DNA from: Magnetococcales bacterium
Lineage (GTDB): Bacteria > Pseudomonadota > Magnetococcia > Magnetococcales > DC0425bin3
Reading direction: 5' to 3'
DNA length: 43,275 bases
Assembly (NCBI GenBank): GCA_015228935.1
Contig: JADGCO010000031.1
Location: 1 to 43,275, forward strand
Part shown: piece by piece, positions 1 through 43,275 of the stretch
Position numbering within the stretch: position 1 is the stretch's first letter
How the letters are laid out: each line of letters begins with the position of its first letter
Notes under the pieces: model-generated
Seen by the model: only the letters and a program-made list of their open reading frames with translations
What the model was told of the DNA's origin: nothing
Databases searched by the model: none
Translations under genes and position numbers: made by a program

Positions 1-14
1 TAAGGAGATTGCTC

Positions 15-353
15 ATGAAGGATTCATTGTATGATCCAGAAATGGATGGGGTCACACCCGAGGACGTTTCCCGGCTTGGGAAAGAATGGCTTGATAGGTT
101 GATAGACGTAACGCCTGATGAGGAGCTTTTTTCTTTACCGAGGTTTGGGCATCGGCTGGCGCAGGGCCGCCAGGAAGGTGGGGCCACCATCCTGCTCCAA
201 ATCCTCCATCACCGTTTTCCGAACCTGCCTGCCTGGATCAGGCAGAAGGTGCTTGCCTCCGACCTCAACGCATTGCGTGTACTGACGGATCGCGCAATAG
301 ACGCCCACTCGTTACAGGACGTTTTTGGCGACGAACATGACCAAAAATTTTGA
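15..353 (+). CDS. Small protein with DUF4351-like domain
   Basis: A 113-residue protein read from ATG 15, which has an AGGAG box seven bases upstream; the TTG at 9 has none. The second half (about residues 55-110) has the pattern of DUF4351, the C-terminal domain usually attached to Rpn/YhgA-type PD-(D/E)XK nucleases: a Gly-rich turn (EGGATILLQIL), then HRF, then a run of helices ending SLQDVFGD. The nuclease domain itself is absent, so this is either a stand-alone copy or a relic of a longer protein. The stop overlaps the fur start by 17 bases, so the two genes are probably cotranscribed. The function is not known. The domain call is from memory of the family pattern. Confidence 0.6.
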   Translation: MKDSLYDPEMDGVTPEDVSRLGKEWLDRLIDVTPDEELFSLPRFGHRLAQGRQEGGATILLQILHHRFPNLPAWIRQKVLASDLNALRVLTDRAIDAHSLQDVFGDEHDQKF

Positions 354-762
354 CTTGAAAAAAGCCGGCCTGAAAGCCACCCTGCCCCGCATGAAAATTT
401 TGAGTCTTTTCATGGCTGAGGAGCGGCAACACCTGACTGCCGAGGATATTTTTCGCCGCCTGTTGGCAGACGGGGAGGAAATTGGTCTGGCCACGGTCTA
501 CCGGGTATTGACCCAGTTTGTCCATGCCGGGTTGCTCGTGCGCCACCACTTCGAAAGCGGCAAGGCGATTTTCGAGATCAATCACGGCAACCACCACGAC
601 CACCTCGTTTGCCTGCAATGTGGCCATGTGCTGGAATTTTTTGATGAAGAGATTGAAAAACGCCAACATGTGATCGCGCAACAGCACCAGTTTGCCGTTC
701 AGGATCACTCCCTCCACATTTATGTGGATTGCCTGCGGGAAGATTGTCCCAACAGGTCGTAA
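337..762 (+). CDS. fur: Ferric uptake regulator family protein (Fur)
   Basis: A 141-residue Fur-family metal-dependent repressor. The N-terminal winged helix spans about residues 1-80 (LTAEDIFRRL, then the recognition region GLATVYRVL). The dimerisation domain follows with the HHDHLVCLQCG metal site and a second Cys pair in CLREDC near the C-terminus, the classical Fur pattern for a structural zinc. ATG 337 is chosen because it begins in the usual place for the family; a TTG at 325 is also in frame. It overlaps the upstream gene by 17 bases. The last 35 bases of its coding region occur a second time at 8750-8784, which suggests that an element integrated at the gene end. It is Fur itself rather than Zur or PerR with moderate certainty. 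Confidence 0.9.
   Translation: MTKNFDLKKAGLKATLPRMKILSLFMAEERQHLTAEDIFRRLLADGEEIGLATVYRVLTQFVHAGLLVRHHFESGKAIFEINHGNHHDHLVCLQCGHVLEFFDEEIEKRQHVIAQQHQFAVQDHSLHIYVDCLREDCPNRS
724..758. repeat. Left copy of 35-bp direct repeat (attL-like, fur 3' end)
   Basis: These 35 bases, which begin GTGGATTGCCTG and end CCCAACAGGTC, encode the last residues of Fur (VDCLREDCPNRS). An identical copy lies at 8750-8784, about 8 kb away and in the same orientation. Here the next bases complete TCG TAA; at the other copy they complete TCA TGA, so both copies give an intact Fur C-terminus. That is what site-specific integration into the 3' end of a gene produces. Confidence 0.8.
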
Positions 763-1541
763 GCCAGGACTCTGTCCTTGACTTGCCTGGGAGCCAGCCC
801 TATGGATTCTATTTTCAAAAAGCCCCTGCCCATGGCCGAAAAGGTGATGATGGCAAACCGTTTCAAGGTGGGCAAAAGATGTCTCCGTCGGAATTTTGGA
901 AGTTTGGCAAAGATGACTGTAACTCCCGTCAGCCAGCCAAACCCAAGAGGGAGTGCAAATGTTTATGTAAGTGAAAATAACTGTTAAATGCATAAATTGA
1001 ATGGTTTTTCTTAAAATTATTATTAAAATTATAAATAGTATGCTTATCTTAATTGAAAATCCAGCATGACCTATCCTAAGAAACCATATCAAATGCAATA
1101 ATATTGTTCAATTCAATTAATTGATATAGATGATTTTTATGTCTTAACAGCACTTTGTAAATGCGAATCCATTTTTCTTTCATCACGCACTTTGACCAGA
1201 ATAACAATAAACAATATTACTCATAACAGGCGCAATTTTTTATTACATGTCAAATAATAATTGGCACTGCTCTGCAAAAAGTCTATAGTGTCAGCTATGA
1301 ATGTCATTTCGGTCACCATGTGCGGTTTTTGGCATTAATTATTCGTAAAATATTGAAAATATGGAAAATATATGAACAATCCCCGAATGATTTGACCGGA
1401 TTGGCCCAAATCGTGATCAAGGCCAATGATTTGACATCATGCTTTTTTCACATCATCGCAGAGACATTTTTTTCCACTGACATGCTTCTCGGTCGCCAAC
1501 CCTGGGCCTTCAGGATTTAGCCGCATCTCACAGGATACACA
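763..1541. other. A+T-rich leader region of the island
   Basis: About 780 bases without a convincing gene. Positions 778-987 have an open frame of 69 codons and 1320-1520 one of 66 codons, but neither has a ribosome binding site or a recognisable product. The stretch 990-1300 is very A+T-rich. A good sigma70-type promoter sits at 1261-1289, which leaves an untranslated leader of roughly 245 bases before the first island gene. I see no integrase remnant on either strand. Confidence 0.5.
1261..1289 (+). promoter_or_regulatory. Sigma70-type promoter of the island operon
   Basis: A -35 box TTGGCA (1261-1266) and a -10 box TATAGT (1284-1289) each match the consensus at five of six positions and are spaced by exactly 17 bases. 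Transcription would start near 1296. It is the best promoter match seen upstream of the operon and points toward the gene at 1542. Confidence 0.55.
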
Positions 1542-2351
1542 ATGCCGAAAAATATACGACCACCAGATTCCTCAACCAACACTGGAAATCTTGACTTTAT
1601 TCTGCTGGGTGTTGGGATATTGCTTGTACTCGGTACTGTAATCATCACTTTCGTGAAACCCAATCCTACCCCCTATCAACAGACTGTTTTCCGAACACTG
1701 ATAGCCCTTGGCGCAGCAGCTTTCGCAGCCGCTCTACCTGGCTTTCTGAATGTGGACATGAGATTTAAAAGTAGCTTTGTCCGGGCTAGTGGTGCCCTTG
1801 GAGTTTTTGTGCTGGTTTATTTTTTCACCCCCGCCATTTCCCCAAGTGCAACTTGGCCACAGCATCCAGAAACCGAGGATGGCGTTCGCGTAGATCTGAA
1901 ATCAGCAGAAACCAAGACGAGTACTCCCTTTTCCACCGCTGCCGATATCGTTCGCGTAAATCAGAAGTCAGTAGATAATGGCTCTAGGAGTATCAATTAT
2001 GAGAAAGATACATTAAAATCGATAGATAGTAATGATTCTGGAGGAGATAACATCATATTAGCGGAATCCAATCAACAGCAAACAAGTTCTGGAGGAGAGA
2101 ATATTATATTAGAAAAACCTGCTCAACAGACTGTTTCCCAAACATGTATTGATTTCAATAAATATGAACTAAAGAAAAATGATTGCATAATAAATGGTTG
2201 GGATACGAAAATTGATGCCAATGGACCCGTTCCAAATGGAAACTGTGAAGCTAAAATAAATGAATTGAAGGAAGCAATCAGCAATGGAAATGAAGATAGA
2301 ATAAAACGCGCAATCATAGTCATGAAGTGTGCCAGATGTCCATGCAACTAA
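1542..2351 (+). CDS. Three-helix membrane protein with Cys-rich tail (island gene A)
   Basis: A 269-residue protein of unknown function, first gene of the island operon, with an AGGA box six bases before the ATG. Three membrane helices lie at about residues 19-38, 51-69 and 80-98. The block from QQTVFRTLIALGAAAF to ALPGFL, followed by GVFVLVYFFTPA, is a pattern I recall from other uncharacterised membrane proteins. With an inside N-terminus, the remaining 170 residues would be periplasmic. That tail has a low-complexity linker with duplicated phrases (VRVDLKSAE/VRVNQKSVD; SGGDNIIL/SGGENIIL) and then a compact end with six Cys (202, 215, 235, 263, 266, 268), likely disulfide-bonded. The stop is 13 bases before the next start. 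The topology is a prediction. Confidence 0.75.
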   Translation: MPKNIRPPDSSTNTGNLDFILLGVGILLVLGTVIITFVKPNPTPYQQTVFRTLIALGAAAFAAALPGFLNVDMRFKSSFVRASGALGVFVLVYFFTPAISPSATWPQHPETEDGVRVDLKSAETKTSTPFSTAADIVRVNQKSVDNGSRSINYEKDTLKSIDSNDSGGDNIILAESNQQQTSSGGENIILEKPAQQTVSQTCIDFNKYELKKNDCIINGWDTKIDANGPVPNGNCEAKINELKEAISNGNEDRIKRAIIVMKCARCPCN

Positions 2352-2364
2352 AAGGAGTCGTGTC

Positions 2365-2901
2365 ATGATGAATCCCAATATAAACACGAAACACACGGTC
2401 GCTGCAAAAGGTTTGAAATTGTTAAAAATAGAGGAAGTGAAATTCAAACGCGATCAACTTAAGCAAGTTCTGGTGATAGGTGTGGTGATACTGGGTGTTT
2501 CTTTTGCGCCCATCAAAGGGCATGCCCAAGAAATTTTTGTTCTTCAAGAACAATTTTCTGTTTGCAAAGTGAATTGCACACAATTTACGGCAAAGAATTG
2601 CGAAAACAAAAATGAGAGGGAAGTGATATCTTTGCCAATTAAAGATGCCAACAAGCTGACCGTGTCCGGTAGAGGTTTGGCAGAAGCCCAATCCGATAAC
2701 TCTCCCGGCCGAGTGACAATGGTGTTTGAAGGAGAGGATGGTAAAATTCTTGAAAGGGAGCAGGTGATTCCTGCCAAGTCAAGCAAGACCTTTTCTGTGA
2801 AGATGCCTTTGGCGAAAAAACAAAGTGGATCTTTGACTATCCATCTGCGTGTCAGTGACTGGTGTACATCCTTGGAAAGATTGAAAGTTGTACAGGAGTG
2901 A
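2365..2901 (+). CDS. Small secreted Cys-containing protein (island gene B)
   Basis: A 178-residue protein with no family I recognise. ATG 2365 has AGGAG seven bases upstream; a GTG at 2329 would overlap the previous gene and has no such site. A long basic N-region is followed by a hydrophobic stretch (about residues 34-50) and a plausible signal peptidase site after GHA (residue 54). The mature part contains CKVNCTQF (Cys 67 and 71), Cys 79 and Cys 167, and a beta-rich middle with VTMVFEGEDGKILER and LTIHLRVSDW, which looks like an immunoglobulin-like or other beta-sandwich domain, though that is a guess. The spacing C-x2-N-C-x2-F recurs in gene E of the same operon. Confidence 0.7.
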   Translation: MMNPNINTKHTVAAKGLKLLKIEEVKFKRDQLKQVLVIGVVILGVSFAPIKGHAQEIFVLQEQFSVCKVNCTQFTAKNCENKNEREVISLPIKDANKLTVSGRGLAEAQSDNSPGRVTMVFEGEDGKILEREQVIPAKSSKTFSVKMPLAKKQSGSLTIHLRVSDWCTSLERLKVVQE

Positions 2902-3007
2902 CATACGGAGGAAGTCAATATCGGAAGCTGACTCTTGTAAACCTGACTGGTTGATTAGTCAAGGATTTCGTCAGATCCAATGGACATGATTCGCTTCAGA
3001 AAAACCC

Positions 3008-3082
3008 GGGCATACGCCCAGGGACACGTCGTTGTTGTGAGCGACAAATCCCTGGGCAAACGCCCAAACCATCGTGTTTGGG
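3008..3082 (+). promoter_or_regulatory. Two overlapping hairpins in the leader of the channel gene
   Basis: An interrupted but symmetrical stem runs from 3008 to 3065. GGGC (3008-3011) pairs with GCCC (3062-3065), GCCCAGGGA (3016-3024) with TCCCTGGGC (3049-3057), and GTCG (3028-3031) with CGAC (3042-3045), with 4x4 and 3x3 internal loops and a 10-base apical loop. A second perfect 7-bp stem, CCCAAAC (3063-3069) with GTTTGGG (3076-3082), shares bases 3063-3065 with the first, so the outer pairs and the second stem exclude each other. There is no U-tract, so it is not an ordinary intrinsic terminator. It lies 52 bases before the start of the channel gene and could tune stability or read-through inside the operon. 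Confidence 0.6.
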
Positions 3083-3133
3083 TTCGGTGATTGGTTCAAT
3101 TCCTCTCAAAAAAGGAACACGGAGTACATCGGC

Positions 3134-4459
3134 ATGACAGCTACCTCTTCCCCGATAAACAGTCGGAAATTTGCCACAGTAGTGATCTTTTTATTCTTGC
3201 TATTGGGCATCCTCGGATTGTCATGGTCAGGAATCGTGTGCTACTATAATGTTAAGGCATCGTGGAACAATTTGATAGATGTCATTCATTTACCATCAAA
3301 TTCCAATACCGCAGATAAATTAAAAGAACAATTTGAAAATCCAAACGTAGTGAACCGGGAAAATGAATCCAAAGCCAATCTCCAATCAAAATCTCCGGAA
3401 ATAGAAATTCCCGAATTTTACAAAAAAATTGGCGTTGGGATTGCTTATCGCCTTGACCTTTCAGCGGTTTCCCCTTTACTTTTGATCTATTTTTTTGGGT
3501 CGATATTGGTCGGCTCGTGTTTGGTTCTGACCCAACACGCAGACTGGATACAGAAAATAAATTTGTTGCAGAAATGGTTAACGCAAAATCGATTTCCTTT
3601 TGTCCCTTCCTACCAATTCTACCTTATGCAATTCGGTTTATTGGGTACTATTATCGGTATGACCGAGGGGTACGCCACCCTCGCCCATACCGAGGACTCT
3701 CAGTCCATGATTGTTTCTCTGGGTGCTGCCTTTTACAGCACTTTGACTGCGATTGTAGTGGCTTATGTTTTTGGGCCACCCACAGGAATAATAATGAGGT
3801 GGACAATTAGCAACAGATCAGATTCTGGGAATATTCCAATCTACAACACTGAAACACGGGATTATATAATAAAAAATTTAGATTTATTATTAAAATTTGA
3901 TAAAATAGATATTATTGAACAAAACCAGAAGAAAATACAGACGGCTCTCACAAGTCTTGAGGAAAGATTTAATGAGGTTAATGTTATTTTTGGGGAAGTA
4001 ACACGTAAATTGTCCAGCCTCAGCAATATAACTGACACCATTGCCAAGCAGCAAGCAACAATGAAAATCGAACTTGGTGCGGAGGTCTCAAATCGAATAA
4101 CATCCCAGGAAGATCAAAATCAGAAAATTGGAGCTTTACGCCAAGGTGAAGATAATATAATTTATCAATTGAACGCCCTTCAGCTTACAGTAGATAAACA
4201 ATACGAGATTATTAATAAAGTTTTGAAGTCGGAGGAATATCTACGTTTAGGGGATACAATACTAAAAATCAGTGAACGAGAAAAAATAGAAAGCCAGATT
4301 GCTCAATTGCGTTCTAACCAGGAAAATCTGACCCTAACATTGAATAATGAACAAAATAAACTCAGAAAACTGATGCTTACACAGGTGGAAAATTTACGCA
4401 GTGAAGTTTATATTCTTTATACTCCTCCAAAAACGACACCAGACCAGAACTCTGAGTAA
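3134..4459 (+). CDS. ExbB/TolQ/MotA-type channel protein with coiled-coil tail (island gene C)
   Basis: A 441-residue inner-membrane protein. ATG 3134 has GGAG nine bases upstream; the longer GTG start at 3074 lies inside a hairpin. Four hydrophobic segments fall at about residues 14-36, 112-134, 160-178 and 192-214. The last two carry the MotA/TolQ/ExbB signature: FGLLGTIIGM (167-176), then SLGAAFYSTLTAIVVAYVFG (195-214). Proteins of this family form pentameric rings around an ExbD/TolR/MotB dimer and use proton flow to move it. Residues 240-425 are charged and strongly helical with heptad-like spacing, a long cytoplasmic tail as in ZorA of the Zorya defence system. The neighbour at 4499 supplies the partner. 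Family membership is clear; the role is inferred. Confidence 0.8.
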   Translation: MTATSSPINSRKFATVVIFLFLLLGILGLSWSGIVCYYNVKASWNNLIDVIHLPSNSNTADKLKEQFENPNVVNRENESKANLQSKSPEIEIPEFYKKIGVGIAYRLDLSAVSPLLLIYFFGSILVGSCLVLTQHADWIQKINLLQKWLTQNRFPFVPSYQFYLMQFGLLGTIIGMTEGYATLAHTEDSQSMIVSLGAAFYSTLTAIVVAYVFGPPTGIIMRWTISNRSDSGNIPIYNTETRDYIIKNLDLLLKFDKIDIIEQNQKKIQTALTSLEERFNEVNVIFGEVTRKLSSLSNITDTIAKQQATMKIELGAEVSNRITSQEDQNQKIGALRQGEDNIIYQLNALQLTVDKQYEIINKVLKSEEYLRLGDTILKISEREKIESQIAQLRSNQENLTLTLNNEQNKLRKLMLTQVENLRSEVYILYTPPKTTPDQNSE

Positions 4460-4461
4460 CG

Positions 4462-4490
4462 GGTGTGTCAAACACCTTTTGATTGAGGTG
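4462..4490 (+). promoter_or_regulatory. Alternative small stems covering the gene D ribosome binding site
   Basis: GGTGT (4462-4466) can pair with ACACC (4472-4476), while CACCT (4473-4477) can pair with AGGTG (4486-4490), which contains the likely TGAGG ribosome binding site of the gene at 4499. The stems share bases and exclude each other. They are short, so this is only a possible translational control point. Confidence 0.3.
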
Positions 4491-4498
4491 CCTACATT

Positions 4499-5422
4499 AT
4501 GAGCAAATTCGAGAACCAACATCCGATCCACAACAATCTCCAAAACCAAGGAGACGAGCAGGTCGATATAAACTCCACACTGGCACAGCTTATGCTGCAC
4601 TTGGTGGTCATCCTGACTCTTTTCTTTACCATCAAGGTGGAGCAAGAGAAAGTAAAACGCGAAGATGCTCAACGATTGTATTCCGAGACCAAAGATACCG
4701 TCCCAAATTCACAGTCTATTCTTAAAGAAAAAGCGGAAGCCATTGCTCTCGCTCGGGAAACACTCCTGGATAAGGCAATTGAACAAGTGACACGGGAAGA
4801 TTCTATCCATGATGAATTTAAACAGTTCAAAGACGGCTATCCAAAAGAACCGGAAATAATCATGGATAAAGACACATTTAGCGGAATCACCGACTTTTCC
4901 AAGACTCGCGATGCGGCTGAGCGTTTAAAACAAAAATTAACCGGCGATCCAAAAAAATACCACTTAAAGTTAACAGAACTCATCAAAGAGCGTTTTGCAC
5001 AGTTGGTTGAAAGTGGGAAGGAACATGTATTCCTAAAAGGAAAAGATAAAAATTTAAAGCTAATTAGCTCACTAACAAAAAATGATGAGAATAAAATATC
5101 AAAGAGCGTCGATTTATTTATTGACGATTTCCGAATAAAAGTTAAGAATGTCGAGCTTATATTTATAAGTTCGTGGGTTAATTCTGAAAAAGTCGATCAA
5201 GAATTTGACGACAAAATGGGACCGGAATTTAACCCTCTGTTTTTGAAGCCCAAGCCGATCCCTGAACAACATACCCCACACGAATCAATTCCAAATGTAT
5301 CAAATAATAAGATTCTTGGGTCTCGTTACCGTACAGCTACGCTAAAGCTTTTGCGAGACCGTTTGGATGATGCAGGATTTCCCCAAGTATCGTCAAGAGA
5401 TATTTGGCACTACACTCCGTAG
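4499..5422 (+). CDS. ExbD/TolR-like single-span partner lacking the usual Asp (island gene D)
   Basis: A 307-residue protein with a short cytoplasmic N-terminus, one membrane helix (about residues 26-45) and a large periplasmic part. The stretch DINSTLAQLMLHLVVILTL (23-41) lines up with the start of ExbD/TolR, which reads DIN-x-TP-x2-D-x-ML. DIN, T and ML are kept, but the proton-carrying Asp position is Leu and the residue before it is Gln. The middle is charged and helical. The end (about 265-305), SRYRTATLKLLRDRLDDAGF, resembles the last helix of OmpA/MotB peptidoglycan-binding domains, though weakly. The gene follows the channel gene by 39 bases, the arrangement of exbB-exbD and zorA-zorB. 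A stator-like partner is likely; whether it moves protons is doubtful. Confidence 0.65.
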   Translation: MSKFENQHPIHNNLQNQGDEQVDINSTLAQLMLHLVVILTLFFTIKVEQEKVKREDAQRLYSETKDTVPNSQSILKEKAEAIALARETLLDKAIEQVTREDSIHDEFKQFKDGYPKEPEIIMDKDTFSGITDFSKTRDAAERLKQKLTGDPKKYHLKLTELIKERFAQLVESGKEHVFLKGKDKNLKLISSLTKNDENKISKSVDLFIDDFRIKVKNVELIFISSWVNSEKVDQEFDDKMGPEFNPLFLKPKPIPEQHTPHESIPNVSNNKILGSRYRTATLKLLRDRLDDAGFPQVSSRDIWHYTP

Positions 5423-5433
5423 GAGATAACGTA

Positions 5434-7449
5434 ATGAATAACCGATGGCATTATGAGAATACACTCACCGTGGTATTGACTGTCTGCCTGGTCCTGGTTT
5501 TTCCTATCTCAATTTTTGGAGAAGAAGGGCTTAAGCATAAAGAAGTCAATATCGACCTGTCAGACTTGACAGCCAAGTCGCAAGATAGGCGATCCATTAA
5601 GCAAGCACTCAAGCTCCTTCCGGAACATCTAACCTCTGCTGAGGAATGGAAGGAACAAATGCTGAATTCACTTCAGGAACATCTGGACTTAAATAAAAGC
5701 ATGGAACTTATGAAAGAAAAAGAAAAATCTAAATTAGACATGGTTATTACCGGAATGCTCAAGCAATTTGCGTCCAATCAAACCGGTCTGAACCCTGACA
5801 CATGGCCCAAGGAGATGCTGGACAAAAACCAGAATACAATCAATGAAATCATCAAAAAAAGCCTGGATGGTGGATTCCTGACCAACTACACCGAGGGTCG
5901 GAATATGGCGGCAAAGCAACAGAGGGATGGATTGGAAAAGAGGTGCTTTGTCAAACCAGAGGAAGTTGAAAGCCTTGTTGACTTGATTTCTCGGGAAATA
6001 CCCAACCAGAAAGCAGCATCTTTGGTCGAACGTTTGCATCAGAAGGTACTGACAGAAAAACATTTGTTCAGGATGGAAGGGGATCCATTGAAGGATAACA
6101 TTCGAACCCAAATTGATAAAGAATTGGACCATATAAGGTGGCAAGAAAATTTCATCAAAGGATTCAAACCAATTTTTGGAAAATTTTCGGAAGAAATTTA
6201 CTCAAACATGGAACAAGAGCTAATAGACAAGGCAAAACAGCTTGAGAAAGGCAGCCCGCAGTGCCGGGGACAATCTGGATTTAGTCCTTATTCGGGTCTC
6301 AAAAAACTTATTGGCGAACAAGCTCAATCCTTGGAATGGAAAGCATTCCGCACTCATATCCTTGATGAGTTGGACTTGGAGAAACAATGCCCAGGCTTGC
6401 CAAGGAGTGAAATCATTTCAGCCTTGGACAAATCCTCCGATTGGCCCATGACCTTGTCAGCCCATTTAGAGGAACTTAATAATTCGTTTTCTGAAAAGGT
6501 TCGACAATCTTTGGTGAATAATTTCCTGACTGAAGAGAATACATATCGTCAAGCCCGTTCCAATCGATTGACAGAACGGATAATTCAAAGATCAAACTTG
6601 GAACACGAAGCCTTTACTAACAATTTACAGCGTTGCCTGCAAAATATCGTCGAGACTAAACGCAAAGAGCGAGCAGAAAATAATCTTAAGAGACGGTTTC
6701 CCGATATAGTCACAGGTATCTATGAGATTAAGGATGATAAAAAAGTAGACAATCTGGTCGAGAAATTTCAGAAAAAGATCGGCACATACGAGAATCTCGA
6801 GGATAATCAATTAGAGACCTTGGTCGGGGAGTTTCCATCCGACCTGCAACAAGTAAAAATTACGTTCCATTTGAATGAGGAGCGTGAATCATTCTCTCAG
6901 CATGCCAATAAGTTGGTTAGAGAAGCATTGAATACCTTTGGGAAACAAAAAAGTCTCGTCGAGACGACCATCCATGATGCTCCAAATGGGAATGTGTGCT
7001 ATGAACCTAAAGGTGGAGACAATGTAGTACTGTCACTGAAGGAACGAATAAGTAAATGTACTGATACTTTGACCCGGCAATGGAACAGCAACCACACCCG
7101 AAATAAATATGCCTACCTGTTCCCAAGTAACCGGAAACTGATTGAGAAACTGTTAGCCACAAAATCTGAAGCTCCTTCCGAGGTTATTCCAAAGACCCAG
7201 GAAGTAAACCAAGTCAATTCCAAGATTTCCGGCCCAGATCCCAGCGGTGGTGGTAAAGGCGGCAAAGGACATGGTGGTGGAAAAGGTGATGGTGAAGGTG
7301 ATGGTGAAGATGGTGGTGGTAGTGGTGGTAAATGCCCTCTAAACTGTATCGACTTCCTGAATGAGGTTATTGACAAAAAAAAGGTGCCAAATCAATGCAA
7401 AAAAGGGCTGACCAAAGAGTGCGTTAAAGCACTATCGACTATCAAGTGA
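5434..7449 (+). CDS. Large secreted helical protein with Gly-rich hinge (island gene E)
   Basis: A 671-residue protein of no family I recognise. ATG 5434 has AGGAG eight bases upstream, overlapping the stop of gene D. The first 30 or so residues form a signal peptide (TVVLTVCLVLVFPISIFG). The next 570 residues are almost entirely charged amphipathic helix with few Gly or Pro, consistent with an extended or coiled-coil rod in the periplasm. At about residues 601-633 comes a Gly/Lys/Asp linker built of short GGGKGGKG and GDGEGDGE units. A 40-residue end with four Cys follows, starting CPLNCIDF. The Cys motif echoes genes A (TCIDF) and B (CKVNCTQF). The stop overlaps the start of gene F by four bases, so the two are translationally coupled. 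Confidence 0.75.
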   Translation: MNNRWHYENTLTVVLTVCLVLVFPISIFGEEGLKHKEVNIDLSDLTAKSQDRRSIKQALKLLPEHLTSAEEWKEQMLNSLQEHLDLNKSMELMKEKEKSKLDMVITGMLKQFASNQTGLNPDTWPKEMLDKNQNTINEIIKKSLDGGFLTNYTEGRNMAAKQQRDGLEKRCFVKPEEVESLVDLISREIPNQKAASLVERLHQKVLTEKHLFRMEGDPLKDNIRTQIDKELDHIRWQENFIKGFKPIFGKFSEEIYSNMEQELIDKAKQLEKGSPQCRGQSGFSPYSGLKKLIGEQAQSLEWKAFRTHILDELDLEKQCPGLPRSEIISALDKSSDWPMTLSAHLEELNNSFSEKVRQSLVNNFLTEENTYRQARSNRLTERIIQRSNLEHEAFTNNLQRCLQNIVETKRKERAENNLKRRFPDIVTGIYEIKDDKKVDNLVEKFQKKIGTYENLEDNQLETLVGEFPSDLQQVKITFHLNEERESFSQHANKLVREALNTFGKQKSLVETTIHDAPNGNVCYEPKGGDNVVLSLKERISKCTDTLTRQWNSNHTRNKYAYLFPSNRKLIEKLLATKSEAPSEVIPKTQEVNQVNSKISGPDPSGGGKGGKGHGGGKGDGEGDGEDGGGSGGKCPLNCIDFLNEVIDKKKVPNQCKKGLTKECVKALSTIK

Positions 7450-8663
7450 GATCCATAATCATGCTCCTGCGCCGATACTTCATAGGATTTACTCTACTAT
7501 TAGGGGTCACAGGAACACTGACCATCCCAGGTATTGCTGCACCTCCCTTGGTAAACCCAGATCTAAAACAGATCCTGTCGATTTACGTTGAATCACAGTA
7601 CGTCGGATGTTGTGTGGCTTCTTGGGTCTATGAAGAGGCACGTATAACCCGCCTGCATGAAGCTGGATTCAAGTCGGCTCGTCGAATACATGTTCGAAAT
7701 AAAGTCGAGAATCATTCATGTTCGGAGGTTATTGCCCTGGGGCCATTCCCTACCTGGGAAGTAATCGATAAAATTGTTCTAACCTTGAGGAAAAAATCCC
7801 CCTGGAAAGAGTATAACCCCCGGAGAGGCGATATTATGTCACAACAGGAGTGGCAGGAATCCCAAATAATTTTTGGCAAGAGGTTGGAATGTATTCCAGT
7901 ACCCAAACCCGAACCCGAAACTGAACCCGACCCGCAGTTGTTCATCCATTTCGACCCAACCCTTATTCAAGCCACAGATAAAGATGGCGATAAACGAGAA
8001 ATCAAAATATCCAACCCTTATTGGTTGGGTCGTACAGAGACAACAGTAGTCCAATATGCCGCCTGCGTGAGTGCAGGAGTATGCCAACCCCCGGCTGAAA
8101 TTGGACTGGGATGTCACTGGCCAGGATACCAGGAACGACCTCGAGGGGGTTCTTATCCCATAAATTGTCTAACCCTGATGCAAATTCAGACCTTCATGGA
8201 ATGGTATTCCGCTCAATACCCAGGTCTGCACTTTCACTTGCCAACACCTGAGCAATGGCTGGGAGCCGCATTGGGTAAAAAATACATGGAGGATAAGGAT
8301 AAAAATGAGATTTGCCAGGATAAAAAAAGTCACCCCAATCTTTGTGACTCCTGTCCACCACCACCTCGCGTCCCCGGAAAAAACAATGGCTGGGCAGCCG
8401 GGGCTTCGGTTGATCGCGACTCTAAATGTCTCACCAACGGTTTGGTTGATATGGTGGGTAACGTGGCCGAATTGGTACAAGGATCAGACAATTCCCTCAA
8501 GCTAATGGGTGGAGGATGGCGCACTCCTATCATACATAAACTCTCACTTGCCACATTGGAAATGTTGGAAAAGCCGCTGTCTGAAAATGAGAAACTTCCC
8601 CTGCACAAAATATCATGGGCAGGCTTTCGCATGGCGGTTGACCGCATCCAGAGATCAAAATGA
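7446..8663 (+). CDS. Secreted SPOR-like / SUMF1-fold protein (island gene F)
   Basis: A 405-residue exported protein. GTG 7446 overlaps the previous stop; ATG 7461 is the alternative start. A signal peptide ends near GIAA (residue 32). Residues 43-115 resemble a SPOR domain, which binds bare peptidoglycan strands: a first strand, a helix with LHEAGF, then IALGPFPTWEVIDKIVLTL. A Pro/Glu linker (151-164) leads to a SUMF1 (formylglycine-generating enzyme) domain at about 188-400, shown by GRTETTVVQYAACV, SYPINCLT, LPTPEQWLGAA, GLVDMVGNVAELVQG, GGGW and WAGFRM. The Cys pair that makes true formylglycine-generating enzymes active is missing from the last segment, so the fold is more likely used for binding. 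It is the last gene of the operon. SUMF1 is sure; SPOR is fairly likely. Confidence 0.82.
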   Translation: MRSIIMLLRRYFIGFTLLLGVTGTLTIPGIAAPPLVNPDLKQILSIYVESQYVGCCVASWVYEEARITRLHEAGFKSARRIHVRNKVENHSCSEVIALGPFPTWEVIDKIVLTLRKKSPWKEYNPRRGDIMSQQEWQESQIIFGKRLECIPVPKPEPETEPDPQLFIHFDPTLIQATDKDGDKREIKISNPYWLGRTETTVVQYAACVSAGVCQPPAEIGLGCHWPGYQERPRGGSYPINCLTLMQIQTFMEWYSAQYPGLHFHLPTPEQWLGAALGKKYMEDKDKNEICQDKKSHPNLCDSCPPPPRVPGKNNGWAAGASVDRDSKCLTNGLVDMVGNVAELVQGSDNSLKLMGGGWRTPIIHKLSLATLEMLEKPLSENEKLPLHKISWAGFRMAVDRIQRSK

Positions 8664-8749
8664 GTAAATATTGCTTCTATCTGATCATCTGAGAATCTCA
8701 TCCATGCCCTGACCGGCACAGATTTGTCACACGATCATACCGAATTGAC

Positions 8750-8784
8750 GTGGATTGCCTGCGGGAAGATTGTCCCAACAGGTC
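8750..8784. repeat. Right copy of 35-bp direct repeat (attR-like)
   Basis: Identical over 35 bases to 724-758 (the fur 3' end). Read in the fur frame it gives VDCLREDCPNR, then TCA TGA, so it still encodes a complete Fur C-terminus. The frame stays open upstream for about 20 codons (RFVTRSYRID), loosely like a diverged Fur end, though this may be chance. The right edge touches the stop codon of the minus-strand higA. Confidence 0.8.
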
Positions 8785-9112
8785 ATGAAATTGAAACCCT
8801 ATCCATCGTCTCCGGCTGGTACTTTCGGATAATCGTGCGCTTGATTTCCTCGCCAAACTGCTCGGATGCAAGATCAAGCTCATAACTTTTTTGCAGGTTC
8901 ATCCAGAAAGCGGCTTCTACCCCAAGCCATTGTTCAAGACGCAAAGCCGTGTCAGCAGTCATGGCCCGTTTACCGGCAATGAGCTGGTAAATCCGATTGG
9001 ATGGTACGTGGATGTGTCGTGCCAATTCGGCGGACGTTACTCCAATCTCGGCCAATTCATCGGCCAGGATTTTACCTGGATGAATCGGGTAAATGGGTCG
9101 TTTCTCGATCAT
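8783..9112 (-). CDS. higA: HigA-family antitoxin (XRE helix-turn-helix)
   Basis: A 109-residue antitoxin of the HigA/VapI type, which represses its own promoter and neutralises a HigB RNase. It begins with IHPGKILADELAEIGV, the usual HigA opening, followed by the helix-turn-helix (SAELARHIHVPSNRIYQL, then GKRAMTADTALRLEQWLG) and the FWMNLQKSYELDLA segment typical of the family. The start at 9112 has a perfect AGGAGG five bases upstream. The toxin partner that should lie just upstream survives only as a C-terminal fragment, so this is an orphan antitoxin. The stop overlaps the right 35-bp repeat by two bases. Confidence 0.88.
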   Translation of the reverse strand: MIEKRPIYPIHPGKILADELAEIGVTSAELARHIHVPSNRIYQLIAGKRAMTADTALRLEQWLGVEAAFWMNLQKSYELDLASEQFGEEIKRTIIRKYQPETMDRVSIS

Positions 9113-9122
9113 AGTGCCTCCT

Positions 9123-9206
9123 TCATGAGCGGTCATCGACAATTTCGATATTGAAGGGTCGTATTGCACCGTCCGGCCACTCAAAACACACTCGCCATTG
9201 AGTCCT
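9123..9206 (-). pseudogene. higB: C-terminal remnant of a HigB toxin gene
   Basis: In the minus strand, the 27 codons before the stop at 9123-9125 read RTQWRVCFEWPDGAIRPFN and then IEIVDDRS. This matches the end of HigB toxins, which typically run QWRICFRW...VEIVDYH. It sits ten bases upstream of higA, exactly where higB belongs. The first two thirds are missing: 15 bases upstream of the fragment lies a strong hairpin (9219-9243) and then the end of an unrelated GTPase gene. Confidence 0.65.
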
Positions 9207-9218
9207 GAACCCGGATGA

Positions 9219-9254
9219 CCCCTCTCCCAAATCAGGAGAGGGGCCAGTTTTTTT
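9219..9254 (+). terminator. Hairpin followed by a T-run
   Basis: CCCCTCTCC (9219-9227) and GGAGAGGGG (9235-9243) form a perfect 9-bp stem with a 7-base loop, followed on the + strand by seven Ts at 9248-9254. It would stop + strand transcription running against the GTPase gene. On the minus strand there is no T-run, but the stem still separates the GTPase gene from the higB remnant. Confidence 0.5.
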
Positions 9255-9267
9255 GATTCGATGGGGG

Positions 9268-10770
9268 TCAAGACGCTTCCGTATGGGCCTGGGGATTCTG
9301 CCCGCCGGCCCTGCCGGATGGATTGGTGAATTGATCGTTCAGGTTCTGGACGTAGCTGTCGGCATCTTTCAGGACGTTGTGGATCATTTTTTCGGTCCGG
9401 CCACCCCACCCGGTTGGCGTCAGGGTGAGCAGGGAACGAAGCGGTCGGGTATTGAGGGCAAAGGCCCGGGTCAGAAAATCGCGAATGTCGGGCTTTTGAA
9501 TGTCCCGCAGGGTATTGGTCAGGGTCAGGCGCGCCGCATATTTGCGCACGAACATGTGGACCGATCCCAATACACCCAGAATGGCCAACGCCAACGCAAC
9601 CACCCCAACCTGTTGCATGCCCCAGGCCCCTGACGACCAGTCCAGAAGCAGCAGAGAACCCAGCCAGGTACCCATGGAAGCCGATGCCCCCTGGGCGGCA
9701 AAGGAATAAACCCCCAAAACTCCCAGGATGGCCAACAGGATGGCATCCGTGATCAGGACATTTTTGCGCCAGTTGCGCAACATGTCCCGCATCCGGGGCA
9801 CAACTTCCATTTCGATCACCTTGGCCGTATGGTCCAGCACACCGATGATGCGATAGGCCCGCTCAATCTCGACCCGGTTGATTCTCTGGACAATTTCATC
9901 CATGTCTTCATCCCGTTTGGCCTCATAACGGGCCTTCAGGGTGGCATCGGCAATGGGATGGGCACTCTCGGGATTGTAGATCTGGTAGAAACGCCCGGCG
10001 GTCAAACCCGACTGGGCCAAGGCCCGCTGCCAGGCCGCCACCACCTCTTCAAGATTGTCCTCGCGGACCGTGCAATCGACCTGGTTCAGAATAAACAGAA
10101 ACTTGTTGGAGTCATGGCGGTTGATCGTCTTGGCCACCAGATGGTCCAGGGTATCCCGCATGGCCCCGGGTTCTGGATGGCGGGCGTCGAAAAAGACCAT
10201 GACCAGATCGGAAAGGTTGATGATGTGATCGGTGATGCGCAAAGTGGAGGTGCGTTGGGCATCGGCATCAAAACCGGGCGAATCGATCATGATCCGCCCT
10301 CGCAGCTTTTCGGTGGGGCAGGTCTTGAGTTGCAGATAGGCATCGATGCGCCGCCCTTCACCGGAAACAACCTGTTCAATCTCGTGGCTGATCTGGTAAA
10401 AAGGAAACCGGGGATCGGCATCCAGGGCCAGACCGGGCAGGGTGTGAATCTTGTCCTCGTTGCTGAAACAGATGACCGTGAACTTGTCGTCCACCGCCTG
10501 GTTGCCGGTACGTTGCAGGGGCAATTCCAGAAAATGATTGATGAAAGTCGATTTTCCGGCACTGAAGGTCCCCAGGACCGAAATCAGGGGCCACCAGGGT
10601 ACCCGTGTGGCAAAAGACTCCTCGCGGCTGAGGATGCCCATCCGATAGGCAACCCAATCAAGTTCCCGAAAACTTTGTACCACCTTCAGCAGGATGGGAT
10701 TTTCCTCCTTCAGGTGTTTTTCCAGGCTGTTGAGCCGGCGATCAATCTGGCTGGTGTTGCTTGTTGACAT
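9268..10770 (-). CDS. Dynamin-like membrane GTPase
   Basis: A 500-residue GTPase of the dynamin/EHD-like superfamily. ATG 10770 has GGAG seven or so bases upstream; longer frames lack a site. G1 is GTFSAGKST (67-75), G3 is DSPG (163-166) and G4 is NQVD (229-232). After the GTPase domain comes a helical region, then two or three hydrophobic segments at about 345-430 (ILLAILGVLGVYSFAA and VVALALAILGVLGSVHMF) that would insert in the inner membrane. Such proteins remodel or protect membranes, but the specific role is unknown. It is divergent from gltA and convergent with nothing; the stop lies close to the hairpin at 9219. Confidence 0.82.
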   Translation of the reverse strand: MSTSNTSQIDRRLNSLEKHLKEENPILLKVVQSFRELDWVAYRMGILSREESFATRVPWWPLISVLGTFSAGKSTFINHFLELPLQRTGNQAVDDKFTVICFSNEDKIHTLPGLALDADPRFPFYQISHEIEQVVSGEGRRIDAYLQLKTCPTEKLRGRIMIDSPGFDADAQRTSTLRITDHIINLSDLVMVFFDARHPEPGAMRDTLDHLVAKTINRHDSNKFLFILNQVDCTVREDNLEEVVAAWQRALAQSGLTAGRFYQIYNPESAHPIADATLKARYEAKRDEDMDEIVQRINRVEIERAYRIIGVLDHTAKVIEMEVVPRMRDMLRNWRKNVLITDAILLAILGVLGVYSFAAQGASASMGTWLGSLLLLDWSSGAWGMQQVGVVALALAILGVLGSVHMFVRKYAARLTLTNTLRDIQKPDIRDFLTRAFALNTRPLRSLLTLTPTGWGGRTEKMIHNVLKDADSYVQNLNDQFTNPSGRAGGQNPQAHTEAS

Positions 10771-10820
10771 GAAGGTCTCCACAGGTCCAGGGGAAAACGG
10801 TGCGGGATGCAAACCTTTTC

Positions 10821-10829
10821 TGGTATAAC
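10821..10829 (+). promoter_or_regulatory. Extended -10 element upstream of gltA
   Basis: TGG followed by TATAAC (10824-10829) is an extended -10 match (TGn plus five of six). It lies about 75 bases before the gltA start. No clear -35 box accompanies it, as is usual for extended -10 promoters. Confidence 0.35.
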
Positions 10830-10903
10830 CTAAACGGTATGTGGAACTCAATTGGTCTAGGTTCGGTACGTATCTCTATTTGGAATAAATTTGGAGTGAC
10901 GCC

Positions 10904-12202
10904 ATGGACAAGAATTCCCTGACAATTCGCGACAACCGTACCGGCAAGGAGGTCAATCTGCCGGTCATCGAGGGTTCCGAAGGACCGCCAGTCATTGAAA
11001 TAGGAAACATTTTCAAAGAGTTTGGCCTTTTCACGCTGGATCCTGGATTTCGTTCCACAGCCTCCTGCAAGAGTGACATCACCTTCATCGACGGTGATCA
11101 GGGCATCCTGCTGCATCGGGGCTATCCCATCGAGCAATTGGCGGAAAAAAGCAGTTATCTGGAAGTGTGTTATTTGCTGATATTCGGCCACCTCCCCACC
11201 CAGGCGGAGTTTACCAATTTCAAGCAACTCGTGACCCATCACACCATGGTTCACGAGCAACTGCAACAGTTCTATCATGGATTCCGGCGTGATGCACATC
11301 CCATGGCCATCATGGTCGGGGTGGTGGGGGCGCTCTCGTCGTTCTATCACGATTCCCTGGATATTTCCGATCCGCGTCATCGGGAAATCGCTGCCTACCG
11401 ATTGCTTTCCAAGATGCCGACAATCGCGGCATTTTCCTACAAGTACGCTGTCGGGCAACCGTTCATCTATCCCCAGAACAAACTGGGGTTTGTCGAAAAT
11501 TTTCTGCACATGATGTTTGCGGTCCCGTGTGATACCTATCACATCTCCCCGGTGCTGGTGCAGGCCATGGAAAAAATCATGATCCTGCACGCCGATCACG
11601 AGCAGAATGCCTCGACCGCCACCGTGCGCCTGGCCGGTTCGTCGCTGGCCAACCCGTTTGCGGCCATTTCGGCAGGTATTGGTGCCCTGTGGGGCCCGGC
11701 CCATGGCGGTGCCAACGAAGCCGTCCTCAACATGCTGGAAGAAATCGGCAATCCGGATCACATCGGCGAATACATCCGCCGCGCCAAGGATCCCCAGGAC
11801 ACCTTTCGCTTGATGGGATTCGGACACCGGGTGTATAAAAATTACGACCCGCGTGCCAAAATATTGCGCGTCGCCGCCCATGAGGTCCTCAAGGAGCTGG
11901 ATCGCACCGATGATCCCCGCCTCCAGGTCGCCCTCAAACTGGAACAGATTGCCCTGGAAGATGACTATTTCATCAAGAAAAAGCTCTATCCGAACGTGGA
12001 TTTCTACTCCGGTCTCATCCTGTCGGCCATCGGCATTCCCACCAACATGTTCACCGTGATCTTCGCCCTCTCCCGCTCGGTGGGGTGGATCAGCCAGTGG
12101 ATGGAGATGATGGCAGAAAAAGACCAATCCATTGGGCGGCCCCGACAGTTGTACACCGGAGCCAAGAAACGGGATTATGTCGCCATCGAAAATCGCGGCT
12201 GA
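10904..12202 (+). CDS. gltA: Citrate synthase (type II)
   Basis: A 432-residue citrate synthase, which condenses acetyl-CoA and oxaloacetate at the entry to the TCA cycle. ATG 10904 has GGAG seven bases upstream. The N-terminal domain (residues 1-60), with [12 protein letters not shown], is typical of the hexameric, NADH-regulated Gram-negative type. Active-site regions are visible: [17 protein letters not shown] (about 226-242), [13 protein letters not shown] (about 306) and NVDFYSGLI (about 365) with the catalytic Asp. The length is normal. A 9-bp GC hairpin follows the gene. Confidence 0.97.
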
Positions 12203-12221
12203 ACTCCCTGAAATTTCTGGA

Positions 12222-12252
12222 GACCGGCGGAAAGTGCATCCCCCCGCCGGTC
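12222..12252 (+). terminator. GC-rich hairpin after gltA
   Basis: GACCGGCGG (12222-12230) pairs perfectly with CCGCCGGTC (12244-12252), with a 13-base loop, 19 bases after the gltA stop. No T-run follows, so it may be a weak or Rho-assisted terminator or a 3' stabiliser. Confidence 0.45.
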
Positions 12253-12319
12253 CCCCTCGAAACAGCACACTCCACCCACCCTCATGGTCGCCTGCCGGAA
12301 ATTTCCTTGCGACATGCCG

Positions 12320-12347
12320 TTGACACGGTACATGAAAAATACATAGT
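12320..12347 (+). promoter_or_regulatory. Sigma70-type promoter of the ilv genes
   Basis: A perfect -35 box TTGACA (12320-12325), a 16-base spacer and CATAGT (12342-12347, four of six). It lies 60 bases upstream of ilvB. I see no leader peptide rich in branched-chain codons between the promoter and the gene. Confidence 0.5.
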
Positions 12348-12406
12348 GTCTCCTTCCCTTTGTCAGGATTGGGAACAAAGAACTCGATCGCGTTGGAGAA
12401 TGAAAG

Positions 12407-14107
12407 TTGAAGCTGAACGGTGCAGAAATCTTCGTGCAGTGCTTGCAGGAAATGAACGTCCGGACGATTTTCGGCTACCCGGGAGGGGCCATTCTCAATA
12501 TTTACGATGAAATTTACAAAGCAAAGAATTTGCGGCATATTCTGGTCCGGCATGAACAGGGTGCCGTCCATGCCGCCGATGGCTATGCCCGGGCCACGGG
12601 AGAGGTTGGTGTGGTTCTGGTCACATCCGGACCCGGAGCAACCAACGCGGTCACCGGCCTGGCCACCGCCAACATGGACTCCATTCCGGTTGTCTGTTTC
12701 ACGGGACAGGTCTCCTCCAGCCTGATTGGCAACGACGCCTTTCAGGAGGCCGACACGGTCGGCATCACCCGCTCCTGCACCAAACACAACTATCTGGTGA
12801 AAAAGGTGGAAGATCTGGCCCGCATCATCCGCGAGGCCTTCTATATCGCCCGCACCGGACGACCAGGGCCGGTCCTCATCGACATTCCCAAGGATATCCT
12901 GACCCAGAAGACCGAACATGTCTATCGGGATGGACGGGTCGATATTCCCTCCTATCGCCCCACTATCGAGGGACATACCGGACAGATTCGCCGGGCCGTC
13001 AAGCTGCTGCAAAAATCCTCGCGTCCGGTCATCTATACAGGAGGGGGCGTTATCCTCTCCAATGCCGCCCAGGAATTGACGGAATTTGCTCATATCCTGG
13101 GGGCACCGGTCACGAATACCCTGATGGGCCTGGGAGGATTTCCCGGCTCGGACCCGCAGTTTCTGGGCATGCTGGGCATGCACGGCACCTATGAGGCCAA
13201 CATGGCGGTCACCCGCTGCGACCTGCTGGTCGCCATCGGTGCCCGCTTTGACGACCGGGTCACCGGCAGGGTGTCCGAATTTGCCCCCGAGGCGGAAATC
13301 ATTCACATCGATGTCGATCCCACCTCGGTCTCCAAAAATGTGAAAGTGGATGTGCCCATCGTCGGCGATGTCAAACATGTGTTGGGAAAAATCATCGGTT
13401 TGATCAACGACGCCACCTTCCGCAAACAAAAACCGGACTACACCCCCTGGTGGAACGAAATTGAAACCTGGCGACGGCGGGAGTGTCTCAAGTTCAACCA
13501 GGATGACAAGGTGATCCAACCGCAATCGGTCATCAAGACCCTTTACGAATTGACCCATGGCAATGCCATCATCGTCACCGATGTGGGTCAGCACCAGATG
13601 TGGGCGGCCCAGTTTTACAAATTTGACCGCCCCAGACGCTGGCTCACCTCGGGCGGACTCGGCACCATGGGATATGGTCTCCCTGCGAGCCTCGGTGCCC
13701 TGGTGGCCAAGCCCGATCAGCCCATTTTTCTCATCTCCGGCGACGGCTCGATCCAGATGAATATCCAGGAACTCGGTACCGCCCGCCAGTATCGGCTTCC
13801 CATCAAAATATTGATCCTCAACAACAGCTTTTTGGGAATGGTCCGGCAGTGGCAGGAGTTGTTCTATGGCCGCCGCTATTCGGAGACCGACCTGTCGGAC
13901 ATGGCCGCCCCCGATTTCCAGAAACTGGCGGAAGCCTACGGTGCCACCGGTCTTTTGGCCGAGCGCCCGGATCAGGTGGAGTCGGTCTTGCGCCAAACGA
14001 TGGCAACCCCGGGCATGGTGATCGCAGAGTTTCGCACCAACCGGGAGTGCAATGTGTATCCCATGGTGCCGGCTGGCGCTGCCATGAACGAAATGATCTT
14101 GTTGTGA
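12407..14107 (+). CDS. ilvB: Acetolactate synthase large subunit
   Basis: A 566-residue thiamine-diphosphate enzyme, the catalytic subunit of acetohydroxyacid synthase, first common step to valine, leucine and isoleucine. The TTG at 12407 is the likely start: it gives MKLNGAEIFVQCL, the family opening, and has GGAG eight bases upstream. FGYPGGAILNIYD and RHEQGAVHAADGYARATG (catalytic Glu near residue 49) mark the pyrimidine-binding domain, and GDGSIQMNIQEL with LNNSFLGMVRQWQ (about residue 445 onward) mark the diphosphate-binding domain. The middle FAD domain is present. It is followed 11 bases later by the regulatory subunit gene. Confidence 0.97.
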   Translation: MKLNGAEIFVQCLQEMNVRTIFGYPGGAILNIYDEIYKAKNLRHILVRHEQGAVHAADGYARATGEVGVVLVTSGPGATNAVTGLATANMDSIPVVCFTGQVSSSLIGNDAFQEADTVGITRSCTKHNYLVKKVEDLARIIREAFYIARTGRPGPVLIDIPKDILTQKTEHVYRDGRVDIPSYRPTIEGHTGQIRRAVKLLQKSSRPVIYTGGGVILSNAAQELTEFAHILGAPVTNTLMGLGGFPGSDPQFLGMLGMHGTYEANMAVTRCDLLVAIGARFDDRVTGRVSEFAPEAEIIHIDVDPTSVSKNVKVDVPIVGDVKHVLGKIIGLINDATFRKQKPDYTPWWNEIETWRRRECLKFNQDDKVIQPQSVIKTLYELTHGNAIIVTDVGQHQMWAAQFYKFDRPRRWLTSGGLGTMGYGLPASLGALVAKPDQPIFLISGDGSIQMNIQELGTARQYRLPIKILILNNSFLGMVRQWQELFYGRRYSETDLSDMAAPDFQKLAEAYGATGLLAERPDQVESVLRQTMATPGMVIAEFRTNRECNVYPMVPAGAAMNEMILL

Positions 14108-14118
14108 AGGGAGTCGCC

Positions 14119-14604
14119 ATGAGACACGTCCTGTCGGTCCTGGTGAACAACGAACCCGGTGTCCTGACCCGGGTATCCGGGCTGTTTTCCGCCCGTGGAT
14201 TCAACATTGAAAGCCTCTCGGTGGCCCCGGTCGGCGATGGCACCACCTCGCGCATCACCATGGTGAGCCACGGCGATACCCAGATCACCGAACAAATCAC
14301 CAAGCAATTGAACAAACTGATCCCGGTCATTCGCGTCGTGGACCTGACCGACGGTCCCCACGTGGAACGGGAACTCATGCTGATCAAGGTATCCGCCGAA
14401 CGCGATATTCGCGCCGAAATCATGCGTATTGCCGATATTTTCCGGTCGCGGGTGGTCGATGCCACCCCGGTTTCGTTCATCATCGAGGTGACCGGCGGCA
14501 GTGACAAGCTCGATGCCTGTCTGGCCATGCTCACCCCGCTGGGCGTCGTGGAAATGGTTCGTACCGGCAAGGTGGCCATGTCCCGAGGCGATAAAAAGAC
14601 TTGA
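14119..14604 (+). CDS. ilvH: Acetolactate synthase small (regulatory) subunit
   Basis: A 161-residue regulatory subunit of acetohydroxyacid synthase that gives the enzyme valine feedback control. ATG 14119 has AAGGGAG about six bases upstream. The N-terminal ACT domain (about 1-75) is clear: VLVNNEPGVLTRVSGLFSAR then GFNIESLSVAP. The C-terminal domain ends normally (VVEMVRTGKVAMSRG). It is cotranscribed with ilvB. A strong hairpin follows, so ilvC downstream may be attenuated or separately controlled. ilvN would be an equally valid name. Confidence 0.96.
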   Translation: MRHVLSVLVNNEPGVLTRVSGLFSARGFNIESLSVAPVGDGTTSRITMVSHGDTQITEQITKQLNKLIPVIRVVDLTDGPHVERELMLIKVSAERDIRAEIMRIADIFRSRVVDATPVSFIIEVTGGSDKLDACLAMLTPLGVVEMVRTGKVAMSRGDKKT

Positions 14605-14659
14605 CAAAAAGTAACCATTCAGAACCCTTTCAAAAAAGGATTCGACATGAAAGACCTTG

Positions 14660-14731
14660 TTGGGGCTCCGCCCCAAACCCCGCCAGGAGGAAGGGCACAG
14701 CCCTTCCTCCTGGACCTCCTTCCCAGTTTTT
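14660..14731 (+). terminator. Double-hairpin intergenic element between ilvH and ilvC
   Basis: A small hairpin TTGGGGC-tcc-GCCCCAA (14660-14676) is followed by a perfect 14-bp stem, CCAGGAGGAAGGGC (14683-14696) with GCCCTTCCTCCTGG (14700-14713), and then five Ts at 14727-14731. The same two-hairpin plan (GGGC-ttc-GCCC, then a long stem with CCCC and T-run) occurs at 17477-17532, and a related stem occurs at 30834-30871. It looks like a dispersed intergenic repeat used as a terminator or partial attenuator. Confidence 0.6.
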
Positions 14732-14793
14732 CAAACGTTTATTGACGGGGGGCTGAATAGTTGCGACAAATAAAGACTTGATGGGCTGAGTAG

Positions 14794-15855
<1,062 letters not shown>

Positions 15856-15861
15856 GTCCAC

Positions 15862-15990
15862 AATCCAGGCAACGTCGATGTTCGTTGAGTGGCTGCTCGA
15901 CACCTGTCGAGCAGCCGCAAAACCGGGCCTGAAATCCAGGCAACATCGATGTTCGTTGGATGGCTGCTCGACACATGTCGAACAGCCGCA
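15862..15990. repeat. Two tandem 58-bp palindromic repeats between ilvC and psd
   Basis: Unit 1 is 15862-15919 and unit 2 is 15933-15990, so the period is 71 bases. The units differ at only a handful of positions. Each starts AATCCAGGCAAC, contains a palindromic TCGATGTTCGTTG segment, and ends in a large stem: GGCTGCTCGACA with TGTCGAGCAGCC, perfect in unit 1 and with one mismatch in unit 2. The plan resembles REP/BIME-type extragenic palindromes. They may act as terminators or protect the 3' end of ilvC mRNA. Confidence 0.75.
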
Positions 15991-16030
15991 GACAGTCTGG
16001 ATCGTCAAATAGAGGATGACGGAGGTCAAG

Positions 16031-16684
16031 GTGCGTGTTCCCGTAGCCAGGGAGGGTTGGCCCTTCATTATCGCCTTCACCGGGGTGGCACTCCTGGTCT
16101 CGTGGCTGTGCCCCAGTGTACTGGGAGACATCCCCCCCTGGATCCTGGCCTTTTGGTGCCTCTGGTTTTTCCGGGACCCGGACCGGCAGACGCCGGCAGA
16201 TGCCGGTCTGCTGATCGCGCCAGCCGATGGCCGGATCGTGGCCGTGGAAGAGATTCCCGCCGCCCCCCTCTCCGGGCAACCGGCCCGCAAGGTTTCCATT
16301 TTCATGAACGTTTTCAGCGTCCATGTCAACCGCATGCCCGCTGCCGGCGAGGTCCGGAAACAGGTCTATCATCCGGGACGTTTTTTCAACGCCGCCTTGG
16401 ACAAGGCATCGACGGAAAATGAACGCATGGAGCTGCTGCTCGCCACCGATGTCGGCCCGGTCGTCATGGTGCAGGTGGCCGGCCTCGTGGCCCGGCGAAT
16501 TGTCTGTCGGGCCGGCGAAGGAAGCCGATGGTCCCGTGGCGAACGCTTCGGTCTGATCCGCTTTGGTTCCCGGGTCGATCTCTATCTGCCACCGGCGGCG
16601 CAAGTCCCCCTGACCATCGGCGATCAAACCCGGGCCGGCGAAACCATCGTCGCCCGGCTGGAGCCTGCCCGTGCCCACGCCTGA
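16031..16684 (+). CDS. psd: Phosphatidylserine decarboxylase (short proenzyme type)
   Basis: A 217-residue proenzyme of the short Psd-B/archaetidylserine type that makes phosphatidylethanolamine. GTG 16031 is preferred because GGAGG lies five bases upstream and the protein then starts MRVPVAREGWPFI, as in relatives; ATG 16016 would add five residues but has no site. A membrane-associated N-terminus is followed by PADGRIVAVEE and VFSVHVNRMPAAGEV. The self-cleavage motif is FGS (Gly179-Ser180), where Ser becomes the pyruvoyl cofactor. It overlaps pssA, the preceding step of the pathway, by 14 bases. Confidence 0.93.
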   Translation: MRVPVAREGWPFIIAFTGVALLVSWLCPSVLGDIPPWILAFWCLWFFRDPDRQTPADAGLLIAPADGRIVAVEEIPAAPLSGQPARKVSIFMNVFSVHVNRMPAAGEVRKQVYHPGRFFNAALDKASTENERMELLLATDVGPVVMVQVAGLVARRIVCRAGEGSRWSRGERFGLIRFGSRVDLYLPPAAQVPLTIGDQTRAGETIVARLEPARAHA

Positions 16685-17477
16685 ACAACCCCGCCCCAAC
16701 AAACGGGTTTACATCCTGCCCAACCTCCTGACGACAGGAGGGTTGTTTTTCGGGTTCTACGCCATCATGGGTTCCCTGGATGGCAAGATCGAGCGCAGTG
16801 CCATCGCCATCCTGGTTGCCGGTATTTTCGATGCCCTGGATGGCCGGGTGGCCCGGGCCACCGGCGGTGTCTCCGCCTTTGGCAAGGAGTATGACAGCCT
16901 GGCCGATTTTCTCTCGTTCGGTATTGCGCCCGGCATCCTGGTCTACCAGTGGTCCCTGGCCCCTTTCAGCCGCCTTGGCATGGCCGGGGCCTTTTTGTTC
17001 ATGGTCTGCGGTGCCCTGCGCCTGGCCCGGTTCAATGTCCAACACTACGTGCAGGATGAACGGCTGTCGCGCCGATATTTTCAGGGCTTGCCGGTCCCGG
17101 CGGCGGCAGGCATCCTGGTGGCAACCATCCTGTTTTACCTGGATCTGGGTATCCAACCCTGGTCAGGCGGCACTGCCGAACGCACCCTGCTCCACTGGTG
17201 GCCGTTGATCACCACCTATTTTCTGGCCTTTCTCATGGTCAGCACGATCCGGTTCCGCAGCTTCAAGGATATTACCTGGCACCGGGAACGCCCCTTCTTT
17301 GCCCTGGTGGTCACGGTCCTGTTCATTGCCATCCTGACCATCGACATGCCCATCACCCTGTTTTTGGTGGGTCTCCTCTACCTTGTCTCGGCCTTCCAAA
17401 GCCATCGGGAATATCGCCAGTTGCTGGCCGAAGGCAAGGAAGTTCCTGGTGACGAAGTGAAGGATCTATCTATTTAG
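16671..17477 (+). CDS. pssA: CDP-diacylglycerol-serine O-phosphatidyltransferase
   Basis: A 268-residue integral membrane enzyme of the CDP-alcohol phosphatidyltransferase family that forms phosphatidylserine, the substrate of the neighbouring Psd. The signature DG-x2-AR-x8-G-x3-D-x3-D is complete: DGRVAR begins at residue 57 and YDSLAD closes it. About eight hydrophobic segments follow the usual pattern. GTG 16671 has GGAG seven bases upstream, inside psd, so translation is coupled. The stop TAG overlaps the first hairpin of the terminator-like element. Confidence 0.95.
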   Translation: MPTPEQPRPNKRVYILPNLLTTGGLFFGFYAIMGSLDGKIERSAIAILVAGIFDALDGRVARATGGVSAFGKEYDSLADFLSFGIAPGILVYQWSLAPFSRLGMAGAFLFMVCGALRLARFNVQHYVQDERLSRRYFQGLPVPAAAGILVATILFYLDLGIQPWSGGTAERTLLHWWPLITTYFLAFLMVSTIRFRSFKDITWHRERPFFALVVTVLFIAILTIDMPITLFLVGLLYLVSAFQSHREYRQLLAEGKEVPGDEVKDLSI

Positions 17478-17532
17478 GGCTTCGCCCCAGACCCCATTGG
17501 GGGATGAATCCCCCAAACCCCCTCTTTTTTTT
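17477..17532 (+). terminator. Intrinsic terminator / dispersed hairpin element after pssA
   Basis: GGGC-ttc-GCCC (17477-17487) overlaps the pssA stop. TTGGGGGAT (17497-17505) pairs with ATCCCCCAA (17508-17516), followed by eight Ts at 17525-17532. The sequence stays T-rich until 17567, so the whole spacer before leuA is low in complexity. The plan matches the element at 14660-14731. Confidence 0.7.
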
Positions 17533-17588
17533 CATTTTGTTTTTTTGTTTTTTTTGTTTTTTCATCTCACATCTTACGGAACAAGATC

Positions 17589-19127
17589 ATGACGCACGAA
17601 CAGATCATCATTTTCGACACCACCCTGCGGGATGGCGAACAATCCCCCGGAGCCTCCATGAATGTGGAGGAAAAAGTCCGCATCGCCCGCCAACTGGAAA
17701 AATTGCGGGTGGATGTGATCGAGGCCGGATTTCCCATCGCCTCGCAGGGTGATTTCGAGAGCGTGCAAGCCGTGGCCAAGGCCGTGCGGGAGTGCAGCGT
17801 GGCCGGCCTCTCCCGTGCCCGCCCGGAAGATATCGACCGGGCCTGGGAAAGCCTGCAAGGAGCCGCCAATCCGCGCATCCATACCTTCATCGCCACCAGC
17901 CCCATCCACATGCAGCACAAATTGCGCATGCAACCGGATGCCGTCGTGGAAGCAGCCATCGCCGCCGTGCGCCATGCCCGCAAATACACCTCCAACGTGG
18001 AGTGGTCGGCAGAAGACGCCGGACGGGCCGACATGGATTTTCTCTGCCGCATCGTGGAAGCCGTCATCGCCGCCGGAGCCACGACAGTCAATATTCCGGA
18101 TACCGTCGGCTATACCCTCCCCCATGAATTCGGTGCCCGCATCCATACCCTCATGGAGCGGGTTCCCAATATTCACAAGGCCGTCATTTCAGTCCACTGC
18201 CACAATGATCTGGGTCTGGCCGTGGCCAACTCCCTTGCGGCCATCCTCAATGGTGCCCGTCAGGTCGAATGCACCATCAACGGCTTGGGTGAACGGGCCG
18301 GTAATGCCGCACTCGAAGAAATCGTCATGTCCCTCCGGACCCGCCGCGATATCCTCCCCTTTGAGGTCGGTGTCGAAACCACGGAAATCATGCGTTCCTC
18401 GCGGCTGGTCTCAACCATCACCGGCTTCCCCGTGCAACCCAACAAAGCCATCGTCGGTGCCAACGCCTTTGCCCATGAATCCGGCATCCATCAGGATGGG
18501 GTCCTGAAAAACGCCTCCACCTACGAAATCATGACCCCCGCCTCCGTCGGACTCACAACCAACCAGTTGGTCCTCGGCAAACATTCCGGGCGTCATGCCT
18601 TCCGCGACAAATTGCGGGGTTTTGGCTATGACCTGACCGATGCCGAACTCGACCTGACCTTCCAGCGCTTCAAAAGTCTGGCGGATAAAAAACAGGATCT
18701 GTACGATGAAGACATCAAGGCACTCGTGGAAGACGAAGTGGTGCGGGTCTCCGACCATTTCCGTCTGATCCGACTGCATGTCACCTCCGGAACCCGCGAT
18801 ACGCCGGTCGCCGTCGTGGAACTGGAAATCGGCGGCGAAACGTGTCATGGTTCCAGTTGGGGCGATGGTTCGGTGGAGGCGGTTTTCAAGGCCGTGGGTC
18901 AAGCCGTTCCCATGGCCCGGTCCACAGTACTGTCCCTCTATCAGGTCCAGGCCGTGACCGGCGGCATGGACGCCCAGGCCGAAGTGACCGTGCGTCTGAC
19001 CCTCGATGATGCCCGCGTCAATGGCCAAGGCACCGATTATGATGTCATCATTGCCTCCGCCAAGGCCTACATCAATGCCCTGAACAAACTCGCCACCAAG
19101 CGCGGCGAAATTCGCCGGGGGGTTTGA
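17589..19127 (+). CDS. leuA: 2-Isopropylmalate synthase
   Basis: A 512-residue enzyme that joins acetyl-CoA and 2-oxoisovalerate, the first committed step to leucine. The TIM-barrel catalytic domain opens with [16 protein letters not shown] and carries the metal ligands in [13 protein letters not shown] (His203, His205). The C-terminal regulatory LeuA dimer domain (about 390-510), which binds leucine, is present, so feedback control is expected. This is the long bacterial type I form. It uses the oxoisovalerate made by the ilv genes upstream. The ribosome binding site is weak. Confidence 0.96.
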
Positions 19128-19188
19128 ACTTGGCACAAAAATTGTTTGTCAGTGGAGCGAAGCAACCTTTTGACGGGAGGATGACTCC

Positions 19189-19653
19189 ATGACGATCCGC
19201 CGTGTGGACCACTCGGGCAAATCACTCGCCAATTCGAGTGTAAAAAAGCAATCCCGGACCAGTGAAGGAACGCCGGGGGAAAAATTTACCCGGGTGATGG
19301 ACGCTCTTGCCCCCATGGAAGGTCCACATGCCGTAACCGCTGCCGATGAGGTGCAAGCCAGTGACGGCGACGCCTCCTCACGCCAGCGCCGCCAACAGCT
19401 CCAACATACGGGAGAGCTGCTGGACTCGTTGCAGGACCTGGAAGAAAATCTCCAGAATGGCGACCCCCGCCCAGAGGAGAGTGAGGCAGAATTGGCCGAG
19501 CAGACCCGGCTGCGCCTCCGGGAAACCCGCGATCAGGCCCTCCAATCCCTGAACGACACCACCAACAAAGGTGCCGAACGTGATCTGCTGCATCGCACCG
19601 CCGTTCTGGCAACAGTAGAACTGGCAAAAACCGATCGGGGGGATTATAAATAA
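19189..19653 (+). CDS. FliX-like flagellar assembly regulator
   Basis: A 154-residue, very polar protein without membrane segments or signal peptide. ATG 19189 has GGGAGG about nine bases upstream. The first 70 residues are disordered. The second half, GELLDSLQDLEENLQNG then a helical stretch ending LHRTAVLATVELAK, fits the pattern of FliX, a class II flagellar assembly regulator known from alphaproteobacteria (LLD-x2-DL...R-x-AVELAK). No other flagellar gene lies in the window, so context gives no help. The assignment is tentative. Confidence 0.55.
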   Translation: MTIRRVDHSGKSLANSSVKKQSRTSEGTPGEKFTRVMDALAPMEGPHAVTAADEVQASDGDASSRQRRQQLQHTGELLDSLQDLEENLQNGDPRPEESEAELAEQTRLRLRETRDQALQSLNDTTNKGAERDLLHRTAVLATVELAKTDRGDYK

Positions 19654-19683
19654 TCCCGCCGACAATACTCTTTCCTCCCGCAG

Positions 19684-21531
19684 GTGAAGGGTGATCAGCC
19701 GACCCGGCTTGGGCCGGCAAGGATCCCGAATTCGAGTCCCTTGGAACATATAAGAAATTTTTCTATCATCGCCCATATCGACCATGGCAAAAGCACCCTG
19801 GCGGACCGTCTTCTCGAAGCCACAGGTGCGCTGACAAAGCGCGAAATGACCGAACAGGTCCTGGACAGCATGGACCTGGAGCGGGAACGGGGCATCACCA
19901 TCAAGGCCCATTATGTCCGGCTCAACTATCAGGCCAGTGATGGCGTGGACTATATCCTCAATCTGATCGATACCCCCGGGCATGTCGATTTTACCTATGA
20001 GGTCTCCCGCTCCCTGGCTGCCTGTGAAGGTGCCCTGCTCGTCGTGGATGCCGCCCAGGGGGTCGAAGCCCAAACCCTCGCCAATGTCTACCTGGCCCTG
20101 GATCATGACCTGGAAATCATCCCGATCCTGAACAAGATCGACCTCCCCTCAGCCAATGCGGAACAGGTGCGCAAACAAATCGAGGAGATGGTCGGCCTGG
20201 ATGCCAGTGAAGCAATCCCGACCTCCGCCAAAACCGGTGCCGGCATCCATGAAATCCTTGAAGCCATCGTCCAAAAAATTCCCCCACCCCGTGGCGACCG
20301 GCAAGGCATCCTGAAGGCCCTCATCATCGACTCCTGGTATGACAATTATCTGGGCGTGGTGTGTCTGGTCCGGGTCATGGATGGAACACTGACAGTCGGC
20401 CAGAAGATTCGCCTGATGAGCAACGGGCGCGAAGTCCAGGTGGATCGTCTCACCCTGGCCATGCCCGCCATGACCGACTGCCAGGCTTTGGGAGCCGGTG
20501 AAGTGGGATGCGTCATGGCGAGCATCAAGGTGGTGGCCGATGCCAAAGTCGGCGATACGATCACCGATGCCCGCCGTCCCGCCACAACCCGCCTGGAGGG
20601 TTTCAAGGAAGTCAAACCCATGGTCTTTGCCGGACTCTACCCGGTGGATTCCGGCGACTATGAAAATCTCAAAGGTGCCCTGGACAAGCTCTCCCTGAAC
20701 GACTCCGCCTTCGACTACGAACCCGAAACCTCCCCTGCCCTGGGATTTGGCTATCGGTGCGGATTTCTGGGCATGTTGCACATGGAGATTGTCCAGGAAC
20801 GCCTGGATCGCGAGTTCAATCTCGATCTGGTCACCACGGCCCCCACCGTGGTCTATAAAATTCTCATGACCGACGGCACCCTGCGCGAAATTCATAACCC
20901 TTCCGATCTCCCCCCGACGGTCAGGATTCGCGAAATTCAGGAACCGTATATCCATGCCTCCATCATGGCACCGGCAGAATACATGGGCGGCATCATGAAA
21001 CTGTGCAACGAACGCCGGGGAACCCAAAAAAATCTGACCTACGCCACGGAAACCCGTGCCCTGCTCGAATACGATCTGCCCTTGAACGAAGTCGTTCTCG
21101 ACTTTTTCGACCGGTTGAAATCCATTTCACGCGGTTATGCCTCCCTGGACTATGAAGTGCGTGAATTCCGTCCGGCGGATCTGGTCAAACTCGACATTTT
21201 GATCAACGGCGAACCCGTGGATGCCTTGTCGATCATCGTCCATCGTGCCAACAGTTTTCATCGGGGCCGCGAGCTGGCCAAACGGATGAAGGATGTCATC
21301 CATCGGCAAATGTTCGAGGTCTCTGTCCAGGCCGCCATCGGTGCCAAAATCATTGCGCGGGAGACCGTCAAGGCCCTGCGCAAAAATGTCACCGCCAAAT
21401 GTTACGGCGGCGACATCACCCGCAAACGCAAACTCCTGGAAAGACAAAAAGCCGGCAAAAAACGCATGAAACAAATCGGCAAAGTGGAAATTCCCCAGGA
21501 GGCATTCCTGGCCGTGTTGCAGGTGGAGTGA
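19684..21531 (+). CDS. lepA: Elongation factor 4 (LepA), ribosomal back-translocase GTPase
   Basis: A translation GTPase that acts on stalled or misassembled ribosomes. Conserved sequence begins at [20 protein letters not shown], so the true start is uncertain: GTG 19684 (615 residues) adds about 18 unconserved residues, while TTG 19741 gives the usual short leader; neither has a clear binding site. G1 [10 protein letters not shown]3 DTPGH and G4 NKID are present, followed by domain 2, the EF-G-like domains III and V, and the LepA-specific C-terminal domain ending [18 protein letters not shown]. It sits directly upstream of lepB, the classical lepAB order. Confidence 0.96.
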
Positions 21532-21619
21532 GTCAGGCGCGATAATTGCTATCTCCCCCACACAGGTGGCCTTTCAGGCGAACCGCCGGACAACTCATCA
21601 TGGATCGGGCAGGGATGGA

Positions 21620-22489
21620 ATGAACAGCAAGGGAATTACCAAACGGCATCTTCAGCATGGCATCGCCTTCCTCCTGGCGGGCGTTTTCATGTTTGGCAGC
21701 TACATGGTCATCGGCATCGATTCCCTTGAAGATCGTATGGGACCAGGTCCGGTGGCCGGTCTGGCCATGGTGGCCTTTGGTATCTTCCTGCTCATTCCCG
21801 GTCAACGGCTCCTGGATCAACCCTCCTGGTTTCGTGAATACTACGATGCCATTGTCCTGGCCGTCGGCATTGCCCTTTTCGTGCGGACGTTCATCATCGA
21901 ACCGTTCAAGATTCCTTCCGGTTCCATGATCCCCACCCTGCTGGTTGGCGATTATCTCTTTGTCAACAAGCTCTCCTATGGACATCGCGTCCCGTTTACC
22001 AAAGAGCGGGTCTTGTTTGGCAAGGGTCCGCAACGCGGCGACATTGCCGTCTTCGAATATCCCCGGGAACCCAGCAAGGATTATATCAAACGCATCATCG
22101 GACTGCCGGGCGACCGGATCGTTTACGACCATAAACGACTCTACGTCAACGGCAAGCCCGTCCCCTACGACACTGTCGGACCCTACAGCTATCAAAACGA
22201 GCGCAGTTACGAAATCGACGCCGAACGCCGCATGGAAAAGTTGAAAAATCCTGCGTACAGCGTGCTGGTGCAGGCGCAGATGGATTTTATCGACAAGCGC
22301 ACGGATGAGGTTGTCCCGGCTGGTCACTATTTTGTCATGGGCGACAATCGCGACAACAGCAACGACTCACGCATCTGGGGTTTTGTGCCCAGTTATCGTC
22401 TGGTGGGCAAGGCGGTGGCACTCTTCTGGTCCTGGGATGCTCATGCGTCATCCCCACGCTGGAAACGGGTGGCCAGTGCCGTGGAGTGA
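21620..22489 (+). CDS. lepB: Signal peptidase I
   Basis: A 289-residue inner-membrane protease that removes signal peptides from exported proteins. ATG 21620 is preferred to GTG 21566, whose extra 18 residues look unrelated. Three hydrophobic segments lie near the N-terminus. The catalytic Ser102 is in IPSGSM and the general base Lys157 in YIKRIIGLPGD. The third motif (GHYFVMGDNRDNSNDSRIWG) and the last (VGKAVALFWSWD) are also present. The long insert between the second and third motifs is normal for proteobacteria. It follows lepA and abuts rnc, as in many genomes. Confidence 0.95.
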   Translation: MNSKGITKRHLQHGIAFLLAGVFMFGSYMVIGIDSLEDRMGPGPVAGLAMVAFGIFLLIPGQRLLDQPSWFREYYDAIVLAVGIALFVRTFIIEPFKIPSGSMIPTLLVGDYLFVNKLSYGHRVPFTKERVLFGKGPQRGDIAVFEYPREPSKDYIKRIIGLPGDRIVYDHKRLYVNGKPVPYDTVGPYSYQNERSYEIDAERRMEKLKNPAYSVLVQAQMDFIDKRTDEVVPAGHYFVMGDNRDNSNDSRIWGFVPSYRLVGKAVALFWSWDAHASSPRWKRVASAVE

Positions 22490-22493
22490 ACCC

Positions 22494-23219
22494 TTGCACC
22501 TCGACACCCTGCAAAACAACATCGGCTACCATTTCCAGAACCAGGAACTTTTGCAGCAGGCTTTGCGCCATCGATCCAGCCCCCCACCCCTGCCTCGGGA
22601 AGGGGATGCTGCGTCAGCCGTCGGTGCCCAATGGCACAACGAACGGCTCGAATTTCTGGGCGATGCGGTCCTGAACCTGCTTGTTTCGGATCTGCTTTTT
22701 ACCCGGTTTCCCCATCTCGCCGAAGGGGCGCTCTCGCGCTGGCGTTCCACGCTTGTCAATATCGATTCCTTGAGTGATCTGGCGCGTCTGATCGACCTGG
22801 GCAGTTGCCTGCAAATGGGCCACGGCGAAGCCTTGAGTGGTGGACGCCAAAAAAATTCCATCCTCGGCGACGCCATGGAGGCCTTGCTGGGGGCCATTTA
22901 TCTCGATGGGGGTCATGGTGCCGTCCAGCAGGTGGTCAGGCAGATGTTTGCCGGTGCCGTGGCCGCCATTCAGCCCGAACAACCCGGCAAGGATTTCAAA
23001 TCCCTCCTGCAAGAAAAATTGCAAAGTCTGGGACGCCCCCTCCCCCTCTACCGGGTGGTCCAAGCGGAAGGTGCCCCCCATCAGCGCATTTTCACCGTTG
23101 AATGTGTAGCCGAAGGGTTGCCCACCGGTCGCGGCCAGGGCCAGACCAAACGCACCGCCGAACGCGAAGCCGCCCGCATGCTGCTTGATCTTTGGGAACC
23201 GGAATTTTTGAATGTATGA
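22494..23219 (+). CDS. rnc: Ribonuclease III
   Basis: A 241-residue double-strand-specific endoribonuclease that processes rRNA and some mRNAs. TTG 22494 has GGAG seven bases upstream, four bases after the lepB stop; GTG 22476 is possible but would overlap lepB. The catalytic signature NERLEFLGDAVLNL (about residues 49-62) and the second acidic motif GDAMEALLGAIYLD are intact. A double-stranded RNA-binding domain occupies about 165-235. A Pro-rich insert (SSPPPLPREGD) near residue 25-35 is longer than usual. The end of the gene borders an abruptly A+T-rich region. Confidence 0.94.
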   Translation: MHLDTLQNNIGYHFQNQELLQQALRHRSSPPPLPREGDAASAVGAQWHNERLEFLGDAVLNLLVSDLLFTRFPHLAEGALSRWRSTLVNIDSLSDLARLIDLGSCLQMGHGEALSGGRQKNSILGDAMEALLGAIYLDGGHGAVQQVVRQMFAGAVAAIQPEQPGKDFKSLLQEKLQSLGRPLPLYRVVQAEGAPHQRIFTVECVAEGLPTGRGQGQTKRTAEREAARMLLDLWEPEFLNV

Positions 23220-23246
23220 TATTCATATAGCCACTTTCAAGACTTT

Positions 23247-24170
23247 TTATCTTTTTTTCCACCAAGGCTTGTCATCTTTTTTATCGTGCTTGCTGACAAG
23301 ATATAAATTGGTATCACCGTATAATTTTAATGGGATCAATTTTGAATCCGAACTTAATCTGGTGGCAAAACCTATAAATATATACAATATCTCCCTTTCA
23401 TTAACAAGTATACTACGATGGTAAATGTGGTTCCCCAGCAACAACGGCGTTTTATTGAATTCCATAATAAAAGCAACATCTTCAATACCATCTCCATTAA
23501 AATCTGAACGAAGTAAATCCGTAATGATTGCTACATGATGAAATACTGATTTTATATATGTTATATACTCGTATATCAAATAATTTCCCTTGATGCTGCT
23601 TTTTATACTGACATTTGTTAAAAATCTATTTTTAACAAGAGCATCCCAAATTTTTGCTGGGGGAGTAAAATTATATAATATTTCGTCCTTATATTGAGGA
23701 AATATTAACTTATCAGAAAATAAATCAGGAGTTATATGAATAGGTTGGTCTGGGAGAAATGATTTTTCTGGTTTTTTACCTTTTGCAGATCCTAATACCA
23801 GCAAACATCTTGCTAATTTAGAACATGGAGATATTCCTGTCCGTGTATTCTTCGTTATTAATCTATAATTTTCGGAAGAAATACTATTATTTACATATTC
23901 TTCCGTTAATATTTTCCCGTCTACTCCCCATAAATCGCTACATTTTATTATTTTCTCTTTTCCTTGACTATAATTAATTTCTGATAGAGAGCTAATCATA
24001 TCTATAATCTGCAATCTACTTAGATTTTTATCAAATTTTTTTCCATCTACAGTGAGTTTTTCTGAAACTAATGTATCATATAGAATAAACTCTTTAATAT
24101 TCTCGCTATAGATAGGCTTAACTAGAATAACACATATAAGAAATAGGAGCATGATCTGAAAAATATTCAT
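23247..24170 (-). CDS. Secreted protein with FG-GAP-like DxNGDG motif, unknown function
   Basis: A 307-residue protein of unknown family in strongly A+T-rich DNA that contrasts with the rnc gene next to it. ATG 24170 has AGGGGA about seven bases upstream. A signal peptide is clear (IFQIMLLFLICVILVKPIYS). Near residue 220-230, DFNGDGIEDVAFIMEF matches the calcium-binding DxNxDG loop of FG-GAP/VCBS-type repeats; only one copy is seen. Base composition suggests recent acquisition. It is downstream of the muramidase gene on the same strand, 62 bases away, so the two may be cotranscribed. Confidence 0.65.
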   Translation of the reverse strand: MNIFQIMLLFLICVILVKPIYSENIKEFILYDTLVSEKLTVDGKKFDKNLSRLQIIDMISSLSEINYSQGKEKIIKCSDLWGVDGKILTEEYVNNSISSENYRLITKNTRTGISPCSKLARCLLVLGSAKGKKPEKSFLPDQPIHITPDLFSDKLIFPQYKDEILYNFTPPAKIWDALVKNRFLTNVSIKSSIKGNYLIYEYITYIKSVFHHVAIITDLLRSDFNGDGIEDVAFIMEFNKTPLLLGNHIYHRSILVNEREILYIFIGFATRLSSDSKLIPLKLYGDTNLYLVSKHDKKDDKPWWKKR

Positions 24171-24232
24171 TGTTGTCCCCTTTATGAAATAGGCACCCTC
24201 TTGCATTACAGCAAAAGGGTGCCATGCTTGAT

Positions 24233-25846
24233 TTATTGATCATTAATCCTACGTCGCATCTTATCGAATCGATTTTTCCATCCTTGCCAGTTACCCTCCT
24301 GATTTCTACCAAAAGTCGCTAACTGAGTACCAATATAAAACCTTTCATCATAGAGACATTTCATCACATTTTCTGAATCTCTATTTTCCTCAGCTTTTTT
24401 GATCGCATGAAGAGTTTCATCGCTCATTCTACCATTTACAGGCACTCTGTATCCCTGAGAATTAAGCGCTTCTTGCAAGGCTTTCATGCCACCTGAATTG
24501 CCATGATGAGTTGCAGCATCGAAGATTTGCTCTCTCATTTTATGATTCTCTACTTGTTCAAGTTTCAACCCTTCCCAGATATGCTTGCGATAAAAAACCT
24601 TCGCTTTCTCTTCGTCGATGTTGCCCACATCATTCAGCGTGACTTCTCTGTCACCTCTCAGCCCCAACTCATTCAAACCTTCTCTATCATTATTCATGAC
24701 CAGCCTTTTTCTCAGGTCTTCCAGAGTACCCTTGGTTACACCATAGTTCGTGCCATCTCCTCGATCATTTGCACGATTGGTATAACCATCCCCACCCTCA
24801 TTTTCAATGACAGTCAACTGGAAGCAGGAATCGAAACTTGCGCGATTTCTCTGTTCCCTCAGCTCCCGCTCATTTGCAGCATTACCCCCCTCGGAAGCAG
24901 CACGTTGACCTGAAGCTGATGGACTCTCTATCGTTCTTTCTCGAACGACAGGTGACGGCGTTGGGACTGATGGCCAATCCTCAGGAACGGGTGTTGGTTC
25001 TGGTGTCGGTTCTGGTGTTGGTTCTGGTGTCGGCGACGGTGTTTCATGATTCCAGGCTTCATCCCAGGGAGATTCATCTGTTGTTGGCCAGGATACAGCC
25101 TCTGCTTCACCACCGGAGTCGTCCTGGATCATATCATTTTGACTGCGCATCTGCAATGAATCTCGATGCCTGGAGGGGGGCATAAAACGAGATGCGTAAA
25201 GACCGTTGGGAAAAACAAACGGAACTCTGGTATTTTCATCAGGCCACTGCTGGGAAGTCATGACCGGCGAAAACATATTTTCCGAGAGCGTTTGCACAGG
25301 ATTGATTTTTTTCATCTGGAGACCTGCTGAACTCTCTTCTGTTCTCTTGCGGGCAGGGGTCGGGTTCAGGCCTGATTGTACAAATGGTCGTGGTTGTGCC
25401 CATGATGAATCCTCATGCCGTGACTGAGTCAAATCAGCACCGGCATGCAGCGGTGGCACGGTTGTGGCATTGGGCAGTGCAGGTTGCTGATACAGTTTTT
25501 TGAACTCGTTGATCATTTTGCCATATTTTTGGTTGAAAGGGCCAATATTGGCAAATTCCTGATCGATTTGTGCAACCTGATCCCAGTTTTTCATCTGCCG
25601 GGCATTTTCCTGGTCTCGCCGCCTGGCACCCAGTTGTCCAGGATTGTTCGTGAGTTGGGATGGCACATAGTCTGGGGGCGGCAATTGGTCCTTGCCAAGA
25701 ATATTTCCCAGTCCCATGTGCAGTCGCCATGAGGCCACGTTTTGGCCAAAATCATCTTTTTGTTTTTGAATCTGCTGCATTCCTTGCCAGAGTTTGGTGG
25801 CAGCCCAGGGATTCATGGCATGGTCATCATCATCGCGAAAGCTCAT
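24233..25846 (-). CDS. GH108-like muramidase with proline-rich linker
   Basis: A 537-residue protein started at ATG 25846, which has GGAG six bases upstream. The first 270 residues are polar and Gln-rich with no known domain. A linker of PTPE repeats follows (about residues 273-288). The C-terminal 165 residues resemble glycoside hydrolase family 108 (N-acetylmuramidase/secretion activator): VIENEGGDGYTNRANDRGD then TNYGVTKGTL, with the Glu of ENEGG in the catalytic position, and a closing segment like the associated peptidoglycan-binding region (MKALQEALNSQGYRVPVNGRMSDETL). No signal peptide is seen. It could be phage-derived or a cargo of a specialised export system. Confidence 0.7.
   Translation of the reverse strand: MSFRDDDDHAMNPWAATKLWQGMQQIQKQKDDFGQNVASWRLHMGLGNILGKDQLPPPDYVPSQLTNNPGQLGARRRDQENARQMKNWDQVAQIDQEFANIGPFNQKYGKMINEFKKLYQQPALPNATTVPPLHAGADLTQSRHEDSSWAQPRPFVQSGLNPTPARKRTEESSAGLQMKKINPVQTLSENMFSPVMTSQQWPDENTRVPFVFPNGLYASRFMPPSRHRDSLQMRSQNDMIQDDSGGEAEAVSWPTTDESPWDEAWNHETPSPTPEPTPEPTPEPTPVPEDWPSVPTPSPVVRERTIESPSASGQRAASEGGNAANERELREQRNRASFDSCFQLTVIENEGGDGYTNRANDRGDGTNYGVTKGTLEDLRKRLVMNNDREGLNELGLRGDREVTLNDVGNIDEEKAKVFYRKHIWEGLKLEQVENHKMREQIFDAATHHGNSGGMKALQEALNSQGYRVPVNGRMSDETLHAIKKAEENRDSENVMKCLYDERFYIGTQLATFGRNQEGNWQGWKNRFDKMRRRINDQ
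24984..25031. repeat. Four 12-bp tandem units encoding the Pro-rich linker
   Basis: Units of GGTTCTGGTGTC/T in tandem (first unit imperfect), read on the minus strand as PTPE repeats. Such in-frame repeats can change in number by slippage and so vary linker length. Confidence 0.8.
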
Positions 25847-26225
25847 TTTTCTCTCCAATTGCATGGATGGTTGGTCATCAAACACAATAAAAATCTGCCA
25901 GACACTGCGGAAATTTTCCGTAGCGAACTCCTCGAACAATATAATCCTTCAATAATCTTCGAAGGATCTAAACAAAAAACCCTCCGGGAAATCCCGGAGG
26001 GTTTATGAGCCAGCACGGATCTGATTTACATCTGGATTCCACGATCAAGGCATGTGAACCCAGGGAACGGGGCGGAGCGTTACCAGATCGCTGGCAACAC
26101 AAGGCCCATTCTGGTGTCAAACTAACCCGATTTTGCGCCCCCCATCAAGGGGGAAAATAATCTTACGAAGATTTTTTTGAAGGCATGATCCGCCTTTGGG
26201 TTCAAGAATCGCATGGATAACTCAC
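25847..26225. other. Intergenic region upstream of the muramidase gene
   Basis: About 380 bases without a supported gene. It holds an inverted repeat ATCCTTC/GAAGGAT (25944-25950 and 25961-25967), a strong terminator (25974-26004), a CCCCC/GGGGG hairpin near 26139-26153, and a short AATCTT-acg-AAGATT stem with seven Ts (26159-26178). The remainder shows no recognisable RNA or coding signal. Confidence 0.5.
25974..26004 (-). terminator. Intrinsic terminator on the minus strand
   Basis: AAACCCTCCGGG (25977-25988) pairs with CCCGGAGGGTTT (25993-26004) over 12 bp around an AAAT loop. Reading the minus strand, the stem is followed by six Ts (complement of 25974-25979). It would end transcription of the DUF2283/DUF4258 pair before the muramidase gene. 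Confidence 0.75.
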
Positions 26226-26420
26226 TCACGCGACGGCGTATTCCACCGATTTTGGATCGTCCATGCGTTTGCTGGCCTCCAGAATCTCCATGCCGACCAG
26301 GTTCCCTTTCTTGTCGTAGTCCATGATGACGCCGGGTTTTTCTTCGTCGCTCTCTTCGACAGGTGTATTCGAGAAGAGGATGCGAAGAACATCGACTTCC
26401 GGGTCATAGGTCACTTTCAT
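26226..26420 (-). CDS. DUF2283 family protein, likely antitoxin-like
   Basis: A 64-residue protein matching DUF2283 along its whole length: MKVTYDPEVDVLRILFS, then PVEES, then PGVIMDYDKKGNLVGMEIL and EASKR. The structure is expected to be a small beta sheet. Its ATG overlaps the stop of the upstream gene in the sequence ATGA, so the two are translationally coupled. The pairing with a DUF4258 protein is a common toxin-antitoxin-like arrangement in which the DUF2283 protein would be the antidote. That role is inferred from the arrangement. Confidence 0.85.
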   Translation of the reverse strand: MKVTYDPEVDVLRILFSNTPVEESDEEKPGVIMDYDKKGNLVGMEILEASKRMDDPKSVEYAVA

Positions 26421-26677
26421 GGTGTTCTCCAGTACTTCTCGATCTTGCTGGTGCGATAGACCGTGACAACCACTGCGGGATCAGCCAGTGGGTTCACGAT
26501 GACCCGGACCAGAAACAAGCGGCCATCCTCGAAACGCACCTGCGACTGACAGGCAATCAGGTCGTCCCGTTCCGCGACGACCTGCTGCGGGTGGCACAGA
26601 ACCTCCTCCACGATCTCCGGGCCAATGCCACGCATTGCCATCTCCCGGGTGACGTGGCGCGAAAGGCGATGGTTCAA
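26417..26677 (-). CDS. DUF4258 family protein, likely toxin-like
   Basis: An 86-residue basic protein. TTG 26677 is the likely start, with GGAGG seven bases upstream. The sequence LSRHVTREMAMRGIGPEIVEEVLCHP, then a beta-rich part (GRLFLVRVIVNP and VVVTVYRTSKIEKYW) fits DUF4258, a RelE/BrnT-like small fold often paired with DUF2283. It would be the toxin of the pair by analogy. It lies downstream of degP in the opposite sense of dependence: the degP stop is 160 bases upstream of this start, so the pair may have its own promoter. Confidence 0.75.
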   Translation of the reverse strand: MNHRLSRHVTREMAMRGIGPEIVEEVLCHPQQVVAERDDLIACQSQVRFEDGRLFLVRVIVNPLADPAVVVTVYRTSKIEKYWRTP

Positions 26678-26836
26678 GAAAATCCTCCCATGCGATTGTC
26701 ACCCCACATTTCAAAGACAGCCCTTTCTCCGACAGGGTTCCCGCCATCACATCGAAGGGAACGAAATCTGGTGGTGTCCACGGATGACCTGACCGATGGC
26801 TTTGGGCAATCAGGAAGCGCACGGACAACACACGCC

Positions 26837-28240
26837 TCAGCGCACGAGAATAAACAACCCCTGACCATCCCGTTCAATATTCAGCAGGAGCTGCCGTTGC
26901 GAGCGCCCGGCGGCCTTGGTCAGATCGTCGAACTCCTTGACGACCTGACGATTGACCGACAGGATGCGGTCACCAGGGCGCAAACCGATACGCCAAGCCG
27001 GTGAATTTTCCCGCACACTGGCGACCAGGATCCCCTCCCCGCCTTCTTCCCCTTTGCCGGTTTTGATTTCGAGCAGGGCACCCTCCAGACGGGGGTTGGC
27101 TTCCTTGCCTTCCAGACGCAACGACTCCGGCAAGGAGACGATGGCCTTGACCTCCTGGACCTTGCCATCACGGATAAACTTGATCTGAACCTCTTCACCC
27201 ACCCGCACCAGACCGATGATGTTGCGCAGGGTGGCGGCGTTGCGGATTTCGCGGCCATTGGCTTCGATGACGACATCGCCCCGGCGCAACCCGGCACGTT
27301 GTGCCCCGGAACCGGGCACCACATTGCCCACCACGGCACCCCCCACCCGATCCAGGCCAAAGGCTGTGGCCAAATCTGCCGTCAAATCCTGGGATTGTAC
27401 CCCCAGCAGACCGCGACGCACCTCGCCGTTGTCAACCAGTTGGGTCATGATTTGCCGGACCATGTTGACCGGGATGGCAAAACCGATCCCGACATTGCCA
27501 CCACCACGGGCCAGAATGGCCGTATTGATGCCCACCAGTTCGCCACGCAGATTGACCAGGGCACCCCCGGAGTTGCCCGGATTGATGGAGGCATCGGTCT
27601 GAATGAAATCCTCGTATCCTTCGATACCCAAACCATTCCGACCCATGGCGCTGACGATACCAGAGGTCACCGTCGATCCCAGACCAAATGGATTGCCGAT
27701 GGCCACCACAAAATCCCCGACCCGCAAATGATCCGAATCGCCAATGTGCAAAGCGGTCAGACGTTCTGCCGGAATCTGTACCACGGCAATGTCGGTCGCG
27801 GCATCTTCACCCACTTTGCGGGCCTGGAGATTGCGGCCATCCGCCAGGGTGATGGTAATCTCCTGGGCATTTTTGATCACATGATTGTTGGTCAGGACAT
27901 ACCCTTTGGCGGCATCCATCAACACCCCGGACCCCAGGCTGCGCTGGATTTGTTCGCGGGGCTGTGCCCGACTGTTCGGCATATCGAAAAAATATCGAAA
28001 CAAGGGATCACTCAATAACGGATGGTCGGCGGTCTGGATGCGGGAACTCGTGTGAATATTGACCACAGCCGGCATCACTTTTTCCAGCATGGGGGCCAGG
28101 CTTGGCATGGGTGTACCCGCCACCTCAGTTGGCCAAAATCCGGCCTGGGAACCTGCCGGATACGCCAACAAGATCGATACGGACAATGCCATGCCCAACG
28201 ACCGACGCCACAGGGAGCGCTTGTTGCCAAATCCGTCCAT
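26837..28240 (-). CDS. degP: Periplasmic serine protease of the DegP/HtrA family
   Basis: A 467-residue periplasmic protease and chaperone for misfolded envelope proteins. A signal peptide ends near GSQA (residue 33). The catalytic triad is His120 (TNNHVI), Asp150 (TDIAVV) and Ser224 (GNSGGAL). Two PDZ domains follow at about 265-355 (GLLGVQSQDL then GLRRGDVVIEANG) and 375-460 (NSPAWRIGLRPGDRILSVN). The ATG at 28240 has AGGAGAG about six bases upstream. The NUDIX gene ends 19 bases before the start, so both may share a transcript. DegQ or MucD would be equally valid names. Confidence 0.94.
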   Translation of the reverse strand: MDGFGNKRSLWRRSLGMALSVSILLAYPAGSQAGFWPTEVAGTPMPSLAPMLEKVMPAVVNIHTSSRIQTADHPLLSDPLFRYFFDMPNSRAQPREQIQRSLGSGVLMDAAKGYVLTNNHVIKNAQEITITLADGRNLQARKVGEDAATDIAVVQIPAERLTALHIGDSDHLRVGDFVVAIGNPFGLGSTVTSGIVSAMGRNGLGIEGYEDFIQTDASINPGNSGGALVNLRGELVGINTAILARGGGNVGIGFAIPVNMVRQIMTQLVDNGEVRRGLLGVQSQDLTADLATAFGLDRVGGAVVGNVVPGSGAQRAGLRRGDVVIEANGREIRNAATLRNIIGLVRVGEEVQIKFIRDGKVQEVKAIVSLPESLRLEGKEANPRLEGALLEIKTGKGEEGGEGILVASVRENSPAWRIGLRPGDRILSVNRQVVKEFDDLTKAAGRSQRQLLLNIERDGQGLFILVR

Positions 28241-28259
28241 TGCCTCTCTCCTTTTTCGC

Positions 28260-28700
28260 TCAATCCACCCGCACGGGGGCCACCTCTCCAGTTTCGCGAA
28301 AATGGCGATAATCCGCCAGGATCAAAGCGTGGTCAAAGGCCAACTCGGTGGGAAGTTCCGCCAGGGTGAAAATTCCCAAAGACTTGGCATCATCCGCAGC
28401 CACGGGCATGCCTTCTCCCTCGGCCACATAGACCGGGGTGCAGGTATGCAGACGGGGATCCCGAGCCGGGTCCGAGTAGACACCCAGCAAGGTTCGCAAC
28501 CGCACCTGCATGGAAATTTCTTCCTGGATTTCCCGCAAGGCGGCACGTTCCACCCGTTCCCCCCGATCCACAAAGCCGCCCGGCAAGGCCCAGCCAAGGG
28601 GAGGATTGCGCCTTTGGATCAAAACAATGGGTCGCTCGGGGCGATCCACGAGTTCGACGATGACATCCACGGTCAAATAGGGGGTCTCTGGGGAAAACAT
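28260..28700 (-). CDS. NUDIX hydrolase
   Basis: A 146-residue pyrophosphohydrolase acting on some nucleoside diphosphate linked to another moiety. The Nudix box is clear at residues 42-64: G42-x5-E48-x7-R56-E57-x2-E60-E61, with the usual Gly after EE-x replaced by Ser. The motif context PPLGWALPGGFVDRGE resembles ADP-ribose pyrophosphatase and related house-cleaning enzymes; the substrate cannot be told from the sequence. It precedes degP on the same strand. Confidence 0.9.
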   Translation of the reverse strand: MFSPETPYLTVDVIVELVDRPERPIVLIQRRNPPLGWALPGGFVDRGERVERAALREIQEEISMQVRLRTLLGVYSDPARDPRLHTCTPVYVAEGEGMPVAADDAKSLGIFTLAELPTELAFDHALILADYRHFRETGEVAPVRVD

Positions 28701-28715
28701 TTTAATTTCCTTTGG

Positions 28716-29480
28716 CTATGGGGTTGACTCGACGTGCCCCTCACGATGGGTGGCCCGTTCGAGAGCAGTCGTTAAATCCGTGTAGAAGGCAACAAAACTT
28801 TCCATCTTTATCCGATCAATTTGCAGATGACCCTGTCGGATCCAATCCGTCATTTTATTGCAGTCCCACGTTTCTCCCATGGCTTCTTCCAACTTTTTTT
28901 TCAGCGAGTTGGGTGAGGCATCATTGCCGGAAGACTCTTCCAGTTTCTGGCAACCCTGGTACGGATTCACTTTCCAGGCACACAGCAGCCAGGCCTCGGA
29001 TTTTGGATTGGGCACCATGGGTACGCCCAGGCGATACCCCGCCATCTCAAACCCCCGGCGTATGGAATCCACTTTCAGTTTCCAAAAATTGACTGGTGAA
29101 CTGCTGGTGCCATCGCTGTCGTTGAATAAAACAGCCATAACCCGAGCTGAATCTTCTCTACTGCCCCAGGCTTGCGCCTCCTGTCCCAGGGCTTGCGCCT
29201 GTCGTTCAAAATGCTTTACATCCCTCTTCCCGGGAGACAACACAGCATTTTGTCTTCTGATTTTAATCTTTTTCGCCAACTCGACCAACCTGCTTCGATG
29301 CAGCAGGCGCACAGATTCGGAGTCCAGGGGAGAGTCATTCAATTTTTGTTTGACCACACAATCCACCAGGGCAGCCATGGGTCCGGGATGAAAATCCTGC
29401 CCCATGGCATCAAACAGGTGCGGCGCACAGGCACCCATATCCGCCGGGCCTTCACCGCTCAATAAATACAATAATTTCAT
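28716..29480 (-). CDS. TOPRIM/DUF4276-like protein paired with an AAA ATPase
   Basis: A 254-residue protein. Its opening KLLYLLSGEGPADMGA has the shape of the first TOPRIM strand and its conserved Glu (sEGxxD), and AVLFNDSDGT near residue 117-124 fits the second acidic motif. The phrase PNPKSEAWLLCAW resembles the P-x2-EaWLLa block of DUF4276/RloB-type proteins. The start ATG overlaps the stop of the ATPase gene in ATGA, so the two are made together. TOPRIM-type nucleases coupled to ABC/AAA15-type ATPases are the plan of OLD-like and AbiL-type defence systems. The family call rests on short motifs and is moderate. Confidence 0.6.
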   Translation of the reverse strand: MKLLYLLSGEGPADMGACAPHLFDAMGQDFHPGPMAALVDCVVKQKLNDSPLDSESVRLLHRSRLVELAKKIKIRRQNAVLSPGKRDVKHFERQAQALGQEAQAWGSREDSARVMAVLFNDSDGTSSSPVNFWKLKVDSIRRGFEMAGYRLGVPMVPNPKSEAWLLCAWKVNPYQGCQKLEESSGNDASPNSLKKKLEEAMGETWDCNKMTDWIRQGHLQIDRIKMESFVAFYTDLTTALERATHREGHVESTP

Positions 29481-30697
29481 CTGTCACGGGTCTCTTCGCT
29501 TATCACTTCATCATCCCGGTCTTTTTCCAGGGCACTACGCACAACCTCATCCAGAGGCGTGTCCGCATAGACCTCACCGGGTCCCAAAGATGCGAGTTTT
29601 TCTGCCGGTGCCGGAAGATCAAAATAACGTCTGGCTCGCGTTATCCCTTGCGGAGTACGATACAATAAAATCACTCCTTCCCGGGCTACGTCATCTGGCA
29701 AAAAATTTAAAATCTGGGGACTATGCGTCGTTACAATGATCTGTTGTGGAGCATCCAACAGGTGTCGGACCAGTTTACCCACCAATTCCTGGTTCATGCC
29801 ATTTTCGATTTCGTCGAAAAGCAATAAAGGATGCTGGGTCATGGTCTGGGCAAGGATGGCCAGTTGCCGCAAAAGACCATCATTAATATGGCGAGCCTCT
29901 GTTGTCATAAAGATATCATTATCTTTATAATGTTCAAAAAAGAGCATTTTCTTCCATCCCCCACGCAATGAAAGAACATCCAACGATTCAAAATCCGGGG
30001 CAAAATTTTTCAGATATTTTTCAAGAATATTTTTCTTGTCAATTGACAATTCCGAAAGAAACGCAGATAATTTTTCTCCGCCAATACCAATACCTTCTGC
30101 GGTTCTGGCTCGCTGACGCATCAGGTTGGGTGCCAATAGTTCCAGAGATTTTATTTCCTGAAAATATTTCTTTAATAAAATGATGGCTTGTTTATGTTGT
30201 CCAAGATTGGCCTCTTTCAATTGAGAAAGGATGGACCCTTGATATTCAAAAGAAATTGGATTTTCCGCACCCTGAGCCACCCAATATTTTCCATTCATAA
30301 CGTGCAGGACATCTAGACGGTATGTTTTATCCTCAACGACCAAGGCATTTACATCAGCACACCCAAAGTATATTTTTTCCGAGGTGCATCGCAGTTGTAC
30401 AATGTTGAATTTTCCCTCCCAACAGATTACATCATTATCAATAAGATCCAATACGACATGAAAACTAATAATTCGTTTCCGTTTTTCAAACGAGCAAAGC
30501 AGATCACTGGCAGACCACTCTCTTTGTACCAGCCATTCCTTTATATTACCACTCATTACCTGGGACAAAAAATCAATTGCCTGTAACAAAGTAGTTTTGC
30601 CCGCTCCGTTCAGTCCCACAAGACAGGTGAATTTGGCCAGAGGTATAGGAAAGCCTATCAGTGATTTGAAATTATCAATTTGTATCTCTTGGATCAC
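29477..30697 (-). CDS. AAA (ABC-type, AAA15/RecF-like) ATPase
   Basis: A 406-residue ATPase. GTG 30697 is preferred because GGGAAAG lies upstream; TTG 30718 has nothing. IQEIQIDNFKSLIGFPIPL is the typical opening of AAA15/RecF/OLD-type ATPases. Walker A is GLNGAGKTT (28-36). Walker B (LLLFDEIENGMN) and the switch region VTTHSPQIL lie in the last third, separated by a long, A+T-richer middle region that would form the coiled-coil or insert domain. The next gene encodes a TOPRIM-like protein and overlaps by four bases. Together they probably form a two-component defence or DNA-processing module. Confidence 0.85.
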   Translation of the reverse strand: MIQEIQIDNFKSLIGFPIPLAKFTCLVGLNGAGKTTLLQAIDFLSQVMSGNIKEWLVQREWSASDLLCSFEKRKRIISFHVVLDLIDNDVICWEGKFNIVQLRCTSEKIYFGCADVNALVVEDKTYRLDVLHVMNGKYWVAQGAENPISFEYQGSILSQLKEANLGQHKQAIILLKKYFQEIKSLELLAPNLMRQRARTAEGIGIGGEKLSAFLSELSIDKKNILEKYLKNFAPDFESLDVLSLRGGWKKMLFFEHYKDNDIFMTTEARHINDGLLRQLAILAQTMTQHPLLLFDEIENGMNQELVGKLVRHLLDAPQQIIVTTHSPQILNFLPDDVAREGVILLYRTPQGITRARRYFDLPAPAEKLASLGPGEVYADTPLDEVVRSALEKDRDDEVISEETRDR

Positions 30698-30833
30698 GAT
30701 CTGCTTTCCCAGGATCAATCAAAATCAATCTGCGAGAGACATCCGAAAGGCCACCACTTTTTAATTGAAACTGCAACAGAGAAAATATTTTTATATCACT
30801 GCATTATTTTTGCAACTGAAAAAGAAAAAAACC

Positions 30834-30871
30834 CTGGGGGAGTGAACTCCCCCAGACCCCCTCCTTTTTTT
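30834..30871. terminator. Bidirectional hairpin terminator
   Basis: CTGGGGGAG (30834-30842) and CTCCCCCAG (30847-30855) form a perfect 9-bp stem around TGAA. On the + strand it is followed by ACCCCCTCC and seven Ts; on the minus strand by GG and seven Ts. It ends the secretin gene on the minus strand. The style matches the elements at 14660 and 17477. Confidence 0.75.
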
Positions 30872-30881
30872 ATTCGTTTTT

Positions 30882-33275
30882 TCAATAAGATGCCACTTTT
30901 GCCTGAATCCCGGTTTCATTGGCAACACGAACCTGCGCCTGTTCGGCCTCGGCCAGGTTTTGATAGGGACCGGAGCGCACTCTCTGGAAATTCTTGCCGT
31001 TCACATCGGCACTTTCCTGGAAGGCGGGCAGACCACTTTTGGTCACCTTTTGATGGAGTTCATTGGCGTTGGCCTTGTCGGTGAAGGCTCCCAGTTCCAG
31101 GTAGAAATTTCCCCGGACGGCACTGCTGCCACCCGCAGCCATGGCGGTTTGTTGCGGAACGGGTGCGGTATTCTGTTGGGTTTGCGGTGTCCCGCCGGAG
31201 GCCGGATGCGGCGGCAGTTCAACAGGGGATTGCACACCACCCGGGGCACGGGATTCAGGCACCGCCGGCAACAAATCCCCGCCTCCAACCACCCCACCCG
31301 CATGACCCATGCCACCACCACCTTGTTTACTGAAATCCAGGTAGGGACCCGGGCGGGAGGCATTCATGGCCGCCTCGGGCGACCGGAGAATCTGCGGACG
31401 TTGCCCGGGCGTGATCCGCCCCACTTCCGGTGCCTTTTCCGTCCCCTCTTCGGGGGGGGGTGCCAGGGCCGGCGTGATTTTTTGCACAATGGGCGTCGAA
31501 ACAACCCCTCCCCCGCCGGCAAAATTCACCCCGCCCGCACCAGCCCTGCCCCGCCGTCCGGAGACCACAATCGGGCGCAGAAAAATGACAAGTTCGGTCT
31601 TGGTGATTTGATCATCGGTGTATTTGAACATGTTGCCCAACACCGGCAAATCCTGCAAGCCCGGCACACCCGAGGTGGTTTTGTCCATCTTGTCCTGCAT
31701 CAACCCCCCCATCACGGCCACCTGACCACTGTGAACCCGCAACATGGACTCCATCTCCCGGACGCGAATCTCGGGAATGAGATTGGGGGATTCCACGCCG
31801 GTCAACGTGTTGCCCCGCACGAGACCCGGGTTGGGATCGTTGACCCAGCGGCTGATGCTGGAAATGGTGGGCCGGACATTCATGCTGACCACATCATTGG
31901 CATCGATCTGCGGCGTCACACTCATGACCAGACCCACCGGAACCGTGTGAATCTGGGTGTTGTACATCGGTGAATTGTGTTGGGTCGTCCCGGTCAGGGA
32001 GACAGTCGTGTTGCCACCCTGCGATGGCTGGGCACTCAGGGAAAAATATATTTTGTTTTCCACCACCTTGAGGATGGCGGTTTGATTGTTCAGGGCCATG
32101 ATCTTGGGGCTGGACAGCACCTTGACATTGCCAAACTGCCCAAGGGCACGCACCGTGGCCGCCACGGTACTGTTTCCGCCACTGCCGCTGCTCTTGATGG
32201 GCAAGGAAAAAAACGGCATGCCGGCCCCGTTTCCGGAGTTATCCTTCCATTGCGAGCCATAATTGACCGCATCGGTGACCAGGCGACCCGCCGCATTCAG
32301 GATACCCGCCGGGGTATTGGTCAGGTTGACCCAGTCCACCCCTCCCTGATACCGATCATTCAATTCCACTTCAACCACGGTCGATTCGATCAAAACCTGC
32401 CGATGCACATTTTCCAACACCCGGTCCAGGAGTTCCCTGATCTGGGCATGCTGTGACGTGGTGGCAAAGATGGTCAAAACCCCCGCTTCCTGATTGATGG
32501 AGACGATGCCCGGCTTCTGGTTGCCATCCTGACCATCGGCACGGTTTTCTTCCTGGGCAAGGCGTTTCTGATTCTGGCTCAAGACCGATTGAATGCTGCG
32601 GGTCAAGGAGTCCCAGAACTGGTTTTTGGACCGGTTGACCATCCGGGTTTCCGACTGGTTGGAATCCACTCCCATGGCTTCTTTACGATTCCGCCTGCCA
32701 CCATCGAGCTGCGACGAAATATTGATGGAACTCTCCGTCCCGCGATCCAGGTTGACATAATCGACCTGATACATGCGCATGAAAGGCCGATCCGGGGAGA
32801 TGATGATCACATTGTCGCGAATCTGGTAACGCACATTGGCCTGTTTGGCCACCCGGCTCATGATCTGCGGCAAGGTCTGGTTGACGGCACTCAGGGTGAT
32901 GCGGGCATTGATGCCGGGATAGATATCCACATTCATTTTGGCATCGCGGGCCAATCCGACCACAAAATCCCGCACCGGCATCTGGCTCACCGAAATGGTA
33001 TACAGTTCGCCCCCGCGTTTGTCGTCCATCTCGTCCATGTCCGAACGGACTTCATCGTCACCAGCCGCAGAGGGACCCGTGCGCTCTTCGAAGGTGGATT
33101 CCGGCGGATGGGTCGGCTGGAGGTAATGTTCCTTGCTCGGCATCAGCGCAGATTTGTGGCCACAACCGGCCAACAAAGTACACGCCGCCAGAATCCCCAG
33201 CCAAACGGGGCCGGTTCTGCCCGCCAGCTTCTGCTCTTGAGCCGACCTTGTCTCTTGCCGCTTCATCCACGTCAT
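30882..33275 (-). CDS. mshL: MshL-like secretin lipoprotein with C-terminal SPOR domain
   Basis: A 797-residue outer-membrane secretin of the type IV pilus/MSHA branch. ATG 33275 puts the lipoprotein signal (LGILAACTLLAGC) near the N-terminus; longer frames do not. An N-terminal domain (ISVSQMPVRDFVVGLARDAK) is followed by the MshL-style Secretin_N region and the secretin core from about residue 300 (RQVLIESTVVEVELNDRYQG) to 560 (MGGLMQDKMDKTTSGVPGL). A Pro/Gly-rich linker leads to a SPOR domain in the last 75 residues (YLELGAFTDKANANELHQKV then FQRVRSGPYQNLAEAEQAQ). SPOR binds septal, denuded glycan. The rest of an msh cluster is not in the window. Confidence 0.88.
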   Translation of the reverse strand: MTWMKRQETRSAQEQKLAGRTGPVWLGILAACTLLAGCGHKSALMPSKEHYLQPTHPPESTFEERTGPSAAGDDEVRSDMDEMDDKRGGELYTISVSQMPVRDFVVGLARDAKMNVDIYPGINARITLSAVNQTLPQIMSRVAKQANVRYQIRDNVIIISPDRPFMRMYQVDYVNLDRGTESSINISSQLDGGRRNRKEAMGVDSNQSETRMVNRSKNQFWDSLTRSIQSVLSQNQKRLAQEENRADGQDGNQKPGIVSINQEAGVLTIFATTSQHAQIRELLDRVLENVHRQVLIESTVVEVELNDRYQGGVDWVNLTNTPAGILNAAGRLVTDAVNYGSQWKDNSGNGAGMPFFSLPIKSSGSGGNSTVAATVRALGQFGNVKVLSSPKIMALNNQTAILKVVENKIYFSLSAQPSQGGNTTVSLTGTTQHNSPMYNTQIHTVPVGLVMSVTPQIDANDVVSMNVRPTISSISRWVNDPNPGLVRGNTLTGVESPNLIPEIRVREMESMLRVHSGQVAVMGGLMQDKMDKTTSGVPGLQDLPVLGNMFKYTDDQITKTELVIFLRPIVVSGRRGRAGAGGVNFAGGGGVVSTPIVQKITPALAPPPEEGTEKAPEVGRITPGQRPQILRSPEAAMNASRPGPYLDFSKQGGGGMGHAGGVVGGGDLLPAVPESRAPGGVQSPVELPPHPASGGTPQTQQNTAPVPQQTAMAAGGSSAVRGNFYLELGAFTDKANANELHQKVTKSGLPAFQESADVNGKNFQRVRSGPYQNLAEAEQAQVRVANETGIQAKVASY

Positions 33276-33575
33276 CGCACCAGCCACCTTGCCGTCAAGA
33301 GATTGACCACTCCTGACCACAACCCGTTGCTTGCCAGCAGAACAGATTGATTTCAGGATTGAAAATCTAAAACCCGGATTTGACCCGCAGGTCATGTCCC
33401 GGCATGACCCTGAAGACAGCAATAGATGGACCAATGGTGAAAAAACAATCCGTTACGTTGTTGACAGGCCACCTTTGCGAACCTGGTGTTCTGCCATATA
33501 TTCCAACCTGCCACCATGGGTGGTTATTCATTGCTTTATTCTGTCGATTTCTTTCACCTGATGGGTTAACATTTC
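33276..33575. other. Intergenic region between the secretin and higBA
   Basis: Three hundred bases separate two divergent genes. A TTGACA box at 33461-33466 points toward higB but lacks a good -10 at the right distance. No other signal or gene is seen. Confidence 0.4.
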
Positions 33576-33920
33576 ATGGAAGTCGTCTTTCGCAACCGAA
33601 AGTTGGAAAAAGAATGTAACAGCATAAAGCTTCTGCAAAGGGCCTACGGGGTCAAGCAGGCCAGGTTGATTGCCAACCGTCTCACGGCACTTCGATCAGC
33701 GACCAATCTCGGAGATTTCTGGCCACCTTACAAACGCTTGGGACGTTGTCACGAATTGACGGAAAACCGTTCCGGACAGTTGTCCATGGACCTGGACCAT
33801 CCATACCGCCTGATCTTCAAACCCAACAATGATCCCATTCCACAACGACCCGAAGGTGGAATCGACTGGCATCAGGTCACAGCCGTCAAGATCATTGGCG
33901 TGGAGGATACCCATGAGTAG
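33576..33920 (+). CDS. higB: HigB-like RelE-family toxin
   Basis: A 114-residue basic protein with the order of a RelE/ParE-fold toxin: MEVVFRNRKLEKECNS, a helical pair with LLQRAYGVKQARLIANRLTAL, and beta strands GQLSMDLDHPYRLIFKPN and VKIIGVEDTHE. Such toxins cut mRNA on the ribosome. It overlaps higA by eight bases, the toxin-first order typical of higBA. The ribosome binding site is weak. The sequence belongs to a longer HigB subgroup than the remnant at 9123, so the two modules are not recent duplicates. Confidence 0.85.
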   Translation: MEVVFRNRKLEKECNSIKLLQRAYGVKQARLIANRLTALRSATNLGDFWPPYKRLGRCHELTENRSGQLSMDLDHPYRLIFKPNNDPIPQRPEGGIDWHQVTAVKIIGVEDTHE

Positions 33921-34257
33921 GACGATTGCGAATCAATATGTCCCTGATTATGCCGTTCACCCCGGAGAAATCCTGGAAGAATACCTTTCCACGCTGGGAA
34001 TGACCCAGACTGAGCTGTCTGCACGTACTGGTATTGTTCTCAAGCACATCAACGAGATCATCAAGGGCAAGGCTCCGGTCACACCCGAAACCGCTCTCAA
34101 ACTGGAGCGTACCATCGGACACCCCGCCCATTTTTGGAACAACCTGCAAAAATTGTACGAAGAAACCCAGACCCGCCTGGACGACCGGGAGAGATTGGAA
34201 AACAATTTCGAGTGGTTGGGCATTGACTCAACTCAGCCTGCGTTACAAAAGCGCTGA
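33913..34257 (+). CDS. higA: HigA-family antitoxin, probably truncated by frameshift
   Basis: A 114-residue XRE-type antitoxin; ATG 33913 has TGGAGG six bases upstream inside higB. VHPGEILEEYLSTLGMTQTEL, the recognition segment TGIVLKHINEIIKGK and FWNNLQKLYEE are standard for HigA. Some HigA proteins of this type continue into an ImmA/IrrE-like metallopeptidase domain. Here the frame ends after LENNFEWLGIDSTQPALQKR, while the next frame encodes the HExxH core of such a domain (34223 onward). The present protein still has the whole DNA-binding part and could function. Confidence 0.85.
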   Translation: MSRTIANQYVPDYAVHPGEILEEYLSTLGMTQTELSARTGIVLKHINEIIKGKAPVTPETALKLERTIGHPAHFWNNLQKLYEETQTRLDDRERLENNFEWLGIDSTQPALQKR

Positions 34258-34375
34258 CCAGCTCTGGTTCACGTTCATCCATGAAGCGGGCCATCGCCTG
34301 CTGCCTTTCAATTTCATCTCTCGTGCCTTACTATCACCTGATATGAAACGTTTGCCGCAGGAGTCTGCCCCATGA
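34223..34375 (+). pseudogene. Out-of-frame remnant of an ImmA/IrrE-like metallopeptidase domain
   Basis: In the frame one base off from higA, positions 34223-34300 read LTQLSLRYKSADQLWFTFIH then EAGHRLL. The HEAGH at 34280-34294 is the zinc-binding motif of the ImmA/IrrE family (COG2856), and LSLRYK-x2-D-x2-WFTF-x-HEAGH is the usual context. The approximately 100 residues that normally link the helix-turn-helix to this motif are missing, so deletion plus frameshift has destroyed the domain. The open frame ends at 34375 in an ATGA overlap with ubiE. Confidence 0.7.
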
Positions 34376-35127
34376 CTGACACCCCCGCCGCCACCACCCA
34401 TTTCGGGTATCAGGAGATTCCTGTTGCCGACAAGGTTCACCACGTCGGGCAGGTTTTCGACGCCGTTGCCGACAAGTACGACCTGATGAACGACCTGATG
34501 TCCCTGGGAATTCATCGCCTTTGGAAACGCCATGCCATTCGGCGGTTGCGTCTATCGCCTGGCAATCGTGCCCTGGATCTGGCCGGAGGTACCGGGGATC
34601 TCGCCCGGCTGATGATGGAAAAAATGCACCATCATGGTCGTGTCACCCTGTGTGATATCAACGCCGCCATGCTTGCCGCCGGACGCCAGCGATTGACCGA
34701 TGCCGGCCTGGTGGCCGGCATTGACTGGGTTCAGGGCAATGCAGAAAAATTGCCATTCAAAGACAACAGCTTTCACGCGGTCACCATCGGTTTCGGCATC
34801 CGCAATGTCACCCATATCGAGGCTGCCCTGGCCGAGATGGTGCGGGTATTGCGGCCCGGAGGTCAGTTGCTCTGTCTGGAATTTTCCCGCCTGGCCATCC
34901 CGCTCCTGCAACCCCTGTACGATGCCTATTCGTTCAAAATCCTGCCGGAACTGGGTGAACGGGTGGCCAACAATCGTGAAGCCTATCAATACCTGGCCGA
35001 ATCCATTCGCCGCTTTCCCGACCAGAAAACCTTTAAATCCATGCTGGAAAAACAAGGTCTTTTCCGGGTCGATTATCTCAACCTCTCTGCCGGTATCGCC
35101 GCAATCCATTTCGGTTTCAAGGTGTGA
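34372..35127 (+). CDS. ubiE: Ubiquinone/menaquinone C-methyltransferase
   Basis: A 251-residue SAM-dependent C-methyltransferase of quinone biosynthesis. ATG 34372 has AGGAG about eight bases upstream. The opening FGYQEIPVADKVHHVGQVFD then VADKYDLMNDLMSLGIHRLWK is diagnostic. The SAM site is LDLAGGTGDLARLM (about 62-75). The end region with NNREAYQYLAESIRRFPDQ is the UbiE/COQ5 signature. The ubiJ and ubiB genes follow, as in many gammaproteobacteria. Confidence 0.96.
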   Translation: MTDTPAATTHFGYQEIPVADKVHHVGQVFDAVADKYDLMNDLMSLGIHRLWKRHAIRRLRLSPGNRALDLAGGTGDLARLMMEKMHHHGRVTLCDINAAMLAAGRQRLTDAGLVAGIDWVQGNAEKLPFKDNSFHAVTIGFGIRNVTHIEAALAEMVRVLRPGGQLLCLEFSRLAIPLLQPLYDAYSFKILPELGERVANNREAYQYLAESIRRFPDQKTFKSMLEKQGLFRVDYLNLSAGIAAIHFGFKV

Positions 35128-35130
35128 CCC

Positions 35131-35805
35131 ATGTTTTCCCTGCTCCAAAAACCCCTGCAATGGCTCCCCACATCCGCTTCAGCCATCGGGCTTGGCATCA
35201 CCATCAATCTGTTTTTTCTGCGCTATCCCGATCTCCAGGAACGGCTGCGCCTCCTGAGTGGCAAGATTTTTCGTTTTGATGTCGAGGATCTGCAACAGGA
35301 ATATTTCATGGAAGTGGCCGAAGATGGCCGGGTGCGCATTCACACCTACTCGGATCCGGATCCCCACGTCACCATGGCCGGAACCAGCAAGGCTTTTCTC
35401 TCCCTGCTGTTCAATACCGCCGACCCGGACTCGCTCTTCTTTTCCCGTGAATTGAAAATGTCTGGAGAAACCGATACCGGTCTCCATTTCAAAAACATTC
35501 TGAACAATGTCGAGATCGATTGGGAAAAAGAGCTGGCAGCCTTTGTCAGCACCCCCGTGGCCATGGTCCTGAGCCGTCTGGCGCGCCAGGCCTACCAGAA
35601 CGGCAACCAGGCTCGCGAAAGTATGGGGAAAGTCATGGAGCGCTGGATGGAACTTCATCAGGTGCCCCGCCAGAGGGACATGACCGCCTTTCGCACCGAA
35701 GTGGAAACCATGGAAAAACAGGTGGAACGTTTGGATAAACGCCTGGTTCGTCTCGGCCATCGGGTCGCGCTGCATACCGATGCCACAACCTCCGCCGGGA
35801 ACTGA
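35131..35805 (+). CDS. ubiJ: UbiJ, SCP2-domain ubiquinone biosynthesis accessory factor
   Basis: A 224-residue protein placed between ubiE and ubiB, three bases after ubiE. It has a sterol carrier protein 2-like domain (about residues 30-135: FFLRYPDLQERLRLLSGKIF, then VRIHTYSDPDPHVTMAGT and KMSGETDTGLHFKNIL) and a C-terminal coiled coil (FRTEVETMEKQVERLDKRL). UbiJ binds ubiquinone intermediates in the soluble Ubi complex with UbiK. The position, length and domain order all match. Confidence 0.9.
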   Translation: MFSLLQKPLQWLPTSASAIGLGITINLFFLRYPDLQERLRLLSGKIFRFDVEDLQQEYFMEVAEDGRVRIHTYSDPDPHVTMAGTSKAFLSLLFNTADPDSLFFSRELKMSGETDTGLHFKNILNNVEIDWEKELAAFVSTPVAMVLSRLARQAYQNGNQARESMGKVMERWMELHQVPRQRDMTAFRTEVETMEKQVERLDKRLVRLGHRVALHTDATTSAGN

Positions 35806-35816
35806 AAATCCTCTCC

Positions 35817-37454
35817 ATGTTTGATACTCCCCGCACCCTGTTCCGACTGGCAGCCATTGTCCGCATCCTGGCTATTCATGACATTGAACCGATTTCCGAA
35901 CGTTTCCTGCCCTACCGTCTCCTGACCTGGTTGGCCGGTCTCAATCCTGCCACCCATCGCTTCCGGAAAGACCATTCCGGCAGCGTCCGGATTCGCCTCG
36001 CCATGGAACGTCTGGGACCCACCTTCATCAAGTTCGGACAGGCCATCTCCACCCGCATGGACGCCATCCCCGAAGAGATGGGCCAGGAGATGAAAAAACT
36101 CCAGGACGACATTCCGCCTTTCCCGTTCGCCCAGGTGCGACAAATCGTGGAACGTTGTCTGGAAGGACCCCTGGAACAATTTTTTTCCCGTTTTGATGAA
36201 AAGCCTGTGGCGTCCGGTTCCATAGCCCAGGTCCATCATGCCTTTACCCGCCAGGGGCGCGAGGTGGCCGTCAAGGTCAAACGACCCGGCATCGATGCCG
36301 TGGTGAAGGCCGATATTCAAACCCTCTATTACCTGGCTGACCTGATCGAAGAGTACATTCCGGACTGGCGACGCTTCCATGTCCATCGGGTGGTGAACGA
36401 GTTTGCCGCCACGATCCGCAACGAAATGAACTTCCATCTGGAAGCTTCCCGGGCGCAGGAGTTTCGCATCAACTTTCTCAAGGATCCGGAACTCCATATT
36501 CCCGAGGTCTACTGGGCCTTCACCTCCCAGGATATTCTGACCCTGGAGTGGGTCTCCGGCATCCCCATCGATGAACTGTCCCACTTTCCCGGTGATCCCC
36601 TGGATGTGATCCATATTTCCAACAGTATCGTCAATGTCTTTTTCAAGCAGGTGTTTCGCGACGGATATTTTCATGCCGACCAGCATCCGGGCAATCTGTT
36701 GGTGCGCATGGATGGCACCTTGGTTGCCATCGATTTTGGCATCATCGGGCGCGTGGACATGCAGACCCGCATCTGGCTGGCGGACATGCTGCATGGTTTT
36801 CTGGAACGGGACTACAAAAAAGTGGCCCGTGTCCACCTGGATGCGGGATATATTCCGTACAATACCAATCTGGCCGACTTCGAAGAGGCCTGCCGCCAGA
36901 TCGGGGAACCCATTTTTGGTCAACCTCTCAAGGATATTTCCCTGGCCCGCCTGCTGGCGCAACTGTTCAAAACCACCGAACGGTTTGCCATGGAGGTCCA
37001 ACCCCAGCTATTGTTGCTGCAAAAGACCATGCTGACCCTGGAAGGGGTGGGCCGTGAAATCAATCCGAACCTCAATGTCTGGTTGCTGGCCGAGCCTCTG
37101 ATCCGTGCCTGGATGAAGGAACACCTGGGTCCCAAGGGTAAGTTGCGAACCCTTGCCAAGGACGCCGGTGAAGTGGCCACCACACTGGGTTTGTTGCCCC
37201 AGGTGGCCCATACCGCCATCGAACGCCTGGCCCGCGATCAGTTTCGCCCTCGCCTCCATCCGGACACTCTGCACCTCCTGGAAGAGCGCATCAAGACAGG
37301 TTTCCGTGCCCAGGCCCATGCCCTGACGGGCGGGGCGTTCCTGATCGCCGCCGCCATCCTCGCCGCTGCCGATAAATCCATGTGGCTGATCATGCCATTG
37401 CTGTTCATGGCATTTTTCAATTTTCTGCGCACCCCGCGCAAGTCACGGTTGTAG
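35817..37454 (+). CDS. ubiB: UbiB, atypical protein kinase-like ATPase of ubiquinone synthesis
   Basis: A 545-residue membrane protein of the ABC1/UbiB/ADCK family needed for efficient ubiquinone synthesis. The KxGQ motif is K72-F-G-Q75 (PTFIKFGQAISTRMDAIPEE). The Ala/Gly-rich nucleotide loop is VASGSIAQVHHA (about 139-150), followed by VAVKVKRPGI with the conserved Lys, HADQHPGNLLV (catalytic loop) and AIDFGIIGR (DFG-like). Two C-terminal membrane helices close the protein (GGAFLIAAAILAAAD and WLIMPLLFMAFFNFL). It begins 11 bases after ubiJ. Confidence 0.95.
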   Translation: MFDTPRTLFRLAAIVRILAIHDIEPISERFLPYRLLTWLAGLNPATHRFRKDHSGSVRIRLAMERLGPTFIKFGQAISTRMDAIPEEMGQEMKKLQDDIPPFPFAQVRQIVERCLEGPLEQFFSRFDEKPVASGSIAQVHHAFTRQGREVAVKVKRPGIDAVVKADIQTLYYLADLIEEYIPDWRRFHVHRVVNEFAATIRNEMNFHLEASRAQEFRINFLKDPELHIPEVYWAFTSQDILTLEWVSGIPIDELSHFPGDPLDVIHISNSIVNVFFKQVFRDGYFHADQHPGNLLVRMDGTLVAIDFGIIGRVDMQTRIWLADMLHGFLERDYKKVARVHLDAGYIPYNTNLADFEEACRQIGEPIFGQPLKDISLARLLAQLFKTTERFAMEVQPQLLLLQKTMLTLEGVGREINPNLNVWLLAEPLIRAWMKEHLGPKGKLRTLAKDAGEVATTLGLLPQVAHTAIERLARDQFRPRLHPDTLHLLEERIKTGFRAQAHALTGGAFLIAAAILAAADKSMWLIMPLLFMAFFNFLRTPRKSRL

Positions 37455-37540
37455 CCGTGCAAAAACATGTCCATTCCAAAAGAAAGCGATTTTTGAAAAA
37501 TCTGGCGAATTTCACGGTCTGGAAATGACCTGGAAAGAAA

Positions 37541-38137
37541 ATGACAGACCATTCACACCAAGAACATGTCCCGAAATATGAGAAAATTGGAGGCATTATG
37601 AATCAAAACAAGGAGTTTGAGTTCTATGAATCCATATCCGTGAAAATGAATGAAGACATTCATTATTATAATCAAAGAAGAAAAAAATGGGGAAGATGGG
37701 CAAAATTCATGCGTTTTTTCTACTTCCTGTTTTTTTATGTCGGGGTTGCCTTGCCGGTATTCGATAAATTATTTTCTCAATACAGTCAAAACGAAATCTG
37801 GAAGCACACTTTCGAAATTTCGTTTGCCTTGATTTTCTTTTCCAGTGGTATTGCACAAGCCATGGAATATTTTGGCTGGCTCAAAGGTTGGCGACGGGTC
37901 AGTGTTACTGCACAAAAATTGGAGAATATCCGTAGCGCCATGGAATTGGAATATCAGGGAAACAAAATTGCAAATCTTCCATCAGACAAACTGGCCGCCA
38001 TTTGTCAAGAACATTGGGGAAGATTCAAGGATGTGGTCATCCATGAAACCGACACCTGGGGGCATGACTTCAAAAAAGATCTCGATTCTTTCATGACTCC
38101 TGATAAAACTGTCCCATCAAAAAAAAATGGGGCTTGA
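37541..38137 (+). CDS. SLATT-like two-helix membrane protein
   Basis: A 198-residue protein, or 179 residues from ATG 37598, which has GGAGG four bases upstream. Two membrane helices lie at about residues 55-75 (FMRFFYFLFFYVGVALPVF) and 90-112 (FEISFALIFFSSGIAQAMEY), separated by a short loop. After them comes a helical region starting GWRRVSVTAQKLENIRSAMELEY. This layout fits SLATT proteins, two-helix pore-like effectors predicted in conflict systems. No SLOG, SMODS or reverse transcriptase partner is adjacent. DNA here is richer in A+T than in ubiB. Confidence 0.5.
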   Translation: MTDHSHQEHVPKYEKIGGIMNQNKEFEFYESISVKMNEDIHYYNQRRKKWGRWAKFMRFFYFLFFYVGVALPVFDKLFSQYSQNEIWKHTFEISFALIFFSSGIAQAMEYFGWLKGWRRVSVTAQKLENIRSAMELEYQGNKIANLPSDKLAAICQEHWGRFKDVVIHETDTWGHDFKKDLDSFMTPDKTVPSKKNGA

Positions 38138-38150
38138 TCATCGAGGGAAT

Positions 38151-38774
38151 TCACGGCCCCCCGGGTTGCCAGTTTCTGACCAGTTCCTGGGCCTGGGCAA
38201 TCTGGTTTGGCGTCATCTTGCGGGCCACGGCAGCACAATATGAACACGGTGGATCGACTCTGTCTGTTGCAGGTGCCGTTTTCCTGTCCGGACTTTTGTT
38301 TCCTCTGGCCCTCTCCGCCAGGGCCTGCCACATGTATGATTTAATATAATCTTTTTGAAAACCCTGGCCTTTTTCATACATCCAGCCCAGATTTCTCCGG
38401 GCCAGGGCATTTCCCTGATTGGCCGCCAGGAGAAACCATTTGGCAGCCTCCTGATAATTTTTTTTGACCCCCCTGCCATTATCGAACAAGGTCCCCACCC
38501 CATTCTGTGCCCTGGCATCGCCCTGTTCAGCCGCCAAACGCAACCAGCGCATGGCCTCCTTGTCATCCTGTCTGCCCCCCCGGCCATCCAGATACAGGTG
38601 TCCCAACCTGGATTGGGCCGTCACATGCCCCTGTTCCGCAGCCCGCAAAAGATCCGCAAACTCCCCCGCCAGGACAGGACCTGCCATCGCCACATGAATC
38701 GTGATCATGGCCCAGACAATCGGGACCCCTGTCGGTAACGAAATCAATCTGGAGAGCGCCTGGAGGACAATCAT
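38151..38774 (-). CDS. Secreted Sel1-repeat (TPR-like) protein
   Basis: A 207-residue protein with a signal peptide ending near VLAG (residue 36) and three to four Sel1-like repeats: AEQGHVTAQSRLGHLYLDG, AEQGDARAQNGVGTLFDNG and ANQGNALARRNLGWMYEKG. Such repeats form a superhelical protein-binding scaffold. The C-terminal 50 residues hold two Cys (PCSYCAAVARKMTP) and look partly disordered. The stop faces the SLATT-like gene across 13 bases. The partner is unknown. Confidence 0.85.
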   Translation of the reverse strand: MIVLQALSRLISLPTGVPIVWAMITIHVAMAGPVLAGEFADLLRAAEQGHVTAQSRLGHLYLDGRGGRQDDKEAMRWLRLAAEQGDARAQNGVGTLFDNGRGVKKNYQEAAKWFLLAANQGNALARRNLGWMYEKGQGFQKDYIKSYMWQALAERARGNKSPDRKTAPATDRVDPPCSYCAAVARKMTPNQIAQAQELVRNWQPGGP

Positions 38775-38873
38775 GCAAAATCCCTTCTTGAGAACCTTTT
38801 CCTTGGCCGGGAATTGTTGGTATGCTGCGAGCCGGTTATTTCGTTATGGATGCAACCTGCACAGGACTATACC

Positions 38874-39752
38874 ATGCTCAAACTGTCTGTCGTCAGCCTG
38901 ATCGTCACGTTGGCCATGATTTCGGGTTGCTCCAAATCCGAAGAGAAGAAGGACGGGAACAAATCTGAGGCAGCCGCTTCCGGAGTCCCTGCAGGTGCCG
39001 GAACCGTCACCCACAAGGACGGCATGACCACGGTCCAGATTGTGCCACCCGGAGCAGGTGGCAAAGCGACGGTCGCACCACCCGTACCCCCTGTTGCCCC
39101 CAGCAATAAGCCAGCTCCGGCTCCTGCCGCACCCGCTGCTCCCCCTGCAGCCGGAAAGCCGGTGCCCGGCCAACCATCCCCGGCAGCTTCGGCAGCAGAT
39201 CCCAAAACCATGCTGCAAGGTCCCCTGACCGTCACCCCATCCGATCCCAACAAAAAAACTGCGGGAACCATGACCATTCCGCAATCCGGCAAGGTGGCCG
39301 AGGTCATCCAAACCGAAAGTTATTCCTATGTCCGCATCGAAACAGAAGGGTGGCCCCTCTGGTTGGCGACCAATCGTTTGAATGTCAAGACAGGAGAAAT
39401 GGTTCACTGGGGACAGTATTCCGTCATGCGGAATTTTTTCAGTAAAAGCTTGAATCAAACCTTCCCCATGCTGCTCATGGTGGGCGAAATCCTGCCAGGT
39501 GCTGGCCCGGTCCCATCTGCCACTTCATCGTCCAATCAGGGCAAGGCGCATGCAGTCTTTCAGGCCGGTGGGTATACCTACATCCAGGTTGACAGTGACA
39601 AGGGACCCTGGTTGGCCGTACCAAGCACGCAGGTCAATTCAGGACAGATCGTCTCCTGGAGTTCGGGTACGGTCATGCGCAACTTTACCAGCAAAACCCT
39701 GGATCGTACCTTTGAAGAGATCCAGTTCCTCGGCAGCATTACGGTAAAATAG
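38874..39752 (+). CDS. Lipoprotein with duplicated NrfJ-like domain
   Basis: A 292-residue lipoprotein: ATG 38874 has AGGA eight bases upstream, and the signal ends in LAMISGC (lipobox, Cys19). A long Ala/Pro-rich linker (about 40-135) follows. Two similar domains of about 70 residues come next (about 145-215 and 225-290), both with a YSYVRIETEG/YTYIQVDSDK strand, then GPWLAV or WPLWLAT, and ending VMRNF-x-SK-x-L-x-x-TF, a pattern I associate with NrfJ-like small beta-barrel domains. The duplication looks old. It is convergent with the carbonic anhydrase gene. Confidence 0.7.
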   Translation: MLKLSVVSLIVTLAMISGCSKSEEKKDGNKSEAAASGVPAGAGTVTHKDGMTTVQIVPPGAGGKATVAPPVPPVAPSNKPAPAPAAPAAPPAAGKPVPGQPSPAASAADPKTMLQGPLTVTPSDPNKKTAGTMTIPQSGKVAEVIQTESYSYVRIETEGWPLWLATNRLNVKTGEMVHWGQYSVMRNFFSKSLNQTFPMLLMVGEILPGAGPVPSATSSSNQGKAHAVFQAGGYTYIQVDSDKGPWLAVPSTQVNSGQIVSWSSGTVMRNFTSKTLDRTFEEIQFLGSITVK

Positions 39753-39816
39753 AAACAGTCTGCTCCAGGCGTCCCTGTTGCCAAGGTCGTCGCACACGAC
39801 AGCTTGCCGGCTGGGG

Positions 39817-40416
39817 CTATGATGCCAACTGGTCCAGGCTCCCGTTGCCAAGGTCATAGTACCAGGCATGCAGCGACAGTGTGCCCTTGTGGACACGCTC
39901 ACGAATCCATGGAAATGTCATGAGATTTTTTCTGGAATGGATGGCTGCCGCCTTTTCGCATGCATGCATCCTTTCAGACTCCGAGAGGTTTCCACCCAAC
40001 TGGCGCACCTGCTCGATGGCATCTGCGGCAATGAACATCCACTGATCCAGAAAATCGCTCTTCCAATTGCTGCTTTTCCCGGACATGAGGGTCTTGATAC
40101 CCCCGCAGTTGGCATGTCCAAGAACGACGACATGTTTCACCTGCAAGCCGGTCACGGCAAATTCCAATGCCGCACTGGTCCCGTGATAACGGCCTTCAGA
40201 CTCGAAAGGTGGCACCAGATTCGCCACATTACGAATGACAAAAACATCGCCTGGGGCCACATCAAATATGATGGCCGGATCCACACGCGAATCGCAACAG
40301 GCAACGATGGCCACCTCGGGTGATTGTCCTCTGGCAAGTTCGAGCAACGCTTCACGATTCTTGGAAAAATATCCGGCAAGAAATCTTTGGTAACCATCTA
40401 GCAGTCGAGTCGGCAT
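39817..40416 (-). CDS. Beta-class carbonic anhydrase
   Basis: A 199-residue zinc enzyme that interconverts CO2 and bicarbonate. The C-x-D-x-R motif is Cys40, Asp42, Arg44 (ACCDSRVDP), and the other zinc ligands are His101 and Cys104 in GHANCGG. GDVFVIRNVANLVPP and GTSAALEFAV are also diagnostic. The length is normal. It is transcribed alone, toward the lipoprotein gene. Confidence 0.95.
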   Translation of the reverse strand: MPTRLLDGYQRFLAGYFSKNREALLELARGQSPEVAIVACCDSRVDPAIIFDVAPGDVFVIRNVANLVPPFESEGRYHGTSAALEFAVTGLQVKHVVVLGHANCGGIKTLMSGKSSNWKSDFLDQWMFIAADAIEQVRQLGGNLSESERMHACEKAAAIHSRKNLMTFPWIRERVHKGTLSLHAWYYDLGNGSLDQLAS

Positions 40417-40745
40417 GATTGCATTTCCCTGGACAAAGGTTCACGGACGACCAGCAACGCTGTGCAACACATCACCAGCGTCGTACTGAAACACATGATC
40501 TGGCAGATGCGATATGAAAAGCTTCTGGTCATTCACTCTGCGTCACCATATTGGACTGTTCGCCATATGCACATGACGACGTTGGGACAGTATGGTACCA
40601 TCTTTTCCATGGTCGCTCCGCACAAAATCGGGTCGGGTTGATCATTTCTTAAAAATCCCACATAAAATAGAATAATATCTGCAATGTATCCCCAACCTGC
40701 CCTGGGAATATCCGGTTTGTGACTGGAGCATGCGACGGTGATGAA
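40417..40745. other. Intergenic region before the sensor kinase
   Basis: About 330 bases between the divergent carbonic anhydrase and kinase genes. The stretch 40645-40685 is A+T-rich (TAAAAATCCC then TAAAATAGAATAATATC) and could hold promoter elements, but no pair of boxes is convincing. No gene is supported here. Confidence 0.4.
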
Positions 40746-42296
40746 ATGATGAAATGGAAGTTCACGATGCCCATGTCCGCTTCTGTGATCGTCATCCTGC
40801 AATCACTCAGAAATGAGTTCCTGGCCACGATCCTGGTCGGAGTGGTAACAGTTTTGCTGATTCCCCTGATGCATCATCTCCTGTTGGCCAATATTCTTAT
40901 GATTTATCTGCTGTTGGTATTTCTGGTCGCCGTCAAGATCGGACGCCGGGGATCCATCCTGGCATCTTTTCTCAGTATCCTGACTTTTGCTTATTTTTTT
41001 GTCCCTCCGCACTTTTCATTTGTGATTATTGATACTCAATATTGGCTGATTCTTGCTTTCATGTTGCCCATTGCTTTGATTACGGCCCATCTGACCACCG
41101 GGTTACGCACCCAGGTAACGATTGCTGAAAACAGGGAACGCCGCATTCTTTCCTTATATGAACTATCCAGTGTATTGACCGGTATTGTCACACCCAATCA
41201 GATCGTCGCTCCCTGTCATCGATTTATCGAAACCAACTTTGATGCCGGTGCAATTATTATTTTTCCTAATGAAAACAACATACTATCTTCTGAAGAATAC
41301 CACCCGGCAACGTTGAATATGGATATGGCACAATCGGTATTCAAACAATATGGAACCCCCTGGAAGGATGTCATTTCACGTTGGTGCGATCATTCGTTAT
41401 ATATTCCTCTCCAGGGGAGCGTCGAAAATCACGGCATTCTGGTATTGACCTTGAACAAACCCCAACGTGAATTACCGGATGAACAGGCCTCGCTCCTGAA
41501 AACCTGCGTGACCCTGATTGGTTTGGCGCTGGAACGCTTGAGCTATGCCGTCAAAGCCCGGCATGCCGCTTTGGAAATCGAGTCGGAAAGATTACGGAAC
41601 GCCTTGTTGGCCAGTCTTTCGCATGACATGCGCACGCCGATTGCCGCCATGGCCGGACTTGCTGATGCCATGCAATTGAGTTCTCCCCCTTTATCCCCTA
41701 CCCATATGAGTTTGTTGGACACCATGCGCAAGCAGGTGCGATTCATTCTGTCTGATATCGATAAATTATTGGACATGGCGCGTCTGCAAGTCGATCATGT
41801 GATACTCCACAGGGAATGGCAACTTTTGGAGGAAGTGATCGGCTCGGCCATCAAGACCAGCGCCCATGTCCTGGAAGGTTACGAAGTCCAGATTGAAATG
41901 GATGATAAACTTCCCTTGCTGGAAATGGATGCCATGCTGATGGAACGTGTCTTTTGCAATCTTCTGGAAAATGCCACACGTCACACACCCGTTGGCAGCC
42001 GGATTGAAATTGGTGTCTATGCCAGAGATGGGCAGGTGATTGTCCAGGTGAAAGATAATGGTCCCGGTTTTCCTCCCGGCATGGAAGAATCGATGTTTGA
42101 AAAATTCATGCACGGCAAATCGCGAACCGGTACGAGTGGTGTTGGTTTGGGCTTGGCGATTGTCCGGGCTGTACTCAAGGCCCATGGCGGAATCATCCAT
42201 GCTGAAAACCGCCCCGAGGGAGGGGCATGCATCGAATTTTCCTTGCCCGTTGGCAACCCCCCTCTTGTTGCAGCCGATGTGGAGAAATTCATATGA
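40746..42296 (+). CDS. Short KdpD-like sensor histidine kinase
   Basis: A 516-residue membrane kinase; the start is uncertain (ATG 40746, or GTG 40719), as neither has a strong site. Four membrane helices (about residues 20-120, with YFFVPPHFSF as in the KdpD DUF4118 domain) are followed by a GAF-like region, the H-box LLASLSHDMRTPIAAMAGLAD, and an ATPase domain with NLLENATRHTP, DNGPGFPP and GVGLGLAIVRAV. The long N-terminal KdpD sensor and USP domains of the enterobacterial protein are missing. The regulator gene overlaps its end by four bases. No kdpFABC transporter is in the window, so K+ control is not shown. Confidence 0.88.
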   Translation: MMKWKFTMPMSASVIVILQSLRNEFLATILVGVVTVLLIPLMHHLLLANILMIYLLLVFLVAVKIGRRGSILASFLSILTFAYFFVPPHFSFVIIDTQYWLILAFMLPIALITAHLTTGLRTQVTIAENRERRILSLYELSSVLTGIVTPNQIVAPCHRFIETNFDAGAIIIFPNENNILSSEEYHPATLNMDMAQSVFKQYGTPWKDVISRWCDHSLYIPLQGSVENHGILVLTLNKPQRELPDEQASLLKTCVTLIGLALERLSYAVKARHAALEIESERLRNALLASLSHDMRTPIAAMAGLADAMQLSSPPLSPTHMSLLDTMRKQVRFILSDIDKLLDMARLQVDHVILHREWQLLEEVIGSAIKTSAHVLEGYEVQIEMDDKLPLLEMDAMLMERVFCNLLENATRHTPVGSRIEIGVYARDGQVIVQVKDNGPGFPPGMEESMFEKFMHGKSRTGTSGVGLGLAIVRAVLKAHGGIIHAENRPEGGACIEFSLPVGNPPLVAADVEKFI

Positions 42297-42994
42297 CAGA
42301 ATCCTTGCGCAATGCAGTCTTGATTGAAGACGAGGCTCTGGTGCGTAATTATGTAGCCATGGCCTTGGGAGCTTCCGGTTTCAAGGTATGGGAATCGGAG
42401 ACGGCGGCCCAGGGTCTTCAGGAAACCACTGCTCATCACCCGGATTTGATCATTCTTGATCTGGGGCTGCCAGACCGGGATGGTGTCGATGTCATCCGGG
42501 AACTGCGGCTCAGTTGTGATACCCCCATTCTGGTCCTGTCGGTACGCACCGAAGAGGGACAAAAAGTCGAGGCCCTGGATGCCGGCGCGGATGACTACTT
42601 GACCAAGCCTTTCGGGGTGCCGGAATTGCAGGCCCGGGTGCGGGCCGTGTTGCGCCGAACCCAGAGAAAAGGGGACGAATCATCGACAAATGGCCATATT
42701 TTCGATTTTGGTGATATTCGTGTGGACGTGGAACTCCGGCGCGTGACCCGTGCCGGTCAGGCCATCCATTTGACCCCCATCGAATATCGGATTCTGACCC
42801 TTCTGGTGGCCAACGTGGGTCGGGTGCTGACCCATCGGCAAATCCTGCGCGATGTCTGGGGTCCAGGTTATGTGGATCGTCCACATTATCTCCGGGTGTT
42901 CATGGCGGGACTGCGCCGAAAAATTGAAAGCGAACCCGCCAATCCAAAATATATCCTGACAGAAACTGGTATCGGTTATCGGCTTGTCCAATAA
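42293..42994 (+). CDS. KdpE-like OmpR-family response regulator
   Basis: A 233-residue response regulator. ATG 42293 overlaps the kinase stop (ATGA), with GTGGAG about eight bases upstream. The receiver domain has acidic residues Glu12 and Asp13, phospho-acceptor Asp56 (IILDLGLPD) and Lys in YLTKPFG. The OmpR/PhoB winged-helix domain (about 135-232) contains HLTPIEYRILTLLVANVGRV then LTHRQILRDVWGPGY, close to KdpE. It is the obvious partner of the adjacent kinase. The target genes are not in the window. Confidence 0.93.
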   Translation: MTESLRNAVLIEDEALVRNYVAMALGASGFKVWESETAAQGLQETTAHHPDLIILDLGLPDRDGVDVIRELRLSCDTPILVLSVRTEEGQKVEALDAGADDYLTKPFGVPELQARVRAVLRRTQRKGDESSTNGHIFDFGDIRVDVELRRVTRAGQAIHLTPIEYRILTLLVANVGRVLTHRQILRDVWGPGYVDRPHYLRVFMAGLRRKIESEPANPKYILTETGIGYRLVQ

Positions 42995-43177
42995 ACTTCA
43001 ACATGTCATGGACAAATGATCCATATCCGGCCACCATCGTCTGCAAGCCATATGTGGTCAAAATCCGGGAGTTGAACCGCCTGGAAGCTGCCATTGCACT
43101 GGAACAATGAACAACTTGTGCGGTCTGATATTTGCATTGACCTGACTGGTCGGAACGACATTCGCCGACAGACAAAC

Positions 43178-43275
43178 TCAGATTGACTCCTTAATGATTG
43201 CGCAATCATGAGCCGTATCTTCAACCCATCTTCGCAGCTTTGCCCATTTTTCGAGCTGTTTTTGAGATGATTTCA
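43178..43275 (-). CDS. Possible C-terminal end of a gene entering from the right edge
   Basis: On the minus strand one frame is open from the window edge to a TGA at 43178-43180, giving about 32 codons that read KSSQKQLEKWAKLRRW then VEDTAHDCAIIKESI. The residue mix looks like a real helical protein. I do not recognise it. The 180 bases between it and the regulator gene show nothing. Confidence 0.3.
   Translation of the reverse strand, partial: KSSQKQLEKWAKLRRWVEDTAHDCAIIKESI

Follow-up and report, generated by a model that had tools for sequence, protein, structure and literature searches.

A six-gene cluster in a Magnetococcales bacterium with a divergent MotA_ExbB-family channel and exported proteins: a possible envelope motor

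The gene cluster

Six long open reading frames (ORFs), here called genes A to F, lie in one direction on the forward strand at 1542-8663 of a Magnetococcales contig (JADGCO010000031.1). The window is the whole stretch of DNA that was analysed, 43,275 nucleotides in length. The features of the cluster, with the observations that define them, are the following.

1261-1289, + strand: promoter candidate, a sigma-70-like hexamer pair TTGGCA-17-TATAGT (consensus match alone)
1542-2351, + strand: gene A, 269 aa (ORF, hydropathy, PHROG match, related three-TM protein at locus L010)
2368-2901, + strand: gene B, 177 aa, small, with an N-terminal signal or anchor segment, four cysteines and no family (ORF, hydropathy)
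3008-3065, + strand: hairpin in the gap between B and C, with 24-nt arms and a 10-nt loop (repeat search; fold of the gap)
3134-4459, + strand: gene C, 441 aa, four-TM channel of the MotA_ExbB family with a heptad-repeat tail (PF01618, TM3-TM4 alignment, heptad periodicity)
4499-5422, + strand: gene D, 307 aa, one TM, remainder predicted to be mostly periplasmic (hydropathy; hhalign)
5434-7449, + strand: gene E, 671 aa, exported, no family (ORF, hydropathy, periodicity)
7461-8663, + strand: gene F, 400 aa, exported, C-terminal FGE-sulfatase/SUMF1 fold (PF03781; fold matches)

The six co-directional genes are thus present at about the positions originally predicted. Alternative GTG starts are found at 3074 for gene C and at 7446 for gene F, and from their longest starts C to F encode 461, 307, 681 and 405 aa. 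When 200 regions with matching composition were simulated, the longest stop-free run reached at most 244 aa (median 139), and since all four reading frames are longer than this maximum, they are not chance ORFs. The membrane segments and signal peptides of the original prediction were also recovered: three TMs in A, four in C and one in D, and, for each of B, E and F, a hydrophobic N-terminus that is either a signal peptide or an anchor.

The cluster had been described as one operon with short gaps and one promoter. Its genes are co-directional and the gaps from C to F are short (C-D 39, D-E 11 and E-F 11 bases; A-B 16), but B and C are separated by 232 bases that contain the hairpin (arms at 3008-3031 and 3042-3065; fold z −2.1 for the whole gap). 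A four-base spacing between most genes was not found, as the single four-base overlap is that of E and F, and only when F starts at GTG 7446. The long B-C gap with its strong hairpin indicates that AB may be transcribed separately from CDEF, and the hairpin itself is a possible terminator, attenuator or mobile palindrome. Its sequence has no second copy within the window, and other loci carrying it were rejected as independent occurrences because they are copies of the same place. A 17-base piece of the 3008-3065 palindrome is also present in four IMG/VR contigs (L133-L136). The hexamer pair at 1261-1289 does exist as a promoter candidate, but such pairs are no commoner in the region than in shuffled sequence (20 against 17.4).

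Genes A to F have a GC content of 38-48%, compared with 52-58% in those flanking housekeeping genes that were sampled, namely fur, gltA, ilvB and lepA. At third codon positions the values are 0.34-0.45 for A to F (0.38-0.45 for C to F) and 0.65-0.72 for the sampled neighbours. Being AT-rich relative to the flanking housekeeping genes, A to F look acquired, and the GC3 contrast points to a shared foreign origin of C to F. An empty-site check was made in a genus mate, where the flanking genes were not found in the 400 kb looked at.

Genes A and B

Protein A has three membrane segments at residues about 12-104, followed by a soluble tail with six cysteines, in agreement with the predicted membrane protein with a Cys-rich tail. 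Residues 16-98 match phrog_5814 (PHROG, E 2.5e-17), although A lacks the N-terminal soluble part of this module and carries its own six-Cys tail. Modules of the phrog_5814 type occur in 5 of 398 genomes of the phylum. In those neighbourhoods that were read, they are surrounded by other small genes, some of them mobile-looking, with no evident motor genes as judged by eye and by hydropathy. The related three-TM protein at L010 adjoins a secreted Cys/Gly-rich protein. The membrane part of A is a sparse, mobile-looking accessory module. At another locus (L089, 9551-10369), a protein with an A-like N-terminal three-TM layout is found among small same-strand genes, in a gene run that includes two near-identical transposase-like pairs; this setting suggests that the A-type three-TM module is mobile cargo. 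Protein B is the small secreted protein that had been described, with 177 aa and a hydrophobic N-terminus (signal peptide or anchor), and it matched no family in the libraries scanned.

The channel protein C

Protein C matches PF01618 (MotA_ExbB) with 25.7 bits, above the Pfam curated cut-off of 22.9, and with 27 bits in the genome search. It is the weakest of the five MotA_ExbB genes in its genome, the other four being a TolQ (beside TolR), an ExbB (beside ExbD and a receptor) and two of the MotA type. Four membrane segments are predicted by hydropathy, with TM3 placed from the alignment with MotA. In local alignments, the TM3-TM4 region aligns best to the MotA-type proteins of the same genome (score 76; none of 300 shuffles as good), and when C is set against MotA and ExbB-type segments in small alignments, residues G168, G171, T172, G175, A199 and T203 do not vary. 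The Gly-Thr in TM3 and the Thr in TM4, which are conserved in the family, are both kept. By these comparisons, C is a divergent MotA_ExbB member, closest to MotA in TM3-TM4. The last 217 residues, a tail of ~220 aa, show a strong heptad periodicity that none of 500 shuffles equalled, a pattern consistent with a coiled coil. The ExbB/TolQ/MotA-type channel with a long tail was thus correctly recognized.

In the flagellar stator protein MotA, TM2 and TM3 are separated by a large cytoplasmic domain, and a proline stands just before TM3; C has neither. Because its TM2-TM3 loop is ~25 residues long and the proline has no counterpart (alignment read by eye), C is not a flagellar stator. It resembles instead the generic ion transporters, the 'GIT' class of the MotA/TolQ/ExbB proteins (PMC12505986), in its TM3-TM4 core, its long C-terminal extension and the single-pass gene directly after it, and that scheme would class it as a generic ion transporter extended at the C-terminus. 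One difference lies in the partner, as the likeness of D to ExbD is only marginal and the Asp is missing where the two align.

The candidate partner D

Protein D had been described as an ExbD/TolR-like partner. Its single N-terminal TM, its position next to C and a marginal likeness agree with this description, whereas Pfam, including PF02472 (ExbD), gave no match even at E 10, and the two ExbD matches in its own genome are other genes. In an hhalign comparison of D with 28 ExbD/TolR sequences from the class, 2 of 100 shuffles scored as high. Its N-terminus, 'VDINST-LAQLMLHLVVIL', is in register with 'SEINVTPMVDIMLVLLIIF' of TolR/ExbD (2 of 100 shuffles with equal score), and in this weak alignment of the xINxxPxxD motif region the ion-carrying Asp of ExbD/TolR is aligned to Gln30. 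A single-sequence structure model of D was unusable (pLDDT 39). Since two shuffles were as good and the Asp is replaced by Gln30, D can be called a possible B subunit but not an established one. It does follow C directly, as B subunits follow A subunits, which speaks for a motor.

With the ExbD Asp missing, ion use by C and D is not established. Should the alignment be correct, another residue would have to serve in ion use, namely Asp23 of D, at the membrane edge, His34 of D or Glu178 of C; otherwise, the pair would be non-conducting. In that case, C and D would act as a structural anchor or as a scaffold for signalling, having given up the use of ion flow, and the Gln30 in place of the Asp and the absent pre-TM3 proline of MotA are both in line with this. 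However, C has kept the Gly-Thr and TM4 Thr positions, the three residues named could substitute for the Asp, and the D alignment is itself weak, so a non-conducting pair is considered improbable. An ion-driven pump or rotor is the favoured reading of C and D.

The exported proteins E and F

Protein E had been pictured as a secreted helical rod with a Gly hinge. It has a predicted export signal and a charged body poor in Pro and Gly; a stretch rich in Gly begins at residue 600, and the C-terminus bears Cys. Its helical (heptad) periodicity is only mild. The rod with a hinge is a fair description rather than a result. Pfam, NCBIfam and PADLOC scans gave no family for E, and its PHROG lines were at E 0.05 or weaker. 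A 'CIDF' tail common to A and E was attributed to chance (p 0.46).

Active FGE enzymes carry a catalytic Cys pair downstream of a GGSW-type motif. Protein F matches PF03781 (FGE-sulfatase) with 35.8 bits over a cut-off of 23.3, the domain occupying its C-terminal 240 aa, and the predicted SUMF1-fold head of an exported protein was thereby confirmed. The core was well predicted in an AlphaFold model built on an alignment with 20 FGE sequences of the class, and in Foldseek the model matched PvdO, EgtB, FGE and Treponema TvpA, with PorK chains at rank 21 and lower. Compared with the FGE-sulfatase/PvdO/TvpA fold, F is without the first strand motif of the domain and has a Cys-bearing insert. The motif GGGW stands at about 350-353 and there is no cysteine past residue 323; F is thus probably non-catalytic and probably not an active formylglycine-generating enzyme or oxidase. 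In other bacterial systems, FGE/C-type-lectin folds are used as domains that bind ligands (PMC7159879). No lipobox was seen on reading the sequence of F. The SPOR-like domain described for F fared less well: its N-terminal 120 aa have a weak half-domain likeness to SPOR profiles (the 'GPF' half only), which none of 100 shuffles equalled, but Pfam SPOR (PF05036) gave no match at E 10. The SPOR-like N-terminus is thus suggestive only.

Recurrence in other genomes

No relatives of C were found in 150 related genomes, in 398 genomes across the phylum, in IMG/VR viral contigs or in plasmids, nor in two short-pattern scans of ~85,000 species genomes. The second of these scans used one 9-residue pattern, relaxed by three made-up motif variants, and was not exhaustive, with 597 stretches seen. 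Other phyla were reached by pattern scans alone, and distant relatives may exist outside Pseudomonadota. In the genomes searched, C has diverged too far from the MotA/TolQ/ExbB family for a match at BLAST level. Two matches to C at E about 0.007 among the 398 phylum genomes were rejected as noise. Relatives of E were likewise not found in the class, the phylum sample, viral contigs or plasmids; weak matches to E in class and phylum genomes were rejected as noise, consisting of short, mostly Gly-rich or stop-bearing stretches. For D, plasmids and viral contigs were the places searched, and no relatives were found there. In viral contigs, pattern scans for A, C, D, E and F found nothing. The relatives of F that were found are generic FGE proteins; the nearest (locus L017) adjoins heme d1/nitrite-type genes and the other lies on a 3 kb contig.

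Recurrence of A to F together in other genomes, on which the original prediction had staked itself, was therefore not observed, no relatives of C or E being present in the samples. As none of C, D and E has relatives in the places searched, co-inheritance of A to F cannot be shown. The main rival explanation takes the genes as chance neighbours in an AT-rich island, in which a divergent MotA/ExbB homologue, an FGE-fold protein and orphan exported genes do not act together. It fits with the lack of a recurring set in the genomes, plasmids and viral contigs searched, and with the A module, which is sparse and has other neighbours elsewhere. In addition, the genome itself holds 27 FGE-sulfatase and 29 SPOR matches, both families being abundant across the class, and FGE domains that common make F beside C less surprising. 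C to F, however, share one strand, spacings of 39, 11 and 11 bases, an orientation of every product towards the envelope and a foreign composition, and chance neighbourhood is accordingly rated unlikely, though it deserves serious weight.

Comparison with known systems

Ion-driven ring motors supply the power for nutrient uptake, envelope stability, swimming, gliding and secretion, and Zorya defence. Models of known systems were taken from the Pfam, NCBIfam, PADLOC and PHROG libraries, and those for Zorya, T9SS/gliding, Ton/Tol and flagellar stators gave no convincing match, in keeping with the claim that the cluster corresponds to no known system. Among the six proteins, there was no Pfam match to TonB, TolA, a TonB-dependent receptor or Pal, and the true TolQR and ExbBD pairs lie elsewhere in the genome.

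The channel and partner resemble ZorAB of Zorya, which combines a MotA-like channel bearing a long cytoplasmic tail with a single-pass partner. A Zorya-like anti-phage system, with such a channel and a cell-wall-anchored partner, would account for the long coiled-coil-like tail of C, as ZorA has a long tail, and for the small accessory and mobile-looking genes that adjoin the A module in other genomes. However, C, D and F match no PADLOC Zorya model, and the only ZorA-type line (ZorA3 for E, E 0.58) is noise. There are no ZorC/D/E-type genes and no cytosolic nuclease or helicase among A to F, E and F are exported unlike in Zorya, and the surroundings consist mostly of housekeeping genes. A defence system of this kind is thus very unlikely.

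In the T9SS/gliding machines, GldL is a two-TM protein, whereas C is of the four-TM MotA type. None of the six proteins matched the NCBIfam gliding/T9SS families (GldK/L/M/N), F matches FGE and PvdO above PorK and has no lipobox, and translocon genes are absent from A to F. A very divergent machine of this type, with a GldL/GldM motor and a GldK-like SUMF1 track protein, is for these reasons highly improbable. The likeness to GldKLMN consists of a motor-type gene near an active-site-less SUMF1-fold protein, an extended periplasmic protein and several cysteines in E and F. In T9SS/gliding, GldK works together with a motor driven by protons, and its relative GldJ is described as a SUMF1 homologue without an active site (PMC9127263); GldK forms disulfide links to client proteins (PMC12635249). 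The C/D pair beside F would belong to the same composition class, a membrane motor pair with an extended periplasmic protein and an inactive SUMF1 fold, a likeness that is unproven and is not one of homology.

Proposed function

The preferred reading, which is held tentatively and at a little under an even chance, is that C to F make up an orphan envelope machine, probably gained by horizontal transfer, with a generic-ion-transporter (MotA/TolQ/ExbB-like) motor as its core and A and B as accessories. We infer a complex of the four proteins, its energy coupling, the part of D as partner, the ligand of F and the physiological output. C would be the membrane ring, with its long coiled-coil tail in the cytoplasm, and D its single-pass central partner, whose periplasmic part would be moved by the motor. 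E would act as a long strut or transmission in the periplasm. F would be the periplasmic binding head, its probably non-catalytic FGE (C-type-lectin-like) fold recognising an envelope or surface ligand and its SPOR-like N-terminus perhaps binding glycan. A and B would form a separate or accessory membrane/secreted pair.

Of the original prediction of a motor- or stator-like machine reaching through the periplasm, the channel C and the secreted SUMF1 fold of F are upheld. The partner role of D, which is marginal, the SPOR domain and the single operon were overstated, and the membrane part of A belongs to a different module. In favour of the motor, the D anchor and the hydrophobic N-termini of E and F would place the bodies of these proteins in the periplasm. 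Against it stand the lack of co-occurrence in the searched samples, the marginal D, the absence of a family for E, the weak SPOR likeness and the commonness of FGE domains in the genome. A stronger version holds that C to F represent a class of trans-envelope PMF motor not described before. Here the MotA-type channel, with its coiled-coil tail in the cytoplasm, would drive a rod in the periplasm together with a non-catalytic head of the SUMF1 fold, convergent with the T9SS/gliding machine and not descended from it; we consider this improbable. If the motor reading is true, a further motor lineage whose periplasmic train differs would extend the range of tasks known for the ring motor, and it would show a ring motor paired for a second time with a dead SUMF1 fold, the first case being Bacteroidota gliding. 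The case comes from one genome, and its value is that of a lead to a plausible new motor system, not of an established system.

Neighbouring genes in the window

Directly downstream of F, a HigA-like antitoxin frame and a dynamin-family GTPase are found at 8783-9115 (− strand) and 9268-10851 (− strand), respectively, and a similar HigA-like frame is present at another locus (L088). A second AT-rich patch, at 23247-25939 (− strand), contains a GH108/peptidoglycan-binding lysozyme-like protein with 47% GC, beside which lies a 319-aa reading frame of 30% GC without assignment. Further along, at 30882-33434 (− strand), an 850-aa secretin with an STN and a C-terminal SPOR domain is encoded, which is probably a pilus or type II-like outer-membrane channel.
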